Shown here piece by piece: positions 1-64,000 of a stretch of 64,000 nt of DNA; within the stretch, counting starts at the first letter, position 1, and each line of letters starts with the position of its first letter. The DNA is from Oceanisphaera pacifica (GTDB lineage Bacteria > Pseudomonadota > Gammaproteobacteria > Enterobacterales > Aeromonadaceae). The DNA lies in contig NZ_JAGDFX010000021.1 in NCBI RefSeq assembly GCF_017498065.1, forward strand, positions 1-64,000. The letters are read 5' to 3'. Position numbers and translations under genes: made by a program. The notes beneath the pieces were generated by a model. The model was not told the DNA's origin and made no database searches. It was given only the letters and a program-made list of their open reading frames with translations.

Positions 1-2
1 AA

Positions 3-107
3 CCAACGAAACTCAGTATTGTTGGTAAACAACGACGATGCTGGATGAAAACAGCGCATCTTGAGAAGGTGTTGATGGCAGGAATATCTTCAATGGTTAA
101 AAACTAA
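3..107 (+). CDS. 3' end of an unidentified ORF, possible transposase remnant
   Basis: An open frame enters from the left edge and stops with TAA at 105-107, giving 34 residues rich in basic and hydrophobic amino acids and ending GISSMVKN. It abuts the truncated end of the chemotaxis receptor pseudogene on the other strand. A mobile-element gene that cut the receptor would fit, but I do not recognise the family and only the C-terminus is visible. It could also be a chance open frame. Confidence 0.2.
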   Translation, partial: PTKLSIVGKQRRCWMKTAHLEKVLMAGISSMVKN

Positions 108-111
108 ACAC

Positions 112-763
112 TCATGCGGTTGCCCTGCGGGCTAGAGTGTTCCAAAAATCGGCGTATGCTGGTGTATTCACGTCAGAGGGTTCACAAAAAATACGGTGGT
201 GTTTACCCAGTATTTCACTTTTATGATAATTAACACCATTTAGAAAGTTATCATTGGCATTTAATATGACACCGTCAAGGCTAAACTCAATCACTGCTAA
301 AGAGCGATCTAGCGCCATTAACATATCTTTATATTGACGTGACTGAGAAATAGTATTGGTTAGCTCTGCTGAATATACAGAGTAAACTGTTTGTTTTGTA
401 TTTTTATCTAGGCGAGGTTGAAAAATAGTACGGTACCAAACTTCATCATTGTTTTTGTGTTTTAAATGCAGCGCGCCATGCCAGTGTGTGCCTTGGCTTA
501 TCGCCGTTAGCATATTCTGGGTATGCTCTTTATCTGATGATTTAGGTGATAAAATATCTTTAATATTTAATGCACTAACTAGTGGCAGATGAGTAACCCA
601 ATGATTCATGTAATTTACTATTAGATTCAATGATCTGGCCATGATTATCTAACGCAAAGTAAATCATTTCTTCCTGCAGATCTTTTTCGGTATTATGGTA
701 AATAGCAAGCTCCGCTTCTAGCGTTTCAATTTTGGCTAGGTGTTTTTTGGCCTGAAACAACAT
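112..763 (-). pseudogene. Frameshifted and truncated PAS-PAS methyl-accepting chemotaxis protein
   Basis: The first part (ATG at 763) has a short coiled coil and the start of a PAS domain (ALDNHGQIIESNSK, then HESLGYSS), and it stops near 575. Another frame picks up with LVSALNIKDILSP, so one indel near 590-600 splits one PAS domain. The second frame carries the rest of PAS 1 and a PAS 2 with AVIEFSLDGVILNAN and GKHHRIFCEP, both typical of soluble or short-membrane PAS receptors. After FWNTLAR the expected PAS continuation and the whole signalling hairpin are missing, and the frame ends at 112. Intact relatives would sense a small ligand or redox state and signal through CheW/CheA. With two lesions the gene should be dead. 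A sequencing error could explain the frameshift but not the truncation. Confidence 0.8.
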
Positions 764-1099
764 TATTTATATCCCTGTTACCGATTAATATCGTCATTAA
801 GTTGATACAAGTTAAGCTCATTGGGTTGAAATGAGTTAAAAGTTTGTGAGCACTCTTTTCCACTGGCATTAAATGACAAAAGCACACCTTAAGCATGGCC
901 TTTGCCAGCCAGACAAGAGTACCAGATTATGACTGTTTTCCTATATTTTTATCATTACTTTGTTTGAAAATTAGGCATCACTATCGCGCTGTACTTGTAA
1001 GTTAAGTGGTTAAGCTTGGCGAACAATGCAGTGGTTGCTGATATTAGGTAGTATTGGTTAATACCAAGCAAGATAAAACCCTGATTTTAAGGAGACAGT
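764..1099. promoter_or_regulatory. Intergenic region between receptor pseudogene and yghU
   Basis: This AT-rich gap must hold the yghU promoter. A short dyad (GTATT, GGTT loop, AATAC, followed by CC) lies at about 1050-1064, some 35 bases before the start codon, and could be an operator. No heptad repeats and no further gene were seen. Confidence 0.3.
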
Positions 1100-1963
1100 A
1101 TGGCTAACGCACGTCAACAAGAGTATCAGCCACCCAAGGTTTGGCAGCAGCCTGCTGCAGACGGTAATACTTGGGCAAGCATTAACCGACCTGTATCTGG
1201 CGCAACCCACGAAAAAGCTTTACCTAAAGGCGAGCACCCGTTGCAACTTCACTCTTTAGGTACGCCCAATGGTCAAAAGGTGACCATTATGCTAGAAGAG
1301 TTACTGGCACTGGGAGTAACAGAGGCCGAGTACGATGCACACTTGATTAATATTGGTGAGGGTGATCAGTTTTCGAGCGGTTTTGTTGAAGTTAACCCTA
1401 ACTCAAAGATCCCTGCATTACTGGATTGCTCTTATGCTGTGCCATTAAAGGTGTTTGAGTCGGGCAATATTTTGCTGTATTTGGCTGAGAAGTTTGGTCA
1501 CTTTTTGCCGACTGACTTGGCTCAACGTACCGAGGTGATGAACTGGCTATTTTGGCTACAGGGATCGGCGCCTTATTTAGGCGGTGGTTTTGGCCATTTT
1601 TATCAGTATGCGCCTAAGAAAATAGAGTACGCTATTAACCGCTTTACCATGGAAGCCAAGCGCCAATTAGATGTGCTCGATAAGCAGCTGGCTAATAATC
1701 GCTATATTGCCGGTGATGAGTACAGCATTGCAGATATCGCCATTTGGCCCTGGTATGGTTGTGTGGTGCTGGGCGAGACCTATGATGCGGCAGAATTTTT
1801 AGATGCCGAGAGCTATGTACATGTACAGCGCTGGGCAAAAGAGATAGCTGCACGGCCTGCGGTACAAAGAGGGCGCATTGTTAATCGCACCGAGAGTCAG
1901 GCAGGGCCTGGGCTAGAAAATCGCCACAGCGCTGCTGACATAGATGCCGCGCTGCGCTCGTAA
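1100..1963 (+). CDS. yghU: Glutathione-dependent disulfide-bond oxidoreductase YghU
   Basis: This cytoplasmic glutathione transferase-fold enzyme reduces organic hydroperoxides and small disulfides using two bound glutathiones. The 287 residues match the family length (E. coli YghU is 288). The N-terminal extension (VWQQ, INRPVSG) is characteristic of the YghU/YfcG type. The thioredoxin-like domain is at about 46-130, with NPNSKIPAL at 99-107 supplying the cis-proline loop and FESG at 119-122 the gamma-glutamyl contact. The helical GST C-domain follows (MNWLFWLQGSAP, then GDEYSIADIAIWPW). ATG 1100 follows AAGGAG at 1089-1094. It appears monocistronic and is followed by repeat DNA. Confidence 0.95.
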   Translation: MANARQQEYQPPKVWQQPAADGNTWASINRPVSGATHEKALPKGEHPLQLHSLGTPNGQKVTIMLEELLALGVTEAEYDAHLINIGEGDQFSSGFVEVNPNSKIPALLDCSYAVPLKVFESGNILLYLAEKFGHFLPTDLAQRTEVMNWLFWLQGSAPYLGGGFGHFYQYAPKKIEYAINRFTMEAKRQLDVLDKQLANNRYIAGDEYSIADIAIWPWYGCVVLGETYDAAEFLDAESYVHVQRWAKEIAARPAVQRGRIVNRTESQAGPGLENRHSAADIDAALRS

Positions 1964-2708
1964 TAACTACGAAGATAGTAAGGTGGACAGGCTGAGATAA
2001 ACCCGTGAGGGGTAAGGTGGACGACACTTAAAACAACAGCAGTTCCTTAATTCCGCATTAATCAGTTTGTTTTATCTCGTCTCCTTCACCCTTCACTCTT
2101 TACAATTCTGCTCCGTGGATTCCGTTGCCAATATAGGCATTAGCCATCGAGCTGCCCTAAGACGGTCGAATGAATTCGACCCTACGAAAAGCCAGAGCCA
2201 CCCTTTGGTCATTGCGAGGAGCGCAGCGACGCGGCAATCCAGGCCCTTCGGGCAGCGATCAGCTTTAAGCCGTCAGCTATCAGACAAACAAAAAACAAAA
2301 CCGCAGTTTTTTAACGTAAAGCGGTCAGCGTTAGACGTATAGCCTTATTTTGATTTAACTGACAGCTGATAGCTGACGGCTTACCGCTCCCCGAAGGGTT
2401 CTCGCCCTTACAAGAAAAAGGTCTTTTTTCAGATCTTATCCCTATTTTTCCGTGGATTTCGTGGGTTCCGTTGCAAATAGGTTTTAGGTTTAGGTTTTAA
2501 CTTGGCGCGGGGAGCCGGGCGCTGTCTTTAACTGACAGCTTACAGCTCCCCGAAGGGGTGGGTGCTGCGAAGCAGAAAGGTTAGGTTTATGTCTAAAACC
2601 TGAGGCTGTTAAGCGCAGCGTTAATTTTTTATGTTATATTACAGCTAGATGTCGCGATATAAATTTATTGCGGCCATCAGGACATTCTAAGACCAAAAGG
2701 GATCTGAT
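1964..2708. repeat. Repeat-filled intergenic block 1 (dyad repeat plus heptad arrays)
   Basis: There is no gene here. From left to right: a fragment resembling the clause at 39181 (about 2165-2207); one GTCATTGCGAGG dyad module at 2208-2241; AGC-type heptads at about 2254-2285, shared with the 7310 and 7617 copies; a 57-bp module at 2311-2367 that recurs at 20590-20646 with one mismatch; five CT-starting heptads at 2359-2393 ending in CTCCCCG plus AAGGG; an inverted AGATCT-containing module (about 2402-2490) whose other copies lie at 4523 and 25157; and a GCGCCNN-type and CTCCCCG heptad remnant at about 2505-2562. The last 60 bases carry the BCCT promoter and ribosome site. Confidence 0.75.
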
Positions 2709-4340
2709 ATGACAGATAAAGACAATAATGATGTGATTGCACCGGATGGTAAGGTCAATCCCATCAATACCGATTATCAGGTAGGGCAAGATAATATTGC
2801 GCTACAAATAGGCCCATTTGGGTTGGACATTCATAACCGAGTCTTCATGATCTCGGGCTTGGCGATTGTGGCGTTTGTATTTTTAACGTTAGCGTTTCAA
2901 AACCAAGTTGCGCCTTTGTTTGTAGACTTGCGTGCGTGGTTAACCTCGAGCCTAGATTGGTTCTTTTTAAGTGCTGGTAATATTTTTGTATTGGTGTGCT
3001 TAGGGTTAATTCTTTCGCCGTTAGGGCGTGTGCGTATTGGTGGTACTAAGGCAACGCCTGATTTTACTTACTTAGGCTGGTTTTCAATGCTGTTTGCCGC
3101 AGGCATGGGCATTGGCTTGATGTTTTATGGGGTGTCTGAGCCTTTATCTCATTTTGGTACCTCATTCGCGGGTATTACAGTTGAAGATGGTGTGCGTACC
3201 GACTGGGCACCGCTAGGTGGTGCAGTAGGGGATGCCGCAGCGGCCACTAATTTAGGTATGGCGGCTACTATTTATCACTGGGGCTTACACCCTTGGGCGA
3301 TTTATGCAGTATTAGCGCTGGGCTTGGCCATCTTTTCTTTTAATAAAGGCTTGCCATTAACCGTACGTTCGGTGTTTTATCCGCTGTTGGGTGAGCGGGT
3401 ATGGGGCTGGCCTGGGCATGTTATTGATACCTTAGCTGTGATTGCCACCATGTTTGGTTTGGCAACCTCGCTAGGTTTTGGTGCCTCGCAAGCCAGTGCC
3501 GGTTTAAACTATCTATTTGATATTCCGTTAGGTACCACCACCGAAATTGTACTGGTTATTTTAATTACTGGTATTGCTACTATCTCGGTATTGGCTGGAC
3601 TAGATGCAGGTGTGAAGCGCTTATCGGAAATTAATATGGCATTGGCGGCCTTGCTGCTTATTTTTGTCATTATAGTGGGCCCGACACTGCTTATCTTCTC
3701 TGGATTTTTTACCAATCTGGGGGCTTACTTCCAAAATTTACCCGCGCTAGCTATGCCATTTGAGCGAGAAGATGCCAACTTTACCCAAGGTTGGACGGCT
3801 TTCTATTGGGCATGGTGGATCTCTTGGTCACCGTTTGTTGGTATGTTTATTGCCCGCGTTTCTCGTGGCCGTACTGTGCGTGAGTTTTTGGTCTCGGTAC
3901 TGTTAATTCCGTCTACTGCTTGTGTGTTGTGGATGACCGCCTTTGGTGGCACCGCTATTCATCAGTTTGTGGCCGACAGTTATGAAGCCGTAGTGGGTGC
4001 CGATGTGCCTCTACAGCTGTTTATTATGTTAGATGCTTTGCCAATGGCGCAAATTACCTCCTTTATCGGTATTATTTTGGTGGTAGTGTTCTTTGTGACG
4101 TCATCTGACTCTGGCTCTTTGGTGATTGATACTATTGCTTCTGGCGGTAAGGTGAACTCACCTAAACCACAGCGGGTATTTTGGTGTGGTTTTGAAGGCT
4201 TAGTGGCCATTGCGCTTATGTTAGGTGGCGGCTTGGCGGCATTGCAAGCCATGGCGGTATCAACGGGCTTTCCGTTTGCTATTGTATTAATGGTGTCGTG
4301 CGTGTCCTTAATTAAAGGCTTGGCGTCTGAACCCAGATAG
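2709..4340 (+). CDS. BCCT family betaine/carnitine/choline transporter
   Basis: This inner-membrane secondary transporter takes up quaternary ammonium compounds (glycine betaine, choline, carnitine or DMSP), usually with sodium or protons. At 543 residues with about 12 membrane segments it is full length. Family motifs are GMGIGLMFYGVSEP at about 132-145 and WWISWSPFVGMFIARVSRGR near 369-388, the latter containing the aromatic substrate-box tryptophans. The C-terminal tail after the last helix is very short, so the osmosensing tail of BetP-like members is absent. AAGGGA at 2697-2702 sets the ATG. Substrate cannot be read from the sequence. The following CNB-CBS-DUF294 gene suggests nucleotide-linked control, but that is inference. 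Confidence 0.9.
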   Translation: MTDKDNNDVIAPDGKVNPINTDYQVGQDNIALQIGPFGLDIHNRVFMISGLAIVAFVFLTLAFQNQVAPLFVDLRAWLTSSLDWFFLSAGNIFVLVCLGLILSPLGRVRIGGTKATPDFTYLGWFSMLFAAGMGIGLMFYGVSEPLSHFGTSFAGITVEDGVRTDWAPLGGAVGDAAAATNLGMAATIYHWGLHPWAIYAVLALGLAIFSFNKGLPLTVRSVFYPLLGERVWGWPGHVIDTLAVIATMFGLATSLGFGASQASAGLNYLFDIPLGTTTEIVLVILITGIATISVLAGLDAGVKRLSEINMALAALLLIFVIIVGPTLLIFSGFFTNLGAYFQNLPALAMPFEREDANFTQGWTAFYWAWWISWSPFVGMFIARVSRGRTVREFLVSVLLIPSTACVLWMTAFGGTAIHQFVADSYEAVVGADVPLQLFIMLDALPMAQITSFIGIILVVVFFVTSSDSGSLVIDTIASGGKVNSPKPQRVFWCGFEGLVAIALMLGGGLAALQAMAVSTGFPFAIVLMVSCVSLIKGLASEPR

Positions 4341-4654
4341 CAGGTTAAATAACTAATACGATATGCGAAGGGTGAGGTGTGATGAGTGATGGGGTAACCT
4401 AACACCAAGCATTTCACCCTTTTTGTTTTTTCGGATTAGAGACTAAATATTTTTTCGCAACGAAATCCGCGAAAATATAGAGATTAATACTAATTTGTAA
4501 AACTAACTGATCAAAAATTTTCGCCACGGAAGCCACGGAAAAATAAAGATCAGATCTGAAAAGAGACTTCTTATTGGTAAGAACCACTGACAGCTGACAG
4601 CTTAAGGCTTAAGTCGTTAGCTTTCTTTTTACTTTTATTAAGGCGGGCTGTGCC
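4341..4654. repeat. Repeat block 2
   Basis: This gap has no gene. It carries a poorly conserved module at about 4450-4480, a second copy of the AGATCT module at about 4523-4582 (also near 2402-2490 inverted and 25157-25218), and CTGACAG-type heptads at about 4587-4602. The last 40 bases lead into the next gene. Confidence 0.6.
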
Positions 4655-6520
4655 ATGCAGGCTGAACAGTTAGAAATTTTAGGCTTTATTCGTCGCTTTC
4701 AGCCTTTTAATGGCTTAGGTGATGAGGTGTTAGAGTCGATTGCCAAGCAAATAGAAGTGGCCTATTACCGTGCCAATACGGTGATTTTAAATTATGGCGA
4801 CTTGGTGCATGACTTATACCTTATTCGCTCTGGTGCAGTAGAAATGCACAGGCGCAGTGGCGAGCTACATAACCGGTTAAGTGAAGGTCATTTGTTTGGT
4901 CAAATGGGCTTACTCATGAATAACAGAGTACGAATGTCGGCCACGGCCCTGGAGGATACCTTGGTGTATTGCTTGCCCGAGTCGGTGTTTAATGAGCTTT
5001 ATGAGGCTCATGAGTCTTTTGCTGATTATGTAGAGGTTGAAGACAATGCCCGTTTACGCCAAGCCGTATCTCGCCAAGCTGGGGGAGATAAGTTATTAAC
5101 CTCTACCGTGCGTGAGCTAATTTCACGCGAGCCAGTGAGCATAACCTTGTCTGCGACCGTGTTAGAGGCGGCACAAAAAATGACGGCCGAAGGGGTGTCC
5201 TCTATTTTAGTGCTGTGTGATAGCGAGCCCAATGCAGAGCATACAACAGAGTGTGTGGCAGGCATTTTAACAGACAGAGATATACGCGCCCGCGTGCTGG
5301 CCGAAGGTCTATCTTGCAATACTGGTGTGGCAGAGGTGATGTCAGAAGACTTGCTGGCGCTAGAAAGTGGTCAGTTTGTATTTGAAGCCATGCTGGTTAT
5401 GCTGCGCTATAACCTACATCATTTACCAATTTTACATAAAGGCCAGCCGCTTGGGGTGATCGCACTATCGGATGTGATGCGCCATGAGTCTCGCAATAGT
5501 TTATTTGTGGTGCGTCATATTTTTGAAGCGCAAACCTTGGCAGAGCTGGTTAACATTGCTGATGATGTAAAGGCCTGCTTTGTACGCATGGTGAATGAAG
5601 ATGCCAACTCTAAAATGATTGGTACCGCCATGGCCGGTATTGGGCGTAGCTTTAAGCAACGTCTATTAGAGCTTGCCGAACAAGAGCTGGGGCCACCCCC
5701 TGTGCCGTATTGCTTTTTGGCTTTGGGGTCTATGGCACGAGATGAGCAATTAATTGTGACCGATCAGGATAATGCCATTATTTTAGATAATCATTATCAA
5801 GCAGATAAGCACGGGGCGTATTTTGCCACGCTTGCCAAGCGGGTGAGTGATGGCTTAGCCGCCTGTGGTTATAGTTATTGCACTGGCGATATTATGGCGA
5901 CCAATGTGCAGTGGCAAAAAACGCGTCAACAATGGGAGGCCTGTTTTAGTGATTGGATAGCCAACCCCAGTGCGCAGACCTTATTAAATAGCTCGATATT
6001 TTTTGACCTCGATGGGGTATACGGAAAAATTCAATGGGCCGAGCAGCTGAATGCGTTAATTGCACGACAAGCGCAGCGCAGCCCGCGTTTTTTAGCGAGC
6101 ATGGCCCGCAATGCCTTAGGCCGCACGCCGCCTCTCGGGTTTTTTAAAGAGTTTGTGATGGAACAAGATGGCAAACACAATAACTCAATTAACCTTAAGC
6201 GCCGAGGAACCGCGCCTTTGGCCGATCTGATACGGGTACATGCCTTGGCAATAGGCTCTCAGGCGCACAACTCGTTTGATCGTTTAAATGATGTGATTGA
6301 GTCAGATATCTTGCCTAAAGGGCGAGGGCCCGATTTACGTGATGCCATGGAGTTTATTGCTATGGTGCGTATTCGCCATCAGGCGTTAGATATTGAAGCG
6401 GGTAATGAGCCTGATAATAATATTGAGCCAGAAAATTTATCGGATTTTGAGCGGCGTAACTTGAAAGATGCGTTTCAAATATTAAGTAACGCACAAAAAT
6501 TTATGAAGTTTCGTTATTAG
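4655..6520 (+). CDS. CNB / CBS-pair / DUF294 putative nucleotidyltransferase
   Basis: The 621 residues form a cytoplasmic signalling protein of unknown reaction. A cyclic-nucleotide-binding fold occupies about 15-125 (VILNYGDLVHDLYLIRSGAV, FGQMGLL). Two CBS repeats at about 155-280 (VSSILVL..GILTDRD, HHLPIL..GVIALSD) probably bind adenine nucleotides. The DUF294 nucleotidyltransferase-like domain has GSMARDEQLIVTDQDNAII at about 358-376, the GS...DQD motif of the polymerase-beta superfamily, and a helical C-domain follows. Homologues usually sit beside a 3'-5' exonuclease and a transporter of the acetate or sodium-solute type, as here with a BCCT. The exonuclease starts 18 bases downstream, so the two are probably one operon. 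The target is unknown. Confidence 0.9.
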   Translation: MQAEQLEILGFIRRFQPFNGLGDEVLESIAKQIEVAYYRANTVILNYGDLVHDLYLIRSGAVEMHRRSGELHNRLSEGHLFGQMGLLMNNRVRMSATALEDTLVYCLPESVFNELYEAHESFADYVEVEDNARLRQAVSRQAGGDKLLTSTVRELISREPVSITLSATVLEAAQKMTAEGVSSILVLCDSEPNAEHTTECVAGILTDRDIRARVLAEGLSCNTGVAEVMSEDLLALESGQFVFEAMLVMLRYNLHHLPILHKGQPLGVIALSDVMRHESRNSLFVVRHIFEAQTLAELVNIADDVKACFVRMVNEDANSKMIGTAMAGIGRSFKQRLLELAEQELGPPPVPYCFLALGSMARDEQLIVTDQDNAIILDNHYQADKHGAYFATLAKRVSDGLAACGYSYCTGDIMATNVQWQKTRQQWEACFSDWIANPSAQTLLNSSIFFDLDGVYGKIQWAEQLNALIARQAQRSPRFLASMARNALGRTPPLGFFKEFVMEQDGKHNNSINLKRRGTAPLADLIRVHALAIGSQAHNSFDRLNDVIESDILPKGRGPDLRDAMEFIAMVRIRHQALDIEAGNEPDNNIEPENLSDFERRNLKDAFQILSNAQKFMKFRY

Positions 6521-6538
6521 CCGGAGCCAAGGCAGATT

Positions 6539-7273
6539 ATGGTTTATTTGCGACCCCAAGATATGCAGCTTGAAGAGCAGGTGCCTGATTGGCCTGCGCT
6601 ATTTGATAAGCAGGCGCGCAATGCGCGCGATTACCGATTAGAGCGCTTTTATCGAGCCGGTGCCATAAGCGCAGATATGCCGCTAGAAAAAGTGCCTTTT
6701 GTCGCTATGGACTTTGAAACCACTGGGTTAAACCAGAAAAAAGATGCCATTGTGAGTATTGGCTTAGTGCCCTTTAATATGCAGCGCATTCGCTGTAAAG
6801 ATGCAAGACACTGGATAGTAAACCCCCATAAACCCATGGCTGAAGAGGCGGTGGTCATTCATGGTATTACTCATTCAGAAATACAAACCGCACCGGATTT
6901 GTTGATAGTGCTAGATGAGCTGTTAGCGGCCTTAGCAGGGGCTGTAGTGGTGGTACATCATAAAGCCATAGAGCGCGGTTTTTTAGCTGCTGCATTGCAG
7001 GCGAGGTTAAACGAAGGCATTGTTTTTCCGGTGGTGGATACCATGGAGCTAGAAGCACGCTTACACAGGCATAAACCATTAGGGCTTTGGGCGCGATTAC
7101 GAGGCAAAAAGCCAGTGTCTATTCGCTTAGCCGATAGTCGCTATCGCTATCATCTACCCTTTTATCAACCCCACCATGCCCTTACCGATGCATTGGCCAC
7201 TGCAGAGCTATTGCAAGCGCAAATGGCGCATCACTATCAGCCTAACACGCCCATAGGAGAGATTTGGGGATAA
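6539..7273 (+). CDS. DEDDh-type 3'-5' exonuclease (DnaQ-like)
   Basis: A stand-alone exonuclease of the DnaQ/PolC-epsilon superfamily, 244 residues. Motif I is MDFETTG with Asp58 and Glu60; motif III is HALTD with His213 and Asp217, the DEDDh arrangement. Motif II is atypical: the usual aspartate-containing NAxFD is replaced by HHKAIERGF near 139-147, so a glutamate may serve. An N-terminal 50-residue extension precedes the domain, as in homologues that follow DUF294 proteins. The ATG at 6539 lies 18 bases after the previous stop. The biological substrate is not known. The gene ends directly against repeat block 3. Confidence 0.87.
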   Translation: MVYLRPQDMQLEEQVPDWPALFDKQARNARDYRLERFYRAGAISADMPLEKVPFVAMDFETTGLNQKKDAIVSIGLVPFNMQRIRCKDARHWIVNPHKPMAEEAVVIHGITHSEIQTAPDLLIVLDELLAALAGAVVVVHHKAIERGFLAAALQARLNEGIVFPVVDTMELEARLHRHKPLGLWARLRGKKPVSIRLADSRYRYHLPFYQPHHALTDALATAELLQAQMAHHYQPNTPIGEIWG

Positions 7274-7309
7274 GGTATAGTGCCAATCTCAGCTCCATCA
7301 CTCTTCGCC

Positions 7310-7506
7310 GTCATTGCGAGGAGTGAAACGACGCGGCAATCCAGGCCCTTCGGGCAGCGATCAGCTTTAAGCCGTCAGCTATCAGACAAACAAAAAACAA
7401 ACCGACCGCAGAGCGGCCATACGCCTTACGCTGAGCGCGGTACGAAAAACCCAACCCGTTTTACCTTTAACGTAGGAGTGCAGCGATAGACGTTCCGCTC
7501 TCTTTT
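7310..7506 (+). repeat. 197-bp composite direct repeat, copy 1
   Basis: This copy begins with the GTCATTGCGAGG dyad module (7310-7343). It continues with in-phase AGC-type heptads (7356-7383) and ATACGCC-type heptads (7419-7446) and ends at TTTT 7506. Copy 2 at 7617-7813 has the same length with a single difference that I could find by eye. A complementary dyad half (TGGATTGCC to GCAATGAC) follows at 7511-7538. The long open frames across both copies translate to the same arginine/serine-rich peptide and are not genes. Confidence 0.85.
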
Positions 7507-7577
7507 GGAATGGATTGCCACGCTGCGCTCGCAATGACAGCGTAAGGGCGATAGCAGAATTGAGTGTTTGTCGGTTA

Positions 7578-7609
7578 ATTCAACATTCAAAATCCAACAT
7601 TCAACATTG
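7578..7609 (+). repeat. ATTCAAC heptad array
   Basis: Four consecutive 7-base units of the type ATTCAAC or a one-base or two-base variant (ATTCAAA, ATCCAAC), ending ATTG. The same array with the same flanks, followed by the dyad module, recurs at 20200-20230. A purer array is at 11041-11075. Confidence 0.8.
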
Positions 7610-7616
7610 TTCTCGG

Positions 7617-7813
7617 GTCATTGCGAGGAGTGAAACGACGCGGCAATCCAGGCCCTTCGGGCAGCGATCAGCTTTAAGCCGTCAGCTATCAGACAAACAA
7701 AAAACAAACCGACCGCAGAGCGGCCATACGCCTTACGCTGAGCGCGGTACGAAAAATCCAACCCGTTTTACCTTTAACGTAGGAGTGCAGCGATAGACGT
7801 TCCGCTCTCTTTT
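7617..7813 (+). repeat. 197-bp composite direct repeat, copy 2
   Basis: Near-perfect duplicate of 7310-7506 at a 307-base offset, again followed by a dyad half at 7818-7843 (TGGATTGCTTCG to GCAATGAC). The near identity implies a recent duplication or active gene conversion. Confidence 0.85.
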
Positions 7814-7866
7814 ACAATGGATTGCTTCGTACCTCGCAATGACCGACGCTTTGGAGTTTTCTTTAA

Positions 7867-7929
7867 CTGACAGCTGATAGCTTACGGCTAACAGCTAACA
7901 GCTAACAGCTAACAGCTAACAGCTTCCCG
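7867..7929 (+). repeat. CTNACNG heptad array with five identical CTAACAG units
   Basis: Nine consecutive heptads start with CT in unbroken 7-base phase: CTGACAG, CTGATAG, CTTACGG, then five identical CTAACAG units at 7888-7922, then CTTCCCG followed by AAGGGGG. The stop codon and last residues of the neighbouring DUF2726 gene are encoded by this array on the minus strand. Confidence 0.9.
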
Positions 7930-8524
7930 AAGGGGGTAGCTCTGAGTCGGGGAGTGAGAGGGTGGGCTCTACCCGACCTTGTGGGCCATGAGTTGGTAAA
8001 GACGTGTTGCACTGCTTGCAAGCGGTTATAATCTGTTGCTGCAATGCTTGTGCACTAGGCCAGGCAGTGGGTGACAGCTGGATAACAGGCAGCCCAGCGG
8101 CTTGAATGTGTTGTAGTTGCTGAAGTTTGCGCTTATTTTCTTTTTTACTGAGGTTATCTTCAGATAAGATCAGGGCTACCTTCACACTAAAATCATCCGG
8201 TGAACAGAGTACAAAGTCTAATGTATCGCCTTGCAGCATCTGCTGTGCGCGTTTGCGTTGAGATTTTTTTAGCTTAGGGTTGGGGTCGAGTAATTCAGTA
8301 AGGCTAATGGCGGTAAAAATACGCATCTTTTGGCCGATAGCCTCGTCGAGTAATCTAAGAGCCGTGCTGGCCTCTGGGCTAAAAAGCATTTTCTGCGTAT
8401 AAAGAGGCTGCGTTTTATCGCGCCATAAGCGGGGTAATAGTTTAATCAGTAGCAGCAGTATAAGTAGCCCGCTAGCACTGAAGATTATCCAGCCAAGGGG
8501 CGTGGTGGGCAGCATCTGAGTCAT
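7916..8524 (-). CDS. DUF2726 domain protein with N-terminal membrane anchor
   Basis: The 202 residues hold one N-terminal membrane helix at about 10-30 (GWIIFSASGLLILLLLIKLL) and a DUF2726 domain at about 43-165 (FSPEASTALRLLDEA, LDFVLCSPDDFSVKVALIL, then LPVIQLSPTAWPSAQAL). DUF2726 is restriction-endonuclease-like in fold, but no function is established. The frame is open further upstream, but that extension has no family match and runs into the opposite-strand hydrolase gene. I therefore chose ATG 8524, placed just before the membrane helix. The last residues, LPPSGSC, are written by a heptad array, so the natural C-terminus was probably replaced by repeat DNA. Confidence 0.8.
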   Translation of the reverse strand: MTQMLPTTPLGWIIFSASGLLILLLLIKLLPRLWRDKTQPLYTQKMLFSPEASTALRLLDEAIGQKMRIFTAISLTELLDPNPKLKKSQRKRAQQMLQGDTLDFVLCSPDDFSVKVALILSEDNLSKKENKRKLQQLQHIQAAGLPVIQLSPTAWPSAQALQQQIITACKQCNTSLPTHGPQGRVEPTLSLPDSELPPSGSC

Positions 8525-8656
8525 GTTAAAAAGGCCTAAAGAGTGACTAAAGCAGGCATGAGTGTAGCAGAGGGCGCCACCCAAAAGAATATAAGGGGGG
8601 ACTTGCTGCGACGTGATCCAGCAGCTAGTCACAAAATAATCAGGAATGAGTGAACG

Positions 8657-9298
8657 ATGAATCAAGTTATTATTAATGGCGCCGATGATGCGCCTAATCG
8701 AGTGTTGTTTGCTCATGGCGCGGGGGCGGGCATGGAGCATGCTGATATGACTTACTTGGCTGAAAGCTTGGCCGATGAGCATATTCAAGTGATCCGGTTT
8801 GAGTTTCCTTATATGCAAAAAACACGTGCCGATGGACGGCGCCGGCCACCAGATCGTGAGCCGATACTACTAGACTACTGGCGAGAAAGGGTGCGTGAGT
8901 TTGCGCACCCTCGATTATTTTTAGCGGGTAAGTCGATGGGCGGGCGTATGGCGTCACTTATTATTGACGAGTTAGCTGATGAGTTAAAAACGGATGAATT
9001 ATCCCCTGCGGGTTTGTTATTATTGGGGTTTCCGTTTACGCCACCCAATAAGCCAGACAAATATCGTGGTGCGCATTTGGCGACACTGCGCGCGCCTACC
9101 TTATTGCTACAGGGTGAGCGCGATGCCTTTGGCAATAAAGAGGCAGTGCAGAAGTTTGAGTTGTCGCCCAAGATACACACTCATTGGCTTAAAGATGGGG
9201 ATCATAGCTTTAAACCGCGTAAAGCTTCGGGCACCACCCTTGATAATAATTTGCGCGAAGTTGTAGCAAAGATGAGGAATTTTATTGTTGCTGGTTAA
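8657..9298 (+). CDS. Alpha/beta-hydrolase, KANL3/Tex30-like family
   Basis: A small cytoplasmic serine hydrolase of 213 residues, related to the dienelactone-hydrolase-like YheT/KANL3-Tex30 group. It shows the oxyanion loop HGAGAGM at 20-26 and the nucleophile elbow GKSMGG at 91-96 with Ser93. LLLQGERDAFG bears the acid, and DGDHSF places the catalytic His at 183. The substrate is unknown. Two genes follow with overlapping ends (DUF423, rlmM), forming a short operon. The start region is divergent from the DUF2726 gene. Confidence 0.87.
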   Translation: MNQVIINGADDAPNRVLFAHGAGAGMEHADMTYLAESLADEHIQVIRFEFPYMQKTRADGRRRPPDREPILLDYWRERVREFAHPRLFLAGKSMGGRMASLIIDELADELKTDELSPAGLLLLGFPFTPPNKPDKYRGAHLATLRAPTLLLQGERDAFGNKEAVQKFELSPKIHTHWLKDGDHSFKPRKASGTTLDNNLREVVAKMRNFIVAG

Positions 9299-9677
9299 AA
9301 GTTGGTTTTACATCGCGGGCTTATTGGGTTTAACGGGCACCGCATTGGGGGCTTATGGCGCCCATGGTTTGGCCTCAAGTGGTACTTCTGAGTCATTGGT
9401 GAGTGCGTTTAATACCGGCGTGCAATATCAGTTTTATCATGCGTTGGCGCTGTTATTAATGGTGCTGGCGTTGCGGGTTAAGTCATTAAAAACGCTGCAT
9501 CTGGCGGCGGGTTTCTTTACACTAGGCAGCTTGCTCTTTAGTGGCAGTATTTATGCTTTAGTGCTGTTAGGCACTAAGGGTATTGGTTTTGTTACTCCGC
9601 TTGGCGGAGTGTGTTTTATGGCGGGGTGGGTCTGCGTGTTGCTGGCCGGTCGCGCCTGGTTGAGGTCTGATTTTTGA
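9285..9677 (+). CDS. ygdD: DUF423 membrane protein (YgdD family)
   Basis: A small inner-membrane protein of 130 residues with about four helices ([20 protein letters not shown] at the N-terminus, then [16 protein letters not shown]). The function is unknown. The most likely start is TTG at 9285, because GAGG at 9274-9277 lies a good distance upstream and no ATG fits. It therefore overlaps the hydrolase gene by 14 bases and its stop shares a base with rlmM. The ygdD-rlmM pairing is also seen in E. coli, which supports both names. Confidence 0.85.
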
Positions 9678-10768
9678 TGAAACAGTTATTAATATATTGT
9701 CGTCCTGGGTTTGAAAAAGAGGCGGCGGCGGAAATTCAGGACCGAGCCGGGCAGTTTGGTAGCCCAGGTTTTGCGCGCACCAAGGACGACAGCGGCTTTG
9801 TTATTTATGAATGCTTTTCACCAGACGATGCTGACCTACTGGCCCGTAAGTTGCTGTTTAGAGAGCTTATTTTTGCTCGACAAATGGTGGTCGTTGAGGC
9901 AGAAGTAAAAGACTTGCCGCTAGATGATCGCATTAGCCCATTACTTGATGCCGCAGAAGGCATGGAGTTATGCGGTGATCTTAGAGTAGAAACCCCCGAT
10001 ACCAATGACGGTAAAGAGCTGTCGCGCTTTTGTCGCAAGTTTACGGTGCCTATGCGCCAAGCATTGCGTGGTAAGGGGTTATTAACCGATAAAGAAGTGC
10101 GCAATAGGCCGATACTGCATTTATTTTTTCTGGCTAATAATCATGCCTTGGTGGGTTATTCATATTCATTTAATAACTCACCTTTTCATATGGGAATACC
10201 GCGATTGCGCTTTCCTGCAGACTCGCCTAGCCGCTCTACTTTAAAGTTAGAAGAGGCGTTTCATGTGTTTATTCCTCGAGAAGAGTGGGATCTGCGCTTA
10301 ACTTCTGGTTTAAATGCGGTAGATTTAGGTGCTGCTCCCGGTGGTTGGACCTATCCGCTTGTTAGCCGTGGCATGATGGTAACGGCGGTGGATAATGGCG
10401 CCATGGACACCAAGTTAATGGATACCGGTCAGGTTAAGCATTATCGCGAAGACGTGTTTAGCTGGCGTCCGGCCCGTAAAAATGTCTATTGGTTGGTGTG
10501 TGACATGGTAGAAAAACCGGCACGTGTTGCGGCCACCATGGCGGCGTGGTTAATGGATGAAGATTGCCAAGAGGCGATATTTAACCTCAAGCTACCGATG
10601 AAAAAGCGCTACGCTGAAGCTGTGCATAATCTGCAGCAATTAAAAGAGAAGCTTGCGGAGTTGGGCGGTTTTCATATACAGGCGAAGCAGCTGTATCACG
10701 ATCGTGAAGAGATTACCGTGCATGTATACCGGCCCTTTAAAGTGGCAAGGTTAGTACCTAAGGAATAA
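9677..10768 (+). CDS. rlmM: 23S rRNA 2'-O-ribose methyltransferase RlmM (C2498)
   Basis: RlmM methylates the 2'-hydroxyl of C2498 of 23S rRNA before ribosome assembly, using S-adenosylmethionine. The 363-residue length fits (E. coli 366). An N-terminal THUMP-like domain ([17 protein letters not shown]) is followed by a Rossmann methyltransferase with SAM motif DLGAAPGGW at 216-224. The catalytic Lys lies in [11 protein letters not shown] near 303. I chose ATG 9677 over TTG 9674: its A is the last base of the preceding TGA, a standard coupled overlap. The stop is followed by repeat DNA. Confidence 0.95.
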
Positions 10769-10772
10769 ATAA

Positions 10773-11090
10773 GCGCCGAGCGCCCGGCGCCAAGTTAAAA
10801 CCTATTTGCAACGGAAGAACGCGAAACCCACAGAAAAATCATAGGAAATGGGGAGTAGGGACTAGGGAATAGGGATTAAAGCAGCACCGAGCGCCCGATA
10901 AACAACGTAGAGGCCGCTTCAGCTGGCCGGTGGCGCGTAGCGGCACTTGTTTAAATCAATATTTTGCTGCGCAGCGCTTTCCCTAAGACAGGAGCCGGCC
11001 AAGCGGCTTCTACAAAAGCGAAAGCAGTGTTTGTCTGTTAATTCAACATTCAACATTCAACATTCAACATTCGACATTGTCCAACAGTCC
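10773..11090. repeat. Repeat block 4 with GCGCCNN, GANTAGG and ATTCAAC heptads
   Basis: No gene lies between rlmM and the terminator. Four heptads of the GCGCCGA/GCGCCCG type run at 10773-10800; a short relative of the AGATCT module follows; GAGTAGG, GACTAGG, GAATAGG and GATTAAA sit in one frame at 10853-10880; and ATTCAAC is repeated four times and then ATTCGAC at 11041-11075. Three unrelated-looking repeats in one gap all keep a 7-base period. The open frame 10947-11162 crosses them and is not a gene. Confidence 0.8.
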
Positions 11091-11164
11091 CCCTCACTCC
11101 TCACAGGTTTATCTCAGCCAGTCCGCTTTACTGCTGTAAAGGTGCAGTGTCGTGGGCTATAAAT

Positions 11165-11203
11165 AAAAACACCGAGTCGGTAATCGACTCGGTGTTTTTT
11201 TGT
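11165..11203. terminator. Bidirectional terminator between rlmM and icd
   Basis: An 11-bp stem (ACACCGAGTCG with CGACTCGGTGT) closes a 5-base loop, with a run of Ts on the plus side and of As on the left. It can therefore stop transcription from both converging genes. Confidence 0.85.
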
Positions 11204-11254
11204 TTGTCTGATAGCTGACGGCTTAAAGCTGACCGCTTGTTTTCGTTTGTTTTC

Positions 11255-12262
11255 TTAAAGGTTAGCAATAATTGCTTGGGTAAACTCTGTGGTGGTGGCG
11301 GTACCGCCTAAATCGCGAGTGACGCTTTTACCCTCAGCAATGGTTTTGCGTACCGCATTGCGAATTTGCTGGGCTTTATCTTGCATCTCTAAATGCTCAA
11401 GCATTTGAATAGACGCCAAAATTACCGAACAGGGGTTGGCAATATTTTGCCCTTCAATATCGGGCGCAGAGCCGTGTACCGCTTCAAAAATAGCCACATC
11501 TTGACCAATATTCGCACCAGGAGCCATCCCTAAGCCGCCTATTAAGCCGGCACATAAGTCAGAAATAATATCACCAAATAAATTGGTAGTTACTATGATG
11601 TCAAAACGCTCTGGATACATGACTAAGTTCATGCACACCGCGTCCACTATCATTTCGTTGGTTTCAATGTCGGGGTAGCGTTGTGCGACTTCGCGAGCCA
11701 CGTCTAAAAATAAGCCAGAGGTCGATTTTAGAATATTCGCTTTGTGCACTATGGTGACTTTTTTGCGTCCCTCGGTGCGCGCTAATTTATAAGCAAACTC
11801 AGTAATGCGTTCGGCACCTTCGCGGGTAATAATACTCATGGCTTCGGCGTGTGTGTTGTCGTCGGAGCGAGTTTGTCCAGCACCTGAGTACATACCCTGA
11901 GTGTTTTCCCGAACGGTAATAATGTCGATATCTTTATAGCGACTTTGGGCGCCTTCAAATGACACCACTGGACGTAAATTGGCGTATAAGTTGAAATGTT
12001 TACGTAGTGACACGTTAATAGAGGTAAAACCGCCACCAATAGGGGTGGTCAGTGGGCCTTTTAGAGTGATTTTATTTTTTTCAATTAAGTCTAGGGTTGA
12101 CTGGGGAAGCAGTTCACTGTGTTTTTCTAGCGCCATCAGACCTGCATCTGCGTAGTCGTAGTGAAAGTTACAACCGGCATGATCCATAATCTTCAGGGCG
12201 GCATCGACAATACTTGGGCCGATCCCATCACCTGGGATCACGGTAATACTGCGTTTATTCAT
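11255..12262 (-). CDS. NAD-type isocitrate dehydrogenase (beta-decarboxylating family)
   Basis: Converts isocitrate to 2-oxoglutarate with NAD+ in the TCA cycle; cytoplasmic. At 335 residues it is the short form of the isocitrate/isopropylmalate dehydrogenase family rather than the roughly 415-residue NADP-dependent Icd. TPIGGGFTSINVSLRKHF holds the phosphate-clamp serine and arginine typical of isocitrate-specific members. NLFGDIISDLCAGLIGGLGM is the family signature with the metal-binding aspartates, and EAVHGSAPDIEG binds the cofactor adenosine. A homoisocitrate or other beta-decarboxylating substrate cannot be fully excluded. It is the last gene of the minus-strand run ending at the 11165 terminator. 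Confidence 0.85.
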   Translation of the reverse strand: MNKRSITVIPGDGIGPSIVDAALKIMDHAGCNFHYDYADAGLMALEKHSELLPQSTLDLIEKNKITLKGPLTTPIGGGFTSINVSLRKHFNLYANLRPVVSFEGAQSRYKDIDIITVRENTQGMYSGAGQTRSDDNTHAEAMSIITREGAERITEFAYKLARTEGRKKVTIVHKANILKSTSGLFLDVAREVAQRYPDIETNEMIVDAVCMNLVMYPERFDIIVTTNLFGDIISDLCAGLIGGLGMAPGANIGQDVAIFEAVHGSAPDIEGQNIANPCSVILASIQMLEHLEMQDKAQQIRNAVRKTIAEGKSVTRDLGGTATTTEFTQAIIANL

Positions 12263-12339
12263 GAGCGGCGTTCCGTTATATTTTGAGTAAGTTAAATTGT
12301 TATTATCGCGGCTGTTATAGCACTTTGCGACAAAGGATG

Positions 12340-13122
12340 CTATGAGCGGTTGCTCAAACTGTGATGGCGGATATCTTGTAAGTTAAAACCGAGCTCAATA
12401 TCATCAACTAGCTTTACTAATTGCCGAGCAAGCAGGGCGTTTTCTTTGTGGCTGATGACGACCTGCTCAGCCTTATCTTGACTGTTAGCGGCCAGTAATT
12501 GATCAAGGGAGTGCCAACGTGTGAGTAGAGATTTAGCACGTTTAGGCCCTATGCTAGGAACGCCTTTAATGTGACTGCCAGACACACCGGTAAGTGCCCA
12601 ATAGTCAACAAGCTGGTGTACCTGTAAGCCAAATTTTTGTTGTGCTAAAGGAGCAGTTAAAGCTGTTTGATTAAAATGATCCCACAGTTGAATATGGGGG
12701 TTAAGTAATTGGCAAAAACCTTGATCGGTCGACATTATTACGCTGGATTTACCATGGCGACTTAGGGTCGCGGCTAAAGTGGCAATTAAGTCGTCGGCTT
12801 CATCGGTATCAGATAATAATGCGTCTATGCCTAACATCCATAAGTCTTGTTGCAACTGTGGAAGATACTCAGCCAGTGCCGTGGGCATAGGCTTGCGACC
12901 CGCTTTATAATCAGGGTACAGATGATGGCGAAATCCAATGGGGGCGCCATCAAAAACCGCCACCACATGGGTTGGCTTAAATTGATGCAACAAACGTTTG
13001 GCCGCTTGTGTAACAGCAGCACTGGTAGCAACCAATACTGCTTGTTCGGTTGAATTACGCTGTTCTTGTACCGCATAAAGCCGGCGAATAAGGTTAAGCG
13101 CATCAATTATAAGGAGTTGCAT
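12340..13122 (-). CDS. xni: Flap endonuclease Xni (exonuclease IX)
   Basis: A stand-alone homologue of the 5'-nuclease domain of DNA polymerase I that cleaves 5' flaps in DNA. The 260 residues (E. coli 251) start MQLLIIDALNLIRR with the first metal aspartate. DEADDLIATLA and STDQGFCQLL carry further acidic metal ligands, and GVSGSHIKGVPSIGPKRA is the helix-3-turn-helix that binds the duplex. ATG 13122 replaces the longer open frame because family members begin with this strand. It starts 11 bases after ppnN ends, so the two are probably cotranscribed. Near ppnN and syd-queF it occupies the same neighbourhood as in E. coli. Confidence 0.92.
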   Translation of the reverse strand: MQLLIIDALNLIRRLYAVQEQRNSTEQAVLVATSAAVTQAAKRLLHQFKPTHVVAVFDGAPIGFRHHLYPDYKAGRKPMPTALAEYLPQLQQDLWMLGIDALLSDTDEADDLIATLAATLSRHGKSSVIMSTDQGFCQLLNPHIQLWDHFNQTALTAPLAQQKFGLQVHQLVDYWALTGVSGSHIKGVPSIGPKRAKSLLTRWHSLDQLLAANSQDKAEQVVISHKENALLARQLVKLVDDIELGFNLQDIRHHSLSNRS

Positions 13123-13133
13123 TATGAGATGTC

Positions 13134-14492
13134 TTATTGACCTTGAATACGATAGCAAGGCACATAGGTCGTCCCTGGCAACTTCATGCGCGCTTGTTCA
13201 ACAAACTGGTGTAATAGTTTGTCCATCATGCGCATAATGTCGGGATCGCCGTCTAATACAAAGGGCCCTTTTTCGGCAATGGCTTTAATGCCACCTTCTT
13301 TTACGTTACCGGCCACTATGCCTGAAAAAGCGCGGCGCAAGTTAGCCGCAAGTTGCTGTGGCGGTTGATTGCGGTTTAAATTTAGGCTGGCCATATTCTC
13401 GTGATTCGGAATAAAGGGCTGTTGAAACTCAGGCTCTATATGTAACGACCAGTTAAATGAGTAGGCATCGCCAACCGATTTGCGATAATCACGTACCAAT
13501 GGCATGGCATTTTTGATACGTCTTGCCACTTCAGCCGGTTCATCAATAATAATTTGATACAGTGCTTGTGCATCTGGGCCTAGCGTATTGCCAATAAACT
13601 CATCCATGCTGCGAAAGTAATCGGCACTTTCAGGTGGGCCCGTTAAAATAATAGGCATGGGTTGGTTGCGATTTTCTGGGTGCATCATGATGCCGAGAAT
13701 ATAGAGAATTTCTTCTGCGGTGCCGACGCCTCCCGGAAACACAATAATGCCGTGGCCAATGCGCACAAAGGCTTCAAGGCGTTTTTCGATATCGGGTAAA
13801 ATGACCAGCTCATTAACGATGGGGTTAGGCGGCTCGGCGGCAATAATAGAGGGTTCGGTTAACCCAATATAACGGCTGCCGCTTGCTCTTTGTTTGGCAT
13901 GACCCACAGCGGCGCCTTTCATGGGGCCTTCCATGGCACCGGGGCCACAGCCGGTACAGATATTCATATCTCTTAGGCCTAACTCATTGCCTACTTCACG
14001 GGTATATTGGTACTCAGATGCTGAAATAGAATGTCCACCCCAACAGACGGCTAAGTTTGGCTCAGCACCTGGGTGTACGGTATTGGCATTGCGCAAAATA
14101 GAAAAAACAAAGTCGGTTAGGTGTTCGGTTGAGTCGTGATTGAATTGGCTATTATTCTGTAATTTACTGTTTACATAAATAATATCACGCAGCACTGAAA
14201 AAAGGTGATCTTGAATACCGCGAATAATTTCGCCATCAACAAAGGCATGACCGGGTGGGTTAAATAACTCTAGCTTTACACCACGCTCACGACGGATAAC
14301 GTTAATATCAAAGTCGGTATAACGGTCGAGTATTTCTTTAGAGTTATCGGTTTGGCTGCCTGAGTTAAGCACTGCCAATGCGCAGTTGCGAAACAGCTGA
14401 TAAAGGGCACCCGAGGCCGATTGTTTAAGATTGTCAACTTCAACTTGTGACAGTAAGTTCATGCTGCCAACTGGATTAATATGGGTGATCAT
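13134..14492 (-). CDS. ppnN: Pyrimidine/purine nucleotide 5'-monophosphate nucleosidase PpnN
   Basis: Hydrolyses nucleoside monophosphates to free base and ribose 5-phosphate, setting nucleotide salvage. In E. coli it is stimulated by (p)ppGpp. The 452 residues are close to the family's 454 and near-identical in plan. The N-terminal regulatory part is [16 protein letters not shown]; the central LOG-type domain has [13 protein letters not shown] and PGGVGTAEE; the C-terminal domain contains [17 protein letters not shown]. The start is ATG 14492 with GGGAG 7 bases upstream, not the GTG at 14498. It follows a diguanylate cyclase gene by 29 bases. Confidence 0.95.
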
Positions 14493-14521
14493 AATCACTC
14501 CCGTGAAAGATTGTGAAGAGG

Positions 14522-16030
14522 TTAGTCTATGACTAGCTGATCTCGGCCTGCATGTTTGGCGCGATACAAGGCTTGGTCTGCTCGCTCTATGGCCGAATGA
14601 ATGCTATCGCCTGTTTTAAACAGGGTGGCCCCTAAAGAGACGGTGATGGTCACGGAGTTTGTTTTGAATCTAAAAGGAATGCTTTTCACTTTTTCTCGTA
14701 ACTTTTGTAATGGCTTATCTAAGTCTTCTTGACTGATGCCATTAAGGAGAATAATGAACTCTTCACCGCCAAAGCGAGCGATAAAATCAGTTTCTCTTAA
14801 CGATTTTTTCAGGGTGCGAGCAATTAAGCGTAGTGCCTTATCGCCTGCTAAGTGGCCATATTCGTCGTTAATTTCCTTGAAGTGGTCAATATCAAGTAAC
14901 ACCATGCATAGTGGTTTTTCGTAACGTCGCCACTGTCTATATTCAATATCAAGCCGCTGATCCATTCCGGCTCTATTATGCACTTGGGTTAAACTGTCTA
15001 TAAAGAGCTTATCATTTTGTGCATTGAGTTGCTGTTTATATTGTTCCGCTTCTTGTTTTAGTGTTTGAAGCTGTTTATCCATCTCACCCATACGTTTAAG
15101 TAGCGTTTGTTCGCGCTCCTGTAATCGTTCACTTTGAGATAAAATATGGTTAATACTGCGCATGCGCAGGTGAATGTCCGCTTTTAGTTGGTCATTCGTT
15201 TGGTTAAATAAATGTTCGCCTATGGCTCTGAGTTCACCGGCTATATGATTACCGTGGTGGGTGCGAGCTTCAAATAGCGATTGTCCTTCACTACAGGTAA
15301 TGGAAAAGTGCCGGTGCACTTCTTCTAAGTGCTCATTTAGGTTCGCTAAAAAAAGGGTCGAGTTTCTACGCTCAAACCGGCAACCTTCAATGGTGAGATC
15401 AATAAGCTGGATACAAATATGAGGAAGTACATCAGGATCCACTTCTTGCTGTAGTTGTTCGCGTAACCTAGCAAGTTCTGTCGCAATGGGACCTGAAAAG
15501 TGTAAGTCATCAATTAATTGCAGTAAGCGGGAGCAGAGTTTGTGCTGGTTTTTTTGTCGCTCATCTTGTTGGGCAATGTTGCTTGCCATGCTATTAGTAA
15601 GTGCAACTTGGTAGTAATCAAGTAGTTGTATCAACTGATTTTGATGACTGGCGGCTCCTGAGCTCCAAGCCAACAAAGCTTCATTGGCTTGTGGGGGGCT
15701 AAAACCAGACTCGAGTAGCAGTGCTGAAGCTTGCTGCAATTTTTGTTGGTTATCATGTTGCAGTTGTTCTAAACGACCATGGCTGTTGCGCAACCGGTCA
15801 AGTTGTTGCGCTAATGCATTAGATAACTGTGCCTGTTGCTCTGGCTGTGTTGCAACAGAAGATGCTTGGTCGCCCGTGACCATTTTGTGCCACTGGCTGG
15901 CTAGTCTAACGACCGTTGGTGCGGGAGCCGAGAGCGCACTAGGCTGCTGTAACTCCGTTTGTACCGTTTCGAGTTGGTTAATTACGGAGGCCAGTTCTTT
16001 TAACATCTGCTTGTTGTCAAAATTAATCAT
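14522..16030 (-). CDS. Diguanylate cyclase with GGEEF and intact I-site
   Basis: Predicted soluble enzyme making cyclic di-GMP from two GTP. It has 502 residues: a helical, coiled-coil-rich N-terminal sensor region (about 1-330, many Gln-rich helices) and a GGDEF domain. The active-site loop is GGEEF at 421-425, and RETD at 412-415, exactly five residues before it, is the product-inhibition I-site, so enzyme and feedback should both work. [14 protein letters not shown] binds metal and GTP. No membrane segment was seen. It lies 33 bases after the TPR/GGDEF-like gene and just before ppnN, suggesting joint transcription. Confidence 0.92.
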
Positions 16031-16063
16031 TTTTCACCATCGCGGTCTAGGCAGGCAAGCTGT

Positions 16064-18319
16064 TTATGATATCGACATAATTTTGTCTGGAGCCAACGTA
16101 TGCCAGTCTATGTGTTGTTTTTTATGAGAGCTATTTACTTTAACTAGCCCTTTTAAAATAGCTTCTATACAGCAATGGCGTATATCACCATTAAAAAAAG
16201 CGGCCTGTTGGCAGTCTACTGCCACTAGCTCCACCCAAGCTCGGTCTCCGGTTTGACTAGAAATCTGATGTGCAGCAGCCATGGCCAAGTATAAAATATC
16301 ACCCAAACGCATATCATCAAGCGCGTGAGGGCTTTTAGGTAAAAATGGATGACCGATAATACCAATAGCTAAGCGCTGATCCAATTTAAATGGGCTGGAA
16401 AACTCAGCAAACATCTGCTCTAAGCTAGTAATAATATCTTGTAGTGAATTGACTTGACGCTGTGAAATAACATAAATGAACTGTCCTTCTCGTAAGTCAT
16501 ATAGCTGAGCTTGAGGGTGAATGCGGTTTTTTAGATGCATCCCCAGTTGCTTTTGTAGCACAGATGCATGCATCAAGCCTAAACGTTCATTAAGATCGGC
16601 CATAAAGGGAACGTGTAGCATCAGGTAATAGGTCTTATCGTTGAATGGCCGTGCTTGACCTTCATCTAAATACCATTGTTCTGAGCGAAGTTGGCTTTTA
16701 GCCATCTCTTTAGGAAGCAGCTGCATAAGCTGCCGCCAATTCGGCAGCCCTGTTCTTTGCTCTAGTAAGAGTGAACTTTGTAGTTCGCGATTCTTGTTTT
16801 GTAAACGGCGACGACGAGCATAATTATGCCACCAGCCATAAAGCAATAAGGGCGCGAGTAGAGCAAGCCCAGTCGCAAAAAAGCTAACGCGCTTTTTTTC
16901 TTGCTGTGTTTGTTCATTTACTTGGCGAAGCTGCGCCATTTCTCTTTCTTGCTGCAGTTGTTTATCACTGTCTTGCACTAAGCTTTGCGTTAGCAAGCGA
17001 TTGATTCGGCTTACTTTCGCATAATATTTGTGATAAGCCTTGTGGTGTATTAATGCTTGAGTGGCATTATCACTCAGCTCAAATAATTGCGCTAATAACC
17101 GGTGAGACTCAATTAAGCGAGGGGTATTTTGCTGTGTTTCTGCCAGCGTTAATGCTTGCTTAAATTGTGCGAGAGCCAATTTATTTTTCTGTTGGGTCAT
17201 ATACAGTTGGCCAAGCTGTAATTGAGTATCAATTTTTCGCAATACATTATTACTACGCTCAAAGCGAGTATGGGCCAACGATAAATAATGCAGTGCTTCT
17301 GGATTGATATTTAACACCCGATAGCTATGACCTATTTCTAAATACAGCTGGGCTATATGCTCGCTATCGGCTAGGTTTTTTGCTAAATCTAGGGCGTTAA
17401 AAAAGTAGACCAGCGCTAAGCTTGCGTCACGACTGGTGCGGGTAACTTGTCCTAAATTGAGCAGTGAGCTTATTAATAAGTTGGGGTTGCCTAATAGTTC
17501 AAATTGACTAGCTGCTAAATTAGCATAATGAATGGCTTGCTCACCGGCGCCGAGCGTTGCATTAATATTAGCGGCTTTCTCTGCGGCCATGGCCTTAAGG
17601 TAATATTGTTGGTGTTGGCTCAATAAATTGAGTGTTTCAACATAGTGAGAGAGGGCCAGTTCATCTTGTTGTAGCAGTTGGTAATACTCAGCTAATAAAT
17701 AATTAGCCCATGCCTGTTGCGCGGGGTGGTTATTTTCTTGGGCTTGCACTCTAATTTGTTCGAATGCTAAGCGAGCATCATCTACTCTATGCTGATGTAA
17801 TAAGGTGCTGGCTTGTAGCAGTGCCAGCGCATCTTGCACCTTATTTTGACTTTGTTCGGTAACCTGTTTGGCTGCCGTATCTAGCAGCTGCTTGGCAGAC
17901 TGGGTTTGCTGTTGTGCCAGTGCCAGCTTGGCTTTAATAAGCAAGCTGGTGGTGAGCATGTCCGTTTGCCGATATTCCTCTGCCAGTGCAATGGCGCGGT
18001 TAATACTGGCATCGGCAGCTAATATAACTCCTTCGTTCGCTTGGCATAAAGCTTGGAGTTGCCATGCAGCTTGGCTTTGTTCGCGGGTACGATATTGTTT
18101 GGCCATTTTTTGATGGTCAAAATCTTGTCGTGGGTTGATCAACTGTGCGGGGTCAATTTGTTTGCGCTGTAAAAAGAATTGAGTGAGGGCTGTGCATTCA
18201 CTGGGTCGACTCAGCATAAGCTGATGAGCCCGTTGGAGTTCAACGGGCTCGGGTTGGTATGGTGAGAGCACAGGCGCGCCCGCCAAGTGTGAGACCAAAA
18301 CGGCGACAGACAAGATCAC
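16064..18319 (-). CDS. TPR-repeat membrane protein with degenerate GGDEF-like domain
   Basis: About 750 residues. A hydrophobic N-terminus (VAVLVSHLAGA) looks like a signal or anchor. A long run of tetratricopeptide repeats (about 60-440) follows, then a coiled coil, a membrane helix near 477-497 (FFATGLALLAPLLLYGWW) and a GGDEF-like C-domain. That domain starts RTGLPNWRQL, the usual fold entry, but the catalytic loop reads EGQFIYVI and the metal motif is gone, so it is probably a GTP or c-di-GMP receptor or structural module. The topology suggests periplasmic TPRs signalling inward. The start is uncertain: GTG 18319 is the first usual codon, but the frame stays open upstream. The gene precedes a real diguanylate cyclase. 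Confidence 0.8.
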   Translation of the reverse strand: MILSVAVLVSHLAGAPVLSPYQPEPVELQRAHQLMLSRPSECTALTQFFLQRKQIDPAQLINPRQDFDHQKMAKQYRTREQSQAAWQLQALCQANEGVILAADASINRAIALAEEYRQTDMLTTSLLIKAKLALAQQQTQSAKQLLDTAAKQVTEQSQNKVQDALALLQASTLLHQHRVDDARLAFEQIRVQAQENNHPAQQAWANYLLAEYYQLLQQDELALSHYVETLNLLSQHQQYYLKAMAAEKAANINATLGAGEQAIHYANLAASQFELLGNPNLLISSLLNLGQVTRTSRDASLALVYFFNALDLAKNLADSEHIAQLYLEIGHSYRVLNINPEALHYLSLAHTRFERSNNVLRKIDTQLQLGQLYMTQQKNKLALAQFKQALTLAETQQNTPRLIESHRLLAQLFELSDNATQALIHHKAYHKYYAKVSRINRLLTQSLVQDSDKQLQQEREMAQLRQVNEQTQQEKKRVSFFATGLALLAPLLLYGWWHNYARRRRLQNKNRELQSSLLLEQRTGLPNWRQLMQLLPKEMAKSQLRSEQWYLDEGQARPFNDKTYYLMLHVPFMADLNERLGLMHASVLQKQLGMHLKNRIHPQAQLYDLREGQFIYVISQRQVNSLQDIITSLEQMFAEFSSPFKLDQRLAIGIIGHPFLPKSPHALDDMRLGDILYLAMAAAHQISSQTGDRAWVELVAVDCQQAAFFNGDIRHCCIEAILKGLVKVNSSHKKQHIDWHTLAPDKIMSIS

Positions 18320-18404
18320 AATAACAAATACCGGTGTAATATGTGAATGACGTACCAGTTTATCATAAGTGTTGCTTTAATGAAGACCTGCTTACGCAGC
18401 TTTC

Positions 18405-18555
18405 AGCGGTCAGTTAAGATAAAAAACAGTCATACGCCTTACGCGATACGCCGCACGTAAAAACTCAGTGCCGTCTTTTGTTGAGGCCTATTGATTCGGC
18501 AGGTTTGAGTTTTTTAACTGACCGTTTATAGCTGACGGCTTACCGCTACCCGAAG
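18405..18555. repeat. Repeat block 5
   Basis: Between the TPR gene start and queF there are heptads of the ATACGCC and ACNGTCA kind, and then five CT-type heptads at 18518-18552 (CTGACCG to CTACCCG, then AAGGG) in the same order as at 2359 and 20640. No gene was seen. Any promoter for the TPR gene must share this space. Confidence 0.7.
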
Positions 18556-18560
18556 GGCTG

Positions 18561-19421
18561 TTACTGTCGCTGTAGGCGAACGTTAGCGGCTTTACCGGCG
18601 ACATTGCTACGGTAGGGGTTAATGTCTAATCCGCCACGGCGTGTGTAGCGTGCGTAAACGGTCAGCTCTTTAGGCAGGCAGTGCTGCATAATATCCATAA
18701 AAATACGCTCTACACATTGTTCATGAAATTCATTGTGTTGGCGAAAAGACACCACATAACGCAGTAATATATCACGATGAATGCGTGGCCCTTGATAGCG
18801 GATCATCACGCTGCCCCAATCGGGTTGCCCAGTGACTAAGCAGTTAGATTTAAGTAAATGTGAATGCAGAGTTTCAGTCACTATGTCCGCTTCGTTGCCC
18901 TGTGTTGCCTTGCTTAAGAGGTCAGGAATGGGCTGATAGTGATCAATGCTAATATCCTGCCCGTCTATGCAGTCTCCTGGTAAAATGCCAAATTGGTTAG
19001 GGGCGGCGTTTAATTCAAAGAGTTTTACTTTAACCGTACCTTGGGCACATAAGCTTAAATCGTGTTTTAGTATGGCTTCTACTTCGTCAATACTGTCGAA
19101 ACGACTTTGGTTAAAACTGTTTAAATAGAGCTTAAATGACTTAGATTCAATTAAGTGTTGGCTGGTGGCCGCCACCCTGACTTCTCCCATCGCGACTCTG
19201 GGCTTGCCTTTATTATTTAACCAAGATAATTCATACAGGTTCCATAAGTCTTCACCGGCAAAGGGTAAATCGTCGGCGTTGAGCTCCCATTCATCTCGGT
19301 TTAAATGACGAGGCACCGACTGTAGCTGACTGGCGTCGTATTCACTAACATAACTACTTTGTTTACCCAGCGATAAAGAGTCTAGCGCATTGCTGGCTTG
19401 GTATTTTTGCTCTGGTGTCAT
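18561..19421 (-). CDS. queF: NADPH-dependent 7-cyano-7-deazaguanine reductase QueF
   Basis: Reduces preQ0 to preQ1 in queuosine synthesis for tRNA. It is the long bimodular (YqcD) form at 286 residues (E. coli 282). The QueF signature [12 protein letters not shown] is at 92-103. The nucleophile that forms the thioimide is Cys194 in [11 protein letters not shown], with Asp201 as the proton donor. It is divergent from syd, the same pairing as in E. coli. Confidence 0.95.
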
Positions 19422-19489
19422 TTCAAGGTCCAGTTGATAGAATGTGGAGTTTGGGTCGATAGATCCTAGCCTTATTGTGAGACTTTAGT

Positions 19490-20020
19490 ATGCAAGATCA
19501 AGTAGAGATAGCGCTGGCTGAGTTGTTTGCCCGTCAGTTACGGATGCGGGGTGTGCCCTTGGTTGAGCATGACGAGACATTTTCATCTCCTGCGGAGTTA
19601 TTACCCGCACAAGCAGGTACTGTCGGTTGGCAAGCTTGGCAGCGCCCCGAGCCGGGTGACTTTGATAATGTGGCCCATGCGCTTGAGATGCCGGTACATG
19701 CAGATATCAGTGCCTTATTTGGGCATTACTATGCCGGCAATATAGAGGCATGTTTTAAAGGATTGTTTTTAACCTTGTTACAGCCTTGGAACGAACAAGA
19801 CTTTGAACGTTTACAGCAAAACCAAATTGCGCATCAACTAATGATGAAAAAACTAAAACTAGCCGCCAGCTGGTTTTTAGCTACCTGTAAAGACGATCAA
19901 AAGCTGGTTACCCTTAATAATGCCACCGGAGAAGTGCAATTAGAGCGCTTAGGCAAAGGCTCTATCGGGGTATTAGCCCCCAATTTAGCCACGTTTTTAC
20001 AACAATTAGAGCCTTGTTGA
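19490..20020 (+). CDS. syd: SecY-interacting protein Syd
   Basis: A peripheral cytoplasmic protein that binds SecY and is thought to check the integrity of the translocon. Its 176 residues match the family (E. coli 181), with the acidic surface and the conserved LFLTLLQPWNEQDFERLQQN and GSIGVLAPNLATFL segments. It is divergent from queF. Immediately after the stop the DNA turns into heptad repeats. Confidence 0.9.
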   Translation: MQDQVEIALAELFARQLRMRGVPLVEHDETFSSPAELLPAQAGTVGWQAWQRPEPGDFDNVAHALEMPVHADISALFGHYYAGNIEACFKGLFLTLLQPWNEQDFERLQQNQIAHQLMMKKLKLAASWFLATCKDDQKLVTLNNATGEVQLERLGKGSIGVLAPNLATFLQQLEPC

Positions 20021-20671
20021 ATACCATACGCGATACGCCATACGCCATACGAAAAGGCCAAACCGGTGTTTTCTTTAACGTAAAGCGATAAGTTCAGCTA
20101 TCAGCTATCAGCTATCAGCTTTCAGGTAAAAAAATGGATTGCTTCGTGCCTCGCAATGACAGCGTAAGGGCAAAAGAAATGTTAAGTGTTTGTCGGTTAA
20201 TTCAACATTCAAAATCCAACATTTAACATTGCTCTTGGGTCATTGCGAGGAGTGCAACGACGCGGCAATCCATTGCACAGACAGTAATAAGCTTGAAGCT
20301 AGAAGCCGGAAGTAAAAACAAAAATAAAAATGCCGCAGTGTTTTTGTTTAGTTTACCGCTTCCAGCTCTGAGCTTCCGGCTTTCTCTATGCGGTACGAAA
20401 GAACAAAACCAGTGTTTTCTTTAACGTAAAGCGATAAGTTCAGCTATCAGCTATCAGCTATCAGCTTTCAGGTAAAGAAAATGGGTTGTTTTTAAGCTTG
20501 GTGCTAGGCGCCGGGCGCTCGGCGCTGTCTTTAAACAGCTGTACGCTTTACGCTAAACGCTATACGAAAAGGCCAAACCGGTGTTTTCTTTAACGTAAAG
20601 CGGTCAGCGTTAGACGTATAGCTTTATTTTGATTTAACTGACAGCTTATAGCTGACGGCTCCCCGAAGGGG
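20021..20671. repeat. Repeat block 6, richest heptad arrays
   Basis: There is no gene. ATACGCC-type heptads at 20026-20053; a 65-bp module at 20066-20130 repeated without visible change at 20412-20476, each holding three AGCTATC units; a dyad half at 20135-20160; the ATTCAAC array at 20200-20230; a dyad module at 20239-20272; AGCTTGA-type heptads at 20290-20317 opposed by TTCCGGC-type heptads at 20353-20387; ten unbroken heptads at 20496-20565, nine beginning GCT or GCC and most ending in C; and the 57-bp module at 20590-20646 shared with 2311. Two bases of the DUF2310 stop region abut the closing CCCCGAAGGGG. Confidence 0.9.
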
Positions 20672-21445
20672 CTACTCTTTAAAATCCCAAGATAAATTAG
20701 AGACTAAACGACAGGGCTCGCATTTAAAGTCAAAAATACCGTGTATAGGCTCACTCACATGCCAAGGCTGCCCGCAACTGGGGCAGGGGCGGTGCTGCTC
20801 TGTGGCTAAACTCTCGCCACCTACTCGATATAAATAATAATAAGTTGCAGTGTGAGTTAGCGCTTCAATACGCTTGCACAGCTCTCGCCCTCGTCGACTT
20901 AAGCGACTGTTATGATTGCTGATTTCTTCTACGGCGCCGTGTTCAAGAATAGAGCCGTTCATTTGCAGTTGATCACAAGCTTCCCAATCTTCTTGCCACT
21001 TTAGTATTTTTTTAAAGTCGCCATTGGCAATGGCCGGGGTTTGATACAAAGGCACTGGCGAAAAATGCTCGCCACAGCGTAAGGGCGAGCAAGAGTGCAA
21101 GTAGGTGGTATACAACAACTGCCACTCTCGCGTAGTGCACTCATCCGTGGTGTCTGAATTAAGATCTTGGCCTTTTACGGTCGTCTTTGGGCTGGTGAGC
21201 CCAGCTTGATGGAGCTGGGTGATGGCGATTTGTACCAGGCGACTATAATGCCTGGGGTGCAAACTGTCTTGCTCTGGGCAAACCACGCGACAGACTAACC
21301 AGCCTGCATGCATGGCGGTGGGAAATTCTCGGCCGACAATTTGGCCATTGTGTCTAAGTGCATCAATAAATTGGCGAATAGCGGGCTCAGTTTGAGCCAG
21401 CGAGGTGTCTTGGTAGCAGTCAAAATGCAGTTCGCATACCCACAT
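20672..21445 (-). CDS. DUF2310 zinc-ribbon protein
   Basis: The 257-residue protein belongs to the DUF2310 family, annotated as zinc-ribbon-containing and possibly nucleic-acid-binding; no function is established. The C-terminal ribbon is visible as CPSC at about 221-224 and CEPC at 242-245. The middle contains SRLSRRGRELCKRIEALT, a conserved basic helix. The ATG overlaps the stop of the preceding small gene (TAATG), so translation is probably coupled. The 3' end touches repeat block 6. Confidence 0.82.
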   Translation of the reverse strand: MWVCELHFDCYQDTSLAQTEPAIRQFIDALRHNGQIVGREFPTAMHAGWLVCRVVCPEQDSLHPRHYSRLVQIAITQLHQAGLTSPKTTVKGQDLNSDTTDECTTREWQLLYTTYLHSCSPLRCGEHFSPVPLYQTPAIANGDFKKILKWQEDWEACDQLQMNGSILEHGAVEEISNHNSRLSRRGRELCKRIEALTHTATYYYLYRVGGESLATEQHRPCPSCGQPWHVSEPIHGIFDFKCEPCRLVSNLSWDFKE

Positions 21446-21789
21446 TAGGTGTGTGGCTCCTGTTTAGTTGTGCTTGATAACTCGGCTTGCGCTTGTTGCT
21501 GCTCTAAGCGAGCAACTTTGTGCTCTAAGCGAGCAACTTTGTGCTCTAGGGCAATAATACGCTCAATAAGGGCGCGCTCGGCTGCCTCTTTTGATGCCGA
21601 TTTCGCCTCTTTAGCGGTGTCTGTCTGCAAGGGTAGGTTTTGTGGATTTTGTTTATAGCGGCTGATAACTGCCAAGAGTGTCGTTAAACTGACCGAGCTA
21701 TCTAGCCGCGCTTTTACGGTGGCCGTGCTAATGGGTTTGCCTTCGCTTGCTAGGCTATGAATGGCATTAATAATGGCTTGCTCAGGCAT
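21445..21789 (-). CDS. Small coiled-coil protein of unknown function
   Basis: The 114 residues form a short N-terminal helical domain reminiscent of a winged-helix or KfrA-type region (AIINAIHSLASEGKPISTATV, then LDSSVSLTTLLAVISRYKQN) followed by a coiled coil. Two identical heptads, LEHKVAR twice, come from a perfect 21-bp tandem duplication at 21501-21542. A DNA-binding partner for the downstream zinc-ribbon protein is a reasonable guess only. Confidence 0.65.
   Translation of the reverse strand: MPEQAIINAIHSLASEGKPISTATVKARLDSSVSLTTLLAVISRYKQNPQNLPLQTDTAKEAKSASKEAAERALIERIIALEHKVARLEHKVARLEQQQAQAELSSTTKQEPHT
21501..21542. repeat. 21-bp tandem duplication inside a coiled-coil gene
   Basis: Two identical 21-base units in direct tandem encode one heptad (LEHKVAR) each, so the duplication lengthens the coiled coil by one turn pair without breaking the frame. 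A third, diverged unit follows (LEQQQAQ on the protein side). Confidence 0.9.
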
Positions 21790-21802
21790 TACAGCGTTGG
21801 CC

Positions 21803-22033
21803 TTATCTTAGACTGGTGTTGAGTTGGTCGATAACTTCTGCCCAATCAGAGTCTTCTTGCAAGCCTTCTTCTAAAAAGTTGGCTTGGGCTTCACTCCAAA
21901 AGGGCGCTTCTATGAGTTCGACATTAGCAGGAAGCTGATGAGTGGCAATAAAGTCTTTAATTGCTTCATTGCTGGCGTCTAGCCCTAACTGTTCAAATAA
22001 ATGGTGAAATGGGTGATGTGTGGGCTCCATCAT
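21803..22033 (-). CDS. DUF2789 protein
   Basis: A 76-residue acidic protein matching DUF2789 (MEPTHHPFHHLFEQLGL, APFWSEAQANFLEEGL, DWAEVIDQLN). The function is unknown. AAGGAG lies 8 bases before the first of two adjacent ATGs, so I kept the upstream one. It lies just upstream of the coiled-coil gene with 13 bases between them, suggesting one transcript of three genes. Confidence 0.85.
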   Translation of the reverse strand: MMEPTHHPFHHLFEQLGLDASNEAIKDFIATHQLPANVELIEAPFWSEAQANFLEEGLQEDSDWAEVIDQLNTSLR

Positions 22034-22172
22034 ATTAATTTCTCCTTAAGCGATAAATAAAAGAGGTAAGGCCTACTTTTTTACAGACTGACTTTAAGAA
22101 TAGTTAATGACTATATTGCTTAGCGTTCTGTAAAAAGGCACCACCTTAAAATAAGGTTAACAAGGTTTTACC

Positions 22173-22472
22173 TTAATGCATACTGGGTGACTCTCGCAAC
22201 ACAGGAATACAAACATCTAATACGGTTAATTGCTGTAACCATAATTTTCCCTCATCTTGTTGCAGGCCATCGTGGCTAAACTCAAAGCGAAATTGGGCGA
22301 TGAGGCGGCCTTTTTGCCATTGATAGCGATACCGATACACGCTTAATAATTGAAATTGTTGCTGGCGGCAATAACGCTCTAACCAGTGGCGAGCAAATTC
22401 ACTCTGGCGGCGAATTTGCCAATAACCGGCACCCAGTGCACACAGGGCAAGTATCCCAAGTAACTCGACCAT
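22173..22472 (-). CDS. DUF3301 membrane-anchored protein
   Basis: A 99-residue protein with one N-terminal membrane helix (about 3-19) and a cytoplasmic basic, aromatic-rich domain (YRYRYQW, QFRFEFSHDG) typical of DUF3301. The function is unknown. Its start overlaps the DUF3549 stop by one base, and the pair is conserved in related genomes as far as I recall, so a joint role is likely. Confidence 0.82.
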   Translation of the reverse strand: MVELLGILALCALGAGYWQIRRQSEFARHWLERYCRQQQFQLLSVYRYRYQWQKGRLIAQFRFEFSHDGLQQDEGKLWLQQLTVLDVCIPVLRESPSMH

Positions 22473-23506
22473 TATCTGACGCCGGTAAATAAGCTGCCTA
22501 GCGCACGCTTTAGGTGAGGGGGTAAGTCGTTATTATGCAAGTTGCCTAAAATAAGCGGGCGTAATGCCGGTATCGACACTAATTCGGCAAATAACCCATT
22601 AAACAGCTCACTATGCAGTTCGGCTAATTGCGCTAAATAAGTGATTAAGACGGTTTCATCTGCGAGGTCTTGCCATAATCTGGCCGCTAGGCTCAACATC
22701 ACTGGCTGACTGGGGTTGAGTGCTAATAAGCTAGCCACTTTTTGCTGGCGCTCAGCGCATTTTGGGCTGCCTGCGGTGGCACGCAATAATTGAGCAATAC
22801 GCTCTTGGTTGGGCGCTGCGTGTTCGAGCTCGCTATTTATGGCATTTAATAAAAGATGAGTTAGCGGCTCGGGTAATGGCTGATGCTCACATTGAGTGAG
22901 TAGGGCATCTTTTACCTGAGTGGGCAGGGTTAGCAATTGCGATGCCAGTAATTGGCTTAATTCGGTATTTTGATGCAAACGCGCAGCAAGATCAGCAATG
23001 CCTTGTAAGCCCAATTGTTGCCAGTCTTGTTGTTTGGGATCTTGAAGGTACTCGCACACACCATTAAAAAAGGCGGAGGCTGGCAAGTTTAGCGACAAGC
23101 CTAAGCGAGCATGAAAGGCGGCTAGCTTGTCGGGTGACGGCTGAAAAGTGAAGGGCGTTTGTGCTAAGCGTTGCTGTTGTTCATCACTGAGCTCGGCGCT
23201 TACATCTTGGCCAAGTTGTTCTACTAGGGCGGCTAAAAAGTGCTTAACGGCGCCATTATTAAATAAACCACGCTCATCTAGGGGTAATTTAAGAAACCAC
23301 ACATAAGGCTGCGCTTGCCCTTGTGATTGCCAATAGCACACTGCTAACCAGGCATGGTGCTGCAATGGCCAAGGGTAGGGTCTTTGATTGGCTTCTATGG
23401 CGGCAAAGTCGTCATTAGACAGCGGTTGTAGGCGACGGCCCAGATCGTACAGGCGAAACTCTGTGCCCGCCTGCGCTAAAAATTCACTTAAGGTATCTAT
23501 TTGCAT
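22472..23506 (-). CDS. DUF3549 protein
   Basis: 344 residues of alpha-helical repeat character, matching DUF3549 from its start (IDTLSEFLAQAGTEFRLYDLGRR) and PWPLQHHAWLAVCYW. It has no signal, no membrane segment and no recognisable catalytic motif; the last two thirds look like HEAT-type helices. It is translated just ahead of DUF3301 and divergent from yqcC-truC-yqcA. Confidence 0.82.
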   Translation of the reverse strand: MQIDTLSEFLAQAGTEFRLYDLGRRLQPLSNDDFAAIEANQRPYPWPLQHHAWLAVCYWQSQGQAQPYVWFLKLPLDERGLFNNGAVKHFLAALVEQLGQDVSAELSDEQQQRLAQTPFTFQPSPDKLAAFHARLGLSLNLPASAFFNGVCEYLQDPKQQDWQQLGLQGIADLAARLHQNTELSQLLASQLLTLPTQVKDALLTQCEHQPLPEPLTHLLLNAINSELEHAAPNQERIAQLLRATAGSPKCAERQQKVASLLALNPSQPVMLSLAARLWQDLADETVLITYLAQLAELHSELFNGLFAELVSIPALRPLILGNLHNNDLPPHLKRALGSLFTGVR

Positions 23507-23592
23507 CTATTACTCCTATTGCACTGGGGCTGATTATAGGGAGTCATGGCTCAAGATGGTATACTTGCCGCCTGTTTTAAAGGAGTCAACCT

Positions 23593-23928
23593 ATGTCAGC
23601 TGATGCACAGCGCTGCTTGTCTGCAATTGTCGATGAATTAAAGGCGTTATCTTGGTGGCAAACAGAGCCGCCCAGTGCGGCGGCCTTATCCAGTAGCCAG
23701 CCGTTTTGTATTGATACCCTCACTTTTGCCCAATGGTTGCAGTTTGTGTTAATTGCCCGCTTACAGGCCATGCTAGAGAGCGGTGCGCCGCTACCTCAGC
23801 AAATTTCTGTTTACCCTATGGCCACTGAAAGCTTTAAGTCGGTGGCTGAAAATACGCAGGCGCTAGAAGAAGCCATTGCGCAATTGGATGAATGCTTATC
23901 GGGGCTGCCTGTGGTGCGTGAGGCATGA
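23593..23928 (+). CDS. yqcC: YqcC family protein
   Basis: A 111-residue member of the YqcC (DUF446) family, a small four-helix protein of unknown function encoded beside the pseudouridine synthase TruC, as here. Conserved parts are FAQWLQFVLIARLQAMLE and LPQQISVYPMATESFK. The stop overlaps the truC start by 4 bases (ATGA). A contribution to tRNA pseudouridylation is suggested only by this neighbour. Confidence 0.9.
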   Translation: MSADAQRCLSAIVDELKALSWWQTEPPSAAALSSSQPFCIDTLTFAQWLQFVLIARLQAMLESGAPLPQQISVYPMATESFKSVAENTQALEEAIAQLDECLSGLPVVREA

Positions 23929-24677
23929 GTGTTGACATTATTTATGAAGATGAACACTTGGTGGCCATTAATAAAGACGCAGGCTTATTAGTGCATCGCA
24001 GTTGGCTAGATAAAGGAGAAACCCGCTTTGCCATGCAGCTGACTCGCGATGCCGTGGGGTGTCATGTGTTTCCGGTGCACCGATTAGATAGGCCCACGTC
24101 TGGGGTATTATTATTTGCCAAAAGTTCAGCGGTGGCCCGCAGCCTCACCGAGGCTTTTACGGATCATCAGGTTGATAAGCAATACTTAGCCGTGGTGCGC
24201 GGTTTTATGCCGGCGCAAGGCACAGTCGATTATGCGCTGAGTTTTCAACCCGACGCCATTGCTGATAAGTTTGCCGATAAAGATAAACCGGCACAAGAGG
24301 CCGTTACCCATTGGCAGAGTGAGGCTAACATTGAGTTGCCGTTTGCGGTGTCAAAAAAGCATGCTACCAGTCGCTATAGTTTGGTGACCTTAGTGCCAGA
24401 AACGGGACGCAAACATCAATTACGCCGACATATGGCGCATTTGTTTCACCCTATAGTGGGAGACACCAGCCACGGTGATGGCCGACATAATCGATTTTTT
24501 CGTGAACAATATGACTGCCATCGCATGATGTTGCATGCGAATCAGTTATCATTTATGCATCCCGTCACCCAAGCACCTTTACAGCTTAATGCAAACTTAG
24601 ATGCCGACTGGCAACATATAATGACAGAGTTTAATTGGTCGCAGATAGCGGTAAAGCACAATATTGTTAAGGAGTGA
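23925..24677 (+). CDS. truC: tRNA pseudouridine(65) synthase TruC
   Basis: Isomerises U65 in the T-stem of some tRNAs. It is a 250-residue RluA-family synthase without an S4 domain. The catalytic motif HRLDRPTSG at 52-60 holds Asp55, and RYSLVTLVPETGRKHQLRRH is the later family motif with the conserved arginine. It is coupled to yqcC by an ATGA overlap and followed by yqcA. Confidence 0.94.
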   Translation: MSVDIIYEDEHLVAINKDAGLLVHRSWLDKGETRFAMQLTRDAVGCHVFPVHRLDRPTSGVLLFAKSSAVARSLTEAFTDHQVDKQYLAVVRGFMPAQGTVDYALSFQPDAIADKFADKDKPAQEAVTHWQSEANIELPFAVSKKHATSRYSLVTLVPETGRKHQLRRHMAHLFHPIVGDTSHGDGRHNRFFREQYDCHRMMLHANQLSFMHPVTQAPLQLNANLDADWQHIMTEFNWSQIAVKHNIVKE

Positions 24678-24679
24678 GT

Positions 24680-25120
24680 ATGGCAGCTGTTGATATTATA
24701 GTAGGCACGGTTTATGGCTCAGCATTTTTAGTCGCTGAAACCTTAGAAGAAGCGCTGGTGAGTGCTGGGCATCAGGTGGAGTTACACGAAGAAGCGGAGC
24801 TGGCTGATTTAGATACTAGCCATTTTTGGTTATGGGTCACCTCTACCACTGGGCAGGGGGAATTGCCGCCTAATTTATTACCCTTATTTGAAGAGTTACG
24901 GGAAACCTGTCCGCCTATGCCTGAGTTACGTTATGCACAAGTGACCTTAGGTGATAGCAGTTACGATCATTATTGTGGCGCGGGTGCTTTGTTAAAAGCC
25001 CAGCTGGATGAGTTACAGGCGGTGGCGGTGACTGATGAGTTACAAGTGGATGCCAGTGAAACGATGGATCCTGAAGAGCCAGCATTAGCCTGGCTAACCG
25101 GCTGGATGGATAAAATTTAA
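24680..25120 (+). CDS. yqcA: Flavodoxin YqcA
   Basis: A short-chain FMN-binding flavodoxin of 146 residues, an electron carrier of unknown partner. The phosphate loop is IVGTVYGSAFLVAE, and TSTTGQGELP plus TLGDSSYDHYCGAG form the isoalloxazine loops. ATG 24680 is preferred: AAGGAG at 24669-24674 is 5 bases upstream. A GTG at 24674 would sit inside that ribosome site. It is last in the yqcC-truC-yqcA operon, an order shared with enteric bacteria. Confidence 0.9.
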   Translation: MAAVDIIVGTVYGSAFLVAETLEEALVSAGHQVELHEEAELADLDTSHFWLWVTSTTGQGELPPNLLPLFEELRETCPPMPELRYAQVTLGDSSYDHYCGAGALLKAQLDELQAVAVTDELQVDASETMDPEEPALAWLTGWMDKI

Positions 25121-25129
25121 AAAATAGCG

Positions 25130-25220
25130 CCCAGCACCAAGCTTAAAGGTAAAATACTTTTGCAACGGAACCCACGGAAAAATAGAGATAAGATCTGAAC
25201 AAGACTTTTCTATTGTAAAG
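25130..25220. repeat. Repeat block 7
   Basis: After yqcA come GCGCCCA/GCACCAA-type units at about 25127-25146 and a third copy of the AGATCT module at about 25157-25218 (ACGGAACCCACGG, then AGATCTGAAC). A CTGACAG heptad follows the next terminator near 25318. Confidence 0.6.
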
Positions 25221-25267
25221 TGAAAGACATGCCGTATTGCGGTTGAGCTAGAGCCGACTTAAATATT

Positions 25268-25303
25268 AAAAAAGCACCGAACCTTTAGGTTCGGTGCTTT
25301 TCT
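25268..25303. terminator. Bidirectional terminator between yqcA and ddh
   Basis: A 14-bp perfect stem (AAAGCACCGAACCT at 25271-25284 with its complement at 25287-25300) has a 2-base loop and A/T runs on both sides. It separates convergent genes. Confidence 0.88.
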
Positions 25304-25339
25304 ATTTTTATCTTACGGCTGACAGCTTTAAGCTATGTT

Positions 25340-26326
25340 TTAAAGCATTTCTTTGCGCAGTTGTGCCGGGGTTTTAGGTGACAATAAGCCTGGGGCTATG
25401 TCAAACACGGTTCTGGCACCGGTTTCGCCATTTTGGGTTAGCTTGTGTACGGCGCGGGCGTAAGCCACTAGTACGCTGGCGGTAAACTCTGGGTTACTGC
25501 CAAGCTTAAGAGAAAACTCCAGTACTTGACTGGTGTTATCAGCGCCGCTTTCGCCGCTGCGGATCACAAAGCCACCGTGGGGCATGCTGCTGTGCTCGGC
25601 TTCAAAGGTTTGCTGATCAATAAAGTTAACTGTGGTGTCGTAGTCTGCAAAGTAATCAGGCATGGTGACTATGGTGTTGCGCACTGTATCGGCATCGGCA
25701 CCGTCGGCTAATACAATAAAGCACTCGCGGGTGTGCTTTTCACGAGTTTCTAACTGTGGAAGCTCACCATTGCGCACTCGTGCCATGGCAGATTCTGATG
25801 GCAAGGTATATTGCACGCCCGATTTTACACCTTCAATACGGCGTACAGCGTCAGAGTGACCTTGGCTTAGACCTTTACCCCAAAAGGTATAGGTTTCGCC
25901 TTGGGGCAAAATGGCTTCGCCAAACAGGCGGTTTAATGAAAATAAGCCCGGATCCCAGCCCACCGATAATAAGGCCAGCTTGCCTGCTTTTTGTGCCGGA
26001 GTATCAAGGGCACTAAAGTACTCAGGAATTTTAGCGTGAGTGTCAAAGCTGTCGACAATATTGAACAGGCTAGCTAGATAAGGGCCTTGCTCTGGCAAGT
26101 CGGACTTAGAGCCGCCACACAAGATCAGTACGTCAATGTCATTTTGATACTGTTCAATATCATCCATTGAATAGACTGGAACTGTGCTATCGATTAGTGA
26201 GACGCTGGCCGGATCTCGGCGGCTAAATACGCCTACTAAACGCATGTCTGGGCTCTTCTTAATAGCAGCTTCTGTGCCGCGACCCAGGTTGCCGTAGCCG
26301 GCAATGGCGATTCTTATTTGTGTCAT
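25340..26326 (-). CDS. ddh: meso-Diaminopimelate D-dehydrogenase
   Basis: Catalyses reversible NADPH-linked reductive amination of tetrahydrodipicolinate to meso-diaminopimelate in one step, a shortcut in lysine and peptidoglycan precursor synthesis. The 328 residues (family about 326) start with the dinucleotide fold GYGNLGRG. ILCGGSKSDLPEQGP and VGWDPGLFSLNR are the characteristic Ddh motifs that bind NADPH and substrate. This enzyme is patchy in gammaproteobacteria, most of which rely on the succinylase route, so it may have been acquired or kept for amino-nitrogen balance. Confidence 0.93.
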   Translation of the reverse strand: MTQIRIAIAGYGNLGRGTEAAIKKSPDMRLVGVFSRRDPASVSLIDSTVPVYSMDDIEQYQNDIDVLILCGGSKSDLPEQGPYLASLFNIVDSFDTHAKIPEYFSALDTPAQKAGKLALLSVGWDPGLFSLNRLFGEAILPQGETYTFWGKGLSQGHSDAVRRIEGVKSGVQYTLPSESAMARVRNGELPQLETREKHTRECFIVLADGADADTVRNTIVTMPDYFADYDTTVNFIDQQTFEAEHSSMPHGGFVIRSGESGADNTSQVLEFSLKLGSNPEFTASVLVAYARAVHKLTQNGETGARTVFDIAPGLLSPKTPAQLRKEML

Positions 26327-26398
26327 CAGTATGCCTTTTGTTGAGCTGTACTGGCGAACCAGTCAGCATTCGTATGTATTTGCGTCAGTGACAAATGC

Positions 26399-26520
26399 TA
26401 CAAATGCAGAGTGAACTCGATGAATATCAGGCAACGATGCGCAGCTAGTTACATTTCCATTGCTAAATAAACGGGAACAGTACGAAAACTGCGCGTCTTG
26501 GCCTATCGGCTGCATTTGTA
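26399..26520. promoter_or_regulatory. Leader of ddh with distant 10-bp inverted repeat
   Basis: The 328-base gap upstream of ddh contains TACAAATGCA at 26399-26408 and its exact complement at 26511-26520, with an extra ACAAATGC immediately beside the first. It could be a pair of operators or a long leader stem. I looked for lysine riboswitch motifs and saw none. Confidence 0.3.
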
Positions 26521-26654
26521 ACGGCCAATTAACTTAAACCATTTTTGTCTTGGGATCCACGAAACTCGTGACGGGTGACAATATTTTAATAAAAAAATGG
26601 CTATTTTTGCTTAGTAAATAGGCGGTTGATGCGAGCAAGCTTTACTTTTTGCGA

Positions 26655-27494
26655 TTACTTAGGCTTGTCCGTGCTGCGAATGCCCCCAGCCTCAATTACG
26701 ATATGCCCCTGCTTATATAAGCCGCCAATGGCTTTTTTAAAGGTACCTTTACTGATGCCAAACATGCGAAAAATGGTATCGGGGTCGGTTTTATCATTCA
26801 CCTGCATGCTGCCACCAGCGCGCACGAGTTTATCGAGCACGGCTTGTGCGGCATCGTCTATTTTGCCAGGGCCGGGTTTAAAGAGTGTTAGATCTATTTT
26901 TCCGTCGTCACGCACACGCTTCACATAGCCTTTGGTTTGCAGACCCATAGGCACGCGGCCTGAAATGTCTGAGCGAAATAATAACCCCCAATATTGCCCA
27001 TCAACCACGGCTTTAAAACCTAACTGGGTATGCTCGGCCACCAGCAAGTCGACTTCGTCTCCGGCTCGATAGCGAGGCAACTCTCTGCTTAAAAAGCGAT
27101 CTAACTTACTGCTGGCCACCATGCGCCCTTCGTGATCAAGGTAAAGATGAACCACATAATGACGACCTGCTTCCATGGGTTTAGCTTGGTTGCGTTCGGG
27201 CACAAAAATATCTTTTTTCATTCCCCAATCAAGAAAGGCACCTAAGCGGTTGGCGGTGACGACTTTAAGCGCTGCAAACTGATGAACTTTTGCTTTAGGG
27301 GTGTCTGTGGTGATCACCGGCTCTTGGTCTGAGTCGAGGTAAATAAAAACCGGTATCTCATCGCCTGGCTGACAATGGCTTGGTAACTGGCGACGCGGTA
27401 AAAAGGCGTCGCCATATTCTCCGGCATCTAACCAGCCGCCTTTGTCGTCTAATCGTAAAAGGGGAAGGGTATTATTATCGCCAAGCTTGATCAT
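26655..27494 (-). CDS. CvfB/YitL-like S1-repeat RNA-binding protein
   Basis: The 279-residue protein has three S1-like beta barrels and a C-terminal winged helix, as in CvfB of Staphylococcus and YitL of Bacillus. The second repeat is LGAFLDWGMKKDIFVPERNQ and the third is LLFRSDISGRVPMG; the winged helix is DTIFRMFGISKGTFKKAIGG. CvfB binds RNA and affects virulence-gene expression; a role here is not known. ATG 27494 is at the start of the first barrel. Confidence 0.88.
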   Translation of the reverse strand: MIKLGDNNTLPLLRLDDKGGWLDAGEYGDAFLPRRQLPSHCQPGDEIPVFIYLDSDQEPVITTDTPKAKVHQFAALKVVTANRLGAFLDWGMKKDIFVPERNQAKPMEAGRHYVVHLYLDHEGRMVASSKLDRFLSRELPRYRAGDEVDLLVAEHTQLGFKAVVDGQYWGLLFRSDISGRVPMGLQTKGYVKRVRDDGKIDLTLFKPGPGKIDDAAQAVLDKLVRAGGSMQVNDKTDPDTIFRMFGISKGTFKKAIGGLYKQGHIVIEAGGIRSTDKPK

Positions 27495-27797
27495 GAGTAT
27501 TACCAGAGTTACAAAAATACGATTTTAGCCCGAGCGTGCCATAAAGGCTACAGCAGCAACAGGCTTTCGTTACCGAGCTCCAGCGAAATAAAAGTGATAG
27601 TAATAAAAAGTTAATCTTTTAAATTCAACTGATTAACCAGTGTGATGCGATAGGCGTAACTGACTTTTTTAGTATTTTTGTTATTGAAAATACTGCTACA
27701 CTCGCCAAAGTGATCATATAAAGGTGAGCGAATGAGCTGGGGTTGATGGCATTCAGACATTAACTGACCCACCTTGGCTATAGGGAGCATGTTGGCC
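27495..27797. other. Divergent intergenic region
   Basis: This 300-base gap must carry promoters for the CvfB-like gene and the SLC13 permease. It is AT-rich, with GGGAG at 27783-27787 as the permease ribosome site. I saw no repeat array or convincing gene; the minus-strand frame at 27611-27844 has no family features. Confidence 0.4.
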
Positions 27798-29720
27798 ATG
27801 ATGAACTCAGAACAAATCACCATTGTTATTATTTTGCTAAGCACAGTGCTGATGTTTCTGTGGGGGCGCTGGCGCCACGATATGGTAGCCGCAGGCGCCT
27901 TATTAGCGTGTATATTGACCGGATTGGTGCCGGCTGATATTGCCTTTGATGGCTTTAGTCATCCCGCCGTGGTTACCGTGGCTTGTGTATTAGTGCTAAG
28001 TAAAGGCTTACAAAGCTCGGGGGCGGTGGATGTATTAACCCGCAAGTTAATTCCTGCTAATGGGGGCATCACTTTATCCATTGCCGCCTTAACGGCATTG
28101 GGCGCTTTGTTATCTGCTTTTATGAATAATGTGGGTGCCTTGGCATTACTGATGCCGGTGGCGGTACAAATGGCGCGCCGTAAGCAAATTGCGACCGGTA
28201 AAGTCCTGATGCCTTTGTCGTTTGGCACCATATTAGGTGGCATGAGTACCCTAATTGGTACGCCGCCTAACTTAATTGTATCCAGTTTTCGCCAAGCCAG
28301 TGGCGAGGGCATGTTTGGCATGTTTGATTTTACGCCCGTGGGGTTTGTGGTGGCTGCGGTGGGTGTAAGCTTTGTGGTATTAATTGGCTGGCGCTTAGTG
28401 CCTGGGCGCAAGCAATCGGGGACGGATCGTTTTGATTCGGGCGCCTATATTACTGAGGCGCGGGTGCCAGAAGGCTGTAAGGCCGAAGGCATGACACTGG
28501 GCGATATAGAGAAAGCATTAGTAGAGGCAGATGCACAAGTATTGGGCTTGGTACGCAATGAGGTTAGGGTGACCCCGCCCAGCCCTCGGCGACGGACCCG
28601 CGCTGGAGATATTTTAATGCTGGAGGCGGAAGCTGAAACCTTATCGAGTGCCTTAACCAGCTTAGGATTAAAACTAGAAGAAGCCAAAACCACCCGCGAT
28701 GAAAAAGAGAAAGAAAAAGCCAAAGAGGGTGAGAAGAGTAAAGACAGCAACAAAAGCAAAGAGGGCGCTAAAGAAAAGCGCCACCCCAGCAAAGCGAATG
28801 AAACGGCTCAAGTAAAAAAAGCCGAAAAAACCGATAAATCAGATGATAATACAGACTCGTTTGATGAAGTGGTATTGATGGAGCTGGTTATCTTGCCAAG
28901 TTCTGGGTTACTGGGGCGTACCGCCGCTGGCATTCAGCTAAGAACCCGTTATGGGGTTAATTTACTGGCGCTTTCTCGACAAGGTAAGCGCTCTTCTAAA
29001 CGGCTACGAGCTCAAGCTTTTCGAGCCGGTGACTTATTAATGATGCAAGGAGGGCCAGAAGCCATTGCGGAATTTGCCTCTAGCACTGGCTGTGTCCCCT
29101 TAGCCGAGCGCGAGCTGCGGATCCCGAATAAACGCATGGCCTTGTTGGCCACTGTGATCATGGCGGTGTCGGTGGGGGCAGCGGCCCTTGGTTTATTACC
29201 TGCGGCTGTGTCGTTTGCCGCTGGGGTGTTAATGTCGATGGTGGTGCGCACCGTACCCCCACGCTCTGTATATGGCGCTATCGACTGGCCTGTAATTGTC
29301 TTGCTCGGTGCCTTAATCCCAGTGGCACAAGCGATGGAGTCCACTGGTACGGCTGAGCTTATCGCCAATTTGCTATTAAACGGCATTGCTCAGGGGCATG
29401 CCACTATTGCCTTGGTGCTGATTTTAGTGGTCACCATGAACCTGTCAGATTTAATGAACAATGCCGCTACCGCCGCTGTTATGTGCCCGATTGCGATTGG
29501 TACTGCTAATCAGCTAGGCGTGAGCATAGATCCCTTTTTAATGGCGGTGGCCATTGGCGGCTCTTGTGCGTTTTTAACCCCCATTGGTCATCAGAATAAT
29601 ACACTGATATTAGGCCCCGGCGGCTTTCGCTTTGGCGATTATTGGCGACTCGGGCTACCGTTAGATATTTTGGTGATCTTGGTGACTATCCCCATGTTAC
29701 TCTGGGTTTGGCCTTTGTGA
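27798..29720 (+). CDS. SLC13-family permease with two RCK_C domains and a charged linker
   Basis: An inner-membrane transporter of the divalent anion:sodium symporter superfamily (sulfate, dicarboxylate or similar), about 640 residues. Two membrane halves show NNVGALALLMPVA and SDLMNNAATAAVMCPI, the paired family motifs. Between them sit two TrkA-C (RCK_C) domains at about 205-290 and 355-440. The linker joining these domains, about 293-354, is a run of Lys, Glu, Ser and Asp (EKEKEKAKEGEKSK, KSDDNTDSFDE) that homologues largely lack. ATG 27798 best fits the ribosome site at 27783; three other in-frame starts are within 30 bases. The ligand is unknown. Confidence 0.88.
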   Translation: MMNSEQITIVIILLSTVLMFLWGRWRHDMVAAGALLACILTGLVPADIAFDGFSHPAVVTVACVLVLSKGLQSSGAVDVLTRKLIPANGGITLSIAALTALGALLSAFMNNVGALALLMPVAVQMARRKQIATGKVLMPLSFGTILGGMSTLIGTPPNLIVSSFRQASGEGMFGMFDFTPVGFVVAAVGVSFVVLIGWRLVPGRKQSGTDRFDSGAYITEARVPEGCKAEGMTLGDIEKALVEADAQVLGLVRNEVRVTPPSPRRRTRAGDILMLEAEAETLSSALTSLGLKLEEAKTTRDEKEKEKAKEGEKSKDSNKSKEGAKEKRHPSKANETAQVKKAEKTDKSDDNTDSFDEVVLMELVILPSSGLLGRTAAGIQLRTRYGVNLLALSRQGKRSSKRLRAQAFRAGDLLMMQGGPEAIAEFASSTGCVPLAERELRIPNKRMALLATVIMAVSVGAAALGLLPAAVSFAAGVLMSMVVRTVPPRSVYGAIDWPVIVLLGALIPVAQAMESTGTAELIANLLLNGIAQGHATIALVLILVVTMNLSDLMNNAATAAVMCPIAIGTANQLGVSIDPFLMAVAIGGSCAFLTPIGHQNNTLILGPGGFRFGDYWRLGLPLDILVILVTIPMLLWVWPL

Positions 29721-29753
29721 TGTATTGATGTGATGTAATGCTAGGAGTCAAAT

Positions 29754-30023
29754 ATGCAGAACGAATTAGACAATATGGTGGTATTAGAAGTTTTTGATAA
29801 AATTCGTCGCTTTGGCGAGCCTTATCAAGAAGGCCACCGCTTAGATGGCATTATTGCCAGCAGTGACTTTGATGGTTATACCGTAGTGTTATCCGGCAGC
29901 GGCGTCACTTTGCAGCTTAACTTTCACCAAAGTTATGAGTTTGACTACAGCAGTGAAAAGTTAAAAACGCAGTTTATGGATAAAATTGACTATATCCATC
30001 GCCACTACAACGATCGCGAATAG
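29754..30023 (+). CDS. DUF3081 protein
   Basis: An 89-residue protein matching DUF3081 throughout (LEVFDKIRRFGE, GHRLDGI, SDFDGYTVVLS). The function is unknown and there is no signal or membrane segment. GGAG at 29742-29745 precedes the start. Its TAG stop is the first part of the long inverted repeat that begins at 30020, so the repeat joined the gene exactly at its end. Confidence 0.85.
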   Translation: MQNELDNMVVLEVFDKIRRFGEPYQEGHRLDGIIASSDFDGYTVVLSGSGVTLQLNFHQSYEFDYSSEKLKTQFMDKIDYIHRHYNDRE

Positions 30024-30338
30024 CTTAATCAGGTGATTAGGGACTAGGGATTGGTGATTAGGGAATAGAAGGGCCGTCATTGCGAGGAGCGTAGCGACGC
30101 GGCAATCCATTTAACAGAGGACAAGGGATAGGTGAATAGGGAATAGTAACTGACAGAAAAGCGCGGTGTTCTAATCACGAATCCCTCATCACCGCTCCCT
30201 GCTTTACATTCCTGGATTCGCAATGACCCAAGATCTGGATTTTCTGTAGTTCCACGCTTTAGCTGTGGATTCTGCGAAGCAGAAAGGTTTTTTCGTTAAC
30301 TGACAGCTGAAAGCTTACCGCTGACAGCTCCCCGAAGG
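30020..30338 (+). repeat. Long inverted repeat, left copy (about 320 bp)
   Basis: The left arm contains five GANTAGG-type heptads at 30035-30069, a dyad module at 30076-30109, GAATAGG units, a stretch with CTAATCACGAATCCC, a TTCCACGCTTTAGCTGTGG segment, and CT-type heptads ending CTCCCCG plus AAGGGG. The same modules occur in the same order, reverse-complemented, at 39511-39851. The left arm has about two GAATAGG units where the right has about five, accounting for most of the length difference. Confidence 0.88.
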
Positions 30339-30366
30339 GGCGCCGGGCGCTGGGCGTTGTGTTTAT

Positions 30367-31743
30367 TTAAATCATTCGTACTCGTACGGCGCGGCCTTTT
30401 ATCTTGCCTTGTTGTAAGTGCTTAAGCGCTTTTTTGGCAACGTCTTTGTGTACGGCCACGTAAGACTGCATTTCTGAAATATCAATTTTACCCACTTCGC
30501 TGCCTTTAATGCCGGCACTGCCGGTGAGGGCGCCTAAAATATCGCCGGCGCGAATTTTACTTTTACGACCGCCGGCAATGTTTAACGTAACCATATCAGT
30601 TTGAATGGGGGCTATGTTCTCATTCAGCTCGGCCAAGGATCCTTGAACGATAGGCGCACGCTGATATTCTTCAATCATGCTTACCCGATAGGCCTCTTGG
30701 GGGCTATAAAGGCTTAATGCCAGCCCTTGTTGACCTGCACGACCGGTACGGCCAACGCGATGCACGTGAGTTTCGGGATCTTGAGTGATATCGTAATTGA
30801 TAACCGCCGCTAGCTCTTTAATGTCGAGCCCTCGGGCTGCCACGTCTGTGGCCACTAAAATATTGGCGCTGCCGTTGGCGAAGCGAATAAGTACTTGATC
30901 GCGCTCGCGCTGTTCAAGGTCGCCATTTAAGGCGAGTGCAGAAAAGCCCAGCTCCGTTAAGTGATCTGCCACTTCTTGGCAAGCACGCTTAGTATTACAA
31001 AATACCACGGCTGAGGCAGGGGCATAGTGACCTAACAAGGTGGCCAGTGCTTGCTTGCGCAAGTGGGGTGCCACTTCAAATAACAATTGTACTATGGTGT
31101 CGGCTCGCTGCTCGTCGGCGACAAAAACGCGCTCGGGTTGATGCTGCATACCTCGGCTAAGGCCGGCAATACCTTCGGGGTAAGTGGCCGAAAACAGTAA
31201 TGTTTGGCGAGGCTTAGGCGCATAGTCGACCACCAGTTCGATATCATCGGCAAAGCCCATATCCAACATGCGATCAGCTTCATCTAATACCAGAGTGTTC
31301 AGGTCGTCTAATACTAAGCTGCCTTGTTGTAAGTGCTTTAGCATACGCCCAGGCGTACCCACCACAATGTGAGCACCAAATTCAAGAGACGCCGTTTGGG
31401 CAGCAGTAGGTGAGCCTCCGCACAGTACCACTAGCTTTACGTTAGCCATGGCACGGGCCAGCTTGCGCAATTCTCGGGCCACTTGATCAGCCAGCTCACG
31501 GGTTGGGCACAACACCATGGTTTGCACTGCTAAACGGTTAACATCAAGGTTGGCTAACAAGGCCAAACCAAATGCCACGGTTTTGCCGCTGCCGGTGTTA
31601 GCCTGAGCAATGACATCTTTACCTTCTAGCATCAAAGGCAGGCTTTGAGCTTGAATAGGAGTCATGTGGGTGTACTCAAGGCTGGTTAAATTTGCGATCA
31701 GCGCAGGGGCCAGAGGCAGGGTAGAAAATTCGGTATGGGTCAC
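30367..31743 (-). CDS. dbpA: ATP-dependent RNA helicase DbpA
   Basis: A DEAD-box helicase acting late in large-subunit assembly, activated by hairpin 92 of 23S rRNA. At 458 residues it is full length. Motifs: Q motif region TPIQAQ, Walker A ANTGSGKT, DEAD with LDEADRMLDMG, SAT, and HRVGRTGRAG. The C-terminal RNA-recognition domain (about 385-458; GDILGALTGSAGIKGSEVG) is the DbpA-specific part that gives rRNA specificity. The start ATG 31743 is preceded by a long structured gap, so its mRNA leader is unusual. Confidence 0.95.
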   Translation of the reverse strand: MTHTEFSTLPLAPALIANLTSLEYTHMTPIQAQSLPLMLEGKDVIAQANTGSGKTVAFGLALLANLDVNRLAVQTMVLCPTRELADQVARELRKLARAMANVKLVVLCGGSPTAAQTASLEFGAHIVVGTPGRMLKHLQQGSLVLDDLNTLVLDEADRMLDMGFADDIELVVDYAPKPRQTLLFSATYPEGIAGLSRGMQHQPERVFVADEQRADTIVQLLFEVAPHLRKQALATLLGHYAPASAVVFCNTKRACQEVADHLTELGFSALALNGDLEQRERDQVLIRFANGSANILVATDVAARGLDIKELAAVINYDITQDPETHVHRVGRTGRAGQQGLALSLYSPQEAYRVSMIEEYQRAPIVQGSLAELNENIAPIQTDMVTLNIAGGRKSKIRAGDILGALTGSAGIKGSEVGKIDISEMQSYVAVHKDVAKKALKHLQQGKIKGRAVRVRMI

Positions 31744-31911
31744 GGAAAAACTCTTGATGTTAAAATAAGAAGGGTGCCGTTATGGCGTGGGTACATTATA
31801 GCAGAAAAGCGCCAAGCATAGCGCTTGGCGTTCGTTTTAATTATGGATGTTGTTACTTATACCTATCTGGAAAAATAACTGAGCTACTTTTGTTTATATA
31901 AAAAGTCGAAC

Positions 31912-32141
31912 AAAGGGTCTACTCCACCGACACGCTGCAGGGCTAATGAAACTCACATTATCAGCCTACTGCGAACATTCACTGGATGTTCGGTTAAGCT
32001 GATACTGCTCGTCACGGCGAGTAAACTCGCCCCCTCTGGCTTCAGCACATGACATCCGACCGCCATGGATGGTGGGAGTGCCGAAATAGCAGGAGCATTT
32101 TTCGGCCCTGTCATGTGATGGTCGGTGGAGTAGCTCCCTTT
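31912..32141. mobile_element. Structured element with about 20-bp terminal inverted repeats
   Basis: The ends are inverted: CTACTCCACCGAC at 31919-31931 and its exact complement at 32121-32133, extending outward as AAAGGG and CCCTTT with one small offset. Inside are nested stems: TATCAGC/GCTGATA (31959-31965, 31998-32004) enclosing CGAACAT/ATGTTCG (31972-31978, 31986-31992), GGCGAGT/ACTCGCC at 32016-32031, CACATGAC/GTCATGTG (32046-32053, 32110-32117) enclosing CCGAAA/TTTCGG. No open frame of note. It resembles a miniature inverted-repeat element or a structured RNA gene; I do not recognise a named family. It lies between glnD and dbpA. Confidence 0.6.
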
Positions 32142-32293
32142 ATCCTCCTTATGCCGCGAAGCCGTCTGTGAATGGGGTTGGCAGGCAGCTCAGTGCTTCA
32201 AGGAAGGTATCCAGCTTCAAATTAGGTCACATTTTTACTTAGATTGGTATTATAAAAATTGTTAATCATAAAAAATTGAGCTGATAAAGTTAA

Positions 32294-34918
32294 TTAAGTT
32301 TCCACACTTAACTCTGCAATGACTTTTTCGCGTAATTGTTCTTGCTCTTGCTCGGTTAAGGGCTGATTTTGTTGATTGGTTAGGCTAAAAAAGTCTTCTA
32401 CTCGCTCGCCCACTGTGGTGATTTTTGCCGCATGCAAGTTAAGCTTTAATTGACTAAAAATATTCCCCACCCGTGCCAATAAGCCCGGGGTATCAAGGGC
32501 AACTAGCTCTACTAAGGTGCGTTTAGTGGCACGAGATGGATTCATAAAGTTGACTTGCGTGGTCACACTAAACTCACGATGGCGCCGTGAAGGTGGACGA
32601 ATGCGAATTTTAGGTGGTGCTGTGTGGGTAAGCACTTCACTTAAGCGTTCGCATAAATCCCCTAGTCGGTCGCCACTTACCGGCTGGCCGTCGGGCTCAA
32701 GCACAATAAAGGTATCGAGGGCATAGCCATCTTTAGACGTCATAATTTGGGCGTCGTGAATATTGAGGTTTTTTTGATCTAAGGCGGCTGCCACACGACC
32801 AAACAAGTTGGGGGAGTCTGGGCAATAAATAAATAGTTCACTCCCACCGCGCCCTGGTTGCTGGCTAATTTGTACTAAAGGGGCGCTGTTATTACCGTGG
32901 GCCATAATGTGACGACTGTGCCAGGCAATTTGCTCTGGGGTATGGCGCAAAAAATAATCGGCGGTAAAGCGCGACCATAATGGTTTTATTTGCTCTTCTG
33001 TGGTGTCGAGTCGGGTTAAAATTTGTCGGGCTTGGCGTTGATTTTCTCGTACCCGTAACCGTAAGTCCGGTGGGTTTTCTAGGCCGCGGCGTAGCGCCTT
33101 TTGCGTTGAAAAATACAGTTCGCGCAACAAGCTGCCTTTCCAGTCATTCCAAAGATTATCGTTAGTGGCGCAAATATCGGCAACGGTGAGGGTGTAGAGT
33201 AAATCAAGGCGTGATTCATCCCGTACTTGCGAGGCAAATTCACTGATCACTTCAGGATCATAAATATCACGCCGTTGAGCCGTTACCGACATTAATAAGT
33301 GCTGGCGCACTAGCCAAGACACTAAGCGGGCATCAGACGTATCAAGCTGGTGTAGCTCACAAAAAGCCAGCGCGTCTTCAGCCCCGAGTTCAGAATGATC
33401 GCCGCCTCGGCCTTTGGCGATATCATGAAAGAGGGCGGCGATATTTAACAGTTCGGGTTTACGCATTCGGCTACAAATATCAAAGCACAATGGGTGGTTG
33501 CGTTGTGCCTCAAGCTGATTAAAACGATAAATATTTTTTAATAAACGATGGGTATGTTCATCTACCGGATAGGCGTGAAACATATCAAATTGCATTTGCC
33601 CGACAATTTTACTCCACTGAGGAAGGTAGGCGGCAATAATGCCGTAGCGATGCATTAAGGTCAGCGCTAAGCCACAACCGTGATGATGGCGCATTAGCAT
33701 CATAAAAACCTGTCTACAGTCGGCGCGTTCACATAAAAAGCCGGGTAATACGCGCCTGGCGTCCCTTAGCTCACGCAGTGTGCTCGAATAAATGCCAGTA
33801 ATATGAGGGTGCGCGGCAATTTGATAAAACAAGCGTAAAATAGCGGCGGGTTGTTCAATAAAAAGATTGGGTTTTATGGCGTCAATTAAGGTGCCGCGCA
33901 GCCGAAACTCAGGCGTTAGTGTAGTCACATCCATAGCGATATGACCCAAAATAGCCTCGTCAAATAACTGTAATAGCATTTCGTTAAGCTCAGCCACGCG
34001 GCGTACGGTTTGATAAAACCGTTTCATCATTTGCTCTATCGGCTCGTTACCTTCACCGGCAAAGCCTAAGGCGGTGGCCACGGCGCGTTGCCGGTCAAAT
34101 AGCAGGCGGTTATCGGGTTTATGAATCGCCATGTGCAGGGCAAAGCGCAGTTTCCATAAAAAGTTTTGGCAATCCAATAACTCTAAGTATTCATCCTGGC
34201 TTAAAAAGTCGTGGCTGACCATTTCATGCAAGGTGGTAGCACCAAAGTGACGGCGTGTGACCCAGCTAATGGTTTGAATATCTCGCAAGCCTCCTGGACT
34301 ATTTTTGATATCCGGCTCCAGCTTATAGCTGGTGTCTTGATAGTGTTGGTGACGCTGGTGTTGTTCGTCTCGTTTAGCCTCAAAAAATGCTTGGCTGGGC
34401 CAAAAAGTGTCGGGCTCGGTGGCCTGTGTCAGCTTGGCAAAGGTGTGATAACAACCGGTGATCAGGCGTGCTTCAATCAGGTTGGTGGCAATGGTGAGAT
34501 CTTGCTGACCTTGTGCAATGCACTCTTCAACACAGCGCACACTGTGGCCGACCTCTAACCGTAAGTCCCAGAGTTGGGTAATAAAATGACTGATGCGCTC
34601 ATTAATGGCCGTGTGTGGCGAGCCATTATATAAAATTAATAAGTCGATATCAGAGTAGGGGTGTAGCTCGCCCCGGCCATAGCCGCCCACCGCCACCAAC
34701 GCCAGTTGCGGGTCGTCAGCCAGACCAAAGTGGTGCCATAAGCCGGTTAATAGCTGATCCATATGTTGGGAGCGGATAGCGACCAGCTCCATAATATCGT
34801 CGCCGGCTTTAAAGCGTTGTTCTAGCCAGTGTTGTAGCCGTGTTAATATTTCTTTGCATTGAGATAAGGTGAGATCGGCGGGATCAAATTGGGCGGGGGC
34901 AAGCAAGCTGGCATGCAT
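32294..34918 (-). CDS. glnD: Bifunctional uridylyltransferase/uridylyl-removing enzyme GlnD
   Basis: The nitrogen sensor that uridylylates PII proteins when glutamine is low and removes UMP when it is high. The 874 residues carry all modules: a nucleotidyltransferase domain (GGYGRGELHPYSDIDLLIL, with the metal aspartates), a GlnD linker, an HD domain with HDIAKGRGGDHSELG for removal, and two C-terminal ACT domains (about 690-770 and 800-870) that bind glutamine. Its usual neighbours (map, dapD) are not beside it here. The start ATG 34918 is divergent from the VTT-domain gene. Confidence 0.96.
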   Translation of the reverse strand: MHASLLAPAQFDPADLTLSQCKEILTRLQHWLEQRFKAGDDIMELVAIRSQHMDQLLTGLWHHFGLADDPQLALVAVGGYGRGELHPYSDIDLLILYNGSPHTAINERISHFITQLWDLRLEVGHSVRCVEECIAQGQQDLTIATNLIEARLITGCYHTFAKLTQATEPDTFWPSQAFFEAKRDEQHQRHQHYQDTSYKLEPDIKNSPGGLRDIQTISWVTRRHFGATTLHEMVSHDFLSQDEYLELLDCQNFLWKLRFALHMAIHKPDNRLLFDRQRAVATALGFAGEGNEPIEQMMKRFYQTVRRVAELNEMLLQLFDEAILGHIAMDVTTLTPEFRLRGTLIDAIKPNLFIEQPAAILRLFYQIAAHPHITGIYSSTLRELRDARRVLPGFLCERADCRQVFMMLMRHHHGCGLALTLMHRYGIIAAYLPQWSKIVGQMQFDMFHAYPVDEHTHRLLKNIYRFNQLEAQRNHPLCFDICSRMRKPELLNIAALFHDIAKGRGGDHSELGAEDALAFCELHQLDTSDARLVSWLVRQHLLMSVTAQRRDIYDPEVISEFASQVRDESRLDLLYTLTVADICATNDNLWNDWKGSLLRELYFSTQKALRRGLENPPDLRLRVRENQRQARQILTRLDTTEEQIKPLWSRFTADYFLRHTPEQIAWHSRHIMAHGNNSAPLVQISQQPGRGGSELFIYCPDSPNLFGRVAAALDQKNLNIHDAQIMTSKDGYALDTFIVLEPDGQPVSGDRLGDLCERLSEVLTHTAPPKIRIRPPSRRHREFSVTTQVNFMNPSRATKRTLVELVALDTPGLLARVGNIFSQLKLNLHAAKITTVGERVEDFFSLTNQQNQPLTEQEQEQLREKVIAELSVET

Positions 34919-35027
34919 AGACTTTATATCCTACTCATTTAAACTTGCACTACGTTAGCATAACTTGGTCTGTTGGCTAACCCTTGGTTTAATGGGCTAA
35001 TCTTTCTTTTTGACGAACTAGGGATAC

Positions 35028-35633
35028 ATGATGGCAGATGTTGAACAGCAAAGGCGTGCATTGCCGCCTTGGGCATTACGGGCGATGGACTCTGGATATT
35101 TATTACCGGCATTGTTTGTTGCTTCATTTTTAGAGGCCATCATAGTACCTATTCCATTAGAGTTAATTTTAATTCCTTTATTACTATTACAGCCTAAGCG
35201 ACGCTGGTTATTAGCGTTAGTTGCCTTGGCGGGATGTTTATGTGGTGCTTTAGTTGGCTATGGGGTAGGAGCTTGGTTATTTGACAGCCTAGGTCAGAGT
35301 GCATTGGCGACCTTGGGGGCAGAGCAGGCTTTTGCTGAATTTAAACAAACCTTAGCGGAACAAGGTTTTATGGCAATTGTGGTGGTGGGGATCACGCCTG
35401 TACCTTTTCAGGTTGCTATGTTGGCTGCTGGCGCAACTCAGTATCCCATAGTCGGGTATATAGTGGCCACCACTTTGGCCCGCGGTATTCGTTATTTTGG
35501 GTTGGCTATGTTAGTTGCCTTGTTTGGTCAGCAAGCGCTGTCGTTATTTAAACGCTACGGTAAACGCCTTAGTGGTAGTCTGTTATTCATTGCTGTGCTG
35601 GGGTATGGCTTATATTGGTGGTTAACTAAATAA
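35028..35633 (+). CDS. VTT-domain (DedA/YqaA-like) membrane protein
   Basis: A 201-residue inner-membrane protein of the VTT/SNARE-associated superfamily, closest to the YqaA branch. Features are EAIIVPIPLELILIPLLLL (re-entrant hairpin), GALVGYGVGAWLF and GITPVPFQVAMLAAGA, the conserved proline-containing core; about five membrane segments. DedA-type proteins act in undecaprenyl phosphate or lipid translocation; the role of this branch is less certain. Two adjacent ATGs are possible and the first is kept. It is monocistronic, followed by a hairpin. Confidence 0.87.
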   Translation: MMADVEQQRRALPPWALRAMDSGYLLPALFVASFLEAIIVPIPLELILIPLLLLQPKRRWLLALVALAGCLCGALVGYGVGAWLFDSLGQSALATLGAEQAFAEFKQTLAEQGFMAIVVVGITPVPFQVAMLAAGATQYPIVGYIVATTLARGIRYFGLAMLVALFGQQALSLFKRYGKRLSGSLLFIAVLGYGLYWWLTK

Positions 35634-35652
35634 AGGCGCGAGTGCGCCTTTA
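35631..35652. terminator. Hairpin between VTT gene and cspD
   Basis: A 9-bp perfect stem (TAAAGGCGC, GAGT loop, GCGCCTTTA) lies between convergent genes and overlaps the VTT stop codon. The T-run is short, so termination may be weak. Confidence 0.6.
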
Positions 35653-35680
35653 TGAGCATAGCCTGATATTGTTAATATTA

Positions 35681-35890
35681 TTATTCGGCTATGGGACTAA
35701 TACTTATAGCATGGTGGCCTTTCGGGCCTTGCTCAATTTTATAACGTACTAACTGGCCCGCTTTCAAGGTTTTATATCCGTCCATCTCAATGGTAGAAAA
35801 ATGTGCAAAAACATCGTCTCCACCTTCTTGTGGGCAGATAAAGCCAAATCCCTTAGCATTATTAAACCACTTCACCGTACCGGTTATCAT
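35681..35890 (-). CDS. cspD: Cold-shock-like protein CspD
   Basis: A single cold-shock domain of 69 residues. CspD binds single-stranded DNA and inhibits replication in stationary phase in E. coli, and does not respond to cold. RNP-1 is KGFGFI and RNP-2 is VFAHFS; TVKWFNNAKG and EQGPKGHHA fit CspD rather than CspA. ATG 35890 is chosen over GTG 35893. It is divergent from clpS-clpA, the standard gammaproteobacterial arrangement. Confidence 0.93.
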   Translation of the reverse strand: MITGTVKWFNNAKGFGFICPQEGGDDVFAHFSTIEMDGYKTLKAGQLVRYKIEQGPKGHHAISISPIAE

Positions 35891-36043
35891 CACTTACTTA
35901 TCCCTTATTGTCGAACATATTAAATAGTCTTACTTTATCCGTTTAGACACCCAGACTATTATTTATATTAATCCTCTACTTTAATTAAACAAAGAAATGA
36001 GTCAAGCCTTTGTTTTTGTCAGGCCAGCAAAGGTACTACAGTA

Positions 36044-36071
36044 TTGACAGCACCGCTGTAGGGGGTAGGGT
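36044..36071 (+). promoter_or_regulatory. Possible clpS promoter
   Basis: A perfect -35 hexamer TTGACA at 36044-36049 has, after 16 bases, the poor -10 TAGGGT at 36066-36071. The 320-base gap between cspD and clpS contains no gene; the frame at 36010-36210 has no family features. Confidence 0.3.
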
Positions 36072-36214
36072 TAGAGGTAGGACACATGAGCGCTATCCTG
36101 ATATCCTTAGTGTTAGCACAGTAACAACACAAGATAAAAAGATAAGGCGCACAGAAGTCGAAAAAGAGACGGCTAGATGTAGCGAGATCAGGAACAGTGA
36201 CTTAGAGTAGGTGT

Positions 36215-36532
36215 ATGAGTAACCAAGAACAGCATCTTGATGGTGAGCAGTTAAAAGAGGTGGAAAAAATTGCGCTGCAACCGCCTCCTATGTACAAGGT
36301 TATCTTGAATAATGACGATTATACCCCCATGGACTTTGTAGTGGAGGTGTTACAAACCTTTTTTGCTATGGACGAGGACACAGCATCACAGGTGATGATG
36401 GCTGTACATTACCAAGGTAAAGGAATTTGCGGCCTGTTTACTGCAGAAATTGCAGAAACTAAGGTTGCACAAGTAAATAACTATGCTCGACTACATGAGC
36501 ACCCGCTATTATGTAGTATGGAGCAAGCATAA
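36215..36532 (+). CDS. clpS: ATP-dependent Clp protease adaptor ClpS
   Basis: The N-recognin of bacteria: it binds primary N-degrons (Leu, Phe, Trp, Tyr) and hands substrates to ClpAP. It has 105 residues. [20 protein letters not shown] contains the DDYTPM substrate pocket, and [19 protein letters not shown] the ClpA-facing helix. clpA follows after 48 bases. Confidence 0.95.
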
Positions 36533-36580
36533 GTTAAGACCCGCCGCAACGGGACACCGAAGTTTTTAGGGGAGGTGCCT

Positions 36581-38836
36581 ATGTTGAACAAAGATCTTGA
36601 GAGCACGCTAAATGAGGCGTTTAACGAAGCTCGCCGTGCTCGCCACGAGTTCATGACGGTGGAGCACCTGCTACTCGCGTTGTTGAATAACCCTGCCGCT
36701 ACAGAAGCACTGGTTGCTTGTGGTGGTGATCTTGAGCAGTTAAGCAAAGAAATTAAACTGTTTATTGAGCAAACCACACCCCTGTTGCCCGCAGGAGATG
36801 ATGAAGCTGAAACTCAGCCTACCTTGGGTTTTCAGCGCGTGCTGCAGCGTGCTGTATTTCATGTACAGTCTTCAGGCAATGCAGAGGTCACCGGCGCTAA
36901 CGTATTAGTGGCCATTTTTAGTGAGCAAGAATCGCAAGCGGCATATTTACTGAAGAAAATCCCAATTAGTCGCTTAGACGTGGTTAACTTTTTGTCTCAT
37001 GGGGTGCGTAAAGACGCCGAGCAAGAAGAGTCTTCAGCTACTCAGCAAGAAGAGAGTGGTGACGAAACCTTACAGGGTCAAACGGAAGGCTTTGTGATCA
37101 ACCTTAATCAAAAGGTGAAAGAAGGCAGTATCGACCCTTTGATTGGTCGCGAGCATGAAGTGAACCGTGCGATTCAAGTGCTGTGCCGTCGTCGTAAGAA
37201 TAATCCCTTATTGGTCGGTGAAGCCGGGGTCGGTAAAACCGCCATTGCTGAGGGCTTGGCATATCGCATTGTGAATGAAGATGTGCCAGAGATAATGGCC
37301 GATAATATTATCTACTCGCTAGATATGGGCGCCTTATTGGCGGGCACCAAATATCGAGGTGACTTTGAAAAACGCTTTAAAGCTTTGCTTAAACAGCTTG
37401 AAAAGCAAAAGGGCGCGATTCTCTTTATTGATGAGATCCACACCATTATAGGTGCCGGTGCAGCCTCTGGCGGTCAGTTAGACGCGGCAAACCTGTTAAA
37501 GCCCATGCTGTCTAGTGGGCAAATTCGCTGTGCTGGCTCAACTACCTACCAAGAATACAGCCAAATTTTTGAGAAAGATCGCGCGCTGGCTCGACGCTTT
37601 CAGAAAATTGATATTGCAGAGCCCTCAGTGGCCGAGACCGCTAAAATATTAATGGGTCTTAAAAGCCGGTATGAAGCTCACCACGATGTGCGCTATACCG
37701 CACCGGCTATTAAGGCCGCTGCTGAATTGTCTGCTAAATACATTAATGACCGTCAGTTGCCAGATAAAGCCATTGATGTGATTGATGAGGCTGGCGCAAA
37801 AATTCGTATGATGCCGCCTTCTAAGCGCAAAAAAACTATAGGGGTCGGGGATATTGAAGCCATTATCTCTAAAATTGCGCGCATTCCAGAGAAATCCGTG
37901 TCTAGCTCAGATAAAGATGCGCTTAAAACTATGGAATCTAAGCTAAAAATGGTGGTGTTCGGTCAAGATAAATCCATTGAAGTGTTAACCGATGCCATTC
38001 GTTTAAGCCGCTCTGGTTTGGGCAACGAAAACCGACCTATTGGCTCTTTCTTGTTTGCCGGCCCCACAGGGGTAGGTAAAACCGAGGTCACTCAGCAATT
38101 AGCGCGGGTACTGGGCATAGAGCTGGTGCGTTTTGATATGTCTGAGTATATGGAGTCTCATACGGTATCGCGCTTAATTGGTGCACCACCTGGCTATGTG
38201 GGGTTCGATCAAGGCGGTTTGCTAACCGATGCTGTTATTAAACAGCCTCATTGTGTGGTGCTATTGGATGAAATAGAAAAAGCGCACCCAGATGTGTTTA
38301 ATTTGTTATTACAGGTGATGGATAACGGTACCCTCACCGATAACAATGGGCGCAAGGCGGATTTTCGTAACGTGATTTTAGTGATGACCACCAATGCTGG
38401 GGTGCAAGAAACAGTACGCCAGTCGATTGGTTTTCAGCAACAAGATCATAGCCCAGACGCCATGGTTGAAATTAACCGGACCTTTTCACCTGAGTTTCGC
38501 AACCGTTTAGACCATATTATTTGGTTTAATAACTTAGAGATGGAGGTGATCCATCGTGTGGTAGATAAGTTTATTGCGGAGTTGCAAGCGCAGTTAGATG
38601 CGAAAGGCGTGTCAATGGAGGTCAGTGAGCCAGCTCGGCATTGGTTAGCTGAACAAGGCTATGATAAATCGATGGGCGCGCGCCCTATGGGCCGAGTAAT
38701 TCAAGAGCAGCTGAAAAAGCCGCTGGCCAACGAGTTGTTATTTGGTGAGTTGGTAAGTGGTGGCTCGGTTAAGGTGACATTAAAAGCAGACAAGCTGCAT
38801 TTTGATTATCAGTCAGAAGCCTCGTTAGCGCACTAA
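36581..38836 (+). CDS. clpA: ATP-dependent Clp protease ATP-binding subunit ClpA
   Basis: The AAA+ unfoldase partner of ClpP. The 751 residues comprise an N-domain ([14 protein letters not shown], about 1-140) that binds ClpS, D1 with Walker [15 protein letters not shown], and D2 with Walker [13 protein letters not shown] and [12 protein letters not shown]. The ClpP-contacting loop of the IGF/IGL type is represented by the RQSIGFQQQ segment near 618. ATG 36581, with GGAGG upstream, matches the family start better than the GTG at 36575. It is probably cotranscribed with clpS. Confidence 0.96.
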
Positions 38837-38863
38837 TAGCGTGTTAATCAATCATTAATAACT

Positions 38864-38894
38864 TGCCCGGCTTGTAATCAAGCTGGGCATTTTT
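38864..38894 (+). terminator. Terminator of clpA
   Basis: An 11-bp stem (TGCCCGGCTTG with CAAGCTGGGCA, one mismatch or wobble), a TAAT loop and five Ts lie 27 bases after the clpA stop. Confidence 0.85.
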
Positions 38895-38906
38895 ATGTCT
38901 GAAATA

Positions 38907-39511
38907 TAGCGCCGAGCGCCCGGCGCCCCTTCGGGGAGCTATCAGCGGTCAGTTAAATCAAAATAAGGCTATACGCCTAACGCTGTACGTCATACGTTAA
39001 AGAAGGCACCGGTTTGGCTTTTTCGTATAGCGGTCGGCGTAACGCGTACTAAACACCCGTGTGTAGGAGCGAATTCATTAGACCAAAAGAGCGCGGTACG
39101 TTTTACGCTGACCGCCTTACGTCAAAGCCCCCCCAGACTGACTGGTCTTTGGTGCTTGGCGCCGGGCGCTACCCTTTTTGTGCGAATAAATTCGCCCCTA
39201 CGAAAAGCCAGAGCGACGTCCTTTGGTCATTGCGAGGAGTGCAACGACGCGGCAATCCATCTAACAAGCAGCCGTACGCTTTACGCTGAGCGCCTGACGA
39301 AAAAAACAAAATCGTAGTTTTTCTTTAACGTAAAGTGGTCAGCGTTAGATGTAGCGCTTTCTTTCGAAATGGATTGCCGCGCTACGCTCGCAAAGACGAA
39401 ATAAGGGCCGCATAACAATGTAGTACAAAACCTTGACGCCCAACAGAGTATCTACAAAAGATAAGAGCAGAAAACACGGGTTGTTCGTACCGCGTACGGC
39501 TGTTTAAAAGC
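38907..39511. repeat. Repeat block 9, left part (clpA-infA island)
   Basis: This is repeat DNA without genes. Heptads run unbroken from 38909 to about 39000: GCGCCGA-type, TTCGGGG, AGCTATC-type, then TACGCCT-type units. A 71-bp module at 38978-39048 recurs at 39857-39927 with one mismatch. GCNNNNC heptads recur at about 39148-39175. A dyad module is at 39226-39259 and a dyad half at 39370-39397. The frames 39059-39289 and 39595-39801 translate repeat DNA. Confidence 0.85.
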
Positions 39512-39851
39512 CCTTCGGGGAGCTATCAGCGGTCAGCTTTCAGCTGTCAGTTAAAGAAAAAGCCTTTCTGCTTCACAGAATCCACAGCTAAAGCGTGGAA
39601 CTACAGAAAACCCAGAGGGTCATTGCGAGGTACGAAGCAATCCAGGAATGTAAAGCAGGGAGCGGTGATGAGGGATTCGTGATTAGAACACCGCGCTTGT
39701 CTGTCAGTTACTATTCCCTATTCCCTATTCCCTATTCCCTATTCACCTATCCCTTGTCCCCTGTTAAATGGATTGCCGCGTCGCTACACTCCTCGCAATG
39801 ACGGCCCCTCTATTCCCTACTCACCAATCCCTAATCACCTGATTAAGCTAT
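39511..39851 (-). repeat. Long inverted repeat, right copy (about 340 bp)
   Basis: Reverse-complement partner of 30020-30338. It carries eight heptads at 39711-39766, four of them exactly CTATTCC in tandem and then a CTATTCA variant, where the left copy is shorter; a second group (CTATTCC, CTACTCA, CCAATCC, CTAATCA) at 39810-39837; and two dyad modules (39619-39645, 39769-39802). Confidence 0.88.
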
Positions 39852-39856
39852 ACGTC

Positions 39857-39927
39857 TAACGCTGTACGTCATACGTTAAAGAAGGCACCGGTTTGGCTTT
39901 TTCGTATAGCGCTCGGCGTAACGCGTA
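39857..39927. repeat. 71-bp module, second copy
   Basis: Matches 38978-39048 over the whole length with one visible mismatch (GCGCTCGG for GCGGTCGG). It keeps the same 7-base phase (AACGCTG, TACGTCA and so on). Confidence 0.85.
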
Positions 39928-39963
39928 TGGCGGTCTGAAGACAGCGCTCTATTTAACGAAAAG

Positions 39964-40016
39964 CACCCAGCAAAAAAGAGCAATGGCGGTTGCTATTGCT
40001 GCTTTTTTGCTGGGTG
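39964..40016 (-). terminator. Large terminator hairpin downstream of infA
   Basis: CACCCAGCAAAAAAG at 39964-39978 pairs perfectly with 40002-40016, with a second stem AGCA/TGCT in the loop. In the infA direction the second half supplies a T-run inside the stem, so it could work as a terminator or a strong RNA-stabilising structure. Confidence 0.75.
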
Positions 40017-40029
40017 ACTGGCGTGCGTA

Positions 40030-40260
<231 letters not shown>

Positions 40261-40343
40261 TTAGCGCAGGCAATAAAAGCGGCAGCGATCATGCCGTATT
40301 TCGCCTTAAGTGTAAAGTTTTGCCCAGTTTATCATCGCCTTTT

Positions 40344-41036
40344 TCATTGCCAATGCTTAGCGATAAATCGTTGGTGAGGGCGGAAGTGTTGTTTATAGTT
40401 CATTTTTTGGCATTCATCTACCTGATATCCAAGATAAAGCCATTTTTTGTTTTGTTCTTTGGCCATGATCACTTGGCTCAAAATGGCAAAAGTCCCCAAT
40501 GAACGATCAGCCAGTGTGGGTTCGTAGAAGGTATACATGGCACTTAAAGATTGTTCAAGCGCATCTGTAACGGCTACTCCAATGAGTTGTTGTTCGAGCC
40601 AAAACTCAATAAAAAGAGCGGGTAACCAAGGGCAGATTAAAAAATGATCGTATTGCTCGCGATTTGCCGGATACATGCTGCCGTCTTGATGGCGCTGATT
40701 AATATAACGACGGTATAACTCAAAGTATGCGGGCTTTTTTTGATGACTCTGAGTGATCTGTATATCTCGATTAAGTCGTAATATGCGTTTTTGGCTACGG
40801 CTTGGGGTAAAAGCGGCCACGTCGACGCGCAAAGACTGACAGGCGCTACAGCCTTGGCAATGGGGGCGGTAAATATCGCCACCGCTGCGACGAAAGCCTG
40901 CACTCAGTAACTCTTCATATCCTTGTGGAGTGAGCCGATCTTTATCGAGCAAAACAAGTAATTGCTCTTGCTGCCCCCTTAGGTAGCTGCAGTTATGCTT
41001 AGGCGTTAGACCCACGTTAAGATTTACTTCTCGCAT
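40344..41036 (-). CDS. bpt: Aspartate/glutamate leucyl-tRNA-protein transferase Bpt
   Basis: Transfers Leu from Leu-tRNA to N-terminal Asp or Glu, turning these secondary destabilising residues into ClpS targets. 230 residues. The N-terminal cysteine cluster is HCQGCSACQ, with an earlier Cys in HNCSYL, and GVAVTDALEQSLSAMYTFYEP belongs to the GNAT-like transferase core. The start overlaps the aat end by 13 bases. With aat, clpS and clpA it completes the N-degron pathway in 6 kb. Confidence 0.94.
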   Translation of the reverse strand: MREVNLNVGLTPKHNCSYLRGQQEQLLVLLDKDRLTPQGYEELLSAGFRRSGGDIYRPHCQGCSACQSLRVDVAAFTPSRSQKRILRLNRDIQITQSHQKKPAYFELYRRYINQRHQDGSMYPANREQYDHFLICPWLPALFIEFWLEQQLIGVAVTDALEQSLSAMYTFYEPTLADRSLGTFAILSQVIMAKEQNKKWLYLGYQVDECQKMNYKQHFRPHQRFIAKHWQ

Positions 41037-41728
41037 AATATTAATTCACCTGGTTGCCAGCACTTGGGGGTAAGCTGCTCTTGTTGGCATTGTTTAAGTG
41101 TATACAGAAAACGCGTACGGGGCCATGTGGTAACGCCTAGGCTCATTAAGTGCGGATTCGGTAACTGACAATCAATTAATTGGCCACCAACGCGCTTAAA
41201 ATGCTGGCATAGAGCGAGCATAGCAAGCTTAGAGCCGTTATCTACTTGATGAAACATAGACTCACCGCAAAATATGCTGCCTAAATTAATACCATATAAG
41301 CCGGCCACTAAGCGCTCTTCTTGCCAAACTTCCACCGAGTGAGCATGACCTTGCTGGTGCAATTGGCAATAGGCTTGTTCAATCTCTTGGGTAATCCAGG
41401 TGCCTTCTTTGTACTCTCTTAACGAGCGACAAGCATGAATAACCTGCTCAAAGGCGGTATTAATGGTGACTTGATAGCGGTTTTGCCGAGCTAGTTTTGC
41501 CAAACTGCGGCTAACGTGTAGCTTATCTGGCTCAATAACAGCACGGGGGTTAGGCGACCACCATAGTATGGGTTGATCTTGCTCAAACCAGGGAAATATC
41601 CCCATTTGATAAGCTAGCAGTAATCGCTGTGGGCTTAAGTCGCCCCCCACGGCCAATAAGCCTTCTGGGTCTTGTAATGCTTTAGCGGGCGGCGGAAACC
41701 TGAGTGTATGATCAAGTAAGGTCAGCAT
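41024..41728 (-). CDS. aat: Leucyl/phenylalanyl-tRNA-protein transferase Aat
   Basis: Attaches Leu or Phe to proteins with N-terminal Lys or Arg, marking them for ClpS-ClpAP. 234 residues, family length. Motifs include FPPPAKALQDPEGLLAVGGD, YQMGIFPWFEQDQPILWWSP and GESMFHQVDNGSKLAM. It forms an overlapping pair with bpt. Confidence 0.95.
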   Translation of the reverse strand: MLTLLDHTLRFPPPAKALQDPEGLLAVGGDLSPQRLLLAYQMGIFPWFEQDQPILWWSPNPRAVIEPDKLHVSRSLAKLARQNRYQVTINTAFEQVIHACRSLREYKEGTWITQEIEQAYCQLHQQGHAHSVEVWQEERLVAGLYGINLGSIFCGESMFHQVDNGSKLAMLALCQHFKRVGGQLIDCQLPNPHLMSLGVTTWPRTRFLYTLKQCQQEQLTPKCWQPGELILCEK

Positions 41729-41861
41729 AATCAGTTATATCGCCCTTTTCGTTTCACTAGACTACTAGACTAAAGGTGAATATTAACATTGATTGAATGA
41801 ATAATTAATCAGCATATAATCAAAGAGATAATAAACAGTATTATAAATATGGGAGAGGAAG

Positions 41862-43592
41862 ATGCCACATCGAGCGCACTTGTTCTCGTTGCGTATTGGT
41901 TATGCGCTGCGGGAGAGTTGCTTTAAAGAGCGTTACGGCCGCCAACGGTTAATAAAAGATGTGCTGGCGGGGATCACGGTTGGCATTATCGCTATTCCTC
42001 TTGCTATGGCGTTGGCGATTGCCAGCGGCGTGGCGCCACAATATGGCTTATATACCGCCATTATTGGTGGTTTTATTATTGCCCTTACTGGGGGCTCTCG
42101 CTTTAGTATTTCAGGGCCCACCGCAGCTTTTGTGGTGATTTTATATCCTATTGCTCAGCAATATGGTTTGGGGGGTCTGTTACTCGCAAGCGTTATGTCG
42201 GGAATATTGCTAATTGGTATGGCCTTAGTACGCTTGGGGCGCTTAATTGAATATATTCCCGAGTCGGTTACCTTAGGTTTTACTGGTGGTATTGGGGTGG
42301 TGATTGCCACCTTACAAATTAAAGATTTTTTAGGGTTAGAGTTAACCCATCTGCCCGAGCATTATGTGGGCAAAGTCGCGGCGCTGGCGAGTGCTGTGCC
42401 TGATCTTTACTGGCCAAGTGTGCTGATTGCCTTATTAACCTTAGCCATTATGCTGAGTTGGCCTAAATTAAAGACGGGAGTGCCTGCGCATTTACCGGCA
42501 GTATTAATAGCCAGTACCCTTACTTGGTTACTGAATGCTCAAGGCACAGATATTGCCACCATTAGCAGTCAGTTTAGCTATTTATTACCCGATGGCAGCA
42601 CAGGCCAAGGCATACCACCTGTGTTACCCGAGTGGGTATGGCCTTGGCTACAGCCTGGCCCTAATGGGGGGGAACTGACGCTGGACTGGTCATTGTTTAG
42701 CGCTTTATTGCCGGCGGCCTTTGCCATTGCCATGCTGGGTGCCATTGAGTCTTTATTATGTGCTGTGGTGCTGGATGGCATGACGGGGAAACGTCACAGT
42801 GCCAATAGTGAGTTATTAGGCCAAGGTATTGGTAATATTATTACGCCATTTTTTGGTGGTATTACTGCTACCGCCGCAATTGCCCGCTCGGCTGCTAACG
42901 TAAAAGCAGGGGCCGAGTCGCCGGTATCAGGCATGGTGCATGCGCTGGTTGTGTTGGCCGCCTTAGTTTTGCTGGCGCCATTATTGGCTTATTTGCCCAT
43001 GCCCGCTATGGCGGCATTATTAATGGTTGTCGCTTGGAATATGAGTGAAGCCCATAAGGCGGTGAAGTTACTTAAAACCGCTCCTGTGGGGGATATACTG
43101 GTATTTTTAACCTGTTTCTCGCTGACTATTTTATTTGATATGGTGCTGGCCATTACCACGGGGATTTTAGTGGCGGCAGTGTTATTTGTACGTGATATTG
43201 CAGAAATGACAAAAGTTTCTGATATATCAGGCAGTCAACGATTACAAAGTACGCCTCTGCCTAAAGGCTGGTCGGTGTTTAAAATTAATGGACCTTTGTT
43301 TTTTGCTGCCGCCGATCGGGCATTTAGTGAATTATCGAGTTGGTGTAAGCAGCAAGAAGGGGTGATTTTATATATGGATGCCGTGTCTATTTTGGATGCG
43401 GGGGGGCAGTCGGCATTAAGCCGCTTTATCGAGCAGTGCCAGCAAAAAAACATAGAGGTGGTAGTGGCAGATTTACAACTTCAGCCGCAGAGAACCTTGG
43501 CTCGTGCCAATATGGCCCCGATTGACAATGAGCTCTCGTTTTATCCGACGCTACAAGCGGCATTAGAGCAAGTGAGCAGTCGCGCACGCTAG
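41862..43592 (+). CDS. SulP-family anion transporter with STAS domain
   Basis: An inner-membrane SLC26/SulP transporter of 576 residues, probably for bicarbonate, sulfate or a dicarboxylate. About 14 membrane spans follow the DVLAGITVGIIAIPLAMALA signature; QYGLYTAIIGG and ISGPTAAFVVIL line the substrate site. The cytoplasmic C-terminal STAS domain is about 440-565 (FKINGPLFFAAADRAFSE, ILYMDAVSILDAGG). No carbonic anhydrase gene lies beside it, so substrate is open. GGGAGAGG precedes the ATG. Confidence 0.9.
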   Translation: MPHRAHLFSLRIGYALRESCFKERYGRQRLIKDVLAGITVGIIAIPLAMALAIASGVAPQYGLYTAIIGGFIIALTGGSRFSISGPTAAFVVILYPIAQQYGLGGLLLASVMSGILLIGMALVRLGRLIEYIPESVTLGFTGGIGVVIATLQIKDFLGLELTHLPEHYVGKVAALASAVPDLYWPSVLIALLTLAIMLSWPKLKTGVPAHLPAVLIASTLTWLLNAQGTDIATISSQFSYLLPDGSTGQGIPPVLPEWVWPWLQPGPNGGELTLDWSLFSALLPAAFAIAMLGAIESLLCAVVLDGMTGKRHSANSELLGQGIGNIITPFFGGITATAAIARSAANVKAGAESPVSGMVHALVVLAALVLLAPLLAYLPMPAMAALLMVVAWNMSEAHKAVKLLKTAPVGDILVFLTCFSLTILFDMVLAITTGILVAAVLFVRDIAEMTKVSDISGSQRLQSTPLPKGWSVFKINGPLFFAAADRAFSELSSWCKQQEGVILYMDAVSILDAGGQSALSRFIEQCQQKNIEVVVADLQLQPQRTLARANMAPIDNELSFYPTLQAALEQVSSRAR

Positions 43593-43652
43593 GCGCTACA
43601 TAGCTGCGAAGATTGTCGGTGTGGGCGAGTCTATGGTTGCCAGTTAGATAAA

Positions 43653-43683
43653 AAAACGGCGCTGTTTTGAACAGCGCCGTTTT
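43653..43683. terminator. Bidirectional terminator between SulP gene and trxB
   Basis: A 13-bp stem (AAACGGCGCTGTT with AACAGCGCCGTTT) has a 3-base loop, an A-run on the left and a T-run on the right, between convergent genes. Confidence 0.9.
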
Positions 43684-43699
43684 ACTGCTCGTTTTCAGC

Positions 43700-45186
<1,487 letters not shown>

Positions 45187-45702
45187 ATGAGTCAAAGGAT
45201 GGATGAAGTGTTGGATATGAATAGCAGACCAAGCAAAGACCTAGATCGAATTGATCGTAATATACTCAATGAATTGCAGCAAGACGGCCGAGTTTCCAAC
45301 GTAGAGTTATCAAAGCGGGTGGGACTGAGTCCGACTCCTTGCTTAGAGCGGGTACGTCGCTTAGAGCGCCAAGGGTATATTGAAGGCTATACTGCTATTC
45401 TTAACCCTCAGTTTTTGGATGCATCACTGCTGGTATTTGTTGAGATTACGCTCAATCGCGGTACCCCAGATGTATTTGATGAGTTTAATGATGCGGTGCA
45501 ACAACTAGAAGAAATTCAAGAGTGCCATTTAGTGTCAGGTGATTTCGACTATTTGCTAAAAACGCGGGTGGCCGATATGTCCGCTTATCGTAAGCTGCTT
45601 GGCGAAACCTTATTACGCCTACCGGGTGTGAATGACACTCGTACTTACGTGGTTATGGAAGAGGTGAAGCAGAGCAATCGTCTGGTAATAAATACCCGTT
45701 AG
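45187..45702 (+). CDS. lrp: Leucine-responsive regulatory protein Lrp
   Basis: Global regulator of amino-acid metabolism. An N-terminal helix-turn-helix (NVELSKRVGLSPTPCLERVR) is followed by the RAM/AsnC ligand domain (LVFVEITLNRG, VSGDFDYLLKTRVADM). The core is almost the E. coli sequence. From ATG 45187 the protein has 171 residues; a later ATG at 45217 would give a length nearer the usual 164. No ribosome site decides between them. Confidence 0.94.
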   Translation: MSQRMDEVLDMNSRPSKDLDRIDRNILNELQQDGRVSNVELSKRVGLSPTPCLERVRRLERQGYIEGYTAILNPQFLDASLLVFVEITLNRGTPDVFDEFNDAVQQLEEIQECHLVSGDFDYLLKTRVADMSAYRKLLGETLLRLPGVNDTRTYVVMEEVKQSNRLVINTR

Positions 45703-45767
45703 GCTGTGCTAATGGCTCCGGCTCTGGTATTTTTATACTGAGCGTGAGTACCTTATTCTTATTTTAG

Positions 45768-45792
45768 CGAGCGGCTCCGGCCGCTCGTTTGT
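45768..45792 (+). terminator. Terminator of lrp
   Basis: An 8-bp GC-rich stem (CGAGCGGC with GCCGCTCG) has a TCCG loop followed by TTTGTCGTTT, 65 bases after the stop codon. Confidence 0.7.
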
Positions 45793-45898
45793 CGTTTGAG
45801 TCTTAGGCGACTTCTTTTGTCGCAGTTTAGGCGCTGCTATGTATTCATGGCTACAAATATTATTACATCACTTCATTTAATAAGTAAGGAGCGGGCGT

Positions 45899-48514
45899 TT
45901 GGCGGAGAAAAAGCTGTTTACTCCCATGTCTGGTTTACAGCGTCTGTTTGAAGCCGGACTGATCACCATTATTTTGGTGGCCGTGTTTATGATGCTGTCA
46001 TTGGTGTCTTATCACCCCTCAGATCCGGGCTGGTCACAAACTGCGTGGGGAGGCGACATTCGCAATGCTGCCGGGCCTGCAGGCGCTTGGCTGGCAGACA
46101 TTTTACTGTTTGTGTTTGGCTTTTCTGCTTATTTAATGCCGTTATTAATGGTGTTAGTCGGCTGGGGGGCCTTGTGGCGGCCACGTGCCTTAAATGATAT
46201 TTGTTACCTAACGCTAAGCCTGCGCATTATTGGCTTTTTAATGCTATTGCTGAGCTTACAAGGGCTCGCCAGCATGAATGTGGGGAACATTTATTATTTC
46301 TCATCCGGTGGCCTTATCGGTGACATGCTGGTTTCTGCTCTAGAGCCGATAGTGGGTACGTTAGGCAGTACACTTCTATTATTGTGTGCCTTTGCCACCG
46401 GTGTCACCTTTATGACTGGCTGGTCTTGGTTATTGATAGTGGAGCGCTTAGGAGCGGGGGCGTTAACTGCCCCTAGCTGGATTGGCAGCTTGCCTCAACG
46501 TCTTGCTAACTGGCAGATGAAGACGTTCTCGCCTAATGAACAAGAGCGAGCTCCTGCATTAGCCAGTGCGAACACTCAACAAGCACAAGCAGCAGAAACA
46601 GACGTACCTGAAACTGGATTCTCGGGCTGGCGTCGATTTAAAGACCGTTTAACTCGGTCCAATGATGATGAGCCTGTGGCTGCCCTTGGGTCCAATGCCT
46701 CCACCTTGAGTGAGGAAGAAGACCCCTTATTAGCCCCACTGCCAGAGCAAAGTGAGCAAAGACCTAAATTACAAAAGAAACAACCGCCTCCTCGCAAGGC
46801 TGCTCCTGCACGTAAAGAGCCAACAATAGGAGCAGTAGAGGAGGCTGATGCCCCCATCACCAGCATCGATGATGCTAATGACTGGGCAATGGGTGAAGCA
46901 GAAGAGGATCTTGATTTGCCTTGGTTGAAAGAAGACGCTGAGGAGGCCAATACCTCGACTGCTGCGCCACAAGCCCCAGCGCCGGCTCGGCCCGCGCCTC
47001 GTAAAGGTCAGCTATTACCTATGCCTTCAGTTGAGTTATTAGACCCACCTAAGCCGCGCCAACATACGGTTAGTGAAGAAGAGTTAGACCGTATTGCCCG
47101 TTTAGTGGAAGCCAAATTAGCTGATTATAATGTGCAAGCTAATGTGGTGGGTGTGTATCCGGGGCCGGTGATCACCCGCTTTGAGCTAGATCTAGCACCG
47201 GGTATTAAAGTGAGCAAAATCAGCCGACTCGATCGTGACTTAGCCCGCTCTTTATCGGCCATTAGTGTACGCGTGGTTGAGGTGATCCCAGGTAAGCCCT
47301 ACATTGGCTTAGAGCTGCCTAATACTCGCCGCGATACGGTATATTTGCGTGAAGTGATGGACAGCCCAGCCTTTGAAGAGAGTAAGCATCCGCTTACGAT
47401 GGTGTTGGGGCAAGACATTGCTGGTGAGCCTGTGATTGTAAATTTGGGCAAAATGCCTCACGTATTAGTGGCGGGTACCACGGGCTCGGGTAAATCAGTG
47501 GGCGTGAACGTGATGATCTTGTCCATGCTGTATAAGGCGACACCTGAAGAAGTGCGCTTTATTATGATTGACCCGAAAATGCTGGAATTATCGGTATATG
47601 AGGGTATTCCGCACTTGCTGACTGAAGTAGTGACCGACATGAAAGATGCCGCTAATGCCCTGCGCTGGTGTGTTGGCGAAATGGAGCGGCGTTATAAGTT
47701 ATTGTCTGCGGTGGGGGTGCGTAACCTGCAAGGCTATAACACCAAAATACAGGAAGCCATGGATGCCGGTGACCCAATACGCGATCCGCTGTGGGACCCT
47801 ACTCAGTCAATGGATACCGCGCCACCTGCGTTAGAAAAACTGCCGAATATTGTGGTGGTGATTGATGAATTTGCCGATATGATGATGATTGTGGGTAAAA
47901 AAGTTGAAGAGCTGATTGCGCGTATTGCACAAAAAGCCCGAGCAGCAGGTATTCACCTTATTTTGGCCACGCAACGCCCGTCGGTAGATGTGATTACCGG
48001 CTTAATTAAAGCCAATATTCCCACTCGTATGTCGTTTCAGGTCTCCAGTAAAATTGACTCTCGCACCATTTTAGACCAACAAGGGGCCGAGTCACTACTG
48101 GGGATGGGGGACATGTTATATGTGCCCGCTGGCGAAAGTGCGCCCACTCGAGTACACGGGGCTTTTGTTGATGATCATGAAGTACACAAAGTAGTGGCAG
48201 CTTGGAAAGAGCGCGGCGAGCCCGATTATATCGAAGATATACTCAGTGGCGATGTAGGCGCCGAGGGGCTGTTACCCGGCGAGGTCCCTGAAGGCGGCGA
48301 CCAAGAAAATGACGCTTTATACGATGAAGCGGTCGCTTTTGTCGTAGAGACGCGTCGAGGCTCTATCTCTGGGGTGCAACGTCAGCTTAAAGTAGGGTAC
48401 AACCGCGCCGCTCGACTTATAGAGCAAATGGAAAGACAAGGCATTGTCAGTGAGCCAATGGGCAGCGGCCAACGTGAAGTCTTAGCACCTCCACCCGTTA
48501 GGGAGCGAAATTAA
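45899..48514 (+). CDS. ftsK: DNA translocase FtsK
   Basis: Septal DNA pump that coordinates chromosome dimer resolution with division. At 871 residues it has the short linker form (E. coli 1329). Four N-terminal membrane helices (about 18-185) precede a Pro/Glu/Ala-rich linker to about 385. The alpha-beta motor has Walker [15 protein letters not shown] and Walker [14 protein letters not shown], and the C-terminal gamma winged helix (about 805-865; [19 protein letters not shown]) reads KOPS. The start is TTG 45899: AAGGAG lies 7 bases upstream and no closer ATG exists. lolA follows without a gap. Confidence 0.95.
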
Positions 48515-49123
48515 ATGAAAAAAGCAGCCGCACTAAGTATTTTATTATGGTCAGTGAGTGCCACGGCACTCGCTGATGCACGGGCTGAACTACAGCAAAA
48601 ATTGTCTTCTTTTAAGCAGTTTTCTGCTGAATTTAGTCAACAAGTGTTTGATGAACTTGGTGAGCCGATGCAAAACGCCACTGGTACTATGGCACTGGCG
48701 CGCCCGGATCGTTTTCGATGGCATACGCTTACGCCCGATGAAAGTGACATTGTGTCTGATGGGCAAAGTGTGTGGATGTATGACCCTTTTGTCGAGCAGG
48801 TTAGTATAGCGCCGCTAGAAGAAGCCATTCAAAATACGCCGTTTTTGCTGATTGCAGGGGACGATGATTCGCGGTGGCAGCACTACGAAGTGGCGCAAAA
48901 GGGCGATGCCTATGTGGTGACCAGTAAAGATCCCAGCGAGTTAATCAGTCAATTTAGCCTGAGCTTTGATGATAACAACCGTATTCAGCGTTTTAGTGTG
49001 TTGGAGTCGGGCGGCCAGCGCAGTGAATTTACACTCAACAATGTCAATACCGCGCCTAAAGTTAACGCCAGCAGCTTCACCTTTACGCCACCCGCAGGCG
49101 TGATGATAGATGATCAACGGTAA
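48515..49123 (+). CDS. lolA: Outer-membrane lipoprotein carrier LolA
   Basis: Periplasmic chaperone that carries lipoproteins from LolCDE to LolB. 202 residues with a signal peptide cleaved near residues 20-21 (ATALA|DARAEL). LSSFKQFSAEFSQQVFDELG and MALARPDRFRWHT are the family's opening strands with the conserved Arg. The ATG begins directly after the ftsK stop codon, so translation is coupled. Confidence 0.94.
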   Translation: MKKAAALSILLWSVSATALADARAELQQKLSSFKQFSAEFSQQVFDELGEPMQNATGTMALARPDRFRWHTLTPDESDIVSDGQSVWMYDPFVEQVSIAPLEEAIQNTPFLLIAGDDDSRWQHYEVAQKGDAYVVTSKDPSELISQFSLSFDDNNRIQRFSVLESGGQRSEFTLNNVNTAPKVNASSFTFTPPAGVMIDDQR

Positions 49124-49200
49124 AAGAAAGCGGTCAGCGATAAGCTGTAAGCTATCAGAAAAAAAACGGTGCCAAACCAAACATAAAATAGGGCAGAGGG
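49124..49200. repeat. Short heptad remnant after lolA
   Basis: GCGGTCA, GCGATAA, GCTGTAA and GCTATCA follow each other at 49131-49158 in 7-base phase, directly after the lolA stop, then CAAACCAAAC-like sequence. This is the smallest heptad block in the window. Confidence 0.65.
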
Positions 49201-49445
49201 CAGGTCTCAACTCACGTCTGATGGTCTACGTAAGATGTGCATTCAGTCTTCCCAGCCACATCGGAATTATCTAGAGGGTAGCTCACCTACAGCTCCGGTG
49301 ATAAGGAGGGGGCTGCTGGAATAGCCTCAGCAGACCGTCACATAACAGGGATGTTATGTGTTGAGCGTTACAAGGAGGTACTTGAAGCGTGTCTGGGGAG
49401 CTTACCCAGTTGCCTCTGAACTCTAATCTGAAGCTGCTCTGCTTC
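49201..49445 (+). ncRNA. Candidate structured RNA leader upstream of rarA
   Basis: Five hairpins occur in order: TCACC/GGTGA (49283-49287, 49297-49301), CTGCTG/CAGCAG (49313-49318, 49328-49333), CACATAACA/TGTTATGTG with a GGGA loop (49339-49347, 49352-49360), CTGGG/CCCAG (49393-49397, 49405-49409) and GAAGC/GCTTC (49430-49434, 49441-49445). No open frame is convincing. It may be a leader, an independent small RNA or a short mobile element. I do not recognise the family. Confidence 0.4.
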
Positions 49446-49470
49446 GTATAGATCGTGGAGATGAAATGAC

Positions 49471-50799
49471 ATGAGCACCTTGAGTCTCGACTTTGAACAA
49501 GATGACTTTCGGCCACTGGCTGCCCGTATGCGGCCACAGCAGTTAGGTCAATATCTAGGGCAAGCACATATTTTAGGGCCCGATAAACCGCTGCGCCGAG
49601 CGCTTGAAGCGGGGCACTGTCATTCTATGATCTTGTGGGGGCCACCCGGCACCGGCAAGACCACGTTGGCGGAGCTGATTGGTCAGTATTGTGACGCGCA
49701 AATAGAGCGCGTATCGGCGGTCACTTCGGGTGTGAAAGAGATTCGAGCGGCCATAGAACGTGCGCGCGAGCATAAGCTTGCGGGGCGACGTACCATTTTA
49801 TTTGTAGACGAAGTACACCGCTTTAACAAGTCTCAGCAAGACGCCTTTTTACCTCATATAGAAGATGGCACAGTAACTTTTATTGGTGCCACAACCGAAA
49901 ACCCCTCTTTTGAGCTGAACAACGCCTTATTATCTCGAGCGCGGGTGTATTTACTTAAATGCCTAGATACGCAAGATATTGAGCAGATGATAAGCCAAGC
50001 GTTGAACGATGAGCGAGGCTTGGCAGGACACAATATCGAGCTGGCCGAGGGAGTACAACGAGCCTTGGCTGAGTTAGTGGATGGCGATGGTCGCAAAGCC
50101 CTCAACTACCTTGAATTGCTGGCTGATATGGCCGAGGTGCAGGGCGATGTACGTCATATTAATTTGCCCCTGTTGGCTGAGGTAACCGGTGAGCGGCTAG
50201 CGCGATTTGATAATCAAGGCGATATTTATTATGACCTGATTTCGGCTATTCATAAGTCGATTCGCGGCTCTAATCCCGATGCCGGTTTATATTGGTATGC
50301 TCGCATGATCAGTGCGGGCTGCGATCCTTTGTATATTGCTCGGCGTTTATTAGCCATTGCCTCAGAAGATATAGGGTTAGCGGATCCGAAAGCCATGGAT
50401 GTGGCCTTAACCGCGTGGGACTGTTTTACCCGTGTAGGGCCGGCGGAAGGGGAGCGCGCTATTGCGCAAGCCATTGTTTATTTGGCCTGTGCCCCAAAAA
50501 GTAACGCCTTATATACCGCCTGGAACACCGCCTTAAAAGAAGCCCGCGAACTCCCCGATTACGACGTGCCCATGCATTTGCGTAATGCGCCCACTAAGCT
50601 GATGAAAGAGATGGGGCATGGCCACGAATACCGTTATGCCCATCATGAGCCGGGCGCTTATGCGGCGGGCGAAACTTATTTACCCGAGGCTTTGGCTGGG
50701 CGGCGTTATTATCAGCCAAATGAGCGAGGTTTTGAGCAAAAAGTAAAAGCCAAGCTTGCATATTTGGACAATCTTGACCAAGAAGCTAAAAAATCATAA
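49471..50799 (+). CDS. rarA: Replication-associated recombination protein A
   Basis: RarA (MgsA) is an AAA+ clamp-loader relative that acts at stalled forks and interacts with SSB. 442 residues. [16 protein letters not shown], Walker [13 protein letters not shown], Walker [16 protein letters not shown] and sensor [12 protein letters not shown] are all present; the C-terminal tetramerisation helices end in [23 protein letters not shown] at 49457-49460 precedes the ATG. Confidence 0.95.
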
Positions 50800-50915
50800 C
50801 CAATCACAGGCCGCTTGGTTGGCTCTAGGTCGGGCGGCTGTTAAACTTGTCATTCATTTACTGACTTCAACTGTGCGTGCTGCACGCAGGCACACTAGTG
50901 CATTTAATAAGGTAA

Positions 50916-52217
<1,302 letters not shown>

Positions 52218-52257
52218 GGTTTAACGCTCCCCCATAAAAGCCATCTCTGTAGGCAAT

Positions 52258-52302
52258 AAAGCCGCAGTTCAGCAACTTAAGGTTGCCGAGCTGCGGCTTT
52301 TT
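52258..52302 (+). terminator. Terminator of serS
   Basis: AAAGCCGCAG at 52258-52267 pairs with CTGCGGCTTT at 52291-52300, with an inner GCAAC/GGTTGC stem, then Ts. The rest of the 400-base gap to the AbgT gene is AT-rich promoter DNA without repeats that I could see. Confidence 0.85.
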
Positions 52303-52622
52303 ACGTAGAGCACAGCGCTGTCAGCTTGACCCTCTTAACAAGGAGGCGGCTATTAGCCTCATAGTATGACTTTTTTACGGCCGATCATTTCGCTACTTTT
52401 CTTGATAGCAGTCAAATTAATTACAACCAATTAACATATCAGTATCATATGTTGTTGATGTCCCTTTCTCTCTATGTATAATCCACCGCTAAATATTAAT
52501 AAAGCAGCATATTTGTTGGTTTGTTTTTTGTTCGTTGGATTTATAGGCTGTTTTTCAGGCTGGTTTTATTACTATTCGAGCCATAGCGTCAGCACTATGG
52601 CGTGTTTTCAGGGAGAAAGAAG

Positions 52623-54239
52623 ATGACCTCACCTTCAACACAGCGTCAGGCCAAAGGTTTTGAGCCGGCTGGGAAGAGAAAAGCCTTTACGCGTTTTTTA
52701 GATGCCGTGGAGTGGCTGGGTAACTTGTTACCGCACCCCATTACATTATTTGCGCTGTTTTGTATCGCCATTTTAATTGCCTCTGGTATAGCAGGCTATT
52801 TTGAGTTGAGCGTAATCGACCCTAGGCCAGAAGGAGCCAAAGGGCGCGCCAGTGATGGCATGATCCAGGTTGTTAGCTTACTTAATGGTGAAGGCTTAGC
52901 GCGCATTGTGGGCAATTTGGTCAGTAATTTTACCGGCTTTGCTCCGCTTGGCACAGTGCTCGTGGCCTTGCTCGGGGTCGGGATTGCCGAACATTCAGGC
53001 TTGTTATCTGCGGCGATGCGCGCCTTGGTGATGAATGCGTCGCAGCGTATGGTGACCATTACCGTGGTATTTGCCGGTATTGTTTCTAATACGGCATCTG
53101 AGCTGGGATATGTAGTGTTGATCCCGCTGGCTGCCATGATTTTTCATTCGTTAGGGCGACACCCATTAGCAGGGCTTGCCGCCGCTTTTGCGGGGGTTTC
53201 TGGTGGCTATAGCGCTAACTTATTACTGGGTACTGTTGATCCGTTATTGTCTGGTATTACGCAAACGGCAGCACAGATTATTGATGCCGAATACATAGTG
53301 GGCCCAGAGGTAAACTGGTACTTTATGTTTGTGAGTACCTTTGTGATCGCGGGGTTAGGCGCCTTAGTGACCGAAAAAATAGTGGAGCCTAAATTAGGAC
53401 CTTACAATGTGGAAGAGGCCGAAGACGACATTGACACCCAACATATGGGCGCTGTCACCGCTAATGAAAAGCGAGCGTTAAAAGGAGCAGGTTTAGCGGC
53501 GTTAGTGGTATGTGCTTTGTTGGCGCTCACCATAGTGCCGGAAAACGGTGTGTTACGTCACCCTGTTACCGGTGATATTGCCGGCTCGCCTTTTTTAAAG
53601 GGCATAGTGGCGTTTATTTTTGTGTTTTTTGCCATTCCCGGTTTTGTATATGGCCGTATGATGCGCACCATGAAAAGCGATCGTGATGTGATTGATGCCA
53701 TGTCAAAAAGCATGAGCTCGATGGGCATGTACATTGTATTAGTATTTTTTGCGGCTCAGTTTGTGGCGTTTTTTAGCTGGACTAACTTTGGCACAGTGAT
53801 TGCGGTACAAGGCGCAACCTTTTTACAAAATATAGGCTTAACCGGCCCCATGCTGATGATTTGCTTTATCGTATTGTGTGGCTTTATTAACCTAATGCTA
53901 GGCTCGGCCTCGGCACAATGGGCGGTAACGGCACCTATTTTTGTGCCTATGCTCATGCTGGTCGGCTATTCGCCAGAAGTGGTTCAGGCGGCGTATCGCA
54001 TCGGGGATTCAACCACCAATATTATTACGCCCATGATGAGTTATTTTGGTCTGATCATGGCGGTAGCGGTGCGCTATAAGAAAGACTTAGGCATTGGTAC
54101 CTTAATGGCTATTATGCTGCCTTATTCGTTGGTGTTTTTATTAGGGTGGAGCCTATTGTTCTTTGTGTGGGTGTTTGTGTTCGGCCTGCCAGTTGGGCCG
54201 GGCGCTGCTACTTTTTATGAGGTGATGTCTTCTTCATAA
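52623..54239 (+). CDS. AbgT family transporter
   Basis: Inner-membrane protein of the AbgT (p-aminobenzoyl-glutamate) family, 538 residues with about nine helices and two re-entrant hairpins. LLPHPITLFALFCIAI, NFTGFAPLGTVLVALLGVGIAE, GGYSANLLLGTVDPLL and IGDSTTNIITPMMSYF match the family throughout. Members either import aminobenzoyl-glutamate or export sulfonamides (MtrF, YdaH); no abgAB hydrolase genes lie nearby. ATG 52623 follows GGGAG at about 52611; the frame-open GTG at 52602 lacks a site. Confidence 0.9.
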   Translation: MTSPSTQRQAKGFEPAGKRKAFTRFLDAVEWLGNLLPHPITLFALFCIAILIASGIAGYFELSVIDPRPEGAKGRASDGMIQVVSLLNGEGLARIVGNLVSNFTGFAPLGTVLVALLGVGIAEHSGLLSAAMRALVMNASQRMVTITVVFAGIVSNTASELGYVVLIPLAAMIFHSLGRHPLAGLAAAFAGVSGGYSANLLLGTVDPLLSGITQTAAQIIDAEYIVGPEVNWYFMFVSTFVIAGLGALVTEKIVEPKLGPYNVEEAEDDIDTQHMGAVTANEKRALKGAGLAALVVCALLALTIVPENGVLRHPVTGDIAGSPFLKGIVAFIFVFFAIPGFVYGRMMRTMKSDRDVIDAMSKSMSSMGMYIVLVFFAAQFVAFFSWTNFGTVIAVQGATFLQNIGLTGPMLMICFIVLCGFINLMLGSASAQWAVTAPIFVPMLMLVGYSPEVVQAAYRIGDSTTNIITPMMSYFGLIMAVAVRYKKDLGIGTLMAIMLPYSLVFLLGWSLLFFVWVFVFGLPVGPGAATFYEVMSSS

Positions 54240-54270
54240 AGCATGCTTGGCACAAAAAGAGTGCTCATTA

Positions 54271-54309
54271 TAAAAAGGGGAATGTGGGAGGCTACATTCC
54301 CCTTTTTTG
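54271..54309 (+). terminator. Terminator of the AbgT gene
   Basis: AAAAAGGGGAATGT at 54272-54285 pairs with ACATTCCCCTTTTT at 54294-54307, with an 8-base loop and a T-run. Confidence 0.88.
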
Positions 54310-54419
54310 TGTTGTAAAAGTAGTTTTATGTTGAATGAAGTTTATCCGTTTTTCTTTCGCCTTTTGGCTGCTTACTTTGGTAGAATACGCGACATTAATC
54401 AGGTGCTCGGCAGTTAATG

Positions 54420-54908
54420 ATGGTTTGGATAGACTATGTAATTTTAGGCATAATTGCGCTTTCGGCCATTATTAGCCTAGTAAGAGGCTTTGTAAAAGAA
54501 GCAATGTCACTGGTAACTTGGTTTGCTGCTTTTTTTGTTGCCAGCCAATTTTATGCCGATTTAAGCACTTTGCTTGATATTTCAGATCCCCTTATACGCG
54601 ATGGTGCCGCCATTGCCATTCTTTTTGTGTTAACCCTGATCTTGGGTGCGCTCGTCAATTACATCATAGGTGAACTCGTCGTTAAAACGGGGCTTTCAGG
54701 TACGGATCGCGTACTGGGTGTCTGTTTTGGTGCTGTGCGCGGTGTATTGATCGTGGCAGCTCTTATCTTTTTTATCGATACCATGACCGGCTTTTCGCAA
54801 AGTCTGTGGTGGCAACAGTCTCGGTTAATTCCGGAATTCGGTATTATTATCCAGTGGTTCTTCAGCCTGGTGCAAAATTCATCCAGCTTTTTACCCCCCA
54901 AGCCATAA
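54420..54908 (+). CDS. cvpA: CvpA family membrane protein
   Basis: Inner-membrane protein of about 162 residues with four helices, needed for colicin V production in E. coli and implicated in envelope stress and bile tolerance elsewhere. MVWIDYVILGIIALSAIISL, KTGLSGTDRVLGVCFGAVRG and SSSFLPP match closely. Two ATGs are adjacent (54417, 54420); I chose the second to match homologues. purF follows after 20 bases, the conserved pair. I saw no clear PurR box upstream. Confidence 0.93.
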   Translation: MVWIDYVILGIIALSAIISLVRGFVKEAMSLVTWFAAFFVASQFYADLSTLLDISDPLIRDGAAIAILFVLTLILGALVNYIIGELVVKTGLSGTDRVLGVCFGAVRGVLIVAALIFFIDTMTGFSQSLWWQQSRLIPEFGIIIQWFFSLVQNSSSFLPPKP

Positions 54909-54928
54909 TGAATTGAGGAAATTAGGAC

Positions 54929-56449
54929 ATGTGTGGGATTGTCGGAATTTTAGGTACGACTCCAGTAAATCAGGCGCTATATGATGGCCTAACCGTGTTA
55001 CAACATAGAGGCCAAGATGCAGCGGGCATTGTTACCATAGACGGTAATACTTTGCGCCAACGTAAAGCAAATGGCTTAGTACGTGATGTGTTTGAAGAGC
55101 GCCACATGGAGCGCTTGATTGGTAATGTGGGCATTGGTCATGTGCGTTATCCAACCGCAGGTAGCAGCAGTGTTGCACAAGCCCAGCCATTTTATGTCAA
55201 CTCCCCCTTTGGCATAGCGCTGGCGCACAATGGTAATTTAACCAATGCGCGCGAGCTTAAAGAAGAGCAGTTTCGCGTAGCCCGTCGGCACATTAACACC
55301 AGCTCTGATTCAGAAATTCTACTGAACGTATTTGCTCACGAATTAGATCAGCAAACACAAACTCTGCGCCTCGAGCCGAGTCATGTGTTTGCTGCTATTA
55401 GCAAAGTTCATGAGCAAGTGAAGGGCGCTTATGCCACAGTGGCAGCCATTATTGGCCACGGTATGCTGGCATTTCGTGACCCTAATGGGATACGTCCGCT
55501 GGTGTTAGGCAAGCGCGATTGTGAAACCGGTGGCACTGAGTATATGGTGGCCTCAGAAAGTGTGGCGCTTAATGCAGTAGGCTTTGAGTTGATCCGAGAT
55601 ATTGCCCCCGGAGAAGCCGTATATATTACCGAGCAAGGTGAACTCTTTACTGAACAATGCGCTGCTGAGCCTCAGCATCAACCCTGTATTTTTGAATATG
55701 TTTACTTTGCACGACCCGATTCTTTTATTGATAAGGTGTCTGTGTACGGCGCACGCGCGCAAATGGGACAAAAGCTGGGAGATAAAATCGCCCGCGAGTG
55801 GGAAGACTTTGATATTGATGTAGTGATCCCTATTCCTGAGACCTCGTGTGATATCGCACTAGAAATCGCCCATAATCTTGATTTACCTTATCGACAAGGT
55901 TTCGTTAAAAACCGCTATATTGGCCGTACTTTTATTATGCCTGGGCAAGTACAGCGCGAGCAGTCGGTGCGCCGTAAGCTTAATGCGATTCCTTCTGAAT
56001 TTGCCGGTAAAAATGTACTACTGGTTGATGATTCTATTGTTCGTGGCACCACCTCTGAGCAAATTATAAAAATGGCGCGCGAAGCGGGCGCCAAAAAAGT
56101 CTATTTTGCCTCCGCTGCACCAGAAATTCGTTTCCCTAATGTGTATGGCATTGATATGCCCTCGGTCAATGAGCTGATCGCATATGGGCGAGAAGTGGAT
56201 GAAATTTGCCAGCTTATTGGTGCCGATGGTCTTATTTACCAAGAGCTATCAGACTTAGAGAGTGCAGTGCGTCACTTTAACCCAGACTTACGCCGCTTTG
56301 AAACCTCAGTGTTTACGGGAGAGTACGTGACACAAGATGTGAACCAAGCGTATTTAGATGAACTAAATGCCCTGCGTAACGACGGTGCCAAATTAAACGA
56401 TTGCAGTGATAATAGCCACTTAGGCATTTATAACGAAGGTCAATCTTAA
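54929..56449 (+). CDS. purF: Amidophosphoribosyltransferase PurF
   Basis: First committed step of purine synthesis: PRPP plus glutamine to phosphoribosylamine. 506 residues. After Met removal Cys2 in CGIVGI is the glutaminase nucleophile. The phosphoribosyltransferase domain has the PRPP loop [13 protein letters not shown] and [12 protein letters not shown]. Operon with cvpA, ending at a terminator. Confidence 0.97.
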
Positions 56450-56466
56450 AACGTACTACTAGATGA

Positions 56467-56493
56467 TAAAAAGGGGCTAAGGCCCCTTTTTTA
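56467..56493 (+). terminator. Terminator of purF
   Basis: AAAAAGGGGC at 56468-56477, a TAAG loop, and GCCCC followed by six Ts, 18 bases after the purF stop codon. Confidence 0.88.
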
Positions 56494-56658
56494 TTGCATT
56501 AATGATGATGTTCAACCGTACTCTTTATAGTAAGTCGCATTCAAAGCCAAATAGAATACAGTGATAGACTTGTGTAGTATGGTGATTTTATCCAGATAAA
56601 TAATTGACGTTATAGCAAATTGCCCCTTAACCCATATTAGAGATGCCACTATCCCTTT

Positions 56659-59292
56659 ATGCTGATCTCCATTATAGAACAGGCCATATTAATACTGGCT
56701 TCAGGCTGGTTATTGGCAATGAATATACGCCTAGTCCAACCTTATCCTAGGTTATTGCCCCTTACTTCAGGATTTTGGTTGGGCATGATTGCGATTGCCT
56801 GCATTACTATGCCATTCACTATTGGGCCGGGTGTGTTACTGGATGTGGCCGATGCGGTCATTTTTGTTGCGGGATTGCTCAGTGGGCTACTTACCGGTGG
56901 GTTAGCCTTTATTTTGGCCGCGAGTGTTTATATTTGGATAAATGATGCGAGCGCCTTAGTTAGTATTGTGAGTATGGCGCTGGCATTATCTTTAGGTTTA
57001 ATATGTCGGTATGCGCTTTTACAAGGGCGACTCTCTCTTAATATTAAATACTTATTGCCGCTTTCCATCTTGCTGCATTGCATGAGTATGAGCTTACTTT
57101 ATCTGACGGTAGAGCCGCAATTACAAGCGCACTTATTATCTATGATGCTGCCTTTTATGGTCGTGGCGGTGCCGCTAACCTTAATGCTAATCTTTATTTT
57201 AAAAGATGCGCATGACCGCCAACAAGAGCAACAAACACTGGCAAGCAGTCAGGCGCGTTTACTCGCGATTACCAGCGCACTCCCCGATATGATGAGTGTG
57301 ATTGACGAGCAGGGCGAGTATATAGAGGTGACGGCAGGCAACATCATCTTTGAGCAAGAAGATCACAGAGCGGTAGGTAAAAATGTGCAAGATGTCTATC
57401 CCGCAGAGCACGCTCAACGTTTGCAAGCCTTTATTAAAGACACCATAGCCCAACAAGCAGTTAATCATATGGTATTTGAATTAGAGGTTGATAATGAACT
57501 GCGTACTTTTGAGAGTGTGGCTCAAGTCGTAAAAGCAGATATTGACGAACGTGATGCCGTGGTTATTCTAAGCCGTGATATCAGTGAGCGCATTAAAGAT
57601 GAGACAGACTTACGCATAGCTGCGGTGGCATTCGAGAGCTTTCAAAGTCTCTTGGTGACAGATAAAAACAATCGTATTCTGCGCGTGAATCGTGCTTTTA
57701 CTGCTATTACCGGTTATCAACAACAAGACGTTCTTGGCAAAACACCCACTATTTTTAGCTCCGGTAAGCACGATAAAGCCTTTTATCGTGAAATGTGGCA
57801 AGACATTACTTCGCAGGGACATTGGCAAGGCGAGATTTACGATAAGCGTAAGTCGGGACAAGTTTACCCCCAGTTGTTGTCAATTAGCGCCGTTAAAGAT
57901 AGCCAAGGCGAGGTCAGTCACTATGTGGCGGGCATGACCGACCTTAGCGCTCAAAAAGAAGACGCTAAAAAAATCCATCATTTGGCATTTTATGATGCGC
58001 TCACAGGTTTACCTAATCGGCGGTTATTGATTAATCGCATTAAGCAAATACAAAGAGACAGTGCTAAACAAAAACGGTTAGGCGCTGTAATTTTTATCGA
58101 CCTTGATCACTTTAAAAAGATTAACGATCTTTGGGGGTTCTCGGTTGGAGACAAGCTACTAAAGCACATTGCTGATCACTTATATCGTTTACTCACAGAA
58201 GAAGATTGCTTAGCTCGGCTGGGGAGTGATCAGTTTGTATTAGTGCTAGAGCCGCAGGCAGATAATAAAGCTGAGTTAGTTGAATATCTAACGCAGTACA
58301 GCCAACGGTTATTTACGGCACTAGAACAACCTTACCATCATGCAGAGCAAGGCTTACGTAGCAGTGCCTGCTTAGGTATAGCCGAGCTTGCTGGAAGCCG
58401 CCATTCAGCAGAAGAATTATTACACCAAGCAGAAATGGCTATGTATGCAGCCAAGGCAGTAGGGAAGGGGGAGTGGCGACTGTTTGAGCCTAAAATGCAA
58501 GATGCGTTATCAGCACGCTTATTATTAGAAGAAGACATTAAGCGAGGCTTAGCAGCAAAAGAGTTTTGTGTGTTCTTTCAAGCACAGTTTAATAGCGACA
58601 AAAAGCTGGTTGGAGCCGAGGCATTAGTGCGCTGGCATCATCCTACTCGCGGCTTATTAGCCCCTGGTGCTTTTATTGAAGTGGCAGAAGCGTCGAGCAT
58701 AATGAGCAGCATTGACCAAGTTGTGTTGTTGCGCGCCTGCGAACAAATGGCGCGCTGGGCTGATATGCCTATTTTTCGAGATATCACAGTGTCGGTGAAC
58801 ATTAGTCCAGCTCAGCTCTATCAGCACCATTTTGTAGAAGATGTGTTGGCGGTGATCGAAAAAACTGGTGCCGACCCACAACGGTTAAAACTTGAGCTAA
58901 CAGAGTCCATGTTGGTGACCGATATGTCTCAGGCCATTGAGCGAATGCGCCAATTTAAACAAGCAGGCATTCGTTTTGCGATTGATGACTTTGGTACTGG
59001 ATATTCATCACTACAATACCTGCAACAGTTGCCACTGGATCAATTGAAAATTGATCAGTCTTTTGTGCGCGGCTTGCCCGAAGATTCCAGCAGTTTAGCG
59101 ATTATTCGAGCAGTAATGGCAATGGCAAACAGCTTGGGGTTAGAAGTGATTGCCGAGGGAGTCGAAACCGAGGTGCAGCGTGATATTTTATTCGCCAATC
59201 ATTGTTATTTATACCAAGGCTATTTATATGCTAAGCCTCAAGCGGCGGAGCAATTAGAAGCCATGATGCAGGCTGAGCAAATCAATGTTTAG
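56659..59292 (+). CDS. Membrane PAS-GGDEF-EAL protein, probably c-di-GMP phosphodiesterase
   Basis: 877 residues. The N-terminal membrane region (about 1-185) resembles the 5TM receptor module of LytS-type sensors. Two PAS domains follow (about 205-315 and 320-430; RAFTAITGYQQQDVLGKTP), then a GGDEF domain (about 445-600) whose signature loop is GSDQF, so cyclase activity is doubtful though DLDHFKKINDLWG remains. The EAL domain is complete: EALVRWHHP, SVNISPAQL, LELTESM, DDFGTGYSSL, LKIDQSFVRG and AEGVET, so hydrolysis of c-di-GMP is likely. Monocistronic after a 200-base gap. Confidence 0.9.
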   Translation: MLISIIEQAILILASGWLLAMNIRLVQPYPRLLPLTSGFWLGMIAIACITMPFTIGPGVLLDVADAVIFVAGLLSGLLTGGLAFILAASVYIWINDASALVSIVSMALALSLGLICRYALLQGRLSLNIKYLLPLSILLHCMSMSLLYLTVEPQLQAHLLSMMLPFMVVAVPLTLMLIFILKDAHDRQQEQQTLASSQARLLAITSALPDMMSVIDEQGEYIEVTAGNIIFEQEDHRAVGKNVQDVYPAEHAQRLQAFIKDTIAQQAVNHMVFELEVDNELRTFESVAQVVKADIDERDAVVILSRDISERIKDETDLRIAAVAFESFQSLLVTDKNNRILRVNRAFTAITGYQQQDVLGKTPTIFSSGKHDKAFYREMWQDITSQGHWQGEIYDKRKSGQVYPQLLSISAVKDSQGEVSHYVAGMTDLSAQKEDAKKIHHLAFYDALTGLPNRRLLINRIKQIQRDSAKQKRLGAVIFIDLDHFKKINDLWGFSVGDKLLKHIADHLYRLLTEEDCLARLGSDQFVLVLEPQADNKAELVEYLTQYSQRLFTALEQPYHHAEQGLRSSACLGIAELAGSRHSAEELLHQAEMAMYAAKAVGKGEWRLFEPKMQDALSARLLLEEDIKRGLAAKEFCVFFQAQFNSDKKLVGAEALVRWHHPTRGLLAPGAFIEVAEASSIMSSIDQVVLLRACEQMARWADMPIFRDITVSVNISPAQLYQHHFVEDVLAVIEKTGADPQRLKLELTESMLVTDMSQAIERMRQFKQAGIRFAIDDFGTGYSSLQYLQQLPLDQLKIDQSFVRGLPEDSSSLAIIRAVMAMANSLGLEVIAEGVETEVQRDILFANHCYLYQGYLYAKPQAAEQLEAMMQAEQINV

Positions 59293-59364
59293 ATTTACCT
59301 TAATGCTAACAGCAAAGACAGCCTGCTTTAATATGTGTGGAAAAGTACGCGCTATTATGCCTGC

Positions 59365-60123
59365 TTACACTAAACGGCGAGCCGCACCAATAACAATATC
59401 AATAGCTTGTTGCTCTGCTTGCTGAGCGGTGGCATCATCGGGTATTTCTTGCTGAGTACGGTTAACGATAACGCCTGCCACACAACCGGCTTTTAAACCA
59501 AGGCTGGCACACATGGTAAATAAGGTGGCCGACTCCATCTCATAATTTAATACGCCTAAGTCTTGCCATTCTTTTAAGCTGCCTTGTAGCTCTCTGGGTA
59601 CTCGGGCTGAAAAGGTATCGTAGCGCTCTTGGCCGGGGTAAAAAGTGTCTGATGAGGCGGTAACACCAACATGAGGGGCAATCTCTTGCTCTCGCGCCGA
59701 GTCAACTAAGGCACAACTACAGTCAAAGTCAGCAACAGCCGGAAACTCCAAAGGGGCAAAATGACGACTCGCGCCATCTAAACGTACCGAACCTTGGGTG
59801 ACTATCATGTCTCCCACATTAATATGTGGCTGAATGGCGCCTGTGGTGCCAATACGTAAAAAGGTAGAAACCCCCAGTTGTGCCAGCTCTTCTACTGCAA
59901 TTGAGGTAGAAGGGCCACCAATACCAGTAGAGCAGACCACAACAGCTTTACCATCTAACTCGCCAAGCCAAGAGCTAAATTCGCGTTTACTGGCCAGAGG
60001 ACGTGGGTTAGTCAATTGATTAGCGATGCGGCTGACGCGCTCAGGATCGCCAGGAATAATGGCAAGCTTGGCACCTTGCAAGTCTTGATCGGTAATGCCG
60101 AGATGAAAAACGTGTTTGGTCAT
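59365..60123 (-). CDS. udp: Uridine phosphorylase
   Basis: Cleaves uridine with phosphate to uracil and ribose 1-phosphate in salvage; hexameric, cytoplasmic. 252 residues. [20 protein letters not shown] with phosphate-binding [26 protein letters not shown] and [10 protein letters not shown] are signature parts, and the uracil-contact segment is NYEMESATL. Together with ppnN this window holds two nucleotide-salvage enzymes. Confidence 0.95.
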
Positions 60124-60265
60124 AGTGAGCTCCGAATAACATGATAAAACAACATCATAGAGTACTTAACGCAAAATAACAGCGACTTAAGTCATGTAAG
60201 CGCTGAGAGATTTCTTGTCTATATTCAACTTGGAAAGCGATTAACGACCATCGGCTTTTACAAGC

Positions 60266-60294
60266 TTGACGCTAGCCGTTATGATGGCGATAAG
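60266..60294 (+). promoter_or_regulatory. Probable bamE promoter
   Basis: TTGACG at 60266-60271 and GATAAG at 60289-60294 are 17 bases apart. The bamE ATG lies 22 bases after the -10, leaving a very short leader. Confidence 0.45.
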
Positions 60295-60316
60295 ACCCAC
60301 AAGATACGATGCACCT

Positions 60317-60655
60317 ATGCAACTGAAAACCCTGATATTACCTTTATTACTTACTTTACCTGTAACCGGCTGTAGCTTGGTATATAAAGTGGACATTCCA
60401 CAAGGTAACTATATTGAAAGCAAGCAAGTAGAAAAGTTACGCCAAGGCATGAGCCAAGAGCAAGTACGCTATTTATTGGGCAGCCCAATGAGTTTAGATG
60501 GCTTTAACAAAGATCGCTGGGTGTACCTCTACTATTTTAAAGCAGGGCATGAAGCTCCCGAGCAACAAGAGCTTATTTTAAACTTTGATAATAATGCACT
60601 TATTTCTGTGGGCGGTGATTATCAAGAGCCAGCGGCATTTTCAAACAGCTTTTAG
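60317..60655 (+). CDS. bamE: Outer-membrane assembly lipoprotein BamE
   Basis: Small lipoprotein of the BAM complex that inserts beta-barrel proteins. 113 residues. Signal peptide with lipobox PVTGC at the end of LILPLLLTLPVTGC. The fold core is IESKQVEKLRQGMSQEQVRY and LLGSPMSLDGFNKDRWVYLY. The frame is open upstream, but ATG 60317 begins the signal peptide. Convergent with rnfH. Confidence 0.94.
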   Translation: MQLKTLILPLLLTLPVTGCSLVYKVDIPQGNYIESKQVEKLRQGMSQEQVRYLLGSPMSLDGFNKDRWVYLYYFKAGHEAPEQQELILNFDNNALISVGGDYQEPAAFSNSF

Positions 60656-60673
60656 TGGGCAGGATAAAACACA

Positions 60674-60712
60674 ACAATGTCGGCTTACATAACAAAGTGA
60701 GCCGACATTTAG
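60674..60712. terminator. Bidirectional terminator between bamE and rnfH
   Basis: A 10-bp perfect stem (AATGTCGGCT at 60676-60685, AGCCGACATT at 60700-60709) between convergent genes; only short T-runs. Confidence 0.7.
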
Positions 60713-60724
60713 CGTATTAGGTAG

Positions 60725-61075
60725 TTATGCTTTGTTACGTCTGGCACGATTAGGGTCGGGGCGACCACCCGTGACTTTGTCTGCTCTGCCTGCGGCTTTA
60801 GCCTGCTCAGCCCGCTTGCGTCGGATCTCTTTCGGATCAGCGAGTAGGGGACGATAAATTTCAATGCGATCCCCTTCTCGTAATACCTGATCAAGCTTAA
60901 CCTGCTTTCCAAAAATGCCCACCATATTGGTATTAAGATCTATCTCAGGAAATTGCTGCAAGATACCTGACTGCTCAATGGCTTCTTGTACCTGTCCTGC
61001 TTCCGGTACGGTTAGGCTTAATACGGTTTGCTGAGTGGGAAGCGCATAGACAACTTCAATGTGAATTAGCTTCAT
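60725..61075 (-). CDS. rnfH: RnfH family ubiquitin-like protein
   Basis: 116-residue beta-grasp protein of unknown function, first noted near rnf genes and conserved after ratA. IHIEVVYALPTQQTVLSLTV, GIFGKQVKLDQVLREGDRIE and IYRPLLADPKEIRRKRAEQ are typical; the C-terminus is strongly basic. Overlaps ratA by 4 bases (ATGA). Confidence 0.92.
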   Translation of the reverse strand: MKLIHIEVVYALPTQQTVLSLTVPEAGQVQEAIEQSGILQQFPEIDLNTNMVGIFGKQVKLDQVLREGDRIEIYRPLLADPKEIRRKRAEQAKAAGRADKVTGGRPDPNRARRNKA

Positions 61076-61503
61076 CCGTACACCTTTTTGGCTCGTTCGC
61101 TAAAAGACTGTACCATGGCATTAGCCAGCTCTTTAAAAACACCGCCAAATGCGAGCTCTATTAATCTAGAGGTAAACTCAAAGTAAAGCTCAAGCTCCAC
61201 TTTACAAGCATCATCATCTAATGGGGTAAAGGTCCAGCCGCCATTTAAAGCCTTGAAAGGGCCGTCAACCAACTCCACACTAATGTGACGACTAGGAGTA
61301 AGGGTATTACGAGTGGTAAAAGTTTTACGAATCCCCGCTTTAGCAACATCTAGCGCTGCCGTTATTGTATTATCAGACTCAGAAATCACACGGCTATCGA
61401 CACACCCAGGTAGAAACTGGGGATATGAGTCAATATCGTTAACCAATTCATACATTTGTTGTGCGCTAAACATAACTAACGCACTGCGAGTGATACTTGG
61501 CAT
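61072..61503 (-). CDS. ratA: START-like RatA family protein
   Basis: 143-residue SRPBCC/START-fold protein, the RatA family. E. coli RatA was reported as a toxin that blocks 50S-30S association, and relatives of this family (Coq10) bind ubiquinone. PSITRSALVMFSAQQMYELV and YPQFLPGCVDSRVI are the family start. ATG 61503 gives the normal N-terminus; the frame is open six codons more. In a coupled pair with rnfH, and divergent from smpB. Confidence 0.92.
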   Translation of the reverse strand: MPSITRSALVMFSAQQMYELVNDIDSYPQFLPGCVDSRVISESDNTITAALDVAKAGIRKTFTTRNTLTPSRHISVELVDGPFKALNGGWTFTPLDDDACKVELELYFEFTSRLIELAFGGVFKELANAMVQSFSERAKKVYG

Positions 61504-61676
61504 ACTTTCTCCTGGCAGCAAGACCCGTGCATTTTAACATTAAATTCAGTGGGACTCACGACCGATACCGTTTTTAAGTCATCACTGTATTTATCTTTCC
61601 AACCTTGAGTGAAAAGTGCGCAGTTAAGACGCGAGTATTTCCCAAGGCATGAAAGGATCCGTATACTCGAGGCATT

Positions 61677-62162
61677 ATGAAAAAATCTAAATCAAAGAAA
61701 AAAGTAGGCTCTAGCACCATTGCCCTTAATAGAAAGGCAAGGCACGAATATTTTGTTGAAGAAAAAATCGAGGCCGGGTTAGAACTACAAGGATGGGAAG
61801 TGAAAGCAATGCGGGCCGGCAAAGCCAACATTGCCGATTCTTACGTCTTTATACGTAATGGCGAAGCTTTTTTAATTGCCGCCACCATTACGCCCCTTAA
61901 TGTGGCGTCAACGCATGTAGTATGTGACCCCATGCGTTCGCGCAAGCTCTTACTTAAGCGACGCGAGCTCGATCGCTTAGCCGATCAGCTTGACCGCGAA
62001 GGTTACACCTTAGTGCCGCTGGCGCTATATTGGTCTAACTCTTGGGTTAAAGTCGAAATTGGCTTGGTAAAAGGTAAAAAAGACCGAGACAAGCGCCAAG
62101 ACGTAAAAGAGCGAGACTGGAAGCGTGAAAAAGATCGCATGATGAAACACAGCAATCGTTAA
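61677..62162 (+). CDS. smpB: SsrA-binding protein SmpB
   Basis: Obligate partner of tmRNA in rescuing stalled ribosomes. 161 residues. [39 protein letters not shown], and the OB-fold that holds the tmRNA elbow; the basic C-terminal tail ([20 protein letters not shown]) reads the empty mRNA channel. Next to ssrA, 42 bases away. Confidence 0.96.
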
Positions 62163-62165
62163 CCC

Positions 62166-62194
62166 TTGCGATTTTTATCAAATTAGCTTAGGAT
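62166..62194 (+). promoter_or_regulatory. Promoter of ssrA
   Basis: TTGCGA at 62166-62171, 17-base spacer, TAGGAT at 62189-62194, with the mature 5' G about 11 bases later. Spacing and position fit a sigma-70 promoter of its own for tmRNA. Confidence 0.65.
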
Positions 62195-62204
62195 AAACGA
62201 ACTT

Positions 62205-62566
62205 GGGGCTGATTCTGGATTCGACGAGATTCACGAACTCCTAGGTGCATGCCGAGGTGCGATAGGCCTCGTTAAAAAATCGCAAAAAAATAGTCGCAAA
62301 CGACGAAAACTACGCACTAGCAGCTTAATAACCTGCATAGAGCCCTTCTACCCTAGCTTGTCTGTGACTTAGGGAATTGGAAGGTCATCCTTCACAGAAT
62401 CGCGTGGAAATCGAGCCTGACGGTGGAAGCGTTAAACTTAATTTAGGCTAGTTATTCTGTGGCGTGTCTATCCGCAGCAGATGGCGAATGTAATGATTAG
62501 ACTAAGCATGTAGTACCGACGACGTAGGTTTTTCGGACGCGGGTTCAAATCCCGCCAGCTCCACCA
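62205..62566 (+). ncRNA. ssrA: Transfer-messenger RNA (one-piece)
   Basis: Starts GGGGCTGATTCTGGATTCG, the canonical acceptor and D-like region, and ends with a tRNA-type T arm (GGTTCAAATCC) and encoded CCA at 62564-62566; the 5' GGGGCTG pairs with CAGCTCC. The tag frame resumes at GCA 62296 and stops at TAA 62326-62328, encoding ANDENYALAA, the same tag as E. coli. About 362 nucleotides, usual length. Gene of the trans-translation system with smpB. Confidence 0.97.
62541..62566 (+). other. Putative attachment site in ssrA 3' end
   Basis: The T-arm to CCA end of tmRNA is a frequent tyrosine-integrase target. Foreign-looking small genes begin within 100 bases. The second att copy would lie outside the window, so this is inference. 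Confidence 0.45.
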
Positions 62567-62577
62567 ATCGATTGGAT

Positions 62578-62604
62578 AAGCCCTTGTTATGCAAGGGCTT
62601 TTTC
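62578..62604 (+). terminator. Terminator of ssrA
   Basis: AAGCCCTTG at 62578-62586 pairs with CAAGGGCTT at 62592-62600, followed by Ts, 12 bases after the tmRNA CCA. Confidence 0.88.
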
Positions 62605-62619
62605 TTTATCTGTAATTTG

Positions 62620-62640
62620 ATGCGGCCATTTATGCGGCCA
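62620..62640 (+). repeat. Paired 9-mer after ssrA
   Basis: ATGCGGCCA occurs twice, at 62620-62628 and 62632-62640, with TTT between. Such short direct repeats near an att core can be integrase or excisionase arm sites, but no integrase gene is visible here. Confidence 0.4.
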
Positions 62641-62659
62641 CTTGACTCAAGGGATTGTT

Positions 62660-63025
62660 ATGTTCAGGCTTATTCTTCCATTGATTTTGTGCTTTTTGTT
62701 TGTGGGCTGTGCGTCTTATGGGGCGAAAATTGATGCTAATGCTGTTCAGCAGATAGAGAAAGGTAAAACCACAGAAAATCAGGTTTATGCTTTACTTGGT
62801 AACCCTATGTCAGTGGGTATTGCTCCCGATGGTCAAAAGTTTTTAATGTATATGTATACGAAATCACAAGCTAAAGCATCGACTTTTATTCCTGTTGTTG
62901 GCTTACTTGCTGGTGGCGCAGATACTACATCTCAAACTCTACAAGTTTGGATCAATGCTAATGGTGTAGTCTCAAATTATGCATTTAATGATACGCAAAC
63001 AGAATTAAAAACTGGTGTTCTATAA
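62660..63025 (+). CDS. BamE-like (SmpA/OmlA-fold) lipoprotein of the island
   Basis: 121 residues from ATG 62660 (AAGGGA upstream). Signal peptide with lipobox LFVGC near residue 17. IEKGKTTENQVYALLGNPMS copies the BamE fold core, and FLMYMYTKSQ follows; the C-terminal part has a glycine-rich hydrophobic stretch (FIPVVGLLAGGAD). Similar proteins are common in phage and island genes, function unknown. True bamE is 2 kb upstream, so this is a second, diverged member of the fold. Confidence 0.8.
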   Translation: MFRLILPLILCFLFVGCASYGAKIDANAVQQIEKGKTTENQVYALLGNPMSVGIAPDGQKFLMYMYTKSQAKASTFIPVVGLLAGGADTTSQTLQVWINANGVVSNYAFNDTQTELKTGVL

Positions 63026-63035
63026 CTATCGCCTT

Positions 63036-63302
63036 TTAACTTAAGGCGCTGTAATGACCGCACGGCTCGACAAGCATTATTATTTTCTTGCCGTGCTCTT
63101 TATAAGCGTCCCGCGTTTCTATTGCTTGCTGCAAGGTCAGGCCGTAACTGGTCACGGTGTCGCCCTCTCTGGTGCTGGTTCCTGCCATTTCGGGGCATTC
63201 AGTTATTGCCAAGTAGCCCGCAACTATTTCTATATTCTGCTGAGCAACTAAATCAGGGTGCTTTGCTTCGAGCTTAGCCAAGCGCTTTTTTAGCGTTGTC
63301 AT
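63036..63302 (-). CDS. Small island protein 1 of the KRLAKLE family
   Basis: 88 residues, starting MTTLKKRLAKLEAKHP and continuing with VAGYLAITECPEMAGTS. The ATG overlaps the stop of the next upstream gene by ATGA. It shares the opening helix with three other genes of this run, which otherwise differ. No known function; the last gene in the run. Confidence 0.7.
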   Translation of the reverse strand: MTTLKKRLAKLEAKHPDLVAQQNIEIVAGYLAITECPEMAGTSTREGDTVTSYGLTLQQAIETRDAYKEHGKKIIMLVEPCGHYSALS

Positions 63303-63478
63303 ATTGTCCCCTCAATTACGGCTTGCACTGGTACGGGTTGCCCCGCGTCCCTCATTGCGAGCATTCGCTCCAACTGTTTCACACTTAGCGCGGCTATAAT
63401 TTCAGGGCTTACGCGTGAAGCTGGCAAGGCTGGATGCTTTGCTTCGAGTTTAGTTAAGCGTTTCTTAATGTTTACCAT
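63299..63478 (-). CDS. Small island protein 2 of the KRLAKLE family
   Basis: 59 residues; too short to be caught by simple ORF cutoffs. Starts MVNIKKRLTKLEAKHP, then VSPEIIAALSVKQLERMLAM and QPVPVQAVIEG. Stop overlaps the following start (ATGA), and its own start lies inside the end of the preceding gene (7-base overlap). Overlaps on both sides argue for a real gene. Confidence 0.7.
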   Translation of the reverse strand: MVNIKKRLTKLEAKHPALPASRVSPEIIAALSVKQLERMLAMRDAGQPVPVQAVIEGTI

Positions 63479-63693
63479 TCGTTAGTCCCGTCATCGAAAA
63501 CCTTTAAATTCAAACCCCACTCGGGCAAGTTCTGGATCAGGTCGGCTTGCTCTTTGTTGGTGGCTCGTCTTGGCATTGGTTCCCGTCCCTCATTACGAGC
63601 GGCTGCAAGCTCGGCTAGCAACTCCCTGAGCCACGTCTCGGCGGGTCTACTGTGTACGGCTTCAAGCTTAGCCAACCTTTGCTTTGTGCTCAT
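63472..63693 (-). CDS. Small island protein 3 of the KRLAKLE family
   Basis: 73 residues, starting MSTKQRLAKLEAVHS, then ETWLRELLAELAAARNEGRE and a more acidic end. Its ATG overlaps the preceding stop (ATGA). No known function. Confidence 0.7.
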   Translation of the reverse strand: MSTKQRLAKLEAVHSRPAETWLRELLAELAAARNEGREPMPRRATNKEQADLIQNLPEWGLNLKVFDDGTNEW

Positions 63694-63860
63694 TTCCCTA
63701 GCTCCTCAAAATTAAGCTTTTGCGCTGGTTGGGTCGCTGCAATTCCCATTAGTGCTAGTTCTTCGGCGCTGTAATATAGGTTTGCGAATGTAGGCACCAT
63801 AACAGTCGATTGCTTAGCGGTTAATGTCTCAAGCTTAGCTAGGCGCTTTTTAATGCTCAT
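63690..63860 (-). CDS. Small island protein 4 of the KRLAKLE family
   Basis: 56 residues, too short for simple ORF cutoffs. Starts MSIKKRLAKLETLTA, then VPTFANLYYSAEELALMG. Both ends overlap neighbours by ATGA. No known function. Confidence 0.68.
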   Translation of the reverse strand: MSIKKRLAKLETLTAKQSTVMVPTFANLYYSAEELALMGIAATQPAQKLNFEELGK

Positions 63861-64000
63861 GCTGTGCGCTCCTCTAACTCATCTAGGCGGCGGCTGAGTT
63901 CGTCTATCTCGGTAATTTTAGACAAGTCAGCAATGGCGGCCAAAAGCTGGCGGCCAGTAATCGGATCAAGTTCGCCCTGAGCAATAGCCTTTAGAATGCT
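63857..64000 (-). CDS. Partial gene at window edge, C-terminus of a phage-type helical protein
   Basis: The last 47 residues of a gene that enters from the right: AIAQGELDPITGRQLLAAIA, then ITEIDELSRRLDELEERTA. The pattern (G-E-L/I-T/D-P, then an amphipathic coiled coil) is like the C-terminus of DUF5681 or small-terminase-like phage proteins. It is the first gene of the overlapping run. Identity is tentative. Confidence 0.5.
   Translation of the reverse strand, partial: SILKAIAQGELDPITGRQLLAAIADLSKITEIDELSRRLDELEERTA

Follow-up and report, generated by a model that had tools for sequence, protein, structure and literature searches.

Intergenic heptanucleotide repeats of several families, some in the arms of dispersed elements, in Oceanisphaera pacifica

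Introduction

STRR heptanucleotide repeats are known in heterocystous cyanobacteria, and the repeats examined in this study have the heptad period in common with them, as an initial annotation of this DNA described them. Heptameric repeats are reported to be over-represented in many bacterial genomes and to have been scarcely studied (PMC4692102). Among long simple sequence repeats, heptanucleotides are described as the commonest in most genomes, and slippage with 7 nt as the polymerase contact length has been proposed (Mrazek 2007, as cited in PMC4692102 and PMC4679880); the preference for seven is common to those repeats and ours. Heptads of the form GGGAATC/GGGANTN are described in Xanthomonas and of the form GGGGA(C/T)T in Nostoc (Rehm 2015, PMC4692102), and 83% of the Xanthomonas heptads had their gene context retained in a second species. 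Beggiatoaceae possess TAACTGA as intergenic heptad direct repeats (MacGregor 2015, PMC4679880). Contrary to what had initially been supposed, heptads are therefore not new to gammaproteobacteria, since both Xanthomonas and Beggiatoaceae have them.

The repeats of O. pacifica share with those of Xanthomonas, as described in PMC4692102, the gammaproteobacterial host, the intergenic location, the heterogeneous units and the low number between divergent ORFs; four as the commonest number of units and the inverted pairs (70 and 75 cases) reported there are also counted as likenesses. The main families here are, nonetheless, other sequences, and turnover here is fast. One family fits the GGGANTN form of Xanthomonas, with eight tracts of at least two units in our sample (see below) and none in ten shuffles, whereas GGGAATC, at least one of which belongs to Rehm's definition as given in PMC4692102, was found in 0 of the 8 tracts. 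The Beggiatoaceae repeats are likewise gammaproteobacterial and intergenic heptad direct repeats, but by the account in PMC4679880 they consist of a single near-invariant unit located chiefly right upstream of start codons. With REP, BIME and REPIN, as described in PMC2817692 and PMC3116915, our case has in common the dispersed intergenic palindromic copies in mosaics; unlike in those systems, the arms here are heptad arrays. Our case differs from the known heptads in how many families it has and in its turnover; we are dealing with a rich, unusually varied case of repeats known from other bacteria and with no new kind of system.

Results

The window, i.e., the whole stretch of 64,000 nucleotides that was analysed, contains the following features in its 651-base region at 20,021-20,671, all on the + strand.

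20024..20127, +, CCATACG heptads, a B-like piece and TCAGCTA heptads (repeat parsing, array scan, element copies)
20200..20230, +, ATTCAAC heptads (repeat parsing, array scan)
20242..20271, +, REP-like palindrome, one of 89 matches across the genome when seven bases of the pattern are left free
20288..20384, +, dispersed hairpin element A with AAGCNNG arms (copy alignment, consensus fold; fold z -3.4)
20440..20471, +, TCAGCTA heptads (repeat parsing, array scan)
20496..20529, +, GGCGCNN heptad array, GCTTGGT GCTAGGC GCCGGGC GCTCGGC GC (unit parsing; matches in relatives)
20536..20628, +, dispersed element B, its left arm composed of GCTNTAC heptads at 20538-20566 (copy alignment; DNA fold z -4.0)

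The stretch at 20496-20565 had been read as one unbroken run of ten 7-base units. Ten units can indeed be counted, with GCT or GCC at the start of nine and C at the end of seven, but they do not form a single array: the GGCGCNN array is followed by a short spacer and the left arm of element B, and array and arm keep one common phase at this site. Many among the matches listed for two relatives (G032 and G040) cover 20496..20529. We also noticed that the AAGCNNG arm of element A (20289-20312) and the GGCGCNN array (20496-20516) have a common core order, namely TT, TA, CG, which could be chance or common origin.

Further arrays are located elsewhere in the window.

7865..7915, +, CTNACNG heptads (array scan; lag-7 shuffle test)
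10841..10878, +, GGGANTN-type heptads (array scan; GGGANTN tract search)
11041..11078, +, ATTCAAC heptads with almost identical units (repeat parsing, array scan, shuffle test)
30033..30068, +, GANTAGG heptads of the GGGANTN type (array scan, shuffle test, GGGANTN search)
38837..40010, no strand assigned, mosaic of heptads, three B elements and REP-like palindromes, absent from most relatives (relatives' gaps, alignment, copies)
39711..39764, +, CTATTCC heptads, which read GGGAATA on the complementary strand (parsing, array scan, shuffle test, GGGANTN search)

A 21-base tandem repeat at 21492-21548 lies within a reading frame of 114 aa, with a KfrA_N match below the Pfam cut-off. When the window was scanned with Rfam at gathering scores, nothing was found beyond the tmRNA gene at 62205-62566 (RF00023).

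The arrays of the initial annotation are present at the positions given there, and the period of seven that had been noted was significant (p <=0.0005, 2000 shuffles) in 10 of the 11 stretches tested from its list, the sole exception being 28 bases at 38909 (p 0.08). In intergenic autocorrelation, lag 7 was also in excess, both in the window (z 10.6) and in a 464 kb sample made up of the window and 20 further stretches. This sample covers ~15% of the genome (3.11 Mb in 37 contigs) and is not random because the stretches were taken from contigs with matches to the 651-base region. In this sample, z was 31.5 at lag 7 and 19.8, 14.7 and 5.0 at lags 14, 21 and 28, while lags 2 to 6 were raised less (z 3.3 to 8.7). 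Its 252 noncoding regions, which rest on genes called via a simple open-frame rule, held 135 lag-7 arrays (0 in one shuffle); counts at the other lags from 3 to 30 were 1 to 15, apart from the multiples of 7 (85 at lag 14, 29 at lag 21 and 14 at lag 28). A tandem 7-base period above chance in intergenic DNA, as in bacterial heptanucleotide repeats, is thus present.

As had also been observed in the initial annotation, units are mostly non-identical while one period extends over several unit sequences: among 158 tight arrays graded by lag-7 identity, 119 were at 60-80%, 27 at 80-95% and seven lower, and only five reached at least 95%, so that the arrays as a whole do not belong to the perfect-repeat class with near-identical units. 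Nearly identical long arrays are nonetheless present (L092 8984 and L103 17620). The idea that each heptad is diversified with its frame kept fared unevenly; it is clearer between copies of element A (see below), but within arrays the invariant phases were only slightly above random placement (z 1.7; z 2.0 to 3.3 depending on the filter), which rules out strong frame conservation there. Nor are families generally joined in one phase, as had been proposed, given that, of 89 pairs of adjacent GC-phased runs from the sample, 10 shared a phase, with chance at ~1/7. Few inverted pairs came out of a strict motif search, which was replaced by an identity-based partner search; at 65% identity, 32% of 132 arrays could be matched with an inverted partner, compared with 15% for control flanks, and this excess was almost gone at 75% identity (9.8% vs 7.3%).

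Many intergenic regions are mosaics of element A, element B, REP-like palindromes and single arrays; palindromic copies dispersed in intergenic DNA, as in REP/REPIN, are thus found here. The sample contains 33 copies of A and 48 of B, some of the latter with a left arm of another family. Among paralogous copies, to which this comparison is confined, units differ in 7-base steps clearly in A and slightly in B: gaps were multiples of 7 in 197/383 cases in periodic context vs 151/1351 elsewhere for A (pairs not independent), and in 34/248 vs 127/1339 for B. One copy of A, for example, carries GCTCTCA four times at a place that is occupied in the other copies by a single GCTCTCA or a variant, and such whole-unit differences are as expected from slippage. 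GC columns, picked from the consensus of 27 copies in each case, were the least variable in A (0.005 vs 0.111 outside arrays) and in B (0.111 vs 0.278). The consensus fold of A (27/33 copies) has 20 pairs with no compensatory change, and that of B (27/48 copies) shows no arm-to-arm pairing; structure under selection was hence rejected, as covariation was absent from both. As DNA, three of four stretches folded better than shuffles, and the remaining one, a B copy, folded no better.

In terms of enzymes, the genome has two Y1_Tnp (RAYT-like) genes (G000 C35:34158-34520 and C2:85702-86040). The REP core sought here, that of the REP-like palindromes, was not found within ~1.5 kb on either side of both genes, a possible difference from REP, BIME and REPIN as described; a weak element A match lies near one of them. 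As a separate observation, the REP-like palindrome occurs four times at L092 ~9185-9708 (G000 C2 109185-109708) in steps of 164-165 bases, with AGC heptad arrays in between (at 9265, 9430 and 9595), the block being repeated in tandem. Also, in some spacers between facing heptad arms (e.g., L090 33-130 and L089 9295-9370), short hairpins rich in G+C precede runs of T and by eye look like terminators.

With respect to gene orientation, arrays were found in 2/46 divergent, 43/153 tandem and 26/53 convergent regions. The clpA-ate gap is 1507 bases here; of 14 relatives, 13 have 466-555 bases and the remaining one has 957, and from ~40014 onward the gap is alignable in all 13 relatives examined. 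The syd-DUF2310 gap, by the measure used for it, is 658 here and 5-440 in 20 relatives, among which G032, G044, G017 and, just above the threshold, G058 carry other heptads. At corresponding sites, most of the sampled relatives have different heptads or none. When 15 further members of the genus were sampled, lag-7 z was at least 3.9 in six (G046, G035, G032, G040, G044 and G054), several of which had sampled stretches placed at hits, 2.3 in G038, and -0.5 to 1.0 in eight; the loci flanking GlnD in four other Oceanisphaera records showed no lag-7 excess (z 1.1). GlnD of the genome studied here shares 84% identity with its Oceanisphaera arctica counterpart. AAGCNNG arrays were found in 20/23 genus genomes, with prevailing cores differing among the five that have places listed, in 3/38 other family members and patchily elsewhere in gammaproteobacteria; across the phylum, they were in 20/398 genomes, one of them (G464) outside the class, some being AAGCCCG, which the control matched too. 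Facing AAGCNNG-type arms also occur in a gammaproteobacterium of another family (L180). A GCNN frame peculiar to gammaproteobacteria was rejected (52/369 genomes, while the reversed control gave 35 in a count by eye). Loss of SbcD and loss of MutS were likewise ruled out, the former being present in 23/23 genus genomes and the latter in O. pacifica.

Discussion

The dominant 7-base period, the two elements with heptad arms, the whole-unit differences among A copies, the rarity of arrays between divergent genes and the differing content at corresponding sites in relatives are best explained, with a probability of roughly 60%, by intergenic heptanucleotide repeats of several families that arise through slippage or exchange, drift, and in part have turned into arms of spreading elements. 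New units would be generated in steps of 7 bases, through slippage during replication or through unequal exchange, and would drift once made. Some arrays may then have become arms of elements that spread through REP/MITE-like copying by a putative enzyme; the recurring GC pairs might be retained through pairing between arms, and heptads would accumulate away from divergent promoters. Against this explanation, slippage gives no reason for the length of seven. Further points against it are the other lags raised in single-copy DNA (see below), the slight excess of multiples of 7 and the lack of arm-to-arm pairing in B, the absence of compensatory change in A, the B copy that folded no better than shuffles, the near disappearance of the inverted-partner excess at 75% identity, and the REP core not found near the RAYT-like genes.

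It is unlikely that copying alone suffices, i.e., that a few heptad-armed elements were multiplied and the period was inherited from them. Such a process would suit elements A and B, the 130 genome matches of the 651-base region and the 20605 of 68354 noncoding bases that copy an earlier stretch. After these copies were masked, however, lag-7 z was 13 and 47 arrays remained; single-copy fragments gave a lag-7 z of 6.7 and 27 lag-7 arrays, with counts of at most five at any other lag of 3-13 and 15, and with autocorrelation also raised at lags 2, 3, 4 and 9 (6.1, 7.9, 4.4 and 3.7), lag 3 thus exceeding lag 7. The 7-base period survives removal of copied DNA, and the differing heptads of relatives at the same site also argue against copies only.

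A dedicated process that writes or rewrites heptads, in which an enzyme or binding protein sets unit length and anchor bases and leaves the cores free, is in our estimate quite improbable. It would account for a single period across unrelated families, different heptads at one orthologous site (syd-DUF2310), the almost invariant GC anchors of element A, and AAGCNNG arrays throughout much of the genus with differing prevailing cores, but core bias within arrays is slight and long near-identical arrays exist; a reverse transcriptase as the writer was discarded, with PF00078 not found in the genome. We give very little credence to heptads as selected binding or structural sites, e.g., at transcript 3' ends, which would be consistent with their rarity between divergent genes and with the better folding of three stretches but not with their non-retention at orthologous sites (clpA-ate and syd-DUF2310) or the lack of covariation.

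Beyond the slippage, drift and spread preferred here, it is conceivable, if rather doubtful, that some process in the genus fixes the unit length at seven regardless of sequence. The unrelated families in one genome, the different heptads of different species at one site and the retained GC anchor point tentatively in this direction; against it, 8 of the 15 other genus members sampled are without lag-7 excess. If true, replication or repair would have a length-setting property that is readable in related genomes. As 135 degenerate arrays were counted in 15% of its genome and relatives have few, O. pacifica offers natural material for testing why seven, and the sites at which heptad sequence but not length changes between species offer further material for the same question.
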